Source of the DNA: Blepharisma japonicum
Lineage: Eukaryota; Ciliophora; Heterotrichea; Heterotrichida; Blepharismidae
Assembly: GCA_949751835.1 (NCBI GenBank)
Contig: CATKHK010000042.1
Location: 310,001-374,000, forward strand
Length of the DNA stretch: 64,000 bases
Direction: 5' to 3'
The position numbers and the translations under genes were made by a program. The notes beneath the pieces were generated by a model, which was not told where the DNA came from, made no database searches, and saw nothing but the letters and a program-made list of their open reading frames with translations. The stretch's first letter is position 1; each line of letters begins with the position of its first letter. Below are positions 1 to 64,000 of this stretch, piece after piece.

Positions 1-3000
1 AACTCCTTACCAGAGTCTACAGTCATCAAAGAGTTTAAAGAACTTGTATATGATTTCAGAGAAACCATGCCAGTCGTCGAAGCAATGAGATCTCCACTGG
101 AAGAATCCCATTGGAAGCAAATAAAAGAAATTATAGGAAAGGACTTTGAAATTAATGATGAGTTCACCTTGGGGGATCTCATGAGATTAGATGTGGTTAG
201 CAAGCAAACTGAAATACAGCAAATTGCAACCCAAGCTGCTCAAGAAGGGCAGCTAAAGATACAGCTAGATGACGTTAAAGCTATCTGGCAAGAACAAGAA
301 CTGCCAGTGCAAACTTATAAGGAGCATAGAGATATTTGGATCTTAGGAGATATTGAAGAAATGCTGAGCAGTTTGGATGACTCTTGTGCTAAACTTAGTA
401 TGATTGCTGGAAACAGATATGTGGCTGTCATCAGAGAAGATGTAAATAAATGGAAAGACGATTTAAACACTATGCAGGATATAATGGAAGAGTGGATTAC
501 TTGTCAAAAAAGCTGGATGTATTTAGAAAACATTTTCAGCTCTGGGGATATAAAAAGGCATCTGCATCAAGAGTCAGCCATGTTTGAAGGAGTTGATAAG
601 TTCTTCAGAAATCTCATGAAAAAGACTGCGCAGAGAAACCAAGCGCTTAGAGCAACAGTAGGAGTGGCTGGTTTATTAACAGAACTCAAACGCCACAATG
701 CAACATTAGACCAAGTTCAAAGACAGCTCAATAAGTATCTTGAGACCAAGCGACGAAGCTTCCCAAGGTTCTATTTCTTATCAGATGATGAACTACTGCA
801 TATTCTTGCAAATGCTCATGATCCTCACAAGGTGCAGCCACATTTGAAAAAATGCTTTGATAATATAAATGCCCTAGATTTTGGAAGTGAGCCTAAATCT
901 GTTGATATTTTTGCGATGGAGTCGCATGAAGGCGAAAAAGTGTACTTCGCTGGAAAAGTTCTCAAAGCAAGAGGTATGGTTGAAGAGTGGCTTAGTAATG
1001 TGCAAGCTGCTATGATGGATGTCCTCATGAAAGCTATGGCTATTGGGAGAGATGACTTGGAAGGTCAAGAAAGAAAAGAATGGGTTTTAAAGCATCCAGG
1101 CCAAGTAATTGCAACTGTTGTTCAAATCAATTGGTGCTCGGAAACAGAATCTGCTATAGAAGCTGTCACTGATACTCCTTCATCACTTGAAGATTGATAC
1201 ACCCTCAACAAAACCCAGCTAGAACAACTTGTAGAGCTTGTCCGTGGTTCTCTGACTCCTCTACAAAGAAAAGTAATAGTTTCACTGATCACTACAGACG
1301 TCCATGGAAGAGATATTATAGAAATACTAAAAGGCGAAGGAGTTGAGTCTATTAATGATTTCTTATGGCAGCAACAGCTGAGATATTATTGGGAAAAGGA
1401 GAGCGATATTGTGATTATAAGACAAATTAATGCTCTGCTGTATTATGGCTATGAATATATGGGAGCTACATCTAGACTTGTTATTACACCATTGACTGAT
1501 AGATGCTGGATTACTATTACTTCAGCACTTAATATAAAGTTAGGAGCGTCTCCAGCTGGGCCTGCAGGAACAGGTAAAACAGAGTCTACAAAGGATCTTG
1601 CAAAGGCAATTGGAATGCAATGTGTTGTCTTTAACTGCTCTGAACAAATCACTTATAAAATGATGGGGAGACTTTTTTCAGGATTAGCACAGCAAGGTGC
1701 ATGGAGCTGTTTGGATGAATTCAACCGTATTGATATAGAAGTACTTTCGGTTATTGCTCAGCAGCTATTAACAATTCAAAATGCATTGAGAGAGGGAGCT
1801 GCTGAGTTTCTGTTTGAAGATTCTATGATACCGCTGAAAACCACATGTGGAGTTTTCATTACAATGAATCCTGGTTATGCTGGAAGAACTGAGCTGCCTG
1901 ACAACTTAAAAGTCTGTTTCAGACCAGTTGCTATGATGATTCCTGACTATGCCATGATTGCTGAAATTATGCTCCTCGCTGAAGGATTTTCTGAAGGCAA
2001 GACTCTAAGCAAAAAAATGGTTCAGCTCTATAAGCTTGCTTCAGAGCAGCTTTCCCAACAAGACCACTACGATTTTGGTATGAGAGCTGTGAAAAGTGTC
2101 TTGGTTATGGCTGGAGAATTAAAAAGATCCAATCCTCTCCTTAGTGAAGATCTTGTGCTGATTCGCGCTATGCGAGATTCCAACATTCCTAAATTTTTAT
2201 CACATGATATCCCATTATTTGAAGCCTTAGTTAAAGATCTCTTTCCAGGAATCGAAATAGGTGAGCCACCTTACGGGGATCTAGACAAGCAAATTAGTGA
2301 TACAATCATAGCTCTCAGACTCCAAAAAGTAAAGCAATTCGAGAAAAAAGTTATGCAGCTGTTTGATACCTTATGTGTAAGATTTGGTGTAATGCTCGTC
2401 GGGCCAACTGGTAGTGGGAAATCTACATGTCTAGAGGTGCTAAGTAAAAGTCTTACTAGTTTATATGAGAGAAAGTCCAAAGACCCCAGGTTCCAAAAAG
2501 TAGAAATGAATGTAATGAACCCTAAATGTATCACTATGGGAGAGTTGTATGGCGAAGTAAACTCTTTAACGCAAGACTGGAGAGATGGTCTAGCCTCAAG
2601 GATTATGAGAGTTGCAGCTGCAGATAAAACTGAAGAAAGAAAATGGGTCATATTTGATGGGCCAGTGGACTCGTTGTGGATTGAAAACATGAACACTGTG
2701 CTTGATGATAACATGATGCTTTGTTTAGCAAATGGTGAAAGAATCAAATTGAGATCACAGATGAGGATTTTATTTGAAGTCCAAGATTTGGCTGTAGCTT
2801 CACCAGCAACAGTTTCTAGATGTGGGATGGTTTATTTGTCACCTGAAGATTTAGGCTGGAGGCCATATGTTATGACATGACTTCAGTCAACATTTGAAAA
2901 CGATGAAGTTATTAATAACGAGTTAAGAACCCATCTACAGAAATTATTGGAATTCGCATTACCTGCTACTCTTAAATTCAAAAAAAGCCTTCAAGAACAA

Positions 3001-6000
3001 ATCCCTACAGTGGAAGTCCAATGTGCTACTAATACTTGCAGATTTTTAGAGATCTTTTTAAGCCCTGAATCTGGACTGAAAATGCCTGAAGCCATAGAAG
3101 ATAAAACTAAACAGATAACAGCAATTTTTGTGTTTTCTTTAATTTGGGGCATGGGTGGAGCTCTTAAGTCTAACTGCAGAGACAAGTTTTCTGACTTTGT
3201 CCGCCAGCTATTTACCCAAACTATTGCATTGCCTATAGCAGGAACACTATTTGACTACTATTTATCAGGCCGACAATATAAAAGCTGGACCGAAAAAGTT
3301 CCAGAGTTTAATTTTGACCCAAATGTTTCTTATTTCTCAATGATGGTGCCTACAGTTGAGACAACGACCTATGAGTACCTATTATCAACTTTATATCTTA
3401 AAAATAAGCCTATATTTTTTACTGGAGAAACTGGAGTTGGCAAGTCTGTCATTATATCTTCATTTATATCGAAACTTAAATCTGAAGGAGAAATTGAGCC
3501 TGTTTTAATGAATTTTTCAGCACAAACATCGAGTGTGCTAACACAAAATTCAATTGAAGCCAAGGTTGAAAGAAAATCAAAAGGGTTTTATTCAGCAGTT
3601 GGGCTTAAGAAGTTAATGATCTTTGTAGATGATGTAAACATGCCATCAGTTGAACTATACGGAGCTCAGCCACCTATTGAACAACTAAGGCAGCTAATTG
3701 GATGTGGAGGGTTTTATGATAGGCATAAACTGTTTTGGAAAACCATTGGCAATTTTATGCTTCTATGCGCTGCTGCTCCACCAGGAGGAGGAAGAAGTGA
3801 GCTAACTCCTCGCTTTATGCGGTTTTTCAATTTATTTAATCTTCCAGAGCCAAGCACAAATACTTTAACAGCCATTTTCGGAAGCATTCTAAGTGGATTT
3901 TTAGAAATCGGGATGTCAGATGCAGTCAAAAAGCTAGGAGATGCTGTTGTTCACTCTACAATTGACGTCTACTTCAGAATTCTCCAAACTCTGAAGCCAA
4001 CACCTACCAAGTTCCATTATGTCTTCAACCTTCGTGATGTTTCCAAAGTCTTCCAAGGCATCTTAATGGCATCATCTCGCTCTTTACCATCTCCAGACCA
4101 TTTAGCCCGACTCTGGGTCCATGAATCCTGCAGAATTTTTCATGACCGCTTAATCAATAATTCTGACAGACTCTGGTTTACCACTTTGCTGGTAGAGCAG
4201 ATAAATAGACCATTTAAAATGAACTGAACTCATGAGGACTTATTTGAAAAGAAATCTATTATGTTTAGTGACATTTTAAACCTAGCCAAGCCTATAATTA
4301 CATATGAAGAAATCACAGATTATAAGAAACTTACTAAAGAGCTATATAATAAAGTTGATGAGTACAACACTGGGAGCACCAAGAAGATGCAATTGGTATT
4401 CTTTGAAATGGCTGTCGAGCATGTACTGAGGATTTGTAGAACACTTAGACAGCCAAGAGGGAATATTTTGCTGATAGGTGTCGGAGGTAGTGGAAAGCAG
4501 ACCTTGTCGATGCTCTCTTCTTATATTTTAGGTTATCAAGTCTACAAAATTGAACTTACAAGAAATTACGGAATTGATGCATTCCGTGAAGATTTGAAAA
4601 AAATGATGGACATTTCTGGAGTCCAAGGCAAGCACTTGTCTTTTATTTTCCCTGATACCCATATCTCGAATGAAGGATTTTTAGAAGATATCAACAGCAT
4701 TTTGAACACTGGTGAAGTCACCAATCTGTACCAGCCTGAAGATATTGATCAAATTATTGATAACTTGCGCCCAGAAGTGGTTGAAAAGATGAGATTGCCG
4801 GACTCAAAAGATCTGATTTATTCTACCTTCGTGCAAAGAGTCCGTGACAGGCTTCATATTGTTCTTTGTATGTCACCAGTTGGAGAGTCTCTGAGAATTC
4901 GCTGCAGAAAATTCCCATCACTTGTAAATTGTGCAACATTGGATTGGTTCAACAAATGGCCACAGGAAGCCTTATTATCAGTTTCATCTCAATTTTTGCA
5001 AGAACTCACCACAACTGATGAGATGAAAAAAGCGCTATCTACTATGTGTATGGAAATTCATACCTCGGTTGAAGAATCTGCAGATCAATTTTTTGCTGAA
5101 CTGAGAAGGAAAACATACACAACACCTAAAAGCTATTTAGACTTGATTTCATTTTATTTGTCACAGTTGAATATCAAGCGAAACCAAGCGCAGTCAGCAA
5201 AATCAAGACTGGAAAATGGGCTGAGCAATTTAAAACAAACGAGAGATATAGTAAATCAACTACAAAATGATTTGCAATTGATGGCTCCTGAGCTAGAAAT
5301 TCAAAAGAAAAAGACTGAGCAGTATCTCGTTGAGGTTCAAAAAGAAACAAAAGCTGCTGAAATACTAAGAGAGCAAGTTGAGAGAGAAAAAGAAGTCGTG
5401 AATCATCAAATGATTGAATGCAGATCAAAAGCACTTGAAGCTGAAGAAGAGCTCAGCCAAGCTATGCCAATTTTAGAAAGAGCCATGAGAGCGCTTGACA
5501 GTATCAATCCTAAAGATATTTTCGAGATGAAAAATTATAAAAACCCAACTCCTGTCGTGAAAATGGTCCTAGAAGCTGTTTGCATATTGCTCAGCGAAGC
5601 TACAGACTGGCCTTCTGTGCAGCATGTATTAGGAAGGATGGACTTTTTAGAAAGGCTGAGAACTTATAATAAGGATGATATTCCTAAGCCAGCATTACGA
5701 AAACTTAGACATTATTTGGCAAAGCCTGAGTATGAGGTGGAGTTTGTAGGTACAAAATCTCAAGCAGCCAAATCTTTGTGCATGTGGACTATAGCAATGA
5801 GTCAATATTCAGAAGCTTATGAAATAGTCAAGCCTAAGAAAGAAAGAGTGCAGCTAATGCAAGCTAAGCTGGAATCTGACATGCAAAAGTTAAAAGAAAA
5901 AGAAGATGAATTGAGGGGCGTTCAAGAAAAAGTGGAGAGGCTGCAAGAAGATTGCAATTTAACACAACAAAGAATGGCTCAGCTTCAGCATGATATTGAA

Positions 6001-9000
6001 ATTACACAAGAGAGACTTGTGAGGGCAGAATTGCTGCTTGATTTACTGGCTGATGAAGGAGTGAGATGGGAGCAGAACCTACAAACTTTAAAAGAAAGCA
6101 TAGGCGTGATCATTGGGAATGTATTTTTAAGTGCAGCTATTGTCTCTTATTTAGGACCTTTTACAGGAGAATACCGTAAAACACTTACTCAAAAATGGAT
6201 AGCTAGATGCAATGAACTAAAAATCCCTTGTACGCAAGATTTCACTCTGGAAGGAATTTTAGGTGATAAGCTTACTATTCAAGATTGGAATATTGCAGGA
6301 CTTCCCAGTGATAGCGTTTCAGTTGAAAATGGTATCATTGCTACCATATCTCAAAGATGGCCACTTATGATTGATCCTCAAATGCAGGCTCATAGTTGAA
6401 TCAAAAATATGGAAAAAGCTAGGAAGCTAAAAATAATGAAAATGAAAAGCTATGATGAAAATGATGAAAAAGGGAAAAAAGAAGCCAAAGAAATGATGAG
6501 AAGCTTAGAAGCTTGCATTACGAATGGAGTGCCAATACTGTTTGAAGACATAGGAGAAGTGCTAGATCCTTCAGTTGAGCCCATAATAGCTAAGCAAATC
6601 TATAAGCATACAGATGGAAGATTACTCGTCCACTTAGGAGAATCTGATATTAACTATGATGAAGGCTTCCGTTTATATCTTACCACCAAGCTGCCAAATC
6701 CTCACTATTTGCCAGAAGTTTGCATAAAGGTAAATATTATTAATTTTACTGTCACATTTGCTGGGCTTGAGGAGCAATTGCTGGCTGACGTTGTGAAAAT
6801 CGAAAATAATGAAGTTGAGCAGCAAAAAACCCAACTTATCATACAGATGGCGACTGATAATAAGAGGCTTGTGGATATCCAAAATTCTATATTGCAGCTC
6901 ATTGCTGACAGCTCTGGAGGGAATATTTTGGATGATAGAAAGCTTATAGCAACTATGCAACAGTCTAAATCTACATCAAAAGATATAACGCAAAGAGTCA
7001 AAGAGTCTTCTGCTATAGAGCAAAACTTAAATCAAGTCAGAGAACAGTATAGAGGAGCTGCAACCAGAGGTGCAATTTTATATTTTGTAGTTGTAGAGCT
7101 TGCTGGAATAGACCCGATGTATCAGTATTCTCTTGTTTATATGAAAAAATTATTCAGCTTCTCTATTGAAAATTCAGAAAAAACAAAGGATATATCTAAA
7201 AGAATTGGGATTGTGCTGATTGCTAGTACAAAAAATATTTACACAAATATTTGCAGAGGGCTGTTTGAAACTCATAAACAAATTTTTTCATTTTTAATAA
7301 CGACAGCAATACAAAGAAAAGAAGGAATAATCCCAGCTGCAGGCTGAAATTTATTGCTAAGAGGAGCAGGACTTATGACAGGGAAACTTCCAGATAATCC
7401 TGATCCTACTTTGATACCAAAAGCGAGCTGGGAGCTGTTAATAGCATTAGAAAAAACATTTCCAAACTTAGTAGGGCTGACAAAAAGTATAGCTTTAAAT
7501 TTGTCATTATGGAGAGAATACGCGAGCTCCCAAGATTTATATCAAACTCCTCTTCCACTTGACTGGGAATCAAAATTTGACCCATTCTTTAAGCTAATTA
7601 TCGTCAGAAGCTTCAGAACTGATAAACTGTTGCTAGCCTTTACAGCATTTGTAAGTAAGACCCTTGGCTCCTTCTTTGTAGAAAGCCCCTCAGCTACAAT
7701 GGAAAGCCTTTTTGCAGATAGTGATAATCGAACTCCTATCATTTTTGTTTTATCTCAAGGAGCTGACCCGACTGTATCTTTAATGGCATTTGCTCACCAA
7801 ATGGAGTTTACAGATAAAACTTCAATTATTTCATTAGGCCAAGGCCAAGGACCTCGTGCTCAAGAAGAATTAATCCATTGCAAAAAGGCTGGTAGGTGGC
7901 TTGTTCTACAAAATTGCCATTTAGCCAAGTCATGAATGCCTTCTTTAGAAAAACTAGTTCAAGATTTGCAAGAAGAAACCAATATTTCTCCTTCCTTTCG
8001 ATTCTTTTTAACATCAATGCCAGCTGATTACTTCCCTGTGAGTGTATTACAGAATGGCCTCAAAATCACTACGGAACCCCCAAGAGGCATAAAAGCAAAT
8101 ATGAAAAAGTCATATGCAGAAATATCAGAAGAAAATTTAGCTGATAGCAGTAAGCCACAAATATGGAGGAAATTGTGCTTTGGGCTAACTTTTTTCCATG
8201 CAGTCATACAAGAAAGAAGAAAATTCGGCCCGTTAGGATTTAATATCAGATATGAGTTTAATGCTACCGACTTGGAAACTTCTAGAAAGTTTTTGAAGAA
8301 GTTTTTAGAAGAACAGGAAGAAGTTCCATGGGATGCTTTGTTATATTTGACTGGACATATTAACTATGGAGGAAGAGTTACAGATGATTGGGATAGAATT
8401 TGCTTGCTCTCTACCTTGAAAAAGTTCTATACACCTGACATATTAGAGGAAGGCTACATATTTAGTGAAAGTGGGACTTATTTGGCGCCTGCAGATGGCC
8501 ATCTAGAAATATATAAGAAGTATATAGAAAGTTTACCCACAAATGACCTTCCAGAAATATTTGGGCTCCATGAAAATGCGAATATTTCCTATCAAACTCA
8601 AGAATCAGAGAAAGTTCTTGCAACAATCCTTTCTATACAACCTAGAGAGGCTGGAAATACTGGAGGAAAATCAAACGACGAAATTGTCACTGAGTTCGCT
8701 GACTCTGTCATAGCTACAATTCCAGAACCGTTGGACATAAAATCAGGGCATCATGACTTATTTGTGAAAGCTGAGTATGATTTAATTCCTTCCTTAACAA
8801 CTGTTCTGCTTCATGAGGTGGAAAGATTTAATAAGCTCCTGGTAAAAATGCAGAGATCGTTAATAGAGCTGCAGAGAGCTATAAAGGGAGAAGTGGTCAT
8901 GTCCCAAGAACTTGACGAAATGTACTCATCCATAATAAAATTCCAAATCCCAGGAAATTGAAGAAAAGTCTCATATCCTTCACTTAAGCCTTTAGCAAGC

Positions 9001-9531
9001 TGAGTCGAAGACTTAAAGGCAAGAGTGGCATTCATGGATGATTGACTTAAGCGAGGCAACCCAACCTGCTATTGGCTTTCAGGATTCTTTTTCCCACAGT
9101 CTTTTATTACAGGGACGCTACAAACTTATGCTAGGCGATATAAAATTTCGATTGATAAAGTAAGGTTTAGCTTTACAGTGACAGACAAAGATAAAGAAGA
9201 CATTTCCCAGAATAATTTTGATGGAGTTTTTATATATGGATTATACTTAGATGGTGCAAGATGGGACAGGGATTATAAGTTACTCACAGACCAGCTGCCA
9301 GGAGAGCTTTATTCAAAGATGCCCGTGATTCATTTTCTACCTTCAGATGACTACGAGACTTCTCCACAAGATTATCAATGCCCAATATATAAGACTTCAG
9401 TAAGAGCTGGTGTGCTATCCACTACAGGGCAGTCCACAAACTTCATTCTGGCAATTGACTTGCCTACAGAAGAGTCTCCAGAGTATTGGACTTTAAGGGG
9501 TGCTGCTTTATTGTGCCAACTTAATGATTAA
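1..9531 (+). CDS. axonemal dynein heavy chain, single-headed inner-arm type (DNAH6/DNAH7-like), 5' partial
   Basis: Motor of the ciliary inner dynein arm, which walks on microtubules by ATP hydrolysis. The frame is open from base 1 to TAA at 9529-9531 (3176 codons), and the N-terminal tail lies outside the window. Seen in order: linker (FYFLSDDELL near 770), AAA1 P-loop GPAGTGKT near 1560 with Walker B CLDEFNRI, AAA2 GPTGSGKS near 2400, AAA3 GETGVGKS near 3425 with Walker B FVDDVNMPS, AAA4 GVGGSGKQ near 4475, stalk coiled coils with the microtubule-binding tip (about 5170-6060), AAA5, AAA6 and the C-terminal domain ending RGAALLCQLND. Nine in-frame TGA codons (1195, 2878, 4225, 6397, 7345, 7933, 8959, 9001, 9043) are read as Trp; those at 9001 and 9043 match invariant tryptophans of the family. 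No intron is needed. The C-terminus (CPIYKTS..AGVLSTTG) favours single-headed inner-arm types over outer-arm or cytoplasmic dynein; the exact isoform is inference. Confidence 0.96.
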
Positions 9532-9550
9532 TTTATTACTATTAAATAGA

Positions 9551-12500
9551 TTATGACTCTATTAATGATTTCATCATATTTTCCAGCTCATCAAGAGCGA
9601 TTATTGCAGATTCAAACCTATTGATATCGACGTCTTTCACAATCCTTTCAACTCTGTCAATTCTTGACACTAATTCGTTCAGCTTCTGATCATTTGGTTC
9701 AGGGATATTCACCTCTTCTATTGGAGCTACCAAAGGTAGTGATCTATCAGCTGGCTCAATAGTTTTGAAAGCTTTTTCTATGTCTTTTAATCCTCTTTTA
9801 GGATATTTTCTCCATTTAAGCAGCATAGTTGTAGCTTGTTTATTGGCGATTCCTGGAAGTTCGTCCATTTCTTTTTGCCATTTACTTTGGTCTTCTTTCA
9901 ATTTCTGCACTGATTCTTCGTATTCGTTTCTTTTTTGCCGCTTTTCAGCTAATTTTTGGCTCATTAAAGCCATTTGTCGGTCTCTTTCTCTTGCAATTGT
10001 GTTTTCAAGTGCTGAGAGTTCTCTTTGATGCTCGCTAATTAATTTTTCCATTTGCTCGTTAGTTAATTGACCACGCCTTTGCAGATCTTCTCTGATTTTT
10101 CTTTGCTTTTCCATTAAGGCTCTCTTCTTTTCAATTAGCAGCTGCCTTCTATTTTCAGCTTCTTCTCGTTGTTTTTCTTTTCTGATTAAATCTTCTAATT
10201 CTTTTTGCTTTTGGATTCTCATGGCCTCCATCTGTTCTTTTTTTTTGCTCAATTCATAAAGTTTCTTTTGTCCTTCTTCTTCAACTCTTTGTCGTTCTTT
10301 CATTAGCTTTTCTTCTGAATCCTCAATATTCTGACCTTTTACAAATTTTCTTGTTTCCCCAAGCTGCTGGTCGATAAGCGCTAGCAGTTCTTGCTGATTT
10401 TTTTGCTGCTGGTCTCTCCAAGACTCTTCTTGAGCAGACTCTAGCTGCTTCATGTAATAATAATCAATCCGATTCAGCTCTTCTGCTTCGTCCTTCTGTA
10501 ATTGTTCAATGGCTGTCGCATCTCTCCCAGCAATCTTTATTTTATCTCTGAATTCATTCCTAAGCACTTCTAAATCGCTCGCTTTCATTCTTATTACTTC
10601 CCTTATTGTCTCTTTTTGGCAATTTCTTAATTTTTTCCTAAGCTTTCTCTGCAATTCTTCACGTTCGAGTTCATGCTTTTCATCGAGAAATTCTATAATC
10701 GCATCATTTTGTTTTTCAGCAGAAAGTTTGGAAACTTCATTTTTGATTGCTTGGTCAAGTTGAGCAGATCTCAACTCAGCCAGCCTTGTCTTGGCTTGAA
10801 ACTCGACAGCTATTCTTTCGTCATTTTGCTTCTTTTTAAATGCTTTAAGTTTTTGATCCCTATTTTTTCTCCTAATTTCCAGCCTATCTTCAAGATTTTT
10901 CTTTTGCTCTTCTAAAATTTTTTCAGTGATTTCACTGACTTGGGACTCAATTTTTGCTATTTCTGAAAGCATTTTTTTACTTTCAGCTTCTGTTGCAATT
11001 AGGACATTTTCGTGCAATTTGTGTTTTTGTCTTTCTAAGCTAGATTTCTGCTGAAATAGCTTGTTGATGCTAGCAGATGCTTGCTTTTGAAGGTTAGAAA
11101 CAGCTTCATTTTCTTTAATAAAAAGATTTTTTTCGTATCTCTTTAATTCATCTTGCTGTTTCCATTTCAGTTCTTTTAAAGAGTTGTCTTGGCTTTGAAC
11201 TGAAACTATAATCAAAGCATTTGCAACGGCTTCTTCTATTTCTAAATTTCCTTTCTTTATATCATACTCACAGCTTTTGGATTCATACTTAGCTTTGATT
11301 TCTTCTTCTAAAGCAGCTTGCTTTTGTTTCATGTCAGCCCTTTTCTTATGAGTTTTTTCTTCAAGATTTTTCACTAAATCTTGATGCTCTCTGATTTGAT
11401 TAATAGTCAAGTTGCTTTCCAATAATTCAATTTGTTTCTCATATTCTCTGATTAATTCTTGTGATTTTTCAGGATGATTAATAATATTAGTATTCAATCT
11501 TTTTAGTAAAATTTCAGCCTCTTCTCCTATAACAGCCTTCCTTATTTCTTCTTTTTCTTTATTAAAATCTTCTTGAATTTGTTTTTCTTCATCATCAGCT
11601 TTCATCTTGATTTCCCAAATTTCATTTTGTAGGTTTTGCGCTGATAGTTTTTCCATTCTTTCTAATTCAATTCTTTCGCTTTCTAGCTCTTTTCTCCTTT
11701 TTGCACGAAACTTGAGTTTTCTTGAAAGGTCTTCTTCTTGCTTAGATTTATCAGCTTTTACAATTTCTTCCAGTTTTTGTAACTCTGCACTTAGCTCATT
11801 CATTAATTTGTTTTTATCTTGCTCACTTAGAGTTTTGTTATCAGCAATTTCGTCTAAAGCTTCCTGGAATTCTGTATCAGGAATTATTGCTGATGGTATT
11901 GATCCTGCTACACTTTCTTCTCACATTGGAATTTCTTTGAGGGTTTTCTTTGCTGGCTTGATTATAAATTGATCTAGTGGGCTTATCAATTCATGTAGCA
12001 TATTTCTTAAATCTTCAGTTTCCTCAGTAAGCTTTTGAAGCCTCATTTGTGTATCTGCAGCATTCTCTTCCAAAAATTTCATGACCTCTAAATTATTGTT
12101 CCTTATTTTTTCCTTAATTGCCAAAACTAAGGCACTGTCAATTGGATTATTTTCATCTGCATGATCCATCGGGTCATAGCCAGAAACATCAGGAATTTTC
12201 TCAAAAATCATTTCTCTTATCTCTTCCGCTTCTGATGAAGAAGAATCTGGGATTTTTCCATCAATTGTCATTTGCATAGTGCTTCGTGATGCTTCATCTC
12301 CTTGGATATTTAATTTTTTATTTATTTCTCTATAAGGGATTTTGCTAGCTGGCTTTAATTTTCATGTAAATTTTGTATAATAGTAGAATAATGAAGTAAA
12401 TATTAATAAAGAAAATACCAGTGCAGATAATAAGCCAACTACAACAGTCCAGTCAACAGATTGTACAATATTAGAATTCATATTTGTGCCTATTAAATGG

Positions 12501-15500
12501 ATAGAAGCTGAAGTGAGAGGCTGAATTTGTGAGTCAGAGTATGGACATTGAGAACTATCAGTCATAACTCCGATTACCATTTGTTGAGTATCATCTGAAG
12601 CATCTGCAAATAAATAGACTCCTCCTTGGTTAAAGGTATATACAAACAAAGTTGCGTTTTCTCCTGATTTTACGCTTGATTTGAGATTCTCAAATTCACT
12701 ATAATCAAAATTTGGGTTTGAGTTTATTAAAGAGTGTCTCATGTAAACTGGATAATGGTTAGGTGGAATGAGAGAGAAAGCGAGTGATTCTCCAATATTT
12801 AAACAAATAACGGGGTTCCTTATATATTTTGAGGAGGATTGCAATCTTCTTGAGCTTGAAGATTTAAATGATGAGGATACTCCAAAAGTACCTCTAATTT
12901 CGCCAGAATTTGTCATGTCAACGCTAAAGATTTTGCAGGATTTATTAGGGTAGCAAGCTGGATTCCCTTTGATTCCTGGTATTGAACTTTTATTCACAAA
13001 TGTGGTTGTATCACTGGTTGGATCATAAATTTGGAATTGCCCATTAGTGTTTATGGTCAATTGCTCACTAGACTCTCTGCAGCTTTGGCTGCAGACTTGA
13101 TTTACATCGTCTACTTCTTTGCATTGGCAAAGGCCGGTAGAGGTGCTTCTCGTTCCATCTCCTCCATTACACTCAGATGAGCAATCAGATAAGCTTCTAC
13201 AACTTCCTAGCTGGTCTCTAATTTCTCCATTATTACATCTGGAATATACTTTAACTAAGCAGTCGCTCTCTCCATCATCATTACTTAGATCATCCCCATT
13301 GGAATTGGTTCACTCATAGCCAGTTTGGCATATGCATTTCCCAGTTTGTTGGAGATAAACTCGATTTTTACCTTTGCATGTGCAAAATGTAGACCCTTCA
13401 GAACTGGTTGCGTATCTTCCACATACTTTGCAGCTTGTTTGAGCTGGAAAATCGTTATATTGACCTATAGGGCAGTTTAAGCAAGCAGTGGCACTTGTAA
13501 GAGTGGTTTCATTGCTATATGTTCCTTCTGGGCAAGAGTATTCTTCTAAAGCGCCAACAGGACAATAACTCCCACGAGAGCACTGATATCCTGTTGAAAG
13601 ATTGATTGGGGTTGGTGTAGGAGTTTTTCCAATGCACATATAACCTGCTTCACAATCCAAACAGACTGTTGTATTTTGATTGGAATATTTTCCAGCTGGA
13701 CACCCATCACAAGTAGGCGTTACTGGGTTTAAAATTGTTGTTGCAGTTGTTACTACAAACCCAGCATCACATGAAATCGGTTCACTTGCTCCAGATGCAC
13801 ATATACTTCTATTAGGGCATAATAATGGAGAATTTTCTTCTAAGCTACTTGAGTATAGTGGGCAATACCAGCCAGTAGGACACTTTATTGGAGAACCACT
13901 GACGCTCTCACAATAATTCCCAGCAGTGCAATTCAAAGCCTCAGATGACCCTAAAGGACAGTAAGTTCCTTCGTTACAATAATTATATCCAGTTGACCCT
14001 GTTTTGCAATAATAGCCAGATGGGCAACTTAATAAATTTGAAGTTCCTGCTGCATCATAGCTTGGAGAATAAGTCCCTGCTGGAGAAGGAGTCAATATAA
14101 GAGTCCCTTCAGTGCAATAATAACCAGGAGTACAAGGATAATTCTTGTAATCAGAAGTTCCTTCATATGAACATAAGTATCCAGCTGGACATTTTTTACA
14201 GGTTGCAGCCGATATTGCTTGCTGGTATAATGAATAATACCCAGCTGGACATTTGGTTGGAATACTTGAACCTGCTGGGCAGTAAGATCCTGATGGACAG
14301 ATTTTTGGGACAGGGTCATTCATAATGCAATAGTATCCAGCTTCGCAATCAGAGCAGTCAGCAGCACTTTGGCCTCCTGTAGCAGTTCTAAACTTGCCTA
14401 ATGGGCATGGCGTCGGCAAAGATGTCCCAGCTTCGCAATAGTATCCTTCAGGGCATGGAGCGCCAGTTCCAGTATTTGTATATGAGTCTGGTGTCGCTGT
14501 ATTTGACCCGGAAACGCATAAGTATCCTGGATCGCAATTTCCTTGAACTCTTCCATTGGTGCATCACTTGCCTGAAGGACATTTCATGCATTGGTCTTTT
14601 GACTGCAAGCCAGTTTTATCTGTATATGTTCCAGATGGGCAATAAGGGGCAGGAACACTCGTGCCTGCAGCGCAGTAGCTGTAAATTGGACATATAGTTG
14701 GTACCAGAATAGCTCCAGCCCCGCACTCATAACTCATTGGACATTTCAAGCAGCTGCTTTGACCTTGGAAAGGTTGATATTCACCATTGCCGCAGCTTAT
14801 CTTAGTTAAATCTGAGGTCCCTGAAGGGCACATATACCCAGCTGGGCATAAATGAGGAGTAGTTTCATTAGTATCACAATAGAAGCCTGATGGGCAGGTT
14901 TTACATTTAGATTGGCCGATTTGGTCTTGGTAAGTTCCTGGTTGGCATACAATTTGATTGCCTGACCCTGAAGGACAATAGTAGCCAGCTTGGCAAATAT
15001 ATGCAACTGGAGTTGAAGTTATTTGTCCTTGAGGACAATAATATCCAGCTGAACACAGCCCACTAATAGACACAGATGCCCTGTTCCCACAATAATACCC
15101 AGCTGGGCATATAATGCAATCACTGAGCTGGGTTTTACCTTGGGATGACTGATAATATCCTGGCTTGCATGGAATTGGCATTCCTGAGCCTTGAGGGCAA
15201 TAATATCCAACAGGGCACACAGCTCCAGTAACTTGATCTCTTGGTGTTGACATCCAAGAGCCTTCAATGCAGTAGTATCCTGCTGTACAATCTCCTGTAA
15301 CGACTGATAATCCAACTGTACCGCAATAATGACCTGGAGTGCATTTAGTAGGCGCAACACTTCCAAGGGGACAAAAGTATCCTTTTTGGCACAAACCTCC
15401 TTGAGCGTCATTTGTAGGGTTTTGCTGAACAGCTCCTTTAGTGCAATAATAGCCTCCTTGGCAGTCCCCATCAGGAGTGGCATTGGCAGTTCCTGCACAA

Positions 15501-18500
15501 TATTTTCCTGGAGGGCAAGATAAGCAATGAGTTATAAGTCATCTCCTAGACATTGGGTTATAATATCCGGCAGGGCAAGCTAGCTGGTCTATAGAGCCTT
15601 GAGGGCAATAATAACCTGGATCACATGTGGTTGGCGTTGTCATTGCATAGCTAGGGCAATAAAATCCTTTTGGACATACCTTGCAGCTTGATTGCAATGA
15701 TTGATCTTGATAGTATCCTGGAGAGCATGGATTTTTATTTATACTCCCAGACGGACAATAATACCCAGGACTGCATTTTCCAGCCAAGGGCATATACTCA
15801 TAATTTCCTCCAGGACAAAAATACCCGCTGGCGCATAACCCTGAGGACTGACTTAATGCTGAGTTTCCACAATATTCTCCAGGAGGGCAGTTGACGCATT
15901 GGGTTGGAGAATAATTTCCTGTCGACCCTAAGAAAGTACCTTTAGGGCAAGCAATCGGAGAAATTGATCCCATTGGACAATAATGACCTGAAGGGCATTT
16001 ATTTCCAGTTGTACCATCTGTTGGGGTGCTAGTTGTAGCTCCTTTTATACAATAGTATCCTTGAGAACATAATCCTGTAGGTGCCAATAAGGTAGATGTC
16101 GCGCAATAGCTTCCTCCATCGCATTCTAAAGCATAAGCTGAGCCAACTGGACAATAATATCCTGGAATGCATTTTCCACCATTAGAATCACCTGGGTATG
16201 ATACTTGTGGAGTCGGAGATTTTGATCCAATTTTACAAAAATATCCACCAGTACAGGGACCTGTAACTACATTTTGCCCTAAGTTTTGGCAATAATATCC
16301 AGGAGTACACTGCAAGCATTGGCCGGGATCTGTAAGTCCAGTTGTTGGATTATAAGTGCCTGATTGGCAAGGGTATTGATTACTATATTGAGTTCCTGCT
16401 GGGCAGTAATAGCCTGCTGGGCATGGATTATTTTCATAATTGCTTGTGCCTAATGGACAATAGAAACCCTGTGGGCAAGTTTTACAAGTGCTTTGATAGT
16501 CGAGATCTTGATATGTTCCTGAAGCACAACTTATAGGTTCATAAGAGCCTTGAGGGCAATATTGACCTGCTTTGCAATATTGATAATTTGATGCTCCTGT
16601 CCCTATCGAAGGTCGAGGCCACCTTGTCCCTGAAAAACAATAATAGCCAGGATCGCATTGTCCTTGAGTTGAATCTAAACTAGTGTCAGTACAGTATAAA
16701 CCTTGAGTGCAAGAACCACAGTCATTCAATGCTTGACCAAGTTCTGACACTCTGAATGTCCCTGTAGGGCAAGGTATTGCAACAGGACTACCTAAAAGAC
16801 AATAATAACCACTTGGGCAAAGGCCATAAATTCCAGTTGAAGGATCCACACTGTCGCTAGGCTTAGCTGTAGTTGCTCCCCAACTGCAATAGTACCCAGG
16901 GTTGCACTGTCGAGTTGCAGGAGTGGTTGAAAGTCCTGAAGTAGGACAGTAGTACCCTGGAGTGCACCACAAGCACCCAGACAATGAAGTGAGTCCAATA
17001 GATGGGTTAAAAGTGCCAATTGGGCATTGAGTGTAGAAATTGACCCCAGAGGTACAATATGATCCGACAGGGCAGATAACAGCAGACGTCATTCCTTCAT
17101 TGTTACAATAAAAGCCTTGAGGACATGTTAAGCAAGCAGCTTGTGCATAAATCGGATTATACTTAGCAGGTGAGCATAATGCAACTGAGTATTGTCCTGA
17201 GGTAGTATAGCTTCCTGGAGGCGTAATTTGTTGTTTAGACCAGTATGATCCACTTGGGCAATAATATCCAGGACTGCAGAAGTTTGATGAAATAGAAGAT
17301 TCAGTGCCCAAACAATAATAACCTTGGGTGCATGGTCTGCATCAGCTAATATCCTTTCCTCCTGAATTGGGATTATAAGTACCTGGAGGGCAGCTAAGCT
17401 TAGTAGAATACCCTGGAGAGCAGTAGCCTCCAGCAGTGCAAGCTGTTTGAGCAGATGAATAGCTTTTAGCAGCACATAAAAATCCAACTTTGCAAAAGCC
17501 ATCTGGAACTAGTAAGCCAGGAGTTGAGCAATATGATCCGACTGGACAATCAGAGCATTGCGAAACGTCACTTAAACCTGAAGAAGATCCAATAGTTCCT
17601 TTCGGGCAAAATGTCGGTTTGCTAGTTCCTGAAACACAATAATATCCTATAGGACATATAATAGGGTTAATTGAAGCAATAGGGCAATAAAATCCTGCAG
17701 GGCAGATTGTGCAATCGCTAGATTGGGTTGCACCTGGTGAATTTCTATAGTAGCCGTAAGGGCATGGAGTTCCATAAGGTCCACTTGACCCTGATCCACA
17801 ATAATATCCCATATTGCATAAGCCAGTAGTGTCCGTCCATCCTACTAAAGAATATGACCCAGAAGCTGTATTTGTACATGATGATGTATCTGTTCCTCCT
17901 GTATTTGTTCTATACTGTCCTCCTGGGCATGGAACTGGCCTATTTGTATTTGCAGGACAATAAAAGCCGGCTGGGCAATCAAAATCTGGATCACTAGAAG
18001 GGTCAGCATCTGTTCCAGGGGGGCAAAATTTGCCAGCTGGACAATTTCCTAGTGCCGATGCCAGAGTTCCTGCGGTACAAAAATACCCTACTGGACAAAT
18101 GGTACATGAGGAAGCTCCTGCAGAAGAAAAATATCCAGCAGGGCACGGAATTGGGGTTACAGTTCCTGGCGGACAATAATTGCCTGCGGTGCAGGAAATG
18201 CAACTTGATGGGCTTGTACCAGGAGTAGCGGAATAAGTCCCTCCAGGGCATAAAATATAATTTATCATCCCAGCCCAGCAAAAGCTTCCTGAAGGGCATG
18301 GTATGCAGCTTGTGGAATCAGTTGCATTATATACAGGCTGATATGTTCCTGCTGGACATTGCTGGGAACTATCATCCGGAAATTTTGAACCTGCAGGGCA
18401 ATAATAGCCTGGCTGGCAATACCCTGAATATCATGATGCCCCTCTAATACAGTATCGAGCACTAGGGCATTGGTTGCAGGATGAAGACGATGTAGATCCT

Positions 18501-21160
18501 AAATTTCACAGATAACTTCCTGCTGGACACGGGGTTGCATGGCTAAATACAGTGCTTGAATTACAATAATAGCCTCTTGGGCATTTCTGCATTATTATTG
18601 AAGTGCTTGCTGCTATACAAAAATACCCTTGGGTGCAAGGACTGCAATTAGATGCTGCAGAGTTGCTTGTGCTATCTGAATAACTCCCAGGGAGGCAAGG
18701 GTATTGCCTTGCAAACTCTGTTCCTAATGGGCAATAATATCCAGGGTCGCATGATCATGAATTAGATGCTGTCTGTCCCATCTGCTTGCAAGCATATCCA
18801 GGGTTGCATGCCAAACAAGTATCCCATAGAAACCCTCCATACCAATTCGGATTATAAGTTCCTATAGGGCAATTTAAAGCAGGAGAGCCTGGAGTGCAAT
18901 AAGTTCCAGGACTGCATGGTGAGCAGGACCCAGAAGATCAGCTAGAAGCTGGAGAGGTATACCCTTTAGAGCAATAATTTACATAAGGCGAATTTGTAGG
19001 GCAGTAAGTGCCCTCTGGACATGGATATTGGAAATTGGTACCTTCTGGGCAAAAAAATCCAGGATTGCATCATAAGCAGTTAGATACATCTGATTGACCT
19101 GTACTGGGGTTATAGTAGCCTTCTGGGCAAGGAAATAAATCAGGCAAAAAACTATAAGATGGGCAATAGTGGCCAACTGGGCAAGCTATATAGCTACTAG
19201 ACCCCTCTGGACAGTAATATTGCGCTGGGCACGCTATACATCCTGATAAGCTAGTTCTTGTTGCAGAAGGGTTATAATATCCTCCAGGGCATGCTGTTTG
19301 AGTAGCTGCCGAACTTTGGTAAAGAGCTACAGAAAAGCAAAAATATCCTGCAGAGCATGCAGTTTGAGTAGGTGGGTCATCACATTTATAGCCAGGCGGA
19401 CATGATATGCAAGCATATAGTCCTGCGTTACTCATTGTCCCACGATAGCAGGGAAAGAACCCAAAATGGGTCATTGGTGCGATATTTCCATTGCTAGGAG
19501 CTGTGCATGAAGTTTGACCATATCCATTATTATAGGTTCCAAAATCGCATCGAGAACATCCTATAGCCCCTGCTGCTGAATAATAACCTGATGGACACGG
19601 TTTTCTAAGCTTTCCATCGCATTCATAGCCAGCATCGCATATCGTGCAGACAGTGCTAGAAGAAGCGTAATATCCAGGCGCGCAAAACCCGTTACTTCCT
19701 AAACCTTTGCAAAGAATATCGCAAGCAACACAATCACTTCACCCTTCAAGAGCCATCTGATTGGCTGAGCAAGCAGTTTTAGCAGATGTTGTGCATGAAT
19801 AGCCTATTGGACAATAATGACAATACTGCTCACTCCCTGCAGAATAGCTGTATGGATCACAAAGCACAGGAATTTGAGTGGTGATATCTGGACAATAAGA
19901 GCCTGCAGGGCATGAAGTACATTTTGAAGATCCTGGTGGAGAATATTGCCCTGAAGAACATTGGGAGGGACTTGAACTACCTCCTGTGCATTGGTAGCCA
20001 GGTGGGCATTGATAAATACTATGGCCATCTGCTTTTATATAAGTTCCTGCAGGAACAGTTACTTTCCCTTGTCCATGCAAATCGCAGGCCATTTTTGTAC
20101 AAGCTTGACAAACTCCAGATCCTCATTCTGCTGTTGATCCAAAAGGACAAGGCTGAGGCATCCCAGTCCCGCTACAAGAATGTCCAGGAGGGCATGGAAG
20201 ACAGTTTCATTCGCCTAGAGGAGAATATTGATTAGAGTCACATGCGATTTTATCTCCATATAATGTAGTGCATTTATAGCCTTGAGGGCAAACATTGCAA
20301 AGACCAGACCCAGGTGGCCAAGCCCACATTCCTCCTTTGCAAGGGTTTATTATTGAAACTTTGATAGTGCTTCCAGGTGCTGGAGTAATGCCATCATAAG
20401 TTGGATCTCCTGAAGTTACTGTATGAGTTATGCTTGCTGAATATTGCAACCCTCTTGGAGTTGTTCCTTCAGTTGTTTCTATAGTAATTCATTGAGGAAT
20501 ATTGTAGTTATATTTAGAAAAAGTCAAAATTGATGGCGAATATGAAATATAGGAAGAAGGGCTACTCAAGCTTATAGTAACTGAATCTTGAGGTGGAGAT
20601 CCTAATAAAATGCAATAAGAGCCTACATATCCTTCTTGGAAAACAACGGTATCTGATATCATTACTGAAGCTTGGTTGCTTTTAAGAATATACACATATG
20701 CAGGGGATGGAGAAGTTGACGCAGAAATAAAATCTGCATCTGATGTAGATACTGAATGTGTTAAAGAATATTGATTTATTCCAGGGTTGTTTTGAGAAGA
20801 GGCAACTGAAGTAATAGAAATAGTTTGCTGAACGTTGTAATTGGCACTAGTAAAGCTAATTATAGTTGGGGATATTGACAGCAATGATGTGCTAGTAGAA
20901 ATTGTTATTTGAACAAGAGAGCTTGGAGATTGAGAGAGAGATATTTTATAGGTTGTGCTCGATCCTTCTTTGACTACAGGCAGGGTAGATAAGATTATTG
21001 AGCCTAAAGAAAGAGATCGAGATATATGAGAAGATGAATTAAAACTTGGAAATGAAAATATCATAGCTTTATCACTTACAGTAGGATTTTTCTGTCCATT
21101 GTTAACTAATGAGTATGAGATGACCTGAATACACAAAATTAAGATCAGTAACAGCGGCAT
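9551..21160 (-). CDS. giant single-pass membrane protein: Calx-beta-like modules, GCC2/GCC3 Cys-rich repeats, TM helix, long cytosolic coiled coil
   Basis: One frame of 3870 codons from ATG 21160 to TAA 9551, interrupted only by TGA (read as Trp); an in-frame TAG lies just upstream of the ATG. Parts by residue: signal peptide 1-17 (MPLLLILILCIQVISYS); about 40-265, two beta-sandwich modules of Calx-beta character; about 273-2690, Cys-rich repeats of CPxGxYC type, with an LNR-like CNGGDGT segment near the end; about 2700-2890, a cupredoxin-like segment (GVYLFADASDDTQQMVIGV); about 2905-2928, membrane helix (VVVGLLSALVFSLLIFTSLF); about 2960-3869, a charged, largely coiled-coil cytosolic tail rich in E, K, Q and R. 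Such Cys-rich repeats occur in ephrin-receptor-like ciliate surface proteins. Ligand and role are unknown; a link from cell surface to cortex or ciliary skeleton is inference. Its stop lies 19 bp from the convergent dynein stop. Hidden 15-nt introns cannot be excluded. Confidence 0.9.
13330..20345 (-). repeat. coding array of Cys-rich GCC2/GCC3-type repeats
   Basis: About 7 kb inside the giant gene codes for degenerate repeats of roughly 25-50 residues with the pattern CPxGxYCxxG...PxxCPxGTY. The DNA is diverged between copies, although blocks such as ggacaataatatcc (antisense of the GYYCP codons) recur dozens of times. The pattern is that of GCC2_GCC3/TNFR-like disulfide-rich stalks, and the region is extracellular given the signal peptide and the downstream membrane helix. 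Confidence 0.85.
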
Positions 21161-21738
21161 TTTCTAATTATGCTTTTGTGGGGTTAATTTTTCGTTAATT
21201 TAAGGTAATGAACGCAAATTAATGCTATTAAAAGGGACTTTGTAGGGGATAATTGCAAAAAAATGCAAATATAGATGATAGAGGAGTCCAATCGCAAGAA
21301 TCTTCAGAGTCAGGATATTTTAATTTTTCTAAATTGTTTTATACCAATAGATGATAGCTGCAAAATCACCCCATTTACCTGCTTCTAAAGAAGGTATTAT
21401 TGGCTTAGCAATGATCATCAGCAGTAGGAAGGATGTTGAATAACTTGGGAACTGTAAATTCGATTATAATTAAATTAAAAATGACTTAGCTTAGGCCTTT
21501 CTAATAACCTTGTCTTATCTAATTCAAAAAATTTTAATTTAGGTCAAAATAATTAAAGATATACAGGTTTTTTTTAAGATAGTAATTATAAAAATACTCA
21601 GCAAATAGTTAATGTGCAAAAATAATTTATCTGCTACAAAGTTTCGAATTATGATATAAAACCTAAACTTTAAAAATATTAAAAATTTTAATTCCTATAA
21701 ATATGCAATAATAATTAGGCATTATCTTGTATTGATAT
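21161..21738. other. intergenic, AT-rich
   Basis: 578 bp between the start of the giant gene and the stop of the next minus-strand gene. It should hold the giant gene's promoter. I see no ORF, RNA gene or repeat in it that I can support. Confidence 0.5.
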
Positions 21739-22461
21739 TTAATTTCTATGCACCTTGCTCCCCTTTTCTCTATATATCATTACTCTATTGGGATACTTGC
21801 AACTTTTTTCTTCAATCACTATATTTTTCCTTGAAGACTTTACTTGATTCTCTATATTAACTTCAAGCATTTCCTTTAATCTGGCTAGATTATCTTTTTC
21901 TTTTATATTTTTTAAAGAATTAGATCTTTCAGGTACTTTTTCCACTATATTTTCGTCAATAAAACTCCTTGAAACCTGACTAGCAGATCTTTTTGAAACA
22001 CTATCAGGAGCTGTATCTGCAAAAGAAACATTTAGCCTAGATTTTGTAGTATTTTCCATATATTCTTTCTGTGTTGGTATATCAGTTTCTACTTCAGGCT
22101 CAATAAAATCATTTGGCTTGATTATAAATTTAAAGTTCGCTTTTTTTGCTTTAGGAGAAACTACAGTTGATACTGGCGTAGATAAAGATTTTAAGCTTAT
22201 ATAAAGCTGAGGAGTCTCTGGACAACTTTTATATATAGGAAATTTTCGGATCGAAAGTGGAGGCTTCTTATGCGATGATGGTGAATTTGTTGGATATTTT
22301 TCTGGGGACTTTTCTTGGAAATTTCTTTGAAATAATTTGGTGTTTTTAAGTGCAATGCTTGGAGTAATCTCGATTTTGATTGGAACTGGATTTGTTTTCG
22401 GTGGGACGCTAGTGCCTTTCTTAATAGGTTCACGAGATAAAACTCTCTTTAAAAATGACAT
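21739..22461 (-). CDS. basic, Ser/Pro-rich hypothetical protein, 240 aa
   Basis: Not recognised. The ATG at 22461 begins MSFLKRVLSREPIKKGT; the frame extends further upstream, but only to a non-ATG codon through AT-rich DNA that looks like a leader, so this ATG was chosen. The protein is lysine-, serine- and proline-rich, predicted mostly disordered, with SP/TP sites (KSPEKYP, SPSSHKK) that could be phosphorylated, and a short charged helix near residues 190-215 (KEKDNLARLKEMLEVNI). No signal peptide or membrane helix. TAA stop. No in-frame TGA is needed. Confidence 0.6.
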   Translation of the reverse strand: MSFLKRVLSREPIKKGTSVPPKTNPVPIKIEITPSIALKNTKLFQRNFQEKSPEKYPTNSPSSHKKPPLSIRKFPIYKSCPETPQLYISLKSLSTPVSTVVSPKAKKANFKFIIKPNDFIEPEVETDIPTQKEYMENTTKSRLNVSFADTAPDSVSKRSASQVSRSFIDENIVEKVPERSNSLKNIKEKDNLARLKEMLEVNIENQVKSSRKNIVIEEKSCKYPNRVMIYREKGSKVHRN

Positions 22462-23311
22462 TTGAAATTTTTCTGATATAATAATAATAAAATAGGGATG
22501 AATGTGAAATTTGTTAGCAAAATTTAATTTCCTGAACTCGTTATAGGATTCAGTTTTAACAGAGATCCAAAAATAGCAGAGCCATGTAAGCAGCAAAAGG
22601 GTTCATATCTTTATGGCCTAGCCAAGGATAATGGAAATGTGGGGTTTTATCCTTAGCACTCTCGAGTAAGAAGGGCATTAGGCGAATGCACACAGATTAG
22701 ATTAGCTAATGGTTTATTTGGGATATTTTGACCAAAGGATTATGAAAGGTAACTAATTTTGCTCTGATACTTTGGTGGGGATGTGCGTTAGCACCTTAAA
22801 AACTTCAATTAATAAAATTTAATGAATTTTTTTCTGATATTATTTACTTTCTAGTTATTAATTATAGAAATTTTTAGTTCTCATAGAAAATATTAAACAA
22901 AAAAGCAAGCAAAATTAATAATCTAAATAAGAAATAGAAATATATTTAATTTATTATATAGTCCGTATGAGCTTTAATTTCATTTTAGTTATAGAATGTG
23001 TAGAATAGCTTGAGAATTTTAAATTTGGAAAAAATCTTCAGACAGCAGATTTACCTCTTACACGAGTAATATAACTAGCATGTTGGTCTGTATGCACAAT
23101 AGTCCATTCCAAACTCAAAAATTGTATGGGATGAAAGCATTTAAATGTAATAGAAAAAATTATTCAAATGATAATCAAGATTTGCTTATTATTCAGGGAT
23201 TCTAGGGCATTACTTTTAAATTATACAATCTAAGAGTTTAACTGTGAAATGTTTTAAAAATGTCGATTTTAACATTTTTAAAATCTGGCACGCTCTGATT
23301 ATAAATCTTTA
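22462..23311. other. intergenic, 850 bp, with a more GC-rich block
   Basis: Lies between divergent genes and so should hold two promoters. Bases about 22600-22810 are clearly less AT-rich than the flanks and have broken open frames on the minus strand; I could match this block to no RNA or protein family. The remainder (22810-23311) is AT-rich with nothing I can support. Confidence 0.4.
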
Positions 23312-24781
23312 ATGGAATCAAAACACCCAAATTTCAGCTTATTAGTCAGATACCAAAACAATAAAGACAACAAATGCTCTATCTTTTTATTAGGAGCAAA
23401 CATGATAAGAGAAATTATATCATTTTTAACATTTCAAGAATACTTGAATTTTACAATGACTTGTAAGAAATTTTGGAAATATGTCTATGATCCTCATGTT
23501 TCCATTCATGATAAGCATTCTCAGCTTGACAAAGTAAATACTTTATTTAATGGTGATGATGTAGGAACAAGCTTAATTGAGTCAATGTTAGAAGCAAATA
23601 TTTCAACCGGGAAGTTACCATCAGTAGCCTTAAAATGATCGAAATCTCCATCAATAATTTTTCATTATTTATCATATAAGCAAGAACACTTATTTTTTGG
23701 TTACGAAGAAAATAATATATTGGTTTTTTCAATATCTTCTTTCAGAAATGAATTCACCAGAAAAGAAACTTGGATTTGTCAAGATAGAATTATTGCTGCT
23801 GCTGGTCATAAAAATAGAATGATCTGCTCGACTGGAGGAAATTTGGAATTGTTTGCTTATGGCCAGGATCCTTCTCTTGAATATTTTCCTGAAATAAATT
23901 GCTCGAGGCTTACAAAGGAAGATGATCATAAAAAGCCAATACTAAAAATCGAGTATTTCAATAATGGGCAGCATATTATTTGCTTAAGGAAATTCGAGGC
24001 AGTTTTATTTAATAAGCAGTTGGAGAAGCTCCGAGCAATGAAATTTGAAGAATCAAAAACAATGCTAAGCCATTCGTACTGGAAAACGGATGATTATTTA
24101 ATTTTGCATATTCCAAACCCTACAGCAAATGCTTTTTTTATATATTATGAAAATATAATTAAGTTTTACAATGCCAATCAATCAATTCCTGCAAATGAAA
24201 TCCAGATTGAAAGCAAAGTCAAAAATTTGAAATCAACAAAATATGAAACTCCTGATGGATACCAGCATTCAGTTTTACTATTTTTAGATGTCAATAACCA
24301 GCTCTATAAAAATAAAACAAAATTGAATGTCTATTGCTACAATGGATTTGCTGTGATAAAAGAATTTGTCGTATTTCAAGATTTAAGATCAAACAGTTTT
24401 ACCATTTTCAATATAGCAACTTCAAGTTATCATAGCGTATTAAATCAATCAAACTTCCTATGCTTGAATTTTAAATATTTTATTGACGTCTCTCCTTTCA
24501 AAATTATGTATATTTCTAAATCTCAAAACATGAATGACAAACTAATAAAAGTCCATTTGCAAAGATATAGCAATAGTCGGCCCATTATATTGAATACGCC
24601 ATTCGGAAAATTGCTCAAGTGCACGTATACTCATCCTTTTCTAGTCTTAGCTGGAGTTAGGTATGGCTCTTATGGAATTATGACTGTCAATATTTATTCT
24701 GCAATTCCAGCTACTGCCTATTATCAAACCATTGACGGTTTTTCACCTCCTAAATTAAGTATGCCTAAAGATGATTATTAA
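23312..24781 (+). CDS. F-box-like protein, 489 aa
   Basis: The frame runs from ATG 23312 to TAA 24779 with one in-frame TGA (23636) read as Trp. Residues about 30-65 (MIREIISFLTFQEYLNFTM followed by CKKFWKY) have the F-box pattern: a hydrophobic helix, LxFxEYLNF, then CKxFW. F-box proteins bring substrates to SCF ubiquitin ligases through Skp1. The C-terminal 400 residues have short beta-strand-like segments (ICSTGGNLELFAYGQ, HIICLRKFEAVLF) that could form a degenerate propeller, but no clear WD repeats are seen. Substrate unknown. The stop lies 15 bp from the convergent stop of the next gene. Confidence 0.7.
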
Positions 24782-24796
24782 TCAAAATAGTTTTGT

Positions 24797-25111
24797 TTAA
24801 GTTTTTGTTATTTTTGTCTGAACTTCCACCACTGTATTATTCAATGAATCTTCTTGCTCATAGTTTTCCTCCTTAAATCCCTGCTCAATTTCTTCAATCA
24901 CTTCAATATTTTGCAGGGTCTTTTCCCTTTCTTCCTTCTTCAATTGTTTCCTCAGCATTTTTTCTTGCTTCTTTCTCCATTCGTTTCTTTTCTCCACTAT
25001 TTTTTTCTTCTGCTTCCTTGTATGGTTAAACTTGCTTAAATACTGATTTCTGTCATTCAGATCAAAGGAAATATCATAGTTTTTTGGCTCTTTCTCTTTC
25101 TTATTTTTCAT
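24797..25111 (-). CDS. NOL12/Nop25 (Rrp17)-like nucleolar protein, 104 aa
   Basis: Small, very basic, helical protein. Residues about 14-60 (ISFDLNDRNQYLSKFNHTRK then lysine/arginine-rich helix) match the Nop25 family pattern FDxxxRxxYLxxFxKRK followed by a basic coiled coil. Family members are nucleolar and process pre-rRNA (yeast Rrp17 is a 5'-3' exonuclease). At 104 aa this copy is shorter than most relatives. The tail (IEEIEQGFKEENYEQED) is acidic. ATG 25111, TAA 24797. Its ATG is only 9 bp from the divergent GTPase ATG, so the promoters must overlap each other or the opposite gene. Confidence 0.65.
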   Translation of the reverse strand: MKNKKEKEPKNYDISFDLNDRNQYLSKFNHTRKQKKKIVEKRNEWRKKQEKMLRKQLKKEEREKTLQNIEVIEEIEQGFKEENYEQEDSLNNTVVEVQTKITKT

Positions 25112-25120
25112 TTACAATAT

Positions 25121-25738
25121 ATGGAAACATATTCAATATGCATTTCTGGCGATCCAGGAGTAGGAAAAACAACATTAATCAGCGAATTTGCACAGGATTC
25201 GTGCAAGTATTCGTCTCCAATTAATATTTTTGTGTCAGTTTACCAAAATAAAACCATTGAGTGATGGGATTTTTCGGGGAATGAAAGTTATAGAGCTTTG
25301 AGGCTGATGTTTTATAAGTATTTTGATGGATATATTTTTGTACATGATTTAAGTAACTCAAAGACGTACAGAAATTTGAAAAAGTGGAGAAAAGAATTAA
25401 GACCATGGCTGAATGATAATTTTGGACTATTAAAAGAGGAGAGTTTTCCAGTTTTGGTTGTTGGAAATAAGTGCGATTTAGTGAGGGAGGAAAATGAGGG
25501 AAAAAAAATTGATTACACAATAACATCAGCAACGGAGAGATTGTGAGAAAATAAGGAATGAGAAAGATTTTTGGATAAAGTTATTGGAAATAATTGCAAA
25601 GGTAAAGTGGAGAGAGCTAATAGACAGTTAGAAGAGAATAATGATGAGCTAGTAACTGAGGAAACTATTATGGATAGGATCCGTAATTGGTTCAAACCAC
25701 AAGAGCTTCCAATATCGGAAAAGAGAAGTAGCACATAA
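25121..25738 (+). CDS. Rab/RABL-like small GTPase, 205 aa
   Basis: The Ras-superfamily boxes are readable: G1 P-loop GDPGVGKTTL (residues 10-19), G3 WDFSGNESY (about 49-57, where classical Rabs have WDTAGQE), G4 NKCDL (about 116-120) and G5 TSAT (about 137-140). Three in-frame TGA codons (25262, 25544, 25559) are read as Trp; the first gives the W before WDFSG. No C-terminal prenylation cysteine: the end is PISEKRSST. The altered G3 (SGNE for AGQE, lacking the catalytic Gln) and missing CAAX or CC box suggest a RABL-type atypical GTPase, probably soluble and slow to hydrolyse GTP (inference). The P-loop sits close to the ATG, so the start is well placed. TAA stop. Confidence 0.85.
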
Positions 25739-25849
25739 TGTTCTAATAAATACTCACATATATAATAATTTGAGGTTTAGCGAGCTAATTAAATCTAAAA
25801 TACCTTTAAATTAATATCAGCAAAATTTTATCTTATTCTAATAAATTAT

Positions 25850-27166
25850 TTAGCTCCATCCTTCATTATTCACAAATCTGTAAACCAAGTCTCGTGCATT
25901 TATAGGCTGGTCATGAGGCACCATATGACCTGATTTCAAAACAACTACAAAACTGAAATTCTCATAGGTCTGCGCAAATCCTGCCACCATTCCATTAACA
26001 GTCCACAGCGATTTTTGAGAATATTGGAAAAAAGGCATTCCTGGCCAATTTATATTTGCAACCATAGCTTCAGTTGACAAAATATTGACAATTAAATCGT
26101 CTTGGCCATTATAAATCATAACAGGGATTGTATCAATCACAAATGGTAAATAGTTGATTGCTGAATTCATAATATCAACAGTCATAGCATTATATACAGA
26201 ATTGCTGCAATCAACCCAGTGAAGATTTTGAGGAACATGCAACAAAGTTTTTGTGGATTCTGAGTCAAGCCATGCAGGAATTCCGTGAATATTGTAATTA
26301 GTTTCATAGCTCCTTATATTGTAAACATTAATTCCTCCAGCGTAGTTCACGATCAAGTCAGTTATAGAAGTCCAATCATTTTCTGCATCATCCCACTCGC
26401 CTGTGTTAATTTCATTGAGAACTTGTGCTTCATATGTCTGAATAATTTCAAGCTCTTCTTGGTTGAGGAGTCCAGTTGCCACTGAAAAAGCTGAATACCT
26501 TTGGCTCTGAGTAATTGGATCTGTCCAAGGGTCACCTACACCAATTCCTTGCAAATTAAAATGAGCTATTTGAGAGGAAACAGGGTTGTTATTGTTCATC
26601 AAAATAGTGTAGGCAATTGCAGGTATCCAGTGGCCTCCAAAACTTTCTCCGAAAATAAACAAAGGACGGTTAAACATCCATGGATATTTGGCATTGAGTT
26701 TTACGAGTAAGTTGTAGAGTTGCTGAGTGGAACCTGCTGTTGTGTTTTTCATATCATAAGATGCTTTAGCAACAGAGTATCCAGCACCAAGAGGATGGTC
26801 GATTGTCATTAGATGAAAATCGCTAGCCCATGTATATGGATTTGGGACAGGCTCTGATTGATTATTGACTATAAACGGAGCAATATTTTCAAATAACATT
26901 CCATAATTTCCTGAACATCCTGGACCTCCTTGGAGTCAAATAATAAGCGGTCTTGTGTCTGATGTAGCATTTCCTTCGATTGCTTGGAAAAACCAATAGA
27001 AATAAGATGACCCAGTTAAAGGATTCATTAAGATTTCACCTGCATACCCAGAGAAACCCAGAAGTGACCAAGTTCCATCAGTATCGCCAAGTAGTTTTTC
27101 AGATGATTCCTGATGAGCTGAAATAGCAAGAATGATAAAACTCAAAAGTATAACTTTTGAGACCAT
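25850..27166 (-). CDS. secreted/lysosomal serine carboxypeptidase (peptidase S10), 438 aa
   Basis: Removes C-terminal residues from peptides, normally in the acidic lysosome or food vacuole. ATG 27166 starts a clear signal peptide (MVSKVILLSFIILAISAHQ); the seven codons upstream in frame start from TTG, so they were not used. Hallmarks: WLQGGPGCSG with W from a TGA at 26936-26938; catalytic Ser in GESFGGHW (residue about 175); catalytic Asp in YNGQDDLIVN; catalytic His in KSGHMVPHDQP. Several N-x-S/T sites. The length is normal for the family. TAA stop at 25850. The 111 bp to the GTPase stop are AT-rich. Confidence 0.95.
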
Positions 27167-27479
27167 ATTTATTAATTTCTCCTGCAAGTCTAGTTTTAGA
27201 GGAGTGTTTTAATGCTTCTCCGAAGTATTAAAGTAAAAAATTCCATTGAGAATTTAATGTAAAATTTATTAATTTTCCAATTTTTTAATTGTTTAATAAC
27301 TGAAATCAACTATACTATTATCGCTAATGCTATCATCTCATGTCTGTGATTGTAAATAGCATCTTTTTCGCATTATTTAACAAAGCTAGATAAAATTAGA
27401 TGTTTTGGCCAACAGATGACTTTGAATATGATATTCACTGAATTTTCTATTTTCGATTAACTAGTAATTTAATTCCAAA
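27167..27479. promoter_or_regulatory. divergent promoter region with a short inverted repeat
   Basis: 313 bp between the carboxypeptidase and the divergent CTFxP-repeat gene; by position it holds both promoters. A hairpin-forming repeat lies at 27208-27232: arms TTTAATGCTTC and GAAGTATTAAA around TCC, one mismatch in 11 bp, 42 bp upstream of the carboxypeptidase ATG. The rest is AT-rich. Regulatory role is inference from position. Confidence 0.35.
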
Positions 27480-29273
27480 ATGGATGAAAGAAGTCCGAAC
27501 TTTATCCCTTCTCAAGATATTTCTACAATAGACGCAGAATTATCAGATATTTCATTTAGCCAAAGTTTATCTGAAGACAGGCATGAAATTCTCATCATGA
27601 CAATCGATATAGGCGACGGCAGATCAGATGATTTAACGGTTCACGAAGGAGATAAACCTGAAATTTTAGCTGAGCAGTTTTGTCTTAAGCACAATTTAGG
27701 AGTTGACGTGGAAGAAGCCCTAAAAGAGCAAATTAAATATAATATAAGTCTTATCGCAGAAGAAGAGAAGCAAGCAGCTTCTCTATTATTTCAAAATCAA
27801 GGAAGTAGCAGGAAGAATAAAAAAAGCCCAGAAAATTCCCAACATAGAGGGCGGCAAAATTCTCAGTCTGAGTCACAAAACCACCAGCCCAAAATAAATG
27901 AGCATTCAAGAAGGCTTATTGAAGGAAAGTTCATTGGAAGTGTCTATGATAGATTGCATAAAATTGGTCAAAAGCAAAGTCCAAAAAAAGAAATAGAGAA
28001 GCCTAAGCCTAGAAGTGCATCACAAAAGCCTGTTAATAACAATGGAGATAAGCTTTATTACAAAGGAATGATGCTGAAAGAGAAAACGGAGAAAAAAATA
28101 CAAAAAATTAAGCAAACGCAATTAGATGAAGCTATGAAAGATTTGACATTTAAGCCAAAAACCAACTCTAAATCACCAATTTCTAGGAATATCTCTCATT
28201 TGTTGGAGAAAGGGAAAGAAAAAGAGCAAAATATCGAAAAGAAAAGAAGTCAAATATTAGAAGAAGAAATGAAAAAATGCACATTTGCACCAACTATAAA
28301 TCAAAAGAGTTCAGAAATGGCAAGATACAAATGCACATCCCCTGATAGGTTTGCACAGCTTTATGATAATGCAAGAATTAAAGATGAAAAAATGACAATA
28401 TTTTCCCATAATGTGTAAATTTTATATAGACTGAGATCAATATGCCCTTTTGCACCAGATACAAGTTTAACCAGCAAAGTCAATAAATCATTCAGCAAAA
28501 CTGAAAAAAGCAAAGATAAGCGCCCTCCTGAAATTTCGACTACACAAGAAAATACTGATCCAGTTACAGGGCAGCCTTTCTTTCAGCCACGCATAGGAAG
28601 AGCCCCAGCTAAAAGAGATGTAAAAGATATTGGAGAGCATTTATATTCTTATGCCAAAAAATCAAGCTCAGTTGAAATAAAATCACAATCCCCTAAGCAT
28701 TTGGGAAACATGACCTCTGAAAAAATTGTGGAAAGAATAAAATATTTGAGACTAAAAGAAATTTTTGAAATGATGGACCCTGATGAAAATGGCAATATTA
28801 ATAGTAGAAGAATAGAAAAATCAAGTTTACCTCCAACTATTAGAGCAATTTTATACCCTCTGATAGAAGAGCTAGCCAATATGAATGAAACTTTAAATTT
28901 TGATGAATTTTTGGAATCTGTAGAATTACTGCTAAAAACTCTGAGTCCAGGTGAAAAAAGCATTTTATTGATGTCAAATAAGCCGAAACCCCAACAGCAG
29001 CCTCAGTACACTTTTAAGCCTTCGATAAATACTTCATTTTCTCAAGAATCTACAGGAGAGCCTATCTATGTGAGAAATGCCAAAAAGCTTGAAATAACTC
29101 AATCCAAGCTTAAAAAAGAAAGATCAATAAAAGAAATAACAGAAATGACTCAATGCACATTTTTCCCTCAGACAAATAAACAAAAAATTCATAAAGACCA
29201 ATCAGAGTCCTCATTTTTAGATGCAAGTTTCCCTGTCACTTTTATTGGCATTAATAATTCTTATTGTTTATAA
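27480..29273 (+). CDS. CTFxP-repeat protein (ciliary-type), one 15-nt intron, 592 aa
   Basis: Not a named gene, but of a type common in ciliates and flagellates. N-terminal residues about 35-85 form a ubiquitin-like segment (LIMTIDIGDGRSDDLTVHEG ... AEQFCLKHNL). Then basic, helical linkers with recurring short motifs: LTFKPKTN, CTFAPTIN, CPFAPDTS, YTFKPSIN, CTFFPQTN, and the FQPRIGRAP...GEHLYSYAKK block seen in axonemal and basal-body proteins. Near 28770 MMDPDENGNINSRRIE looks like a degenerate EF-hand loop. The ATG frame meets TAA at 28416; removing the 15-nt intron at 28415-28429 takes out that stop and restores one frame to TAA 29271. Ciliary location is inference from the motif style. 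Confidence 0.75.
28415..28429 (+). other. 15-nt spliceosomal intron
   Basis: GTAAATTTTATATAG. GT...AG, A at position 10. It splits a codon after its second base; splicing gives GTA (Val) and removes the in-frame TAA at 28416. The frame is open for 400 codons before it and 280 after. Confidence 0.9.
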
Positions 29274-29280
29274 TATTTCT

Positions 29281-29817
29281 CTATAAATCTTTGTTAGTGT
29301 TAGTATTATTTGTAAATACGCTAGAATCTTGGCATTCTTGTGTGATATCAGGAGATGCGAACTCACTTAGAATATTGCTGTAAAATCTTGAGGAAAATGG
29401 AGACTCATCACTTTTATCACAGCCCATGCAATTTAGATGCAAGTGCTTTACATCGTAAAATGGAGGATTGTCGAAAAATATTCTATTTTTAAGGTCTTCT
29501 CGATTATGATTTTCTAATAAATCCACACAAATTCTTCGCATAGAGTTTATGAGCTCACATGTGACTTCTGAAGAATGAACATTTTTTATGTGTTCTATTG
29601 GAGTTATTAAGTAATGCCTTTTACAGTTTGGCTCAGGAGCATTGAAGGCAATGATTTCTTCTGATTCATAAAATTTTCGCTTGGGGATTGTGTTGTTAGC
29701 TATAGCACAATAATCGCAATTTTCAGCAGGAGCTCTGTCTAGAATATCTCCACCGACACTTAAGATAAAATAAATTATCGAAACCCAAACCAAAATTAAG
29801 ATGGTCTTGATTATCAT
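29281..29817 (-). CDS. HIT-family (HINT/aprataxin-like) protein with N-terminal membrane anchor, 178 aa
   Basis: HIT proteins hydrolyse nucleotide phosphoramidates or dinucleotide caps. Seen: a hydrophobic N-terminal segment (IIKTILILVWVSIIYFILS) acting as signal anchor or signal peptide; CDYCAIANNTIPKRKFYESE, the usual HIT entry; HYLITPIEHIKN; and VKHLHLNCMG, which corresponds to the HxHxHxx triad with Asn in place of the last triad His. The CDYC pair and a later CMGC pair could bind zinc (inference). The membrane segment is unusual for HINT. If the last His is truly missing, catalysis may be altered. Stop is TAG at 29281, 7 bp from the convergent neighbour's TAA. Confidence 0.8.
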   Translation of the reverse strand: MIIKTILILVWVSIIYFILSVGGDILDRAPAENCDYCAIANNTIPKRKFYESEEIIAFNAPEPNCKRHYLITPIEHIKNVHSSEVTCELINSMRRICVDLLENHNREDLKNRIFFDNPPFYDVKHLHLNCMGCDKSDESPFSSRFYSNILSEFASPDITQECQDSSVFTNNTNTNKDL

Positions 29818-30326
29818 TATTTATCTTAAAATATCAACAACTATGCTAACACTTGTAAATATAAATTTTTTAGAATTTTTCTGAAATTTATCTTGGAATT
29901 AATATGCAATAATTAAGTTTTGCGAAATCAAGATCTAATGAAAATTTCTAAATTAAAGCAAGAAATAAAATGAACTTATTTCACAAGCCTACTAAATTAA
30001 ATCTACTGATGATTTTTTCTGTTTTAAATATTAATTTTACATAAAAACGTTAGAATTCTCCATTATCCCAATATTCACTTTAAACCAATTTGAAATTTAC
30101 AATTCGAATATGGCTACACATCCTTTGGATGAGCAATTCATAGGCTATATGAAAGGTATGCAAAATATAGCTAGATATAAAACAAGAGTCAGAGCTTCTA
30201 TCAAAACACGAAAAAATTAGGGTTGATTTATGGGTATTTTTTAGTTAGTGTAAAAAGCTATCTCAAGCAACTTCAAACCCAATTTGGAAAAAAAATAGAA
30301 ATAACTATGCAAAAGTTTTAATATAT
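29818..30326. other. intergenic, AT-rich, containing a possible small gene
   Basis: 509 bp upstream of the HIT gene and of the coiled-coil gene at 30327. Apart from the small ORF at 30110-30220, listed separately, I see nothing I can support. Confidence 0.4.
30110..30220 (+). CDS. possible microprotein, 31-36 aa, with candidate 15-nt intron
   Basis: ATG 30110 to TAG 30218 codes MATHPLDEQFIGYMK and then a basic tail ending RASIKTRKN. Inside it, 30156-30170 (GTATGCAAAATATAG) fits the intron pattern of this genome exactly (15 nt, GT...TAG, A at position 10); its removal would leave a 31-residue peptide in frame. No homology can be claimed. It could equally be a chance ORF in a leader. Confidence 0.3.
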   Translation: MATHPLDEQFIGYMKGMQNIARYKTRVRASIKTRKN

Positions 30327-30968
30327 ATGATTAGAAAAGGACGATTTGAAGAGCCTTTTCATAAAATGCCACCAGATGGACCATTACCAAAACTACCAAA
30401 CTTGTATATAGCAGATATAAGTAATTTGAATTTCAAGAAAAAAACTAAAGCTGACTACAATTCTCCATCATTTGAAATGGATAGAGACAGCACAAATTCT
30501 ACACCTGAACCGTTCTCTATATTAAATCAGAATATATCTTCATCTGAATCTGGCCAAATTCAAACACTAAAGCTTGAGTTAGCAAAATCAAAGCAACGAG
30601 AGCAGCAACTTAGAGACGAACTACTTGTAATTATTATTCAGGCCTCTGCAAAAATTATAAATGAACAAGATGAATTATTAAATCGGCTGAAAAAGGAAAT
30701 TTCTGATCTAAAAAATCAAAAAAACGAAGATTTTCAGAGTCCGAAAAATTTCTTTAGTTTTCTAGAAGACTTTCAAAAGGAAACTAATCGACTTTCAGCA
30801 GAAACTGAGGCTATGTTTAGGGATAATATTAAATTAGAAACTCCCAGCAAAGATATTTTTGGAAATAGATCTCCATCATTAGATGAAATTGAAAACTCAT
30901 ATCGAGAAGACGATTTTTTGGAAGGAACCTTTTCTCCACCCGGATTTTATAATCCATTTAATAAATAA
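30327..30968 (+). CDS. coiled-coil hypothetical protein, 213 aa
   Basis: Not recognised. ATG 30327, TAA 30966. The N-terminus is basic and proline-containing (HKMPPDGPLPKLPNLYIA). A coiled coil runs over residues about 75-135 (heptads in LKLELAKSKQREQQLRDELL and EQDELLNRLKKEISDLK). The C-terminus is acidic and ends FSPPGFYNPFNK. SP sites at NRSPS and QSPKN. No TGA codon, no signal peptide and no membrane helix. Confidence 0.65.
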   Translation: MIRKGRFEEPFHKMPPDGPLPKLPNLYIADISNLNFKKKTKADYNSPSFEMDRDSTNSTPEPFSILNQNISSSESGQIQTLKLELAKSKQREQQLRDELLVIIIQASAKIINEQDELLNRLKKEISDLKNQKNEDFQSPKNFFSFLEDFQKETNRLSAETEAMFRDNIKLETPSKDIFGNRSPSLDEIENSYREDDFLEGTFSPPGFYNPFNK

Positions 30969-31085
30969 AATGGAATTGTCTTAGCTTACCTTTAAAAAAA
31001 TCAGAGATGCATAATTAATGATAAAATATGAATTAATTATTTATCACCTATGATATAAATAAATAACAAAAATACCTCAATAAGT

Positions 31086-31958
31086 ATGGGAAATTGTACT
31101 TACAAAAAGAAAAAAAATTCAATAAGCTGCATACAATCAGGCAAATATTCGTCTACAATAATAACTGCTGGACTCCCCGCAAATGAAAAAAATATTTCCG
31201 CATTCGATTTGGAAGCCTGCGCACCTCCCAATAACCAGGGACCAAACAGAAAGCTTCTCCTTGATTTTTTTGCAAGTTCGCGTCATCAAATGCCAAATAA
31301 GATAAAACTTCTTTTTGAAGCTATTTTTGCCTGTGAAGAGTTAAATGTGACAGAAATTGATCTAAGCTTTACTCCTTTGGATGTAAATAATGTTTACCAG
31401 CTAATAGCTATTCTAGAATATTTCCGGTGCTTGGAAGAAATCAATCTGAAGGATACTGGCTTAAGTTCAAAGGATTTGTATAGACTGCACAGTAAGCTTG
31501 AAAAACTAAAGCCATTGAAAAAAATCACGTTGAGCTATAATAGTCTAGAAGCAGAAGGAGGCTGCCAATTGGAAAGACTATTTCAGCATATAGTCAATGT
31601 AAAGTATATTGACCTGAGCAGAGCCAATCTTGGGGATATTGGCGCAATAAATTTGTGCCGTGGAATAGTCCACTTAAAAAATCTTGAAGAATTAATTTTA
31701 GATAATAACGAGATTGGGGAGCTTGGAATTATCGAAATTTTGAATACAATTAAAAAATCACAAACTCTTCGTCATTTGGGCTTAAACAACAATATTATCA
31801 CACCAAAAGCCGGAGCTATGCTATTAAGCATAATCAGCTCATTGTCGAACTTAAAAGTCCTTGGGCTGAAAAATACAGGATTATCATTTAAGTATTATTT
31901 TATGATAACTGGCAAGTTTAATTACTTGAAAGTAGAGTTTAGCAGTATAAAAGTGTAG
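31086..31958 (+). CDS. N-myristoylated leucine-rich-repeat (RNI-like) protein, 290 aa
   Basis: It begins MGNCTYKKKK: Gly2 with Asn3 and a following basic run is the classic N-myristoylation signal, with Cys4 able to be palmitoylated, so the protein should sit on the cytosolic face of a membrane. From residue about 85 come LRRs of the ribonuclease-inhibitor type, roughly 28 residues each (LEEINLKDTGLSSKDL, LKKITLSYNSLEAEG, VKYIDLSRANLGDIGA, LEELILDNNEIGELG, LRHLGLNNNIITPKAG, LKVLGLKNTGLS). Such domains bind protein partners; the partner is unknown. ATG 31086, TAG 31956. Confidence 0.8.
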   Translation: MGNCTYKKKKNSISCIQSGKYSSTIITAGLPANEKNISAFDLEACAPPNNQGPNRKLLLDFFASSRHQMPNKIKLLFEAIFACEELNVTEIDLSFTPLDVNNVYQLIAILEYFRCLEEINLKDTGLSSKDLYRLHSKLEKLKPLKKITLSYNSLEAEGGCQLERLFQHIVNVKYIDLSRANLGDIGAINLCRGIVHLKNLEELILDNNEIGELGIIEILNTIKKSQTLRHLGLNNNIITPKAGAMLLSIISSLSNLKVLGLKNTGLSFKYYFMITGKFNYLKVEFSSIKV

Positions 31959-32342
31959 ATACTCTGTATAGAGTTAAAATTTAATAGTTTTGCTTATATT
32001 ATGAGTAAAGGTGGTGAGCTGCCAACGTGATTGTTAATGCTAATAATTAATAGATGATATCTTTAGAATAGGATTTAAATATGAACTAAAGAAAGAATAA
32101 TTTTAAAATTGATGGAAAAGTGAAATGTAGCTCAAAATTTTATATAATATTTTACAGCAATTAGCTTGGTCGAAAATTTAAATAGAGGAAGCTTAAATTT
32201 AAATAAATTCAAATTTTAGTGTATAGTTAAACCTCATTCATTCATCACTCTATTAATTTAAATTCAAATGTTTCCGCATCCTAACTTATCTTTTCCATAA
32301 TAAAATCTGGAAATTTCTTTCTAGACAGTTTTAATAATTAAT
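31959..32342. other. intergenic, AT-rich
   Basis: 384 bp between two plus-strand genes. It must hold the 3' end of the LRR gene and the promoter of the coiled-coil gene. No ORF, RNA or repeat that I can support. Confidence 0.5.
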
Positions 32343-33842
32343 ATGTCTTATCCCAAAATACCTCCTAAACCTAACCAGGGAACTGCTAGTAAACTCTCTG
32401 AGCAAAAAAAGCAGCGGTTGCTCAAGCTCCAAGAGCGCGAAGACCTCAAAGGAATGCTTATTAACAAATTTAAGAAAAAATACGGCGACAAGCATCCTGG
32501 GTTCATTGATAGAGAAGTTGAAAATTTTATGAAAGCTGAAACATTAACAGAAGCAAACTTACAAAAATTAGATGAGCGAATTCGTAAAAAAGCAGAAGGC
32601 GATTATGAAACTCAATCTGTACATTCCCAAAAACCAATTCCAAGAGCGCAGCCATCAGAGCCGAGCGTTAAGTCAATTAAATCTCGCTCATCTCAGCCTT
32701 CTCAAAAAGGGCCTTCCAAAGCGCATTCTGATTCTTTATCTGAAGTTTCATCGTCAAAAGCGTCATCACTCTCATATGTGCCTGATGACGATGAAGATGA
32801 ATGGGCTGCTATTCTCGAGCATGACACACTAATGTATCGTGAAGAAGAAAGAGCTCGTCTCAAAAGAGAAATGGAAAATAAAATAAAATTAAAAAGAGAA
32901 CTTGATAGACAACTGAGTGAAAAAGAAAGAAAAAAGCTTTCTGAAGAGGAAGAAAATAAACTTTACGAAGAAGCACAAGAAAAAAACCTCAAAATGATGG
33001 CTGAAAGAGAAGAGGAACGAGAAAGAGAATACAGAGAAAAAATCATGCAAGAAAAAGCATTGAGAGATAAGCAACTTGCAGAAGAAAAAAGAAGAAAAAA
33101 ACTTGACCAAAAGCAGCAAGATAGCCTTGACCAAAAACTTGTACAAAGACTTAAAGAAGAGCTCATGCTTGAGCAGCAAGCAATGGAAGAACGCAGAAGA
33201 GAAGAAAGGGCTTACATGCAACGCATGATGAAAGAAAACGAAGAAAATAAGCGAAAACAGCTTGAGTACCAAGAACATGAGCGCTTAAACGACGTTCAAT
33301 CTATGGAAGATTATGCCCGAATGCTCGACCGCCAAGAACAAGACCGTCTTAATGAAATCAAAGCAAGAGAAGAACGCCAGCAGCAGCTGATGGCAAGAAT
33401 GGCTGATACAGTCCTAAAAGAGCAAGACCAAAGGAATCGAGAAGAAGATCTCATGCTTCTCAAACAAATTGAAGAAAAGGAAAATCTCGAAAGGCAAGAA
33501 GACGAACGAAGGCTTCAAAGAATCAGAGAGCAAAAAGAAGAAATTAGAAAATATCTCGATAGACAAGTCCAGGAAAAGCATGAAAGAAAAGCACAAGACA
33601 AAAGGTCGCATAATGAGCAAGCTGATATGTGGAAACGCGATGCTGAAGATTTTTTCAAGATGGAAGAAGATAAGAAAAAAAGAGAAAAAGAAATAAACTT
33701 ATTGCATGCTCAAATGTTGAAAGCTCAAATGGAAGAAAAAGAAGCGAAGCAGAGGAGAGCCAAAATGAATAGAAATGAACTTAAAATGAATAAAGACATT
33801 TTAAAGAGGATTAGAGATGAAAAACCTGAAGAAGTTTCCTAA
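32343..33842 (+). CDS. long charged coiled-coil (trichohyalin-like) protein, 499 aa
   Basis: MSYPKIPPKPNQG opens a folded-looking N-terminal stretch (residues 20-90, KKYGDKHPGFIDREVENFMK), then a low-complexity serine/lysine linker (about 100-150), an acidic patch (PDDDEDEWAAILEHDT), and from about 165 to the end an almost unbroken helix of E, K, R and Q. Proteins of this kind build ciliary or cortical filaments; CFAP-type or microtubule-inner proteins are possible, but I cannot name one. The codons here carry more C and G than those of the neighbours, and the coding is TGA-free. ATG 32343, TAA 33840. Confidence 0.75.
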   Translation: MSYPKIPPKPNQGTASKLSEQKKQRLLKLQEREDLKGMLINKFKKKYGDKHPGFIDREVENFMKAETLTEANLQKLDERIRKKAEGDYETQSVHSQKPIPRAQPSEPSVKSIKSRSSQPSQKGPSKAHSDSLSEVSSSKASSLSYVPDDDEDEWAAILEHDTLMYREEERARLKREMENKIKLKRELDRQLSEKERKKLSEEEENKLYEEAQEKNLKMMAEREEEREREYREKIMQEKALRDKQLAEEKRRKKLDQKQQDSLDQKLVQRLKEELMLEQQAMEERRREERAYMQRMMKENEENKRKQLEYQEHERLNDVQSMEDYARMLDRQEQDRLNEIKAREERQQQLMARMADTVLKEQDQRNREEDLMLLKQIEEKENLERQEDERRLQRIREQKEEIRKYLDRQVQEKHERKAQDKRSHNEQADMWKRDAEDFFKMEEDKKKREKEINLLHAQMLKAQMEEKEAKQRRAKMNRNELKMNKDILKRIRDEKPEEVS

Positions 33843-33852
33843 GGATAAGATT

Positions 33853-34125
33853 TTATTTAAAATATGATGAATAAATGATAAGTGATAAAAGTCCTGAGGA
33901 TTTTGATACAAAAGAAACGGAGTAAAGATAAATAATAACCTTTCATATACTCATACGCAGCCTTGGGCCAGATAGTAAAAAGAAATAACTTGTTCCTCCA
34001 GCTATAGCTGATGAAAAATAAATCCTGCTTAACCTTCTGCTCTCATATGTGCTATCTTTGATTCTTTGATGAGCTTCATTCAAATCCTGTGAGTATTTTT
34101 CTAATTTTTCCCTGTTTATTATCAT
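33853..34125 (-). CDS. small protein with one hydrophobic segment, about 90 aa
   Basis: ATG 34125 opens MIINREKLEKYSQDLNEAHQ, a charged helix, then YFSSAIAGGTSYFFLL, which could span a membrane. Reading the TGA at 33943 as Trp, the frame runs to TAA at 33853; stopping at the TGA would give 60 aa. The stop lies 10 bp from the convergent coiled-coil gene stop. The start is just 8 bp downstream of the stop of the gene at 34134-34667 on the same strand, so either the promoter is inside that gene or the two share a transcript. Function unknown. Confidence 0.45.
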
Positions 34126-34133
34126 TTTAATTA

Positions 34134-34667
34134 TTAAAAGACTCCAACTTCGTTAAAATCAAGGCTTAAAGCTTTGGCAGGGCTTTTCAAGTCTTCATCA
34201 CCGATCCACCTTTGTAGCATATCTTTAGTAATTTGAAAATTCTTTGATAGATTATCAAGTCTCGAGTTTCTTGCTGATTTCATAGGAGTTATTGCATTAT
34301 TTCCACTTGATGACCTTGAATGGCTTTGTGCAGATTTTTTCCCTAGAGGAGTTCTGGGTGGTTTCTGATTGGAAATTTTTTTAGCTGGGGATATAGATCC
34401 TGAAGGACACTCAGTTAATAAAATACATCTGTCCTCTTCAAATTTTGAATAATCTCTATTCCTAACTGAGCAAGGAGATTTAGAGAGCTTGGGAGATGGG
34501 GTTCTGTTCACTGCAGCATTAGTCATGGCTCGTTTTTCAGTTCTCTGAGATGCTTGCTTTTCCTGAGAGAAAGGCTTGCTATCTTTAACTTTGAAGTTTA
34601 ATTTAACATAAACTCGTCTAGCTTTATAAAAATTACGATTTGGCGAAGAGGCTGAATTCTGATTCAT
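34134..34667 (-). CDS. basic Ser/Pro-rich hypothetical protein, 177 aa
   Basis: Not recognised. ATG 34667, TAA 34134. Mostly disordered, with many SP/TP sites that suit CDK or MAPK phosphorylation (NRTPSPKLSKSP, RTPLGKKS, ITPMKS) and a short C-terminal helix (LSKNFQITKDMLQRWIG). Composition resembles microtubule- or DNA-binding regulatory proteins, but no domain is seen. Confidence 0.6.
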   Translation of the reverse strand: MNQNSASSPNRNFYKARRVYVKLNFKVKDSKPFSQEKQASQRTEKRAMTNAAVNRTPSPKLSKSPCSVRNRDYSKFEEDRCILLTECPSGSISPAKKISNQKPPRTPLGKKSAQSHSRSSSGNNAITPMKSARNSRLDNLSKNFQITKDMLQRWIGDEDLKSPAKALSLDFNEVGVF

Positions 34668-34768
34668 TATTTTAAGGATAATTATTTAAATTCAATGGAT
34701 TTTATAGTAATAGATTTTGGATTTATTAGTAATATGCATGTGAGCCATTTCTGAAAACAGATAAAAAC

Positions 34769-35743
34769 CTATGCATAGTTTCATACCCGAATTAAGCTAC
34801 TCCAAGGATTTTCGACTTCTTCATAATGTCTCTGGCCAGAGCTAGTCACAATTCTGTTTCCAAAAACTTGAACAGAGTTTACAGCATCAAAATGCCCCAT
34901 AAAATAATTTAATAAACTGCCATCTGCAGTAGAATATTTATAGATGCTTCCATCTCCATTTCCAACTCCAAGCTCTAAGCCATTTTCATTTAGATCGAAC
35001 AAAATCCTTTGATTGGACTGATGCTGCCTATAAAAATTAAATATATTGACTGGATATGAAATATTACGCAAATCTCATGCAGTAATGCTATTTTGCTTTC
35101 TGCAGCCAACATATAAATAATTCGCTCTAAATTCGCATTGAATGATTCCTCCTTGATGCCCTTCTAGCATTCCAATAGTTTTGCATGAATCTTTTGAGAA
35201 TAAATAAACAGCTTTTGAGTAATTCCCTATAGCCAGCAAGCCTTCTTTTCCACCTATAGCAGAGATAATGCATTTTGGCCTTATTCGGAGCTCATCTACT
35301 GAAAGCGGAAAGCTATAGCATAATGAAGTTTCCAAATCAAAATATTTGACAGTATTTCCAAGAGCTGTATATATTCCTCAATCCCCTTCAAGAATCAAGG
35401 AAAGTGGAGCTCTTACCTCACAGAGATGGTTTTGGACTGTATACTTCATAAGTATTTTGTTATTAATTGCAGAGTGTAGCAAAATAGGATGATCTTTTAT
35501 GAGAGAAAAATACTTTGAGGTATCAGAATATCAATAATAGTCATAAATTATTTCTTTTTCCTTATAAGATATCTCATTAGTCATCTTCAATTCACTTTTC
35601 TCCTCAGGGATCTTAAAAGTCTTGATTTCTCCATTCACACTAGTTATCACTTTATCTCCATCATACGATAGTTTTGCTGGAGTAAAAAACTCTTCCTTGG
35701 CACATCCAACCTCACAGCAGAGGTTTGGCATAAGTTCACTCAT
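34769..35743 (-). CDS. WRAP53: WRAP53/TCAB1-like WD40 protein, 324 aa
   Basis: In animals, TCAB1 binds the CAB box of telomerase RNA and scaRNAs and brings them to Cajal bodies. The frame runs from ATG 35743 to TAG 34769 with TGA read as Trp four times, including the W of SITAWDLR at 35075. Diagnostic stretches of the family: EGHQGGIIQCEFRANYLYVG, ITAWDLRNISYPV, NQRILFDLNENGLELGVGNG and VTSSGQRHYEEVEN, matching the family's NQRIxFDL and ATASGQR signatures. WD repeats fill the chain. The long N-terminal extension of vertebrate WRAP53 is absent. Whether the ciliate protein acts on telomerase or on scaRNA-like guides is inference. The start is 26 bp below the stop of the DENN gene on the same strand. 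Confidence 0.85.
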
Positions 35744-35769
35744 TCTTTTTATTTCATTAATTTACAAAT

Positions 35770-38598
35770 TTAATTAATTTCGTTTATCAACTCATTATAC
35801 TTTTGAATTGCTTCGCTGACCTTTTCCAAGCTCCAAAGTGTTTGTGTTTCTCCATCTACCATTTCTTCCAGCTTGTTTGGGCCATCGTCGGTATTTAATG
35901 CAAAAAACTTTTTATTTTCTGTGTCTCTTTCGTAGGGTAAAATAAATTCAAATGTTAAGCCTAAGTTATTGAAGTGCCAAACCAAATTTCAAAATATCAT
36001 AGGATTGTAAACTCTCATTGCTTCTATATTTAAATGAAATTTATTATCTTTTTCATTTAATATGTCAGTAACAAGAGCTTTTAGTGTTTGAGGAGAGACA
36101 AAGAGGGTGTCTTCTTTTGATGAAGTTTTATTTTGAGAAATATGACCTACTTCTAGCCCAACTCTAATCCTCAACTGTGGGAAATTTCCGTTTTGGCAGT
36201 TGTTGCATAGACTTTGGTAGTCATATGGCTGCCTTTTCCAGCCATGCTTAATTTCTTCTAGGCTTAGCTGTTTTCCGCATTTTTTGCATAGCTCTTTGAC
36301 CAAAAAGCACACCTCTTGCTTTGCAAAAATATGAATGTCTCCTGGACGAGTGAAAATGCGCTTTTTGCGATTGACTAAATTTGTAGAGTCTGTTAATACT
36401 GAATTTGTCACTAATAAGCTGTCCCTCGTCTTTCTCATTTCAATGTCTTGAGGCTTTAATGATAATTTTGATATGACTCGCTGGACTAAATGTACTGTCC
36501 CTGCATCTACCATAACTTGCAAAGTATTCATGACTGAAAAAATAGGTAAAGCAAGACTAGGATTAACATTTAAGCATGCCTCAAATAAAAGCTTATAAAG
36601 AGATGTCAAAGAACCACTAAACGAAGAATTTATCAGCTCAAGGACTTGCAAAGCTTCTTTGAGACGGAGAGGTTGCTCTTCTTCATGCTGATATCATAAG
36701 CAAGCTGCCCACATTTCAACCCAGCAGCTTAGGATGCATTCAATATCAGTTTTACAAGCTGGAGGTGCAGATGGCTGAGGAGGAGAAGGAATATCAATAT
36801 TATCTGAATACTTTGGAGGCCGAGTAAGAGGCAGTCCATATTCTTGGAAAACAGTTATATCAAAATCTGGAAATTGGTTATAGGTATGCTCTTTTTTACT
36901 TGCATAAACTTGAGAAATCAATGGAACTTGGTATTTTGAATGCAGTTCTTGAGACTGGTCACTTATAAATGGGGCAGGGACTTTATTGTATTTGAGTTTA
37001 GATCGGTTATTTTTGGCTATTATATGTTCATCAAATAGCAGCCCTTCACAGTGTTCTTCTATTGTTCTAGGTCTTAATCTTGTAGCACAAAAATTTGCAA
37101 AAGTTTGTGATTTTATCATCTCGCCTAGGAAAAATCTAGCATTTTCAGGAACACTTGCTAAAAATCCTTTTCTGTCAAAAAAACTTGAATTATCATTTTC
37201 GTTCCAATCATAGTTCAAAAACTTTTTATAGGATAAAAAAATTGACACAAAAAACTGAAAGAAAGCTTCCCTGATATTTTTAGTTGCAAACTCATCAAGT
37301 CGAGGTACGTTTAATTTTGGAGGTTTAGACTTCCCAGCCCCAGCCTTAGACAAAACACTTATTACTCTTTTCGTTAACTTCTTTCCATAATGTTCAGGCA
37401 AATTTGGTAGAGTTGCCTTCTTTGTATGATTTTGTGTATAAAAAGGACATTCGATTTTATTATTATCCAAATCCACAATAACAGCAGTTTCACTGCATCT
37501 GTGATATATGGCTTCTTTGCTCCTTATATTTACTCCATAAATATAGTTCACAGGGGAATACAGATAATCTAGTAGCTGTTCAGGTAATAAGGGTACATAT
37601 ACTAAGCTTCAATGGAACGGAAAAATTAGTGCGAGAAGCGCATAAGTGCAAGTGCAGAGCTTGTCTTCGTTATTTGATATGAAAACTATAGGCTGTTCGG
37701 TAGCTATACATCTGAATACAAATAGCACATTATCAAGATCTAAGCAGTAAAATAGCATTCCTAAATTGATATCTAATAAAGGAAACCTATTAACTGCTGG
37801 CAGTGAAAGCCGAAATTGCTGAGCCTCAATTTGATAAAGGATTTCGACATGACCTCTTGAAGGCAGTGGAACTTGCAGAATAAAATGAGATATGTAGCAC
37901 TCCAGCGGTAAATCAAGCACTGCAGAGCTCATTTTATATAATGTGTTTAATATCTTTTTAAAAGTTTCAAAAAATGGATGCCTTGATACAATAACTAAAC
38001 ACTTAGGAACTAAAGCACCAGTTGGACAAAAGAATGAAAATGAAGGTATCAAACACGCTACCTCTTCTTCATTAGGAATTTCTCCTTCAAGTTCATCTAA
38101 GTTTCCTAAGGTAAAGCTTCGCTTTTTGAAAGGATTTTCATTTTCTTCAATCTCTACCATTTCAAAAGATGGGAATTGCGTTGTATCAGGTCTACCTGTT
38201 TTAGATCTAGTATCAGCTCTTTTAAAAACTCCTCTCGAGGGAGAACCCTCAGAAGGCTCTTCATGAAAATAAGCTTCATAGACTTTTAGACATGTGCAAT
38301 AAAGTAAATGGCCTTGCTCGTCCGTAAGGACTAAATTGAATAGAGAACTTGGTACTTCAGTTGTCCCTTTAACAATTTCTGCTCCTCATGGAAAACAAAA
38401 CATCGGAAGCTGGGCTGGAATTACTGCTCCTTCTCTCTGAATAGGAGGAAATTGTGAAAGAATGATAGGGGATAAAGCTTCATTGTTCACGACATGATTT
38501 TTTATGTTTTCTAAACTCATCCCTATAGTCACAAAATAGTCTGCAAGTGTGCTGATGTCTTTGCAATATTCTTGGATTTCAGCTTTTAAAGCTTCCAT
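35770..38598 (-). CDS. DENN-domain protein (Rab GEF family), 942 aa
   Basis: DENN proteins exchange GDP for GTP on Rab GTPases in membrane traffic. A single frame from ATG 38598 to TAA 35770 has TGA read as Trp at 38386, 37609, 36694 and 35989. Upstream DENN (residues about 60-200: LFNLVLTDEQGHLLYCTC, ACLIPSFSFFCPTGALVPK), core DENN (about 240-350: LLDINLGMLFYCLD, then IVFISNNEDKL, FPFHWSLVYVPLLPEQLLDY with W from TGA) and downstream DENN (about 450-520) are present. The C-terminal third has helical segments and a CxxC pair (LCKKCGKQL ... LCNNC) that may bind zinc. The DENND4 group is a possible match; the subfamily is uncertain. Confidence 0.9.
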
Positions 38599-38696
38599 TT
38601 ATATTAATTATTCCTTCAATTCTGAAAATTAATAGAAGATTAGCTTTTTTGTTACAGATTATAATTAAACACAATTTTTAGAATTTTTTTAATATA

Positions 38697-39923
38697 TTAA
38701 TGTTCAGCAAATGCAGATGAGCCTTTGACAATCCAAAACTCATCTGTTGTTTTGCTTTTTCCAGTTTCCCACTGTTGCCAGCACAAGTGAGTAGCATTAA
38801 AAGCAGTAAAAATACTATATGTTAAATTGTCATCCCAAGCAGCCAGCCAATTCGGAGCATTCTTAGTAGCGACATCAGAATTGCTTGAATCAGATCCTGG
38901 GCCTCCAGTTGTGACATAAATTGTTGCAAGAGGATCTATGTAAGTATTTCCTGATCCTCCACTCTTCATTTTGTTTCCTTTGTAAACAGGAGTTGTCCTC
39001 TCGTAATTGTGCACATGCCCATTGACATACAAGTCAACATTATAATCATAAAACAATGTTTCTAAGTTGTCTTGCAGTATTTGGGCTTCAGATCCACATG
39101 CTTTTGCCTTTGCAGTCGACGAGCAGTACAAAGGTCTGTGGGCATATACAACCAGCCATGGGTAGGCTTCTTTATCAGCTTGGGTTCTATTAAGGACACT
39201 TTGTATATAGCCCATCATTGGGCCTATTTCTGAGGTTCTTTCTATGATGGTCTCTGTATCGATTCCTAGAAATCTTACATAACCGCTGGTCCAGGTGTAG
39301 TAGAAATTATTGTTCGGCATCCTAAACCTTGCTTGGTAATTGACATAATTATCATCTCCTTCGTGGTTTCCTACAGCTACCATGTAAGGCACAGAGCTGG
39401 CAACCGTTTGGATCGAGTTCATGTAATTATCTCCCCAGGTAGCATGGTCGGTGCTGAGGTCGTAGGCAATGTCCCCCATATGGATAACAGCGTTGATTTT
39501 CATCTTAACAACCCAATTTTCTATCTCCTCCCATGATGCAGCGCCTTCTACCCCAATATCTAAATCTGCGAACATGACGTAGCTGGATGGTCCAGAACTT
39601 GGAGGCACTGTAAGCGTAAAAGTTTGACTGAAATTGGTCAAAACACAGCCAACCTGATAGGTATAGACTGTTCCTGGGTACAATGTTGCGTTAACTGTAT
39701 GGATTATTCAAGAATTCGTCCCATTGGTGAAGCTAATTGATGAGCCGTAGTAATACTTCCAAAAAGAAGGGTTTAGGCCAATACGAACCGCTGACGTCGG
39801 TGTAGATTCGCGAGTACTCCATGTAAATTGAATAAGGCTAGGACTGGCGCCGACAGCGACATGGACTTGCTCAGGGATGTCTGTGGCGAAGATTTGCCTT
39901 ATCATTAACAGCAGCAATATCAT
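38697..39923 (-). CDS. secreted purple acid phosphatase, 408 aa
   Basis: Binuclear-metal phosphatase of the metallophosphoesterase fold, secreted or lysosomal. ATG 39923 begins a signal peptide (MILLLLMIRQIFA). An N-terminal fibronectin-like domain (QVHVAVGASPSLIQFTWST) is followed by the metal motifs FADLDIG, MGDIAYD, VGNHEGDDNY, VVYAHRPLYC and NGHVHNYER, in the family order. The in-frame TGA at 39708 is Trp (SWIIHTVNATLYPGTVY). In the first motif, DLDIG replaces the commoner GDxG. Length is usual for plant and protist members. TAA stop at 38697. Confidence 0.93.
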
Positions 39924-40351
39924 TTTTATATACAATGTGGTATGGCATCTCGATTAGAGATATGAATGATTACATGTATTTTCAATCAATTAACACTGGC
40001 ATGGGTCTAATGAAAAAATCAAATCGAAAGGGTTTTAGACTTTTGGTGGTCTTAGCTCCATATTTAATTTTATAAGCCTTCCATTTGCAAGTGACTTTGA
40101 AATTCAAGGAAAATAAGAGACAAAACAATTTTATTATTATAAATTTTATCGAGTGAAAAGATGATAGAAAATAATTTTTGGGTAATAAATAAACGTTAAT
40201 TTTTTTTAGAAAAATTAACTGCATGCAATCATTGAACTCTCTCATATATATTTATTAAATTCAATAAGAAATGTCAGTTCCAAGAGAGCCTACAAATACG
40301 GCAACAAAGCTTATGTAACTTTTATTAAGGATCTTTCAAAACTACTATAGC
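39924..40351. other. intergenic, AT-rich
   Basis: 428 bp between divergent genes. It must hold the promoters of the phosphatase and the CFAP97-like gene. One open frame on the minus strand (39982-40245) has no support and is listed as rejected. Confidence 0.45.
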
Positions 40352-40924
40352 ATGGAAAAGAATATTCGTAATGTCAAACCCCGGATTGAAGCACATAACG
40401 ATCTTCAATATTCTCACATAACAGATGGTCAAACTTCTAAAAAATCACAAAACCGCAAAAATCGTATGCGAGAAATCGAATTCGAGAACAGCAATTTGCT
40501 AGACAAACTACAAACAATTTTCCATCATCAAAACTTCGATAACAAACCAGTTCATTTAAAATCATTAAACTATAATCGAAGAAAAAGAGAAGTCAGCAGA
40601 ATTAATAGCGAAAATAAAGCTTTTTATAAGGTGTTGAGAGATGTAAAATCTGCTTATAAAAGAGAAGATTATGCAAAGTGGAATGACAATAATAATAGAT
40701 ACAAAAGAAATATATCAACTTCATCTAGAAGAAAAGATCCTATGAGACCTATTATAACTCCTGCTATTGCAACAGCTTATCCACAGCTGGTAAGTAAAAA
40801 AGAGGCAAGAAAGCATTGAAAGCCAAGATCAGGAAGTGCATTTGATAGAAATATAAGAAGTTTTGAATCCGGAGAGTTGGCAAGAAGTCTATTAAATTAT
40901 ACTCCTGTAGGTAGCGAAAACTAA
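40352..40924 (+). CDS. CFAP97/hemingway-like ciliary protein, 190 aa
   Basis: The middle of the protein (residues about 65-120) has the CFAP97 pattern: HLKSLNYNRRKREVSRINSE then NKAFYKVLRDV and a Y...W...NRY stretch, matching SLNxxxRxxxxxxIxxENxxxLxRL. CFAP97 proteins belong to motile cilia and sperm flagella. The chain is small and basic, like the CFAP97D type. The frame passes a TGA at 40817 (Trp) and ends at TAA 40922. The next gene starts 44 bp downstream. Assignment from the motif only. Confidence 0.6.
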
Positions 40925-40968
40925 AATCTTTACATTAATTTTTACTCTAATTTTTCCTTATAATTTAA

Positions 40969-41910
40969 ATGTCAGCAACCATTTTATCTCTAAGTGATGT
41001 CGAGCTCTTAGATCGTCAAATTGCTCAGCTAATGGATGGAAAATACATTTCAGAGGCTGAAGTAAAAGCTCTTTGTGAGAAAGCGCGTGAAATTCTTTCT
41101 GAAGAAAATAATGTCCAGCCTGTAAAAGTCCCTGTTACCATATGCGGGGATATTCATGGTCAATTTCATGATTTAATAGAACTCTTCAGAATAGGTGGTT
41201 ATCTTCCAGATACAAATTATTTATTTACAGGCGACTATGTAGACAGAGGCTACTATTCAGTTGAATGTGTAAGTTTATTAGTTTCCTTAAAAGTCCGCTA
41301 CAGAGATCGCATCACCATTACAAGAGGGAATCATGAATCGCGCCAGATTACCCAAGTTTATGGCTTTTATGATGAATGTATGAGAAAATATGGCTCAGCT
41401 AATGTTTGGAAATATTTTACCGATTTATTTGATTATTTGCCTTTAACTGCGCTTGTGGAAAACCAAATATTTTGTTTACATGGAGGATTGTCACCTTCAC
41501 TAGACACTTTAGATCATGTAAGACAGCTGGATAGAATCCAGGAAGTCCCACATGAAGGAGCTATGTGTGACTTATTATGGTCTGATCCTGACGAAAAGCC
41601 TGGCTGGGGAATAAGCCCAAGAGGTGCTGGATTTACTTTTGGGCAGGATAACTCTGAACAATTTAACCATACAAATAACTTAAAGCTTATTGCAAGAGCA
41701 CATCAGCTGGTCATGGAAGGATACTCTTGGTGCCATGACAGAAACGTGGTCACTATCTTTTCAGCTCCAAATTACTGCTATAGATGTGGTAATCAGGCAG
41801 GAATTATTGAAGTTGATGAAAATTTAAATCAAAATTTCATACAGTTCGATCCAGCACCAAGAAGAGGAGAGCCAAATATTGCGCAGAGAACGCCAGATTA
41901 TTTCCTCTAA
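40969..41910 (+). CDS. protein phosphatase 2A catalytic subunit, 313 aa
   Basis: Ser/Thr phosphatase, core of PP2A holoenzymes. All metal and active-site motifs are present: GDIHGQ (D61, H63), [50 protein letters not shown] and [12 protein letters not shown]. The C-terminus is TPDYFL, the methylated and phosphorylated tail that governs B-subunit choice, with Leu at the end. Length equals the eukaryotic standard. There are no in-frame TGAs, and tryptophans are TGG. A 15-bp GT...TAG string at 41267-41281 is coding, not an intron (see rejected list). Confidence 0.97.
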
Positions 41911-42009
41911 ACGTAATAAACCAGTTAACTAATCTCGCCTTAATCCGTAGTCTATGAGTAATGAAAATTCTTTATTGATCAAATATATCCGATAATGCCT
42001 ATCATATAA

Positions 42010-42870
42010 ATGGAAGTGATAGATAGCAAAATTGCTCAGCTTCTAAATGGCGATCCAATTACTGAGACTGAAATTAAAGGACTTTGTGATAAATGCAAAG
42101 AAATTCTTATAGGGGAAAGTAATATAGCTTCCGTTCGAACTCCAGTTATTGTGTGTGGAGATTTTCATGGACAACTTAACGATCTAATAGAAATTTTTAA
42201 CATGAAAGGGCATATTCCAAGTAAAAGTTATTTATTTATAGGAGATTATGTGGATAGAGGAAGAAATTCAGTTGAATTGATATCTCTATTAATAGTTTTA
42301 AAAATCCGATACCCAAACAATATCGTGATGACTAGAGGAAATCATGAATCACGCTCAATATCTAGAATTTATGGCTTTTATGATGAATGTTTGAGAAAAT
42401 ATCGCTCACCTTCTGTTTGAAAGATGTTTACAAATTTATTTGATTATTTTCCATTAGCCGGAATCATAGATGGCAAAATCTTTTGTATTCATGGAGGACT
42501 TTCTCCAACTTGTGAAACATTAGAAGATATCAATAATTTAAATAGAATTCAGGAAATACCAGATGAAGGAGCAATTTGTGATTTATTATGGTCAGGTCCT
42601 GATGATAGAAGCGGATGAGGAATGAGCAGTAGAAGAGGTGTTTGCAGTTTTGGACAAGATATCTCTCAGCAGTTTAATCACAGAAATAATTTAGAGTTTA
42701 TTGTGAGAGCTCATGAAGTTGTGATGGAAGGATATAAGTGGTCTCATGAAGGCAGCGTTCTGACTATTTTTTCTGCTTCAAATTACAATGGATTGTTCGG
42801 TAACCAAGGCGGAATCGTTGAAATTGATGAGAGCATAAATCACAACTGCATTCGATTTGGCCCGCTATAA
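42010..42870 (+). CDS. divergent PP2A-type phosphatase catalytic subunit, 286 aa
   Basis: Tandem paralogue 99 bp downstream of PP2A. The catalytic motifs [47 protein letters not shown] and [12 protein letters not shown] are intact, so it should be active. It differs in two ways: the chain stops at [10 protein letters not shown], so the TPDYFL regulatory tail is absent, and the substrate-groove loop reads [12 protein letters not shown] instead of [11 protein letters not shown]. Two TGAs (42418, 42619) are Trp at positions that are Trp in PP2A (ANVWKYFT and PGWGISPR). The missing tail implies no LCMT1/PME1 control and different partners (inference). TAA 42868. Confidence 0.92.
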
Positions 42871-43119
42871 ATAAATTGTTACACTTTATTTTAAACAACA
42901 TATACTTTCTAGGGGTCTCTTATAAAACCTATGCATTTCTTTGGGCTATTTTTTTCAATACTTTTTGGCATAGTCTTAATAATATGATAAATTTCTTTTC
43001 TTTAAAACTGGGCTGAAATTCTGGATTGTGCTAGTATCTATGCACAATAAAGAGAATCTTTTAAAGCCAGGATGTAATTTATAATTGAAATGAATAAAGA
43101 CTATTTCATTAATTAATAA

Positions 43120-43974
43120 ATGGAAGGTCTATATTGTTCAGCATGCCCAGATCAGAAAACTGCGGAATGAGTTTGCACTTGCACAGAATCTGCCAATTAT
43201 CTCTGCGAAACCCATTCTTCTCTACATAAGATTAAACACTATGGCAATAAAAGCAAAAATTTATATCTGAAAAAGCTTTGGCAGCCTATCAAAGATGAAA
43301 CTAAATTAAAAGTCTTGAAAAAATTCACAAAAAAAATAAATAAGCTGAAAGAAGAAAAGAAAAATATCATAAAAACAACCCTCAAAAGAATAAAAGCCTT
43401 ACAAGATTTTCTTAAAGAAACATTGATAAAAGCAGATAAAGAGAGGAAGTTTTACAAAGATATGATAAATACAATTTATTCTTTGAAAGAAGCACCAGTT
43501 AAAGCTAAATGTGAGATTTATGAGCTATTAGCCCTTCCCTTCGATAAAATAAAACTAAAAAAGGAAATTGATAAAATCAAGCCTCCTGAAGATAGCCCAG
43601 TAACAAATCTCAAAACATTATTTTCTGAATGAAAAAAGCAAGAAAGTATTAATCAAAAATCAAATGAAAGATGTCCAAATTATCATGACTGCCAAAATTT
43701 GCTATATTGCAACTATGCCCATCCAGCGAAAACTGTAAGTCTTATTTAGTGTGAATTCTATCCAAATTGCAAATTTGGTGATGCATGCAAATATAGACAC
43801 ATAAAAGTACTAACTAATTAGACAAATTGCAAATATGGTAAAAATTGCCGAAACGTAGGATGTCAATATTTGCATGTTAAATTGATAGAAAAATCAGGAA
43901 ATTCAAAATCTAATCCGTTACAATTTGGAAGAGTGAATCGAAATCATTATATAACAACAAAACCTCTAGTTTAA
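43120..43974 (+). CDS. B-box-like zinc finger, coiled coil and three Nab2-type CCCH fingers, 274 aa (copy 1)
   Basis: N-terminal residues 1-45 hold CSACPDQKTAEWVCTCTE, then YLCETHSSLHKIKH, a B-box-like Cys/His finger (W from TGA). A helical coiled coil follows (about 60-140), then three fingers of C-x5-C-x4/5-C-x3-H: CPNYHDCQNLLYCNYAH, CEFYPNCKFGDACKYRH and CKYGKNCRNVGCQYLH. This spacing is that of Nab2/ZC3H14 fingers, which bind poly(A) RNA. Two 15-nt introns fall exactly between fingers 1-2 and 2-3; without their removal TAG codons end the frame. TGA at 43630 is Trp (FSEWKKQESI). An RNA-binding role is inference. TAA 43972. Confidence 0.85.
43735..43749 (+). other. 15-nt intron 1 of copy 1
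   Basis: GTAAGTCTTATTTAG, phase 0, between CCCH fingers 1 and 2. A at position 10. The final TAG is in frame, so retention ends translation. Confidence 0.92.
43807..43821 (+). other. 15-nt intron 2 of copy 1
   Basis: GTACTAACTAATTAG, phase 0, between CCCH fingers 2 and 3. It contains CTAAC, a canonical branch-point core, with A at position 10. In-frame TAG if retained. Confidence 0.92.
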
Positions 43975-44037
43975 ACCAGAAATTTAGCTTAACTCATATT
44001 TTCTCAATAATTAATAATTGCTAAAAATGTTATAAAT

Positions 44038-44883
44038 ATGGAAGACTTTTATCATTGTTCAATTTGTGCAGAAAAAAATCAAGCCGATTGGATGTGCACA
44101 TGTCCAAATGGAAGACGCTATTATTGTGAAAAGCATTCATATATGCATAATATGGAGCATCCAAGAGCAAGATCAGGCTTACAAAGAGCGTGACTTCCAA
44201 TCAAAGAAGAAAATAGACAAAAAATAACTAAAAAACTATCAAAAAAAATCCATCAACTCAATAAATCAAAGCAAGTACTTATAGAAACCACGTCAAAAAG
44301 AATACAAAGTTTAGAAGCTTTTCTTCAAGAAAGTATAGCTAACATTGTTAAAGAGAATAACTATTACAAAAGCATGATCACTAAAATTAACTCACTTACT
44401 CACTCCCCACTGAAGACTGATAACACTCTGATTGAAATTTTATCTAGGCCAATCGATAAGTCTCGCTTGAAAGCAGAAATTGATAAATTTTCATTATCAG
44501 CACCTAAAGATACCTCACTTGTAAATTTGCGTGCCTTATTTTCAGAATGGAAGAAGCAAGAAAGCATCGAACAACAAACCAAAAAGAGATGTCCCAATTA
44601 TCATGATTGCCCAGATTTTCTGCATTGTAGCTACTCGCATCCTACCAGAAATGTATGACAAACTTAGTGTGAATTTTATCCTAATTGCAAAAATGGGGAC
44701 AACTGCCCTTATAGACATGTAAAAGTAAGACTTACTTAGACTTTATGTAAGTTTGGAAGAAATTGTACGAATAAAGGATGCGGCTACATTCATCCAACTT
44801 TAAATAATCATTCAGAGTCATTGAAAATTATTAGATCAACAGATAATAAATCTTATCTGTCTAAATTTAATAGATTCAGATAA
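44038..44883 (+). CDS. B-box-like zinc finger, coiled coil and three Nab2-type CCCH fingers, 271 aa (copy 2)
   Basis: Tandem paralogue starting 63 bp after copy 1, with the same plan: CSICAEKNQADWMCTCPN and YYCEKHSYMHNMEH (B-box-like), coiled coil, the conserved LFSEWKKQESIEQ linker, then CPNYHDCPDFLHCSYSH, CEFYPNCKNGDNCPYRH and CKFGRNCTNKGCGYIH. Introns of 15 nt lie at the same two positions, both phase 0. TGA near 44189 is Trp. The copies differ at many residues in the coiled coil but little in the fingers, so the duplication is not recent and the fingers are under constraint (inference). TAA 44881. Confidence 0.85.
44653..44667 (+). other. 15-nt intron 1 of copy 2
   Basis: GTATGACAAACTTAG, phase 0, between fingers 1 and 2, at the place matching copy 1. 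A at position 10; in-frame TAG if retained. Confidence 0.92.
44725..44739 (+). other. 15-nt intron 2 of copy 2
   Basis: GTAAGACTTACTTAG, phase 0, between fingers 2 and 3, at the place matching copy 1. A at position 10; in-frame TAG if retained. Confidence 0.92.
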
Positions 44884-44977
44884 ATTTATAGTAACAAATA
44901 AAATAAATCTCTCTAGCTAAATTTAACTGAGATAGCCTCTACGAGCTTCATTTATCTTACCATTGTTTCGGCTTATA

Positions 44978-46147
44978 ATGGAAGGACCGAAAAGGTCGAA
45001 TTGGGCTGATGACAGTGATGAGGAATGGTCTGAAGAGGAGTCAGCTCCAAAAACTGAAGCAGCTTCTCAACAGCCAAAACCCACCACAGAAGCCCCGTCT
45101 CAACCTGTAATATCTTTATCTACTCAGATCGAAAACTCTCAATCTCCATACTATTTCAAACTCTTTAACATTTCTTTTGATTGCAAAAACGAAGGCGAGC
45201 TGTGGAACTTTTTTGGTATCACTGAAGAAGAGCAAGATGAAGTTTACTTAGTGATGAATAAAGATGAGAAAAATCGATTTAAAGGTAGTGCAAGAGTAAA
45301 AACATCAAATAAAGAAATTGCATTGAAAATTGCTGAAAAACATGGAAAGATACTCAGGGGTAGAGATATGAGTATTTATCTGCAAGATGAAAATGGAGAA
45401 GGAGGTCAAGGACGAGGTAGAGGAAGGAGAGGTGATAGAAGAGGAGCAAGAAGAGGATCAGGGAGAGGAAGATATCCACAATCTCAAAGGAACCGATATG
45501 ATCACGAAACCTATGAGCAAAAAAAAGAAGAAAAGCCTAAAGAAAGGCCAAAAATTATCAATTCAAGCAAAATTGTGATAGCAGCCAGTGGAGATCAACC
45601 CCAAAAAGTGGAAGAAGAAAAATTACCTCCACCTCCACCTCCACCAAAGCCAAAATCAAATCCATTTGGAAATGCAAAACCTATTGATACCTTATCAAAA
45701 GAACTAGAATTTGAGAAGAAAATGCAATTGGAAACAGAAGAAAAGAAAAAAGAAGTAGAATCTGGACAAGAGGAGACTGAAAAAAAGCAAGAAAATGGGC
45801 AAGTTGAAAAAGAAAAACCTGTAGAACCTGAAGTAAAAGCAGAAGCAAAAGAAATTGTGAAAGAAGTTCAAGAAAGACCTCAAAGATATACTAAAAAGCA
45901 GCCAAGAAAAGAATATGAACCTACCAAAATCGATGAAAAAGCAGAAGACGCAGCCAAAGTTAAAAAGACAAGAGCTTGGGGAAATGATGAAGAAAGCAAA
46001 AAGATCCTAGCAAGTGCACCACCACCAGCTGAAGTCAAAGTAAAAACTGAGCCCACATACCCTCAAGCAAGATATGAAAAATCAGGAGGAAAACAAGGAA
46101 AATATAGAGTCAAACAGCCAAAGGTACAGGAGAATGCTAACGAATAA
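44978..46147 (+). CDS. RRM and RGG-box RNA-binding protein (eIF4B/eIF4H-like), 389 aa
   Basis: ATG 44978 opens MEGPKRSNWADDSDEEWSEE; the NWADDSDEEW motif resembles the N-terminus of eIF4B-type factors. Residues about 60-130 form an RRM-like fold (YYFKLFNISFDCKNEGELWN, GSARVKTSNKEIALKIAEKH) ending at GRDMSIYLQDE. An RGG/RG box follows (about 137-170, GRGRGRRGDRRGARRGSGRG), then a proline patch and a long charged, disordered tail with EK-rich stretches and WGNDEES near residue 340. A role in translation initiation or mRNA binding is likely but inferred. The upstream TTG at 44963 was not taken as start. TAA 46145. Confidence 0.75.
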   Translation: MEGPKRSNWADDSDEEWSEEESAPKTEAASQQPKPTTEAPSQPVISLSTQIENSQSPYYFKLFNISFDCKNEGELWNFFGITEEEQDEVYLVMNKDEKNRFKGSARVKTSNKEIALKIAEKHGKILRGRDMSIYLQDENGEGGQGRGRGRRGDRRGARRGSGRGRYPQSQRNRYDHETYEQKKEEKPKERPKIINSSKIVIAASGDQPQKVEEEKLPPPPPPPKPKSNPFGNAKPIDTLSKELEFEKKMQLETEEKKKEVESGQEETEKKQENGQVEKEKPVEPEVKAEAKEIVKEVQERPQRYTKKQPRKEYEPTKIDEKAEDAAKVKKTRAWGNDEESKKILASAPPPAEVKVKTEPTYPQARYEKSGGKQGKYRVKQPKVQENANE

Positions 46148-46235
46148 TACCACTTCTTTATTAATTTGCCTTATTCCATTTTAAAACAATGCTATTCGTT
46201 TCTGATATAGCCTAGACTTAAGTTAATTTAAACTC

Positions 46236-46847
46236 TTATTCTTTTATCTTAATTTCTTTCTTCGAGTTGCTTAATCGTTGTATTACATTTGGAGGGAGAG
46301 ACCTGCTGAGCACATCAATATCCATTGTAGAATAATTTATCCACTCTTGATTAGGAACAGCTCGCAATGACTGCTTTCCTCCTTCCATAACGTACATCAA
46401 TTTAAAGCCGAATTTAGGTTGGTTTACTCTTGTGCTGGCCTCTTGGTAGATTTCCTCGAGTTTATCTCGTAAGGAACGCTCAATACTGGGAGGCACAAGA
46501 GCATCTAAAGTTGTTGATGGGAACTGACGAATAATTTCAATAAATCTATTTAAAACGTGATTCCGAGACTCTTTCATTGACAAAACTTCTTTGAATACTT
46601 GGCAAATAAAGGACTCATCTTGATATGTGAGCTCTATATCAATCATATTTTCTTCATGAATTTCATCTAAATCTGCTTGATTGGAAAAAACTTTCCCTGG
46701 TATAGGCCTTTTGCATATGATTTTGTAGCTTGTTAAATCTCCTATGTTGCAAGAATCCTTAATTACTTGTGTAAACGAATCTCAGTCTAATGATTTTAGT
46801 CGAACTTTTTTTACCTGATCAGTGTTTCTAATTTTTAATACAGGCAT
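46236..46847 (-). CDS. hypothetical protein with possible PB1/ubiquitin-like N-terminus, 203 aa
   Basis: ATG 46847, TAA 46236; a TGA within KSLDWDSF (near 46785) is read as Trp. The N-terminal 55 residues (MPVLKIRNTDQVKKVRLKSL ... FTQVIKDSCNI ... YKIICKRP) alternate strand and helix as in PB1 or ubiquitin-like folds, though no diagnostic OPCA motif is seen. The rest is helical (VFKEVLSMKESRNHVLNRFI). Not otherwise recognised. Confidence 0.6.
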
Positions 46848-47248
46848 TTTGAAATCTACTTATTTTATAATTATATTTTCTTATTTCAGAATTATAAATT
46901 AAACTGAATAAAATAATTATTCTATTTATTAAATTAAATAAACATAATTCAAATAATTGATAAATACATTGGGCCTAATTCTTGCATTTCAATAATATAT
47001 GAAATGGAAAATATCTTATATCTTAAGCTATTTTACTTAACCCTGATACGATTTAAATTAGTAAGGCTTGCTTCTTTCCCACAACTGCAGTGCAAATATT
47101 TTTATTTTAATATAAGATCTTTCAAGCAATAATGAAGAATAATGTAAAATGTAATAATGGATTAAATATATTGGTTTAGATAAATATTGCTAATCAGAAT
47201 GCCATTTATCATAATTTTTTCGATAGTATCAATAATAAATAAAACTTG
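46848..47248. other. intergenic, AT-rich
   Basis: 401 bp between divergent genes. The last about 60 bp before 47249 resemble the leader of the paralogue at 47976 (see findings). Nothing else supported. Confidence 0.45.
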
Positions 47249-47551
47249 ATGAAAATTACTCTGTTGCTTATTCTACTTATTGCCTTTATTTCATTTGGGG
47301 ACCAAAATTATGATGTGGATGAAACAAATCTCAGGCGCATAAAATGCCATCATTATTCTGTGGATTTATATGAAGTGGAATTTAATGAAGATGAATATAT
47401 ACCAATAGATCATGGATGCTGTGCCAAAAATTCTCTACATAAGCCTTCAATAAATAATTTTGCCTTACAGACATCAGCTGGGGCGAATTGTCAGTGTGGT
47501 TGCTCTTGTGAATGTTTTTCGTGTCAATGCTCTTGTAATTGCACTTCTTAA
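47249..47551 (+). CDS. small secreted Cys-rich protein, 100 aa (short paralogue)
   Basis: Signal peptide MKITLLLILLIAFISFG, an acidic central part with CHHYSVDLYEVEF and GCCAKNS, and a terminal cluster CQCGCSCECFSCQCSCNCTS in which nearly every second residue is Cys. Partner of the gene at 47976, which shares the order signal peptide, C(H/R)HxxxDxxEVxxxED, CCxxNS and the CxCxCSCECFSCxCxCxC cluster. The dense CxC pairs look metallothionein-like or heavily disulfide-bonded; the secretion signal favours the second (inference). The start is the ATG at 47249; the TTG one codon upstream was not used. TAA. Confidence 0.75.
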   Translation: MKITLLLILLIAFISFGDQNYDVDETNLRRIKCHHYSVDLYEVEFNEDEYIPIDHGCCAKNSLHKPSINNFALQTSAGANCQCGCSCECFSCQCSCNCTS

Positions 47552-47975
47552 ATTTATAAAGAGATTGAAAAGTATATATAATAAAAATCACGATTTTCAA
47601 ACAAAAACTTAATAGTTTGTATACGATTAATTATTTAATTTTAATTTTTTAAATAATTATATGCTGCTCTCCTAATAAACTAACTCCAACAGAAACAAAT
47701 GCAGCAAATCCTGATTTTCTTAAATGATTGATAATATTATAGTTTGAATAAATTTTTGTTAATTGTAATTCATGGACTCTTTGTACCATTCTAACTCTTT
47801 AACTGTGCAATCAATTTTTGAAGCTAAATATTAGTCATGACCTCCTACCCAGACTTCTAGAATCGATATAAATGTATTAAAGATGAACCTCCATTGGTAT
47901 GAGTCAGTATCAGAACGCCATTTTCTCATAAGATTTTTTGATGGTCTGGAAATTTCATTAATAATTAACAACCTG
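47552..47975. promoter_or_regulatory. intergenic upstream of the NGTGS gene
   Basis: 424 bp, mostly AT-rich. At 47798-47814 lies TTTAACTGTGCAATCAA, found again twice upstream of the giant gene at 57500. The segment about 47905-47975 resembles the DNA just upstream of the short paralogue, including a cagaa(t/c)gccatt core. By position it is the promoter and leader. Confidence 0.4.
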
Positions 47976-48968
47976 ATGAAATTAATAATCCTCCTCATAG
48001 CATTGATAGGAGCTTTTGCTTCTCAAGAATGCAGCAAGTCTGATGAGTGTTCACACGTGAAGTGCCGGCATTTCTATGGAGACTTCTGGGAAGTAGACTG
48101 TGATGAAGAAGATGAAGCTCCCCCTGTAGAGTCGTGCTGTGTTGTAAATTCTACATATGTACCAACTGTAAATCACACATCTTTAAATGTATCAGGGTCT
48201 GGAAATTGTTCCTGCTCTTGTTCTTGCGAGTGCTTTTCGTGTCGCTGTGACTGTCTATGTGTTAACTCCACTGGTGTAGTTACTCCCCCTAATGGAACAA
48301 ATGGAACTGGCTCAAACGGTACTGGCTCAAACGGTACTGGCTCAAATGGAACTGGATCAAATGGAACTGGCTCAAATGGCACTGGCTCAAATGGAACTGG
48401 ATCTAATGGAACAGGTTCTAATGGAACAGGTTCTAACGGCACTGGCTCAAACGGCACTGGCTCAAATGGAACGGGATCTAATGGAACGGGATCCAATGGA
48501 ACAGGTTCTAATGGAACAGGATCTAATGGAACTGGCTCAAATGGAACTGGCTCAAATGGCACTGGCTCTAATGGAACTGGCTCTAATGGAACTGGCTCGA
48601 ATGGAACTGGCTCAAATGGAACTGGCTCAAATGGAACAGGGTCTAATGGAACTGGATCAAATGGAACTGGATCAAATGGAACTGGATCAAACGGAACAGG
48701 GTCTAATGGTACTGGATCTAATGGAACTGGATCTAATGGAACAGGAAACGGATCTAATGTAACAAATACTACTTCAAGACCTCCACCGCCACCTCCTAAC
48801 ACCACAAACTCAACAGGCGGAAATACATCAAAATGCCATCACCATAGAAGACCAAGAGTATGTGATTGGGATTGCGATTGGGAAGATGACTGTGAAGATG
48901 AATGCGGAGGATGGATTGTTGAAGGGGTAGATAGAGATATTGAAGATATCGAATATGATCTCCCTTAG
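47976..48968 (+). CDS. secreted Cys-rich protein with 30 NGTGS repeats, 330 aa
   Basis: ATG 47976 starts a signal peptide (MKLIILLIALIGAFASQ) that lines up with the short paralogue; an in-frame ATG 31 codons upstream (47883) would bury it, so it was not chosen. Order: Cys/acid-rich head (CRHFYGDFWEVDCDEEDE, ESCCVVNS), the cluster CSCSCSCECFSCRCDCLC, 30 tandem NGTGS units (each an N-x-T glycosylation sequon), a proline patch (RPPPPPP), then an acid and Cys tail (CDWDCDWEDDCEDECGG) ending DIEDIEYDLP. The repeat should form a long, heavily N-glycosylated stalk, as in mucin-like coats or secretory-granule proteins (inference). TAA 48966. Confidence 0.85.
   Translation: MKLIILLIALIGAFASQECSKSDECSHVKCRHFYGDFWEVDCDEEDEAPPVESCCVVNSTYVPTVNHTSLNVSGSGNCSCSCSCECFSCRCDCLCVNSTGVVTPPNGTNGTGSNGTGSNGTGSNGTGSNGTGSNGTGSNGTGSNGTGSNGTGSNGTGSNGTGSNGTGSNGTGSNGTGSNGTGSNGTGSNGTGSNGTGSNGTGSNGTGSNGTGSNGTGSNGTGSNGTGSNGTGSNGTGSNGTGSNGTGSNGTGSNGTGNGSNVTNTTSRPPPPPPNTTNSTGGNTSKCHHHRRPRVCDWDCDWEDDCEDECGGWIVEGVDRDIEDIEYDLP
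48300..48749 (+). repeat. 30 tandem copies of a 15-bp unit (AATGGAACTGGCTCA type)
   Basis: Period exactly 15 bp for 450 bp. Units vary almost only at third codon positions (GGA/GGC/GGT, ACT/ACA/ACC/ACG, TCA/TCT/TCG/TCC), while the peptide NGTGS is kept in all but the last unit (NGTGN). Silent variation with a fixed peptide indicates selection on the protein. Confidence 0.97.
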
Positions 48969-49145
48969 CTGTATAACCTAAAATAATATATTTTAGCAAA
49001 GCTCTCTTGATAAATAAAAAATTTTAATTTGTAGACTAAAAGTTTCAAGAAGACCAGGAGGATCTAATTAGTATTCTTGAATAAAATGCTTTAATTCCTG
49101 ATTTATTTTATAAAATTGTATAATTAATTTAAATTTTACTTTTCG

Positions 49146-52100
49146 TTAAAATTTTCCTGCTTCAGGTAAAATTTTATTTTCATGGATTCCTTTGTTTGGC
49201 TTTTTGCAGCAATTTAATCTTCTTATTAAAACTCCCACAATTGGACTTAGTTCATTATATTTAAACCATTTATAGCACCATAAGCATAATGGTTTTACAA
49301 AAGCCTCTGACAAAATAGCAAAAAACAAATTTATAAAAATTTCCTTTGTCAGAATTGCTTGCCCATATAAATCCAACTTACTTGCTGCCATACAGCCAGT
49401 AATAAAAAGTATTATCATTACCATTCAGCTTATTCCATAGAAAATCCTTGAAGTTGCATTTTTGTAGACTTTTTTTGCTAAAAATTCTTCTTTTAAATAG
49501 TTGCTTGGCAAAAAGATCGCTATAATAGAAACAATTAGACCAACTGCAAAGGACAAAGTATAGAGGATAACATGCAGTTTCGATATTCCATAATACAACT
49601 CTTGATTATCAAAATGATAATCAGAGCCAAAAAGCAATATAGTAAGCCACATATTTATAAAAAGACTGACCATTAGTAAGGTAAGTCTCCCTTTTCGAGA
49701 AAAGTTTAAGTTTGTGAACCCAATCAAACCTAGCACTAAGTTATCCTTAAGAAAATAATAAGTAAAGGAATGCTCTGGTTCAAAATTGCTGTGGATGTTA
49801 TGCTGAAGATAAGACACAAATATAAAATACCAGTTTGATTTATACTGAGAATTTAGTTGAATTTCGTATGGTATAAGATTTTCAACTCGACTTTCATTAT
49901 ACTGGATTTTATCTTGAGTTTTAATCGTATCTTCACATGGATTGTCAAATTCATTTTCTAGACCTTCAAATTCTAAATGAACAGGGCCTGTTATGTCTTT
50001 TTTGTCTTCTTTCTTTTCAAGCTCTTCAAGTGGGTATATCATAGTTTTCGGCTTTTGCAAATATTCCAACAACTTTTCAACTAGTTCTTCAGTGAAATCA
50101 ATTACAATTTCTAGGTTTCTTGCTTTATTTTTAATAATTTCGTTTAAAAATATTTTGTCTTGATCTTTTATTTTGAATATTTTCATTATAAAATAGTAAA
50201 TTTTCCTCATATATCCTTTTTTAGCAATAAGCCGATTTTTTATTCTCTGAAAATTTGGATCAATGTCCATGCTCTTAATGTGATTAATAATTTCTGACAA
50301 ATCCCTTTCAATGAAACTATCATTAGCCTGCTTCATTATTCTTTTTTTCGTCAACAAATAAGGCAAAATTTTTTTTTCTTTCGGATCAGACAGATGCTCG
50401 ATTATGTCTTTATAAATTGTCAATTTAGCATCTTCAAAGCATTTATCTATATTTTCCCTGGTTTGGTAGAAATTTACTTGCTCTTTTATCGAATCTTTAA
50501 TTTTGGCTATAATTGCTTTTACTTTTCTTTTTAAAAGCTTGTGGGTAAATTTATCAATTCTAATTAAATCTCTCAGTAATACTAAATAAATTATCGTCAA
50601 CAAGAAAAAAACTGCAAAAGTGATCCATGAAAATCCTTCATATACGTCAAGCTCGATTTTTCCATAAATGCTTTTAATTACTGGGTAAACATCAGGAGAA
50701 GGAATCAATGAAATAAGATTTAAAAATTCGCACTCACATGTGTATGAATGGTCTGGGTTTATCTTTGTTTTGCATTTGGATGCACTGAAGAGATCAGAGC
50801 TTTGGTCTAATATTTGGCAAGAATAATCCCCACCTGCGTTAAGAAGTGAAGGTGAAATAGCAAGAACTATGTTTGATGCATTTACTTGTTCGTTATTTCG
50901 ACTATTAAGATTACTTATCGTTTTGGTGATGTTTGGTTTTATAAAAGCAGAACTAATGGTGGATGGATATTTATAGTCTTGATTGATTTTAAAATCTGAG
51001 GACTCTACACGTCAATTATCCTTATTAAAAGAACAAGACCCAAGAGTTGCAGAATAAGCTGAAGAGTTTAAAATTAAGTTGCTTGTTATGTTCCCTATTG
51101 AGTTAGTTGAAATTAATGACTGATGATAAATTGTGTTGTCATTATCTTGAGATGTATCGACATAAAAATTAGCTTTAAGTCCAACTTTATCAAGATCCAC
51201 AGTCTCATTTAATGTTTTCTTATCCTTGGAAACAATTGTTGAATTATAAAATTCTCCATTGTAGCTAATAGGGTGTTCGTTAGGATTAGTAGCGATTTGA
51301 TACTTGGTAGATGCTTCGTGAAATGATTTATCAAATTTTTCAAAAACAGTTAGTTGGCTTGTATTATTATTTTCCATGTTATTTAGCTGGTAAGCTCGTG
51401 ATGAGAGTAAATCAATTTGTTTCAAAAACACTGAATAAGTCCCAAAGTCGAGTTTTGGTGTCTGATTAAGCACATTTGCTAGAGTTCAGCTTATATTTGC
51501 TATCAAGTTCTCATCATATATTTTTGACTGATTTAAGAATACACTGACAATATCAACTGAAGCGCTTACATCGCTTAAACTTATATTTTTGCTGGATGTC
51601 CATAAATTTAAAGCATCAACCAAAATATTTATAACACTTTGAGTATAGTCATCGTCCATATAATTTTCAAATGTATGTTTAGAAATCGCAACAATTTTTG
51701 AAACATACATGGTTTGATCCATATTTAACCCAGCTGTCATAAGTTGATCTGCTTCGTTTTTTGAATCTTTTTTAACTGGTTTTACTTCTATTGGGAATGT
51801 TACATTCCTAAATGTGCCTAAGCTATCATAAATTCTTCCAATTAGTAATATATTCCCAACACCCCCTATACAAATGGCAAAAACATTGTTAAACGTTTTA
51901 GGAGTAATTGCAATGGTTTCTTTATCATTTTGCTGGAAAATTTGATAAGAGAGTGGCATATTTTGCTCAGGATCAACTCATCCAGAAAATATAGCTAAAA
52001 ATGCTGTATCCAAAGAATAGCCAGATGCTGGAGTGATTAAAAATTTTCCCCCTTGAGGGGGGCTGTTTACAGGTCTTCTTGTAACCACTTCAGTAGTTGC

Positions 52101-55100
52101 ATTTGTTATATTGTTTCTTGCTATTATTTTGAATTCATAGGTAAGCCCAGGAATTAAAGTAAACGCATCTATTGTATATGAAGATTGGTTTTTAGGAGTA
52201 GATATAACAATCTCCGGATTATTATCAGCTTTTACTCAATTTATTATTAAATCTGTTTGGTCAGGAATATTTGCCATAAATCTAGTAGGTGCTGAGTAAT
52301 CAAAATATTCTCAGTAATAAGGAACATATACTTCAGGAACTTTGCTTCTCGATACATTGAAATAGCAAGGGATACTTTTATAAATTTTTGAAGATAAAGT
52401 TACATTCACTGTAAAACCACATCAATAGTTTTCATTTTTTATCCCAAGAAATGAAAAATCTCCATTCCTGCTACCATTAATTAAAGAACCATAAGGGCAA
52501 TCGATTTCTGATAAATCAATATGATATTTCCTATCTTTATAGCCATCACTATAAATAAGATCAACATAAAATGAGATTTGAGCAGCCCAATAAATAGACG
52601 AATTTACTCCTATTATTGATAGCACAGGAATATCTGGTGCTGGAACTATATAAATAGTTTCATTATCAGAGGCAAAATCTGCATTAATTGGGGTAGCAGT
52701 AGCAGAAATTGTGTAATTTACTTCATCATAAAAAACAGTGGAAAATTCTTTTTGTCTACTTATTGTAGTAATCTGTGTTTTATCATTTTCTGGCCAATAA
52801 GTCCAGTCAATATCAAACGTAGTATTACTTTGAGTTGCTGAATTTCAATAAACATCAGCAGAAAATGTTGTATATTTATGCGTGGTTATTGCATCATAAT
52901 AATTTATTACCACAATTAAAGGAACTTGCTCAAGCTTTATATTTTTTTGTGTTATTTCAGTATGTCATAAATCATTGATTTCTAATTTTACTTTTATTTC
53001 ACTTTCATTCCCACAACCTCTGGCTATGGTCTGAGTAACAGGATCTTTTGAAAGAAATATGCCATTAATATATCATTTGTAATTTAGAACTCCTAAGCCA
53101 GAGGATAGTGATGCATCAAGGGTAAAACTGCAGCCACAACAAATTCTTGATACAGAACTTATGATAGGAATAGGATGGGAGGGATTAAAATTTTTAATCT
53201 CTAAGTTGATATACTTTAAGTTTGTTTTCTTTGGCCGAGGTCTTTGTGAAAACACATTATTCTTAAATACTAGGAAATGTGAGGCAGCTACCCACTGGTC
53301 CATAATTATTATTAAGGTTGATTCATTTTGTATGTAGCATTGTATAGATTTCCCACCCATTTCTGAGATTGTGGTATCTGATAGTATTGAATAGCAAGAA
53401 TAAGTATTGTTATAATATAGATTTGGATTAAAAATAATACCTCCTTGAAGGTTTATTAAGACTCTACCAAACTGTTCATAAGATTGCTGTATAAAATTTT
53501 CATTATCCATGATAAATGATGAAAACTCATCATATTTTGGATTTATGGAAATATTTAACGGTATTCTTCCAATTTCAATAGAGAAATAAGGGGGATTATT
53601 TATTATATCGAATTCCGGATTGATGACAATTTTAAAATTTGAATATTCGTCTGTATTAAACCTAATCTCATCATTTATTGATTTTAATGATACACTTGGA
53701 CATGAATGATTCATATTTATTATAAACTCATCAGAAATCTGTCCTACAATAAATTCCTGCTCCGGAATTTCTAATTCCAAACATACTATGGCATAATCTT
53801 GACTCATCGGAATTAAATCATAATAATTTCAACATTTTCTGCATTCTTTGTCGCATTTTATGCAAAATTCACAGCTTGGACCAGAGCAAGTGCTGCTGCA
53901 TTTATTTTCACCAGGATTTGAGTACTGATTTACTAAACAATGCGAGCAAGTTTTCCCATCAAGATTAGAATAAAAATTCCTGCCACAATCCTTGCATGTA
54001 CCACCATCAATAAATTGTTTATCATCTAAGCATTTTAAGCAATGCGATTTAGAAGTGCAGATCCCGCATGACACATCACAAAGATTAGCACAGTCATTAG
54101 TCCCTAATGTAGAATAAAAGCCCTCAGGGCAAGGAATGCAATTGAAGCAAGGATCACATGTAAAAGTAGTGGAATTTGGCAAAGTGCCTAAAGGACATTC
54201 TATTAGGCAGGTGCCATTATCAGGGTGCAAATATGTTTGGACTCAGACATTAGGATATGTTGTAATTTGTGTGCATGACGTGCAAAAGCTACTGTTTTTG
54301 CAGGTTAAGCATGGATTAATACACTCATAGCATTTTCCATTATCAATCCATTGACTATCTAGACACTTTTGGCTGCAGACATTATTATAGGCTATGGGGT
54401 AAAGACTTGGGCATAGAGTGCATACTCTGGCAGAAGAGTTTGAAACGTGACTTGACGGGCATGAAACTACGCATGAGAAATTTAATAAATAATATCCTTC
54501 ATAGCATGATGTGCAATTCGTTGATGCATATTCACATGTTGAGCAGTTAGATGAGCAAATGAACGATGAAGTTATAGTTATTGACTGATCAATCAGATAG
54601 GTTCCTGGTGTTGATGACTTCAAAATTCATGGAGATGTTATAATCATTTGTGACGGGTTTACAATATTTGTAATATCAAATGAGATTTTTGTTGAAGAGT
54701 TGTAGCTAGAATCAAATCCATTGCTAGCTGTAAGCTGATGTGAGGAAATACTGCAGTTAAATTTTGGTCCTAAAGTGATTGGAATGCATGCAACTTTTCC
54801 AAGAGAGAATTCAGGAGGAATATTTATTGTAAGAGAAGATCCAGAAGGATGCATATTTATAGGAAAATAAGAAATAGTATAATTAGTCTTAATTCCTATT
54901 TCTTTATTAGCAGCAGTAATATTGATGTTTTCAATTTTTGCTGGAATTGTTCTAATCCGAGTACCTGAAAATTCTATTGCATAACCATCAGCCGTTGTTG
55001 TTACTATAGAAAAATAGCAACCCTCAGTTGTGATTGGATTTTTTAAGTTTAAAATTGAGAATGAAAGTTCAGTTTTACTTGGTAATGCATCATTTGATAA

Positions 55101-57500
55101 TACTAGTGTAGCCACAAGGACAGAGCTTAAAGGCGGGCAAGAAATAGAAATAATGTTACTAGATTTAGCAACACATATTGTCTGGGAGAGGAATATTGCT
55201 TGGCATAAATCTACTGGTTGAATCTCGATTTTAAATCCTGTAGGTATTGGATTAGAAGTAGTCATTGATATAGTATAATTTGCTATAGCTCCATTAGTAT
55301 TATCATTCATAGTCATTGAAAGAAAGTATAATGAATTTATGCTCGTCATTGTCACAGTGTTTGATCCAGTTGATATAAAATCAATAATATTTCCATATGG
55401 ATCATAAATTGCTGCTGTAAAAGGGCCAGATTTTTTTGTTGAGAAAGGGTTTATTACACCATTAATATAAAATGTAAAAGTTCCAGGAGCTTTTGATAAT
55501 AAAAATCAGTTTGCGATCAAAAGTTGGTTATTTACATAATTGCATATATTACTGTTTATATAGAGGCCAAAAATAGCATGGCAAGTATTAATGTTCGCAG
55601 ATACTGATATGTTAGCTGGAAATGATATTGAAATCTGAGATAATGCATGAATTGCATAAGATGTGGAAACAGTAAAAACATAAGAAGTAGAATATCCAGT
55701 TGTAAGTGCCCAAGGAATTACATTTAAAATATTTGAATTGTATGTAGCAGTAAAAACTATATTAGAAGCTGTAGAATCAATCATATAAGCCAATGTATTA
55801 TCAGTATATGTTGTTATATTGAACGAGCCAGTAGTGGTATTTGTATCAGGGTTTATAACTTGATCGATTCCAAATCATATCTGTCCCTGGTAATCACTTT
55901 GAAATCCATCAAAAATATAAAGGATATTATTCTGCACAAGACATTTTGCATTACTATCAAGTCCAAATAAATTATATAGGCAAATTGTACTTGCTCTTGA
56001 AGTGGTTTTAATTTGGGGAGGAAAAGTTACAACTATTGAGCAGCCAGCTGGAACTTTATTAATTGAGAATTGAAAATAATAAGTAGCAGTTGCTTTAACT
56101 GTATAGTTTGTTGAAATGATGTATGGATTAATATCTCATATGCTGATACTTGAAGGGCTGACTTTGATTACTCCACCAGTTCCTTCTGCAATGACATCTA
56201 AATTTGATGTCAAATGTCTTATAGTAAATGGCCCTGTAGGCTTTGTTGAGTTAGGAGTAAAAAGATAATAAAGTCCGATATAAAGTAGTGAAGGGCTAGA
56301 ATAGGAAGTAAAACCTTTTGTAGCTCTCATTATATTCGAGTTAACTCTAATTAAGTTTGGCCATACAGAAAACCCTGACATACTGCCAGGAGATAAAATA
56401 GAACCATAAGAGGTTTCAGGAGGAACTGTATATTCGATAATATCATCTTTTGCAAAAGGAATATTTGGGCTAAATTGCATATAAAGATATGAATGTATTT
56501 GCGTTTTTGGGTTATTCAATCCTATAGCTGAGTTATCAATTTTAATAATGTTTGGCTTTGAAACAGAGACAGAAATGAGGTTTGTGCTAGATTCGTAGAT
56601 TCAGGAGCTGGCTGATTTTAAATAAAAATGAAATCCAGTAAGTGCATCGTTTCTTGGAGGGTTATGGCATTGTGTAACATTAAAAGTTACAATTCCTTGC
56701 ATTGAGAATGATGGAAACCCATTTTTAACACTTAATGTTCGATTTTGACTGCTTCAGCTGCAGGTAATTGCAGAGTTAATATTAATGACTCCAACACATA
56801 AAGGGTTTGTGGTTGTTATGATTTCTTTGATATCAGATCCACTAGCATTAAGGTAACCATTTCATGAAGGAAAATCAATAAAAATTGTTGATCCAGCAAT
56901 AGATTCAAAAAGAGGCTGATAAGAGAAAGTCCAAGTCGTAATATCACCAATTGTAATCGAATCAGTTGTAATTGAAGCTGATGTCATAGAAGCTGCTGTA
57001 GCCTGGATTGTTAAATTTAAATCTTGAGAATCAGATTGATCAATTAGGCTTCTGCTGCTTGTTAGTGTTTTTAATATTATTGCTGATGTGATTTCTGTTG
57101 TTTTAGGATTATTTATTTGAGAAAATCCAATTGAAAATACTGCATTTGATCCAGCCATAGCGATTCCATATCCAAAAAAATTATATATTGATACTGAACG
57201 AGTGCTAAAATCTGATTCGCAAAAAGCGGTTGGAGGTATCAAGTTATCTGATCTAGAAAGAGAACATAAGTAATTTGATGAACTACTAAATAAAACAGAA
57301 TTATCTGGGAAAATTACAGTAATTATAGCATCAATAGGGGTAGATGAAAAAAGTGAAAACTTTATCTTATAGTTTGCAGTAGATCTGATTTGAGATGGAG
57401 AAAAGGAAATAGGAGATAAAGTGGTTATAAGCCCACCTAAATAAGTTTCACCTTGAGCCAAGTAGTTTACCAATAAGGTTAATGTTAAAAAATTTATCAT
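49146..57500 (-). CDS. polycystin-1-like giant membrane protein (REJ-like, GPS-like, about 5 TM), 2784 aa
   Basis: One frame from ATG 57500 (signal peptide MINFLTLTLLVNYLAQG) to TAA 49146, broken only by TGA read as Trp. Residues about 20-955: repeated beta-sandwich modules of about 130-150 residues (SLxxFxxxFPxxI type). About 960-1225: furin-like Cys-rich repeats (CEYASTNCTSCYEGYYLL, CSHCLVNQYSNPGENKC). About 1225-2240: REJ-like region. About 2240-2265: GPS-like CKTKINP...CECEFLNLISLI. Then a first membrane helix (WITFAVFFLLTIIYLVLL), a cytosolic loop of about 240 residues, and about four more helices; GRLTLLMVSLFINMWLTIL resembles the polycystin-1 helix after PLAT. PLAT and the TRP-like channel module are not seen. 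The last Cys of the GPS is followed by EFLN where the family has HL(T/S), so autocleavage is doubtful. Role unknown; surface sensing or adhesion is inference. Confidence 0.88.
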
Positions 57501-57566
57501 TTTATAATAAGAACTTAAATTGGTGTTTCATAAATTAACCATACCGTATGTTTGAAGTTTTCTTTT

Positions 57567-57619
57567 AACTGTGCAATCAACTAGATAATTAACTGTGCAA
57601 TCAACTAGATAATTAACTG
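57567..57619. repeat. 24-bp tandem repeat, 2.2 copies
   Basis: AACTGTGCAATCAACTAGATAATT at 57567-57590, repeated exactly at 57591-57614 and begun again at 57615 (AACTG). It lies 67-119 bp upstream of the ATG at 57500. The core TTAACTGTGCAATCAA also occurs at 47799. Confidence 0.9.
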
Positions 57620-58076
57620 GAAATATATATAATGCAGATAGATGCAATGATAAAATACTAAACTAATATAATTTCTATTTAGCCAGGTTGAAACACAAAT
57701 CAAATTTAGATTACCTTATAGCTTCATCAATAAAATTGGTGGATTAATTTTAGTTATATGATATTAAAAATAAAATTATCCGAAAATTTCAAATTAAAAA
57801 TGTTTTTTGCAATATAAAATAAAAAATGTTAGATTCGATAATTGCATGATTTGATATTGCAATAAAATTTTTGTTTACATATATATGTAATATGCATAAA
57901 AATTTGAAGAAAGCATGGTTTTAGTTTAATAAGCTTAATATTTCATGTCCATTGATAAATATCTATTATAAAATAGAATTTCAATAATTTTTTCATTTAC
58001 CATTATTTAAAAACCTATTTTGAAGATATTTTTCGTCTTATTGTAAATATTAGAAAAATTATTTATAATAATAATT

Positions 58077-58107
58077 ATAATAACTTATAGTTATTATCCC
58101 TTAAGGG
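58077..58107. repeat. two adjoining palindromes
   Basis: ATAATAACT-TAT-AGTTATTAT (58077-58097, perfect 9-bp arms) followed by CCCTTAAGGG (58098-58107). They abut the end of the retrotransposon remnant, whose last frame stops inside the TTAA. Confidence 0.8.
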
Positions 58108-58572
58108 GTCAATTTCTTACGTATTTTCACAATTCCCTCTATGAATCCGCTAATTTTTGCATTTACAGTCATTGTGTAACTCCTGTATTTCTTCAGCATC
58201 AGTTCCTCGAATTTTCATCCACACAACACTATCTCAGTCAAGCTCAATCCATCAAGATCTTCCTTATTATATCTTTCAAAAATCTAGTAATTTCATCTCT
58301 TTCATTCTTATAAGCCTCATAAACCTCAATTACATGCACCTCATCCTCTATGTCTGCACCACATATACAAACAATTTGGACCAGTAGTTAAATGTCTTGT
58401 GTATTTGTAGCTATTTGTAAAATTTGACCCGGCTCGAAGCCCGAAAATTAGCCGAACTGCTCAGCATCTTTTGCTGACATCCCATAGGTATAATGGCAGA
58501 GTTGCTCGAACATTTTCTTGTTTCAAGATTCTATACAATCCAGTCGTTTTCCAGACTTCTACTTCAATCCTA
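58101..58572 (-). mobile_element. 5'-truncated, decayed non-LTR retrotransposon (LINE) tail
   Basis: Three coding-like fragments in different minus-strand frames, in the order expected of the C-terminus of a LINE ORF2. First, about 58572-58360, with WAVRLIFGLRAGSNF and NSYKYTRHLTTGPNC. Second, about 58379-58240, with CICGADIEDEVHVIE then YKNERDEI, matching the CxxCxxxxEDxxHxxxxCxxYxxxR zinc motif (its third Cys is not visible). Third, about 58235-58101, with TVNAKISGFIEGI and a TAA at 58101-58103. TGA is read as Trp in two of them, so the element was coded for this host. At least two frame changes; 5' part absent. No reverse transcriptase core remains, so the family (CR1/L2/RTE type) is uncertain. 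Confidence 0.5.
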
Positions 58573-58766
58573 TTCCTTTACTTCCTTTCTTCATAAAATT
58601 TCACGTTTTCATACTCATTAGTTAATGTGCTTGCTTGTGTGGGTTGATGTAATGATGAAAAATTGAGAAGCAGGGATTAAAAAATTTTTTTAATAAGATA
58701 GACCATAAATATATTAAATAATCTAAGATATTAATTTAATTAAAATACTATATTTTATCGATCAAC

Positions 58767-61700
58767 TTAAATAAATTGTGGAATAATGGTTCTCTCATAA
58801 AGTTCTGGAAATCGTTTTTTGCAGCAATTTATTTTACTTATATAGATTTTGAAAATTGGTGTCAGCTTATATTTGAGTCATTTATAGCATCACCCACATA
58901 TTGGCTTAGCAAAAGCTTCATTTGAAATTGCAAAAAGCAAATTTATAAAAATTTCCTTGGTTAGCATGGCTTGCCCATATCATTCTAAGCTGCTTGCTGT
59001 AGAGCAGCCAGTTACAAATAGAATTAGCATGGTAAGCCAACTTACATTATAAAATATTCTTGATGAAACACTTTTAAACATTTTATTGGTTAAGAATTCT
59101 TCTTTCAAGTAGTTGCTTGGCAAAAAATGAGCTATAATAGTAACTATTAAGCCAACTACAAAGGAAAAAGTATAAAGAATGGCATGCAATTTGGATACTC
59201 CATAATAGAACTCTTGGTTACCAAAATGATAGTCAGATCCAAAAATCAAAATTGTTAACCAACAATTTAAAAACAAGCTAACCATTAATAGAGTAAGTCT
59301 TCCTTTTCTCGAAAAATTAAGATTTGTAAACCCGATTAAGCCTAAAACTAGGTTGTCTTTGAGAAAATAATAAGTAAATGAATGTTCTGGCTCAAAATTA
59401 CTTTTAATATTTCGCAGAAGATAGGAGAAAAATATTCGTGGGTAGTTTGATTTATATTTATAACTCGAATCATTAATTTCCGCATTTTTACACAGTACAT
59501 TAGGCCGATTTTCATTATCAATTGTTTCATCATTTCCATCTTTATTTTTAATGTCATTAATACATAGAAATACTTGCTGATGATCAATCACTTCCAACTG
59601 ATTATCGTGCTCCTTTTGCTCTTCTTGGTCTTCATTTTTCCTGCGAAATATACTAGGATTTTGTAGCAAATCTATAATTTTCCCTATCAATTCTTCAGTA
59701 AATTCAATTTCAAAATCTGATTCCATTGCTAAATTATTAAATATTTCATTTAAAAGCATTTTATCTTGATCTTTCCTTCTACATATTTTGATCATAATAT
59801 AATAAAATTTCCTAAAAGATCTATTTTTTGCAATTAACTTATTCTCGATTCTCCTAACTGCTGTATCTGAATCCGCCTTCTTTTTAATACAATTAATAAT
59901 AAAAGAAAGGTCTCTTTCAATAAAAGTATCATTAGCCTGCTTTTTGATTCGTTTTTTTGTCAATAAATAAGGCAAAAATTGCTTTTCTTTCGTGCTTGAT
60001 AATAGCTTTACTACGTCTTCATAAATAATATTCTTAAGATCTTCAAAGGATTTATCTATATTATCCCTTGTTTTATAAAACTCTATTTTGATTTTTATCG
60101 AATTTTTAATTTTTGCTATAATTGCTTTTACTTTTCTTTTCAATGGTTTGTGTGTGACTTTATCAATTCTTATTAGATCTCATAGAAAAATAAAATAAAT
60201 CACAGTCAATAGAGAAAATATTGAAAAGGTAGTCCATGAAAATCCTTTATATATTTCGAACTCAATTTTTCCAAAAAGACTTTTAATTACTGGATAAATA
60301 TCTGGAGAAGGAATTAACGAAATAAGATTTAAAAATTCGCATTCACATGAATAAGAATGGTCTGAATTCAGCTTTGTTTTACATTTGGCTGGACTAAACA
60401 GTCCTAAACTTTGGTCTAATATTTGGCAAGAATAATCTCCATCTGAATCAAGAAGTAAAGGTGATATAAATATAGTCACATTGGTAGCATTTACTTGCTC
60501 ATAGGTTCTGTAATTAAGATTGCTAGTTGTCTTTGTGACGTTTGGCTTTATATATATAGTACTAATTATTTTTGGATATTCATATTCTTGATTTATAATA
60601 AAATCTGAAAATTCTGCATTGCCATTATCCCTTTGAAAAGAATAAGAACCTATATTTGTGGCATAAGATGAAGATTTTGATAATAAGCTGCTTGTAATAT
60701 TTCCTATTGAAGTAACAGACACTAATGACTGATAATAAATGGTGTTGTCATTATCTTTAGAGGTATCGGCATAAAAATTAGCTGTAACTCCAGCTTTATC
60801 TAGATCTACAGCTTCATTTAATGTTTTCTTATTCTTGGAAATAATTGTTGAATTATAAAATTCTCCATTGTAGTTGATTGAATTTTCATTGGGATTTGTA
60901 GTGATTTGATACTTGGTTGATGCTTCGCTAAATGATTTTTCGAATTTTTCAAAAAACTGAAGATGATTTGAGCTAGTATTTTCCATGCTATTTAGCTGAA
61001 AAGTTCGTGCTGAAAGTAAATCAATTTGTTTAAGAAGAACTGAATAAGTCTCAAGATCAAGATTTGGTGTTTTATTAAGCACATTATCCAGAGTCCAGCT
61101 GATATTTGCTATTAAATTTTCATCATATATTTTTGATTGATTTAAGAATACGCTGATAATATCAATTGAAGCACTCACATCATTTAAACTTATATTTTTA
61201 CTTGATGTTCATATATTTAATGCATCTACTAAGTCACTAATAACATTTTGCGTATAATATTCATTACTAAATGCCTCAAATGTATGTTTAGATATTGCTA
61301 CAATTTTTGAAATATACATTGTTTGATCTATGTTCAACCCATTGTTTATCAGCTGATCTGCTTCACCTTTTGAATCTTTATTAGCTGCTTTTACCTTTGC
61401 AGGAAACGTTAAATTCTTAAACGTACCTAAACTATCATAAATTCTTCCAACTAGTACAATATTCCCAGAACTGCCTATGGAAAGAGTGAAGATGTTGCTA
61501 AATGTTTTAGGACTGATTGCTACAGTTCCTTTATCTGTTTGTTGAAAAACCTGATAAGAGAGTGGTAAATTATTCTCAGGGTCAGTCCATCCAGAAAATA
61601 TAGCATAAAATATTGTTTGTAAAGCATATCCTGAATTTGGAGTGATAAAAAATGATCCACCTTGTGGAGGACTGTTTACGGGCCTTTTTGTGATTACTTC

Positions 61701-64000
61701 AGTTGATGCATTGGTTAAATTGTTTTTTGCAATTATTTTGAATTCATAAGTAAGTCCAGGAATTAGAGTAAAAGCATCTATTGTATATGAAGATTGAGTT
61801 TTAGGAGTAATTGTATTGATTCTTGGGTTGTTGTCAGTTTGGGCTCAATTTATTATTAAATCTGTTTGATCAGGAATGTTTGCCATAAATCTTGTAGGTG
61901 CTGAGTAGTCAAAATACTCCAAATAATAAGGAACATAAACTTCGGGAACCTTACTTTTTGATACATTAAAGTAGCAAGGGATAGTCTTATAGATTTTTGA
62001 AGTAAAAGTTACATTCACAGTAAAACCACATCAATAGTTTTCATTTTCTCTTCCAAGAAACGAAAAATCTCCATTTCTGTTTCCAGGACTTAAAGAGCCA
62101 TATGGACAATCGATTTCTGATAAATTTATAGAATATTTCCTATCTTTATAGCCATCACTATAGACAAGATCGACGTAAAACGAGATATTAGCAGCCCAAT
62201 AAATAGAAGAATTAACTCCAATTATTGATAACACAGGAATATCTGGTGCTGGAATTATATAAATAGTTTCATTATCTGAGGCAAAATCTGCATTATTTGG
62301 GATAGCAGTCGCAGAAATTGTATAATTTACTTCATCATAAAAAACAGCTGTAAGCTCCTTTTGACCTTTAATTGTAACCATCTGTGCTTTATCATTTTCT
62401 GGTCAATAACTCCAATCAATATTAAAAGTTGTGTTACTTTTAGTTGTAGAGGACCAATAAATATCAGCAGAAAATGTTGTATATTTATGTGTAGTAATAT
62501 CATCATAATGCTTTATTTCCACTATTAAGGGAACCTGTTCAAGTTTTATAATTTTTTGCGTTATTTCAGTATTCCATAAATCAGAAATTTCTAATTTTAC
62601 TTTTATTTCACTCTTTGAGCCACAGCCTCTCGCTAAAAATATAATAACTGATTCTTTTGAAAAAAATGCATCATCAATATATCATTTATAAATAAGTGTT
62701 CCTATTCCAGTAGATAATGATCCATCTATTGTAAAATTGCACCCACAGCAAATTTTTGATGCAGAATTTATTATGGGGACAGGAAGAGGTGGATTAAAAT
62801 TCTTTATTTGTAAAGAAATAAATTTTAAATTTGTTGCATCTAATTGATATTTGTTTGCAAAAACATTGTTTTTAAAGACTAGATAATTAGTAGCAGCTGC
62901 TCATTGATCCATAATTATTATTAAGGTTGTTCAGTCTTGTATATAGCAATTTACGGAGCTTCCCCCCATTTCTGAAACAGTAATATCTGATAATATAGAA
63001 TAGCAAGAATAAGTTTTATTAAAATACAAATTTTTGTTAAAAACAATGCTACCTAAAAGAGTTATCAAAACTTTCCCATTCAGTTCATATGATTGTTGTA
63101 TTAAATTTTCATTATTCATAATAAATAAGGAGAAATCATCATAAGCTGCATCGATAGAAACATTAAGAGGTATCCCCCCAAATTCAATCCAGAAATAAGG
63201 AGGATTATTTATTATATCATATTCTGGGTTGATGATAATTTTAAAATTGGCATTTTGAGTGGCTGTGAATGTAATTTCATCAATCATTGATTTCGATAAT
63301 ATACTAGGACATGAATAATTAGCGTTTATTTTAAATTCATCACTAGATTGTCCTACAATAAACTTCTGTTTCTTTATATCCAATTCCAAGCATACGATCG
63401 TGTAGGATTGGTTATCTGGAATTAAATCATAGTAATTTCAACATTTTCTGCAATCTTGATTGCATTTTATACAAAATTCACAGCTTGGTCCAAGGCAAGC
63501 GCTACTGCAAGAACTTTCACCTGGATTGGAGTACTGATTTACAGGACAATGAGAGCAAGTTTTCCCATCAAGATTAGATATAAAGTTACTGGCACAAGGC
63601 TTGCAGGAAACATTATCAAAATAATAGCTTTTGTTCATGCATTTTAAGCATTGAGTTTTGGAACTACAAATTTCACATGAATTATCACAAAGATTAGCAC
63701 AATCGTTCGTCCCAAGCGTCGAATAAAAGCCATCTGGGCATGGGATGCAATTATTGCAAGGATCACATTTAAAAGTAAGAGAATTAGCTACTGTTCCAAA
63801 AGGGCACTCTACTAAGCAAGATCCATTATTAGGGTATAAAAATGTTTGAACTTCAATATTAGGATCTGTTGTTATTTGAGTGCATGATGTGCAATAGCTG
63901 CTATTCTTGCACGTTAAGCATGGATTGATGCAATCATAGCATTTCCCTTCTTTTCCTCATTGTCCATAAGGGCATTCTCGATTGCAGTTATTACCATACA
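58767..64000 (-). CDS. polycystin-1-like giant membrane protein, tandem paralogue, 5' partial
   Basis: The frame is open from the window end to TAA 58767 (about 1744 codons), interrupted only by TGA read as Trp. It matches the gene at 49146-57500 segment by segment: Cys-rich part (CSHCPVNQYSNPGESSC), REJ-like region, GPS-like CECEFLNLISLIPSPDIYP, first helix, loop, and the near-identical stretch YYFLKDNLVLGLIGFTNLNF then GRLTLLMVSLFLNCWLTIL. The cytosolic loop is the most diverged part. The C-terminus extends to KINCCKKRFPELYERTIIPQFI, reached by reading TGA at 58980 as Trp. The N-terminal beta modules lie beyond the window. Confidence 0.88.

Follow-up and report, generated by a model that had tools for sequence, protein, structure and literature searches.

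Probable 15-nucleotide spliceosomal introns of Blepharisma japonicum and the in-frame stop codons within them

The window analyzed here is a stretch of 64,000 nt from the Blepharisma japonicum contig CATKHK010000042.1 (positions 310,001 to 374,000, forward strand), and its own coordinates are used throughout. Three genes in the window, termed A, B and C, carry five 15-nt segments that a first-pass annotation had described as introns with an A at position 10 and a final TAG (Table 1). No 15-mer is repeated within the window; all five were found where the annotation had placed them, with matching letters, and share G1 T2 A3, A10 and T13 A14 G15. The T at position 13, which the annotation had listed as well, is present in 5/5 but is the T of TAG and not a separate feature. 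Translation with TGA = Trp agrees with the further claim that the four phase-0 segments end in an in-frame TAG and that the fifth carries an in-frame TAA. The internal codons of this fifth segment, at 28415, are TAA ATT TTA TAT, and the TAA comes from GTAA. A sixth 15-nt intron, absent from the annotation's list, is found at 30234–30248, and a candidate 19-nt intron belongs to the same neighborhood (30100–30260).

Table 1. Genes and predicted 15-nt introns in the window
Feature	Position	Strand	Remarks
Gene C	27480..29273	+	592 aa when spliced; no domain above cut-off
15-nt intron GTAAATTTTATATAG	28415..28429	+	phase 2, TAA in frame if retained; position, joined frame, coding flanks
Sixth 15-nt intron GTATTTTTTAGTTAG, in DUF4485 gene	30234..30248	+	phase 0, TAG in frame
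Gene A	43120..43974	+	274 aa; CCCH-like zinc fingers, below Pfam cut-off
Intron 1 of gene A, GTAAGTCTTATTTAG	43735..43749	+	phase 0, TAG in frame
Intron 2 of gene A, GTACTAACTAATTAG	43807..43821	+	phase 0, TAG in frame
Gene B	44038..44883	+	271 aa; tandem paralog of gene A
Intron 1 of gene B, GTATGACAAACTTAG	44653..44667	+	phase 0, in-frame TAG; site matches 43735
Intron 2 of gene B, GTAAGACTTACTTAG	44725..44739	+	phase 0, in-frame TAG; site matches 43807

The products of genes A and B show 47% identity (127/273) after removal of both introns, and the intron sites match as the pairs 43735/44653 and 43807/44725. Since these are paralogous pairs, the five cases represent at most three independent ones. 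Within each pair 5 of the 15 letters differ, and GTA, A10 and TTAG are kept, as read from the letters. The 15 letters of intron 2 of gene B also recur behind the ATG start codon in a gene for ribosomal L38e on C33. Removal of the introns restores a protein by paralogy in genes A and B, by the DUF4485 domain at 30234 (93.0 bits spliced vs 82.7 when the intron is translated along, with X in place of its stop), and by the reading frame only at 28415. Support in gene C consists of this frame and a CxFxPxT-like internal repeat recognized by eye; the domain search gave no domain that spans the junction.

The bare motif GTANNNNNNANNTAG is not above chance in the window, with 8 occurrences found vs 6.5 +/- 2.5 expected and 37 of 100 shuffles reaching 8, and motif counting alone is uninformative. 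Once T9 is included, 5 are found vs 1.6 expected, a count that 3 of 100 shuffles attain. The case for the window 15-mers as putative introns is one of coding context and homology.

Genome-wide counts show a sharp length preference. The genome (45.2 Mb) reads TGA as Trp, a code that Stentor is not known to use. The 15-nt signature has 611 matches, vs 47 for a 14-nt and 93 for a 16-nt analogue. Stop-bearing GTA..TAG segments with coding flanks number 24 at length 15 and 0 to 4 at every other length from 9 to 30. In these 24 introns, taken from 344 kb by coding flanks and stops, A10 is present in 23 and T9 in 22, the 3 phase-1 cases being partly conditioned on positions 9–11 by the stop filter. 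Genome-wide, A10 and non-A10 counts are 881 and 430, and reversed controls give 529 and 989. Candidates with coding flanks that end in CAG, sought for a dependence of T13 on phase, number 6 for 15 nt and between 0 and 3 for each of seven other lengths tried, and 16-nt introns from a coding-frame search are too few for phase comparison. The GT..AG ends together with the length peak at 15 place these segments with the heterotrich 15-nt introns.

Such introns and the A10 geometry are already known from published work. In the available parts of the reports, Blepharisma stoltei introns are given as 15/16 bp (PMC9942806), and about 95% of heterotrich introns as 15 bp with the remainder 16 (PMC11441545). 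B. stoltei resembles the genome analyzed here in intron length class, UGA = Trp, AT content and gene density, and no difference in its introns was found in the accessible account. The main text of PMC9942806 holds no phase or stop tally, although its supplement may contain one. Among the titles listed by literature searches, none dealt with the phase of heterotrich introns or with in-frame stops in them. In the portion of the Stentor coeruleus paper available (PMC9505925), introns are 15/16 nt, with 8005 of 8806 being 15 nt with a branch A at position 10, and the strain that this geometry puts on the spliceosome is already discussed. The introns here share the 15 nt, GU-AG ends and A10, but that account describes the sequence near the branch A as lacking a strong consensus, whereas T9 is strongly preferred here (22/24). 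The suggestion in the first-pass annotation that A10 is the likely branch point gains from the 23/24 count and from this Stentor parallel.

The five 15-mers are thus best explained, with good probability, as ordinary heterotrich 15-nt spliceosomal introns whose stops arise mostly from the splice signals themselves. The major spliceosome would excise them, probably by branching at A10, which lies five bases from the 3′ end and usually follows a T. A canonical branch-site stretch is present in all three U2 genes found. A retained 15-nt intron would usually end translation because the splice signals would themselves be read as stops. In phase 0 this would be the TAG of the 3′ site, and in phase 2 a TAA or TAG that the 5′ site supplies as GTAA or GTAG. 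Both signals are out of frame in phase 1, and stopless introns do occur.

The relation of stops to phase was tallied in 47 TAG-ended 15-nt introns picked regardless of stops; as selection was by TAG, CAG-ended introns fall outside the tally. Phases in this small sample were taken from coding flanks, a few by eye. Omitted were 15 of the 47 motif places in 344 kb, where flanks were unclear, and 3 of 20 fetched places: L034 (no coding flanks), L035 (other strand codes) and L048 (unclear). Three introns of the window were restored despite failing the flank test, since their phase follows from the paralogs, and two tandem-duplicate pairs were entered once each. An in-frame stop is present in 38 of the 47, vs a phase-shuffled mean of 37.3 (P = 0.45). 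Phase 0 is over-represented (24/47; chi-square P = 0.035 vs even phases), and phase-1 introns are few (11/47; P = 0.096). An even distribution of phases would give 33.3 stops, and the phase-0 excess brings the total above this value. An excess of phase 0 is widespread among eukaryotes. Stops occur in 4 of the 11 phase-1 introns; the other 36, when given a phase-1 reading, have one in 8 cases (Fisher P = 0.29). Under a requirement for a stop in four of every five introns, a count of 4 or fewer in 11 would have P = 0.002. The tally suggests that stops in 15-nt introns come with the splice signals.

Nine of the 47 introns are stopless, and nine stopless candidates were scanned for domains. Four have higher domain scores spliced than retained: a kinase (97.5 vs 84.6 bits), a Derlin (31.8 vs 26.9), a carrier (127.8 vs 115.9) and a Kelch protein (107.4 vs 99.1). 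These four introns are C1:174167, C1:156797, L042 and L047. Thus retention would not always stop translation. Among six stopless phase-1 introns whose retained forms were scanned, domains gave no confirmation for three, L040, L045 and C1:19168. Pfam gave no match for C1:134462, and the sole match of C1:171091, CFAP97, lies away from the junction. The statement in the first-pass annotation that a retained intron of length 3n always stops translation is not supported as a rule for the class, given these four introns and the 4/11 stops in phase 1.

Other readings of the same segments can be weighed against these results. That the letters in common go back to a single duplicated gene and to chance, with no splicing constraint, would fit the two paralogous pairs among the five introns and the chance level of the bare motif in the window. 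It is extremely improbable, however, in view of the letters that differ and those that are kept within the pairs and of A10 in 23/24 sampled introns, and it is contradicted by the genome-wide length peak of 611 vs 47 and 93. It is also very improbable that the 15-mers are translated segments or gene breaks with readthrough of TAG/TAA, since the 15-nt GT-AG peak has a fixed A10, domain scores go up when 15-mers are removed, and 15/16-nt introns are published for Blepharisma in the accessible part of PMC9942806.

The annotation had also proposed that in-frame stops let mRNA surveillance detect retention. A version with selection, in which each 3n intron is kept stop-bearing so that NMD detects retention, has a precedent in Paramecium and other ciliates. 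According to the portion of PMC5014332 available, most 3n introns there meet an in-frame stop if retained, stops are more frequent than in a random background, and introns of length 3n are depleted. Most 3n introns here would likewise meet a stop on retention (5/5 in the window, 38/47 sampled), the phase-0 excess and low phase 1 are what selection for stops would also yield, and the genome has two matches to UPF1, one to Mago and a weak one to UPF3. But unlike Paramecium, 3n is here the main length, stops in this small sample match the phase-shuffled expectation, and phase-1 stops are below a four-in-five requirement. Stopless introns with domain support show that these are not avoided. Selection of this kind is unlikely. 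The surveillance proposal is partly supported, by the phase bias; the small sample shows no excess of stops over shuffled phases.

On a bolder and rather improbable reading, the splice signals of heterotrichs might act as a built-in surveillance code. Stops from GTAA and TAG would then cover two phases out of three, and nearly all introns could have come to a frame-keeping 15 nt with no selection for stops on each one, the phase-1 class being left unguarded. If so, phase-1 retention inserts five residues and could yield protein variants. The stopless introns in the kinase, Derlin-like protein, carrier and Kelch protein are places where retention could be measured. Introns of 15 nt are the shortest known class and a natural test of the minimal spliceosome substrate. 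Introns of length 3n are depleted in other ciliates and near-exclusive in heterotrichs; if a full count agrees with the tally, the Paramecium-based account of NMD would not be transferable unchanged to heterotrichs.

The five 15-mers reported as introns by the first-pass annotation are each present once in the window, on the + strand and at the positions claimed, and the in-frame stops it gives hold as well: the four introns of genes A and B are in phase 0 and have an in-frame TAG, and the intron at 28415 is in phase 2 and has an in-frame TAA. The spliced proteins of gene A (43120..43974) and gene B (44038..44883) share a 47% identity (127/273), and both intron sites correspond between the two genes. 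Genes A and B arose by tandem duplication, and both encode CCCH-like zinc fingers whose Pfam scores are under the cut-offs. Within each paralogous intron pair 5 of the 15 letters differ, and GTA, the A at position 10 (A10) and TTAG are kept. Since these introns pair at matching sites, the five represent no more than three independent cases. On contig C33, a ribosomal L38e gene (Pfam E = 2.6e-27) has the same 15 letters as intron 44725 immediately behind its ATG. The intron at 28415 in gene C is supported by the reading frame, coding flanks and a CxFxPxT-like repeat (seen by eye) just 3′ of it; a Pfam scan of the spliced protein showed no domain at the 28415–28429 junction.

Introns and surveillance gene matches (window positions, or contig:position in the same assembly)
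Feature	Position	Strand	Result
Gene A introns	43735-43749, 43807-43821	+	splicing both out gives a 274-aa protein
Gene B introns	44653-44667, 44725-44739	+	splicing both out gives a 271-aa protein
Gene C intron	28415-28429	+	splicing out gives a 592-aa protein
Sixth 15-nt intron, DUF4485 gene	30234-30248	+	93.0 bits spliced, 82.7 with intron codons kept
Stopless intron, protein kinase, at HFD[I]KPDN			97.5 bits spliced, 84.6 retained
Stopless intron, Derlin-like protein			31.8 bits spliced, 26.9 retained
Stopless intron, mitochondrial carrier, at TPMD[V]IKQR			127.8 bits spliced, 115.9 retained
Stopless intron, Kelch protein, phase 2, T at position 4			107.4 bits spliced, 99.1 retained
Letter-identical introns of apparent duplicate (L010 and neighbours)	C1:56314, 56786, 58516, 58988		
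UPF1 zinc-binding domain match	C32:96935-97393		E = 6.2e-60
UPF1 zinc-binding domain match	C54:277779-278231		E = 1.3e-37

The bare motif occurs in the window about as often as chance predicts (8 seen, 6.5 expected), and coding context, not the motif alone, is decisive for intron calls. In 344 kb, 24 GTA..TAG segments of 15 nt lie between coding flanks and contain an in-frame stop; for each of the other lengths between 9 and 30 the count is 0 to 4. Across the assembly (45.2 Mb, 224 contigs), GTAAG-N3-TA-NN-TAG gives 611 matches and its 14- and 16-nt analogues 47 and 93; backwards-read controls of the 15-, 14- and 16-nt patterns give 174, 141 and 176. CAG-ended 15-nt introns seem to exist as well, from 194 genome-wide matches to GTAAG-N3-TA-NN-CAG (some of them plain coding sequence) versus 63 in the reversed control; in phase 0 such introns would be stopless, barring another stop. 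GTAATTATTATTCAG (30627–30641, +) is either such a phase-0 intron or plain coding (VIIIQ).

The DUF4485 gene also seems to require a 19-nt intron, GTATGCAAAATATAGCTAG (30156–30174, +), scoring 93.0 bits versus 87.2 with a GG..AG 16-nt reading. It holds an internal 15-mer with A10 and TAG, and excising only that 15-mer would leave a stop. Contig C1 holds what looks like a tandem duplication, its copies separated by about 2.2 kb, in which two 15-nt introns are letter-identical between the copies.

The proposed A10 is borne out in 23 of 24 introns sampled in 344 kb, which were chosen independently of position 10 except for three phase-1 cases, where the required stop can hit positions 9–11; omitting these leaves 20/21. 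Genome-wide there are 881 A10 and 430 non-A10 matches (529 and 989 in reversed controls). If A makes up one third of chance matches, 215 A10 would be expected, an enrichment of about fourfold. With A10 as the likely branch point, the geometry would be a loop of ten bases with a tail of five. T is found at position 9 in 22/24 of the sampled introns, despite an exact copy of the canonical branch-site stretch around GUAGUA in all three U2 genes found. In pairing with U2 this T would face a U, and A would be favoured at that position; thus U2 pairing is probably not the reason for the T preference. The likely branch A of these introns has the same position as in Stentor, where 8173/8806 introns are 15 nt long and 8005 have the branch A at position 10; avoidance of steric clash has already been proposed there (PMC9505925).

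Genomic GC is about 34%. TGA reads as Trp because it is frequent in open frames (4.2 versus 7.4 per thousand codons for TGG, in 136 frames of >=250 codons) and the same Trp (EWKKQ) is encoded by TGA or TGG in paralogs A and B. AT richness and this code point to Blepharisma as the probable source; its published genome has 41 Mbp, 66% AT, UGA=Trp and introns mainly of 15 and 16 bp (PMC9942806). The annotated feature is accurate and the intron class is already published; the putative 19-nt intron would be an exception to the 15/16-nt rule.

The claim that retention always stops translation stands for the five introns but fails for the class. Domain scans covered nine stopless candidates in spliced form and seven of them in retained form as well. 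For four, splicing raises the score of a domain that spans the junction, and retaining any of these four would add five residues and no stop. L045 and C1:19168 score nearly equally either way, and L040 gave a sub-cut-off match only.

The two UPF1 matches, of unequal strength, suggest two UPF1-like genes; Mago has one match in the genome and UPF3 one weak match with an internal TGA, taken as Trp. This gene content allows nonsense-mediated decay, which might act on these messages.

An intron in phase 0 has its terminal TAG in frame as a codon. In phase 2, a purine at position 4 makes positions 2–4 read TAA or TAG, and in phase 1 neither splice signal is in frame. Selection on stops was assessed with TAG-ended introns picked by motif, blind to stops. 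Set 1 (GTA-N5-TA-NN-TAG, 47 places in 344 kb) had 29 passing the flank test and, with three window introns of paralog-fixed phase and two duplicate pairs counted once each, gave n=30. Set 2 comprised 20 fetched GTAAG-N4-A-NN-TAG places on C1 (881 genome-wide), of which 17 were accepted as introns on their flank scores and reading frame, in some cases judged by eye. In this small TAG-conditioned sample (n=47) phases 0/1/2 are 24/11/12, with 24, 4 and 10 stop-bearing (38/47). The idea that selection maintains stops so that mRNA surveillance detects retention is reasonable, and the excess of phase 0 (chi-square P = 0.035) and low phase 1 (P = 0.096) speak for this; phase-0 excess is common in eukaryotes. 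However, total stops match expectation: when phases are shuffled among the introns, 37.3 carry a stop on average (P = 0.45), and the surplus over the 33.3 predicted by even phases is due to the phase-0 excess. Moreover, phase-1 introns carry stops in 4/11 versus 8/36 of other introns read in phase 1 (Fisher P = 0.29), and if four in five phase-1 introns needed a stop, <=4/11 would have P = 0.002. For phase 2 the figures are 10/12 and 31/35. Weaker selection for stops may act; in this sample of 47, the stops are what splice signals and phases already give.
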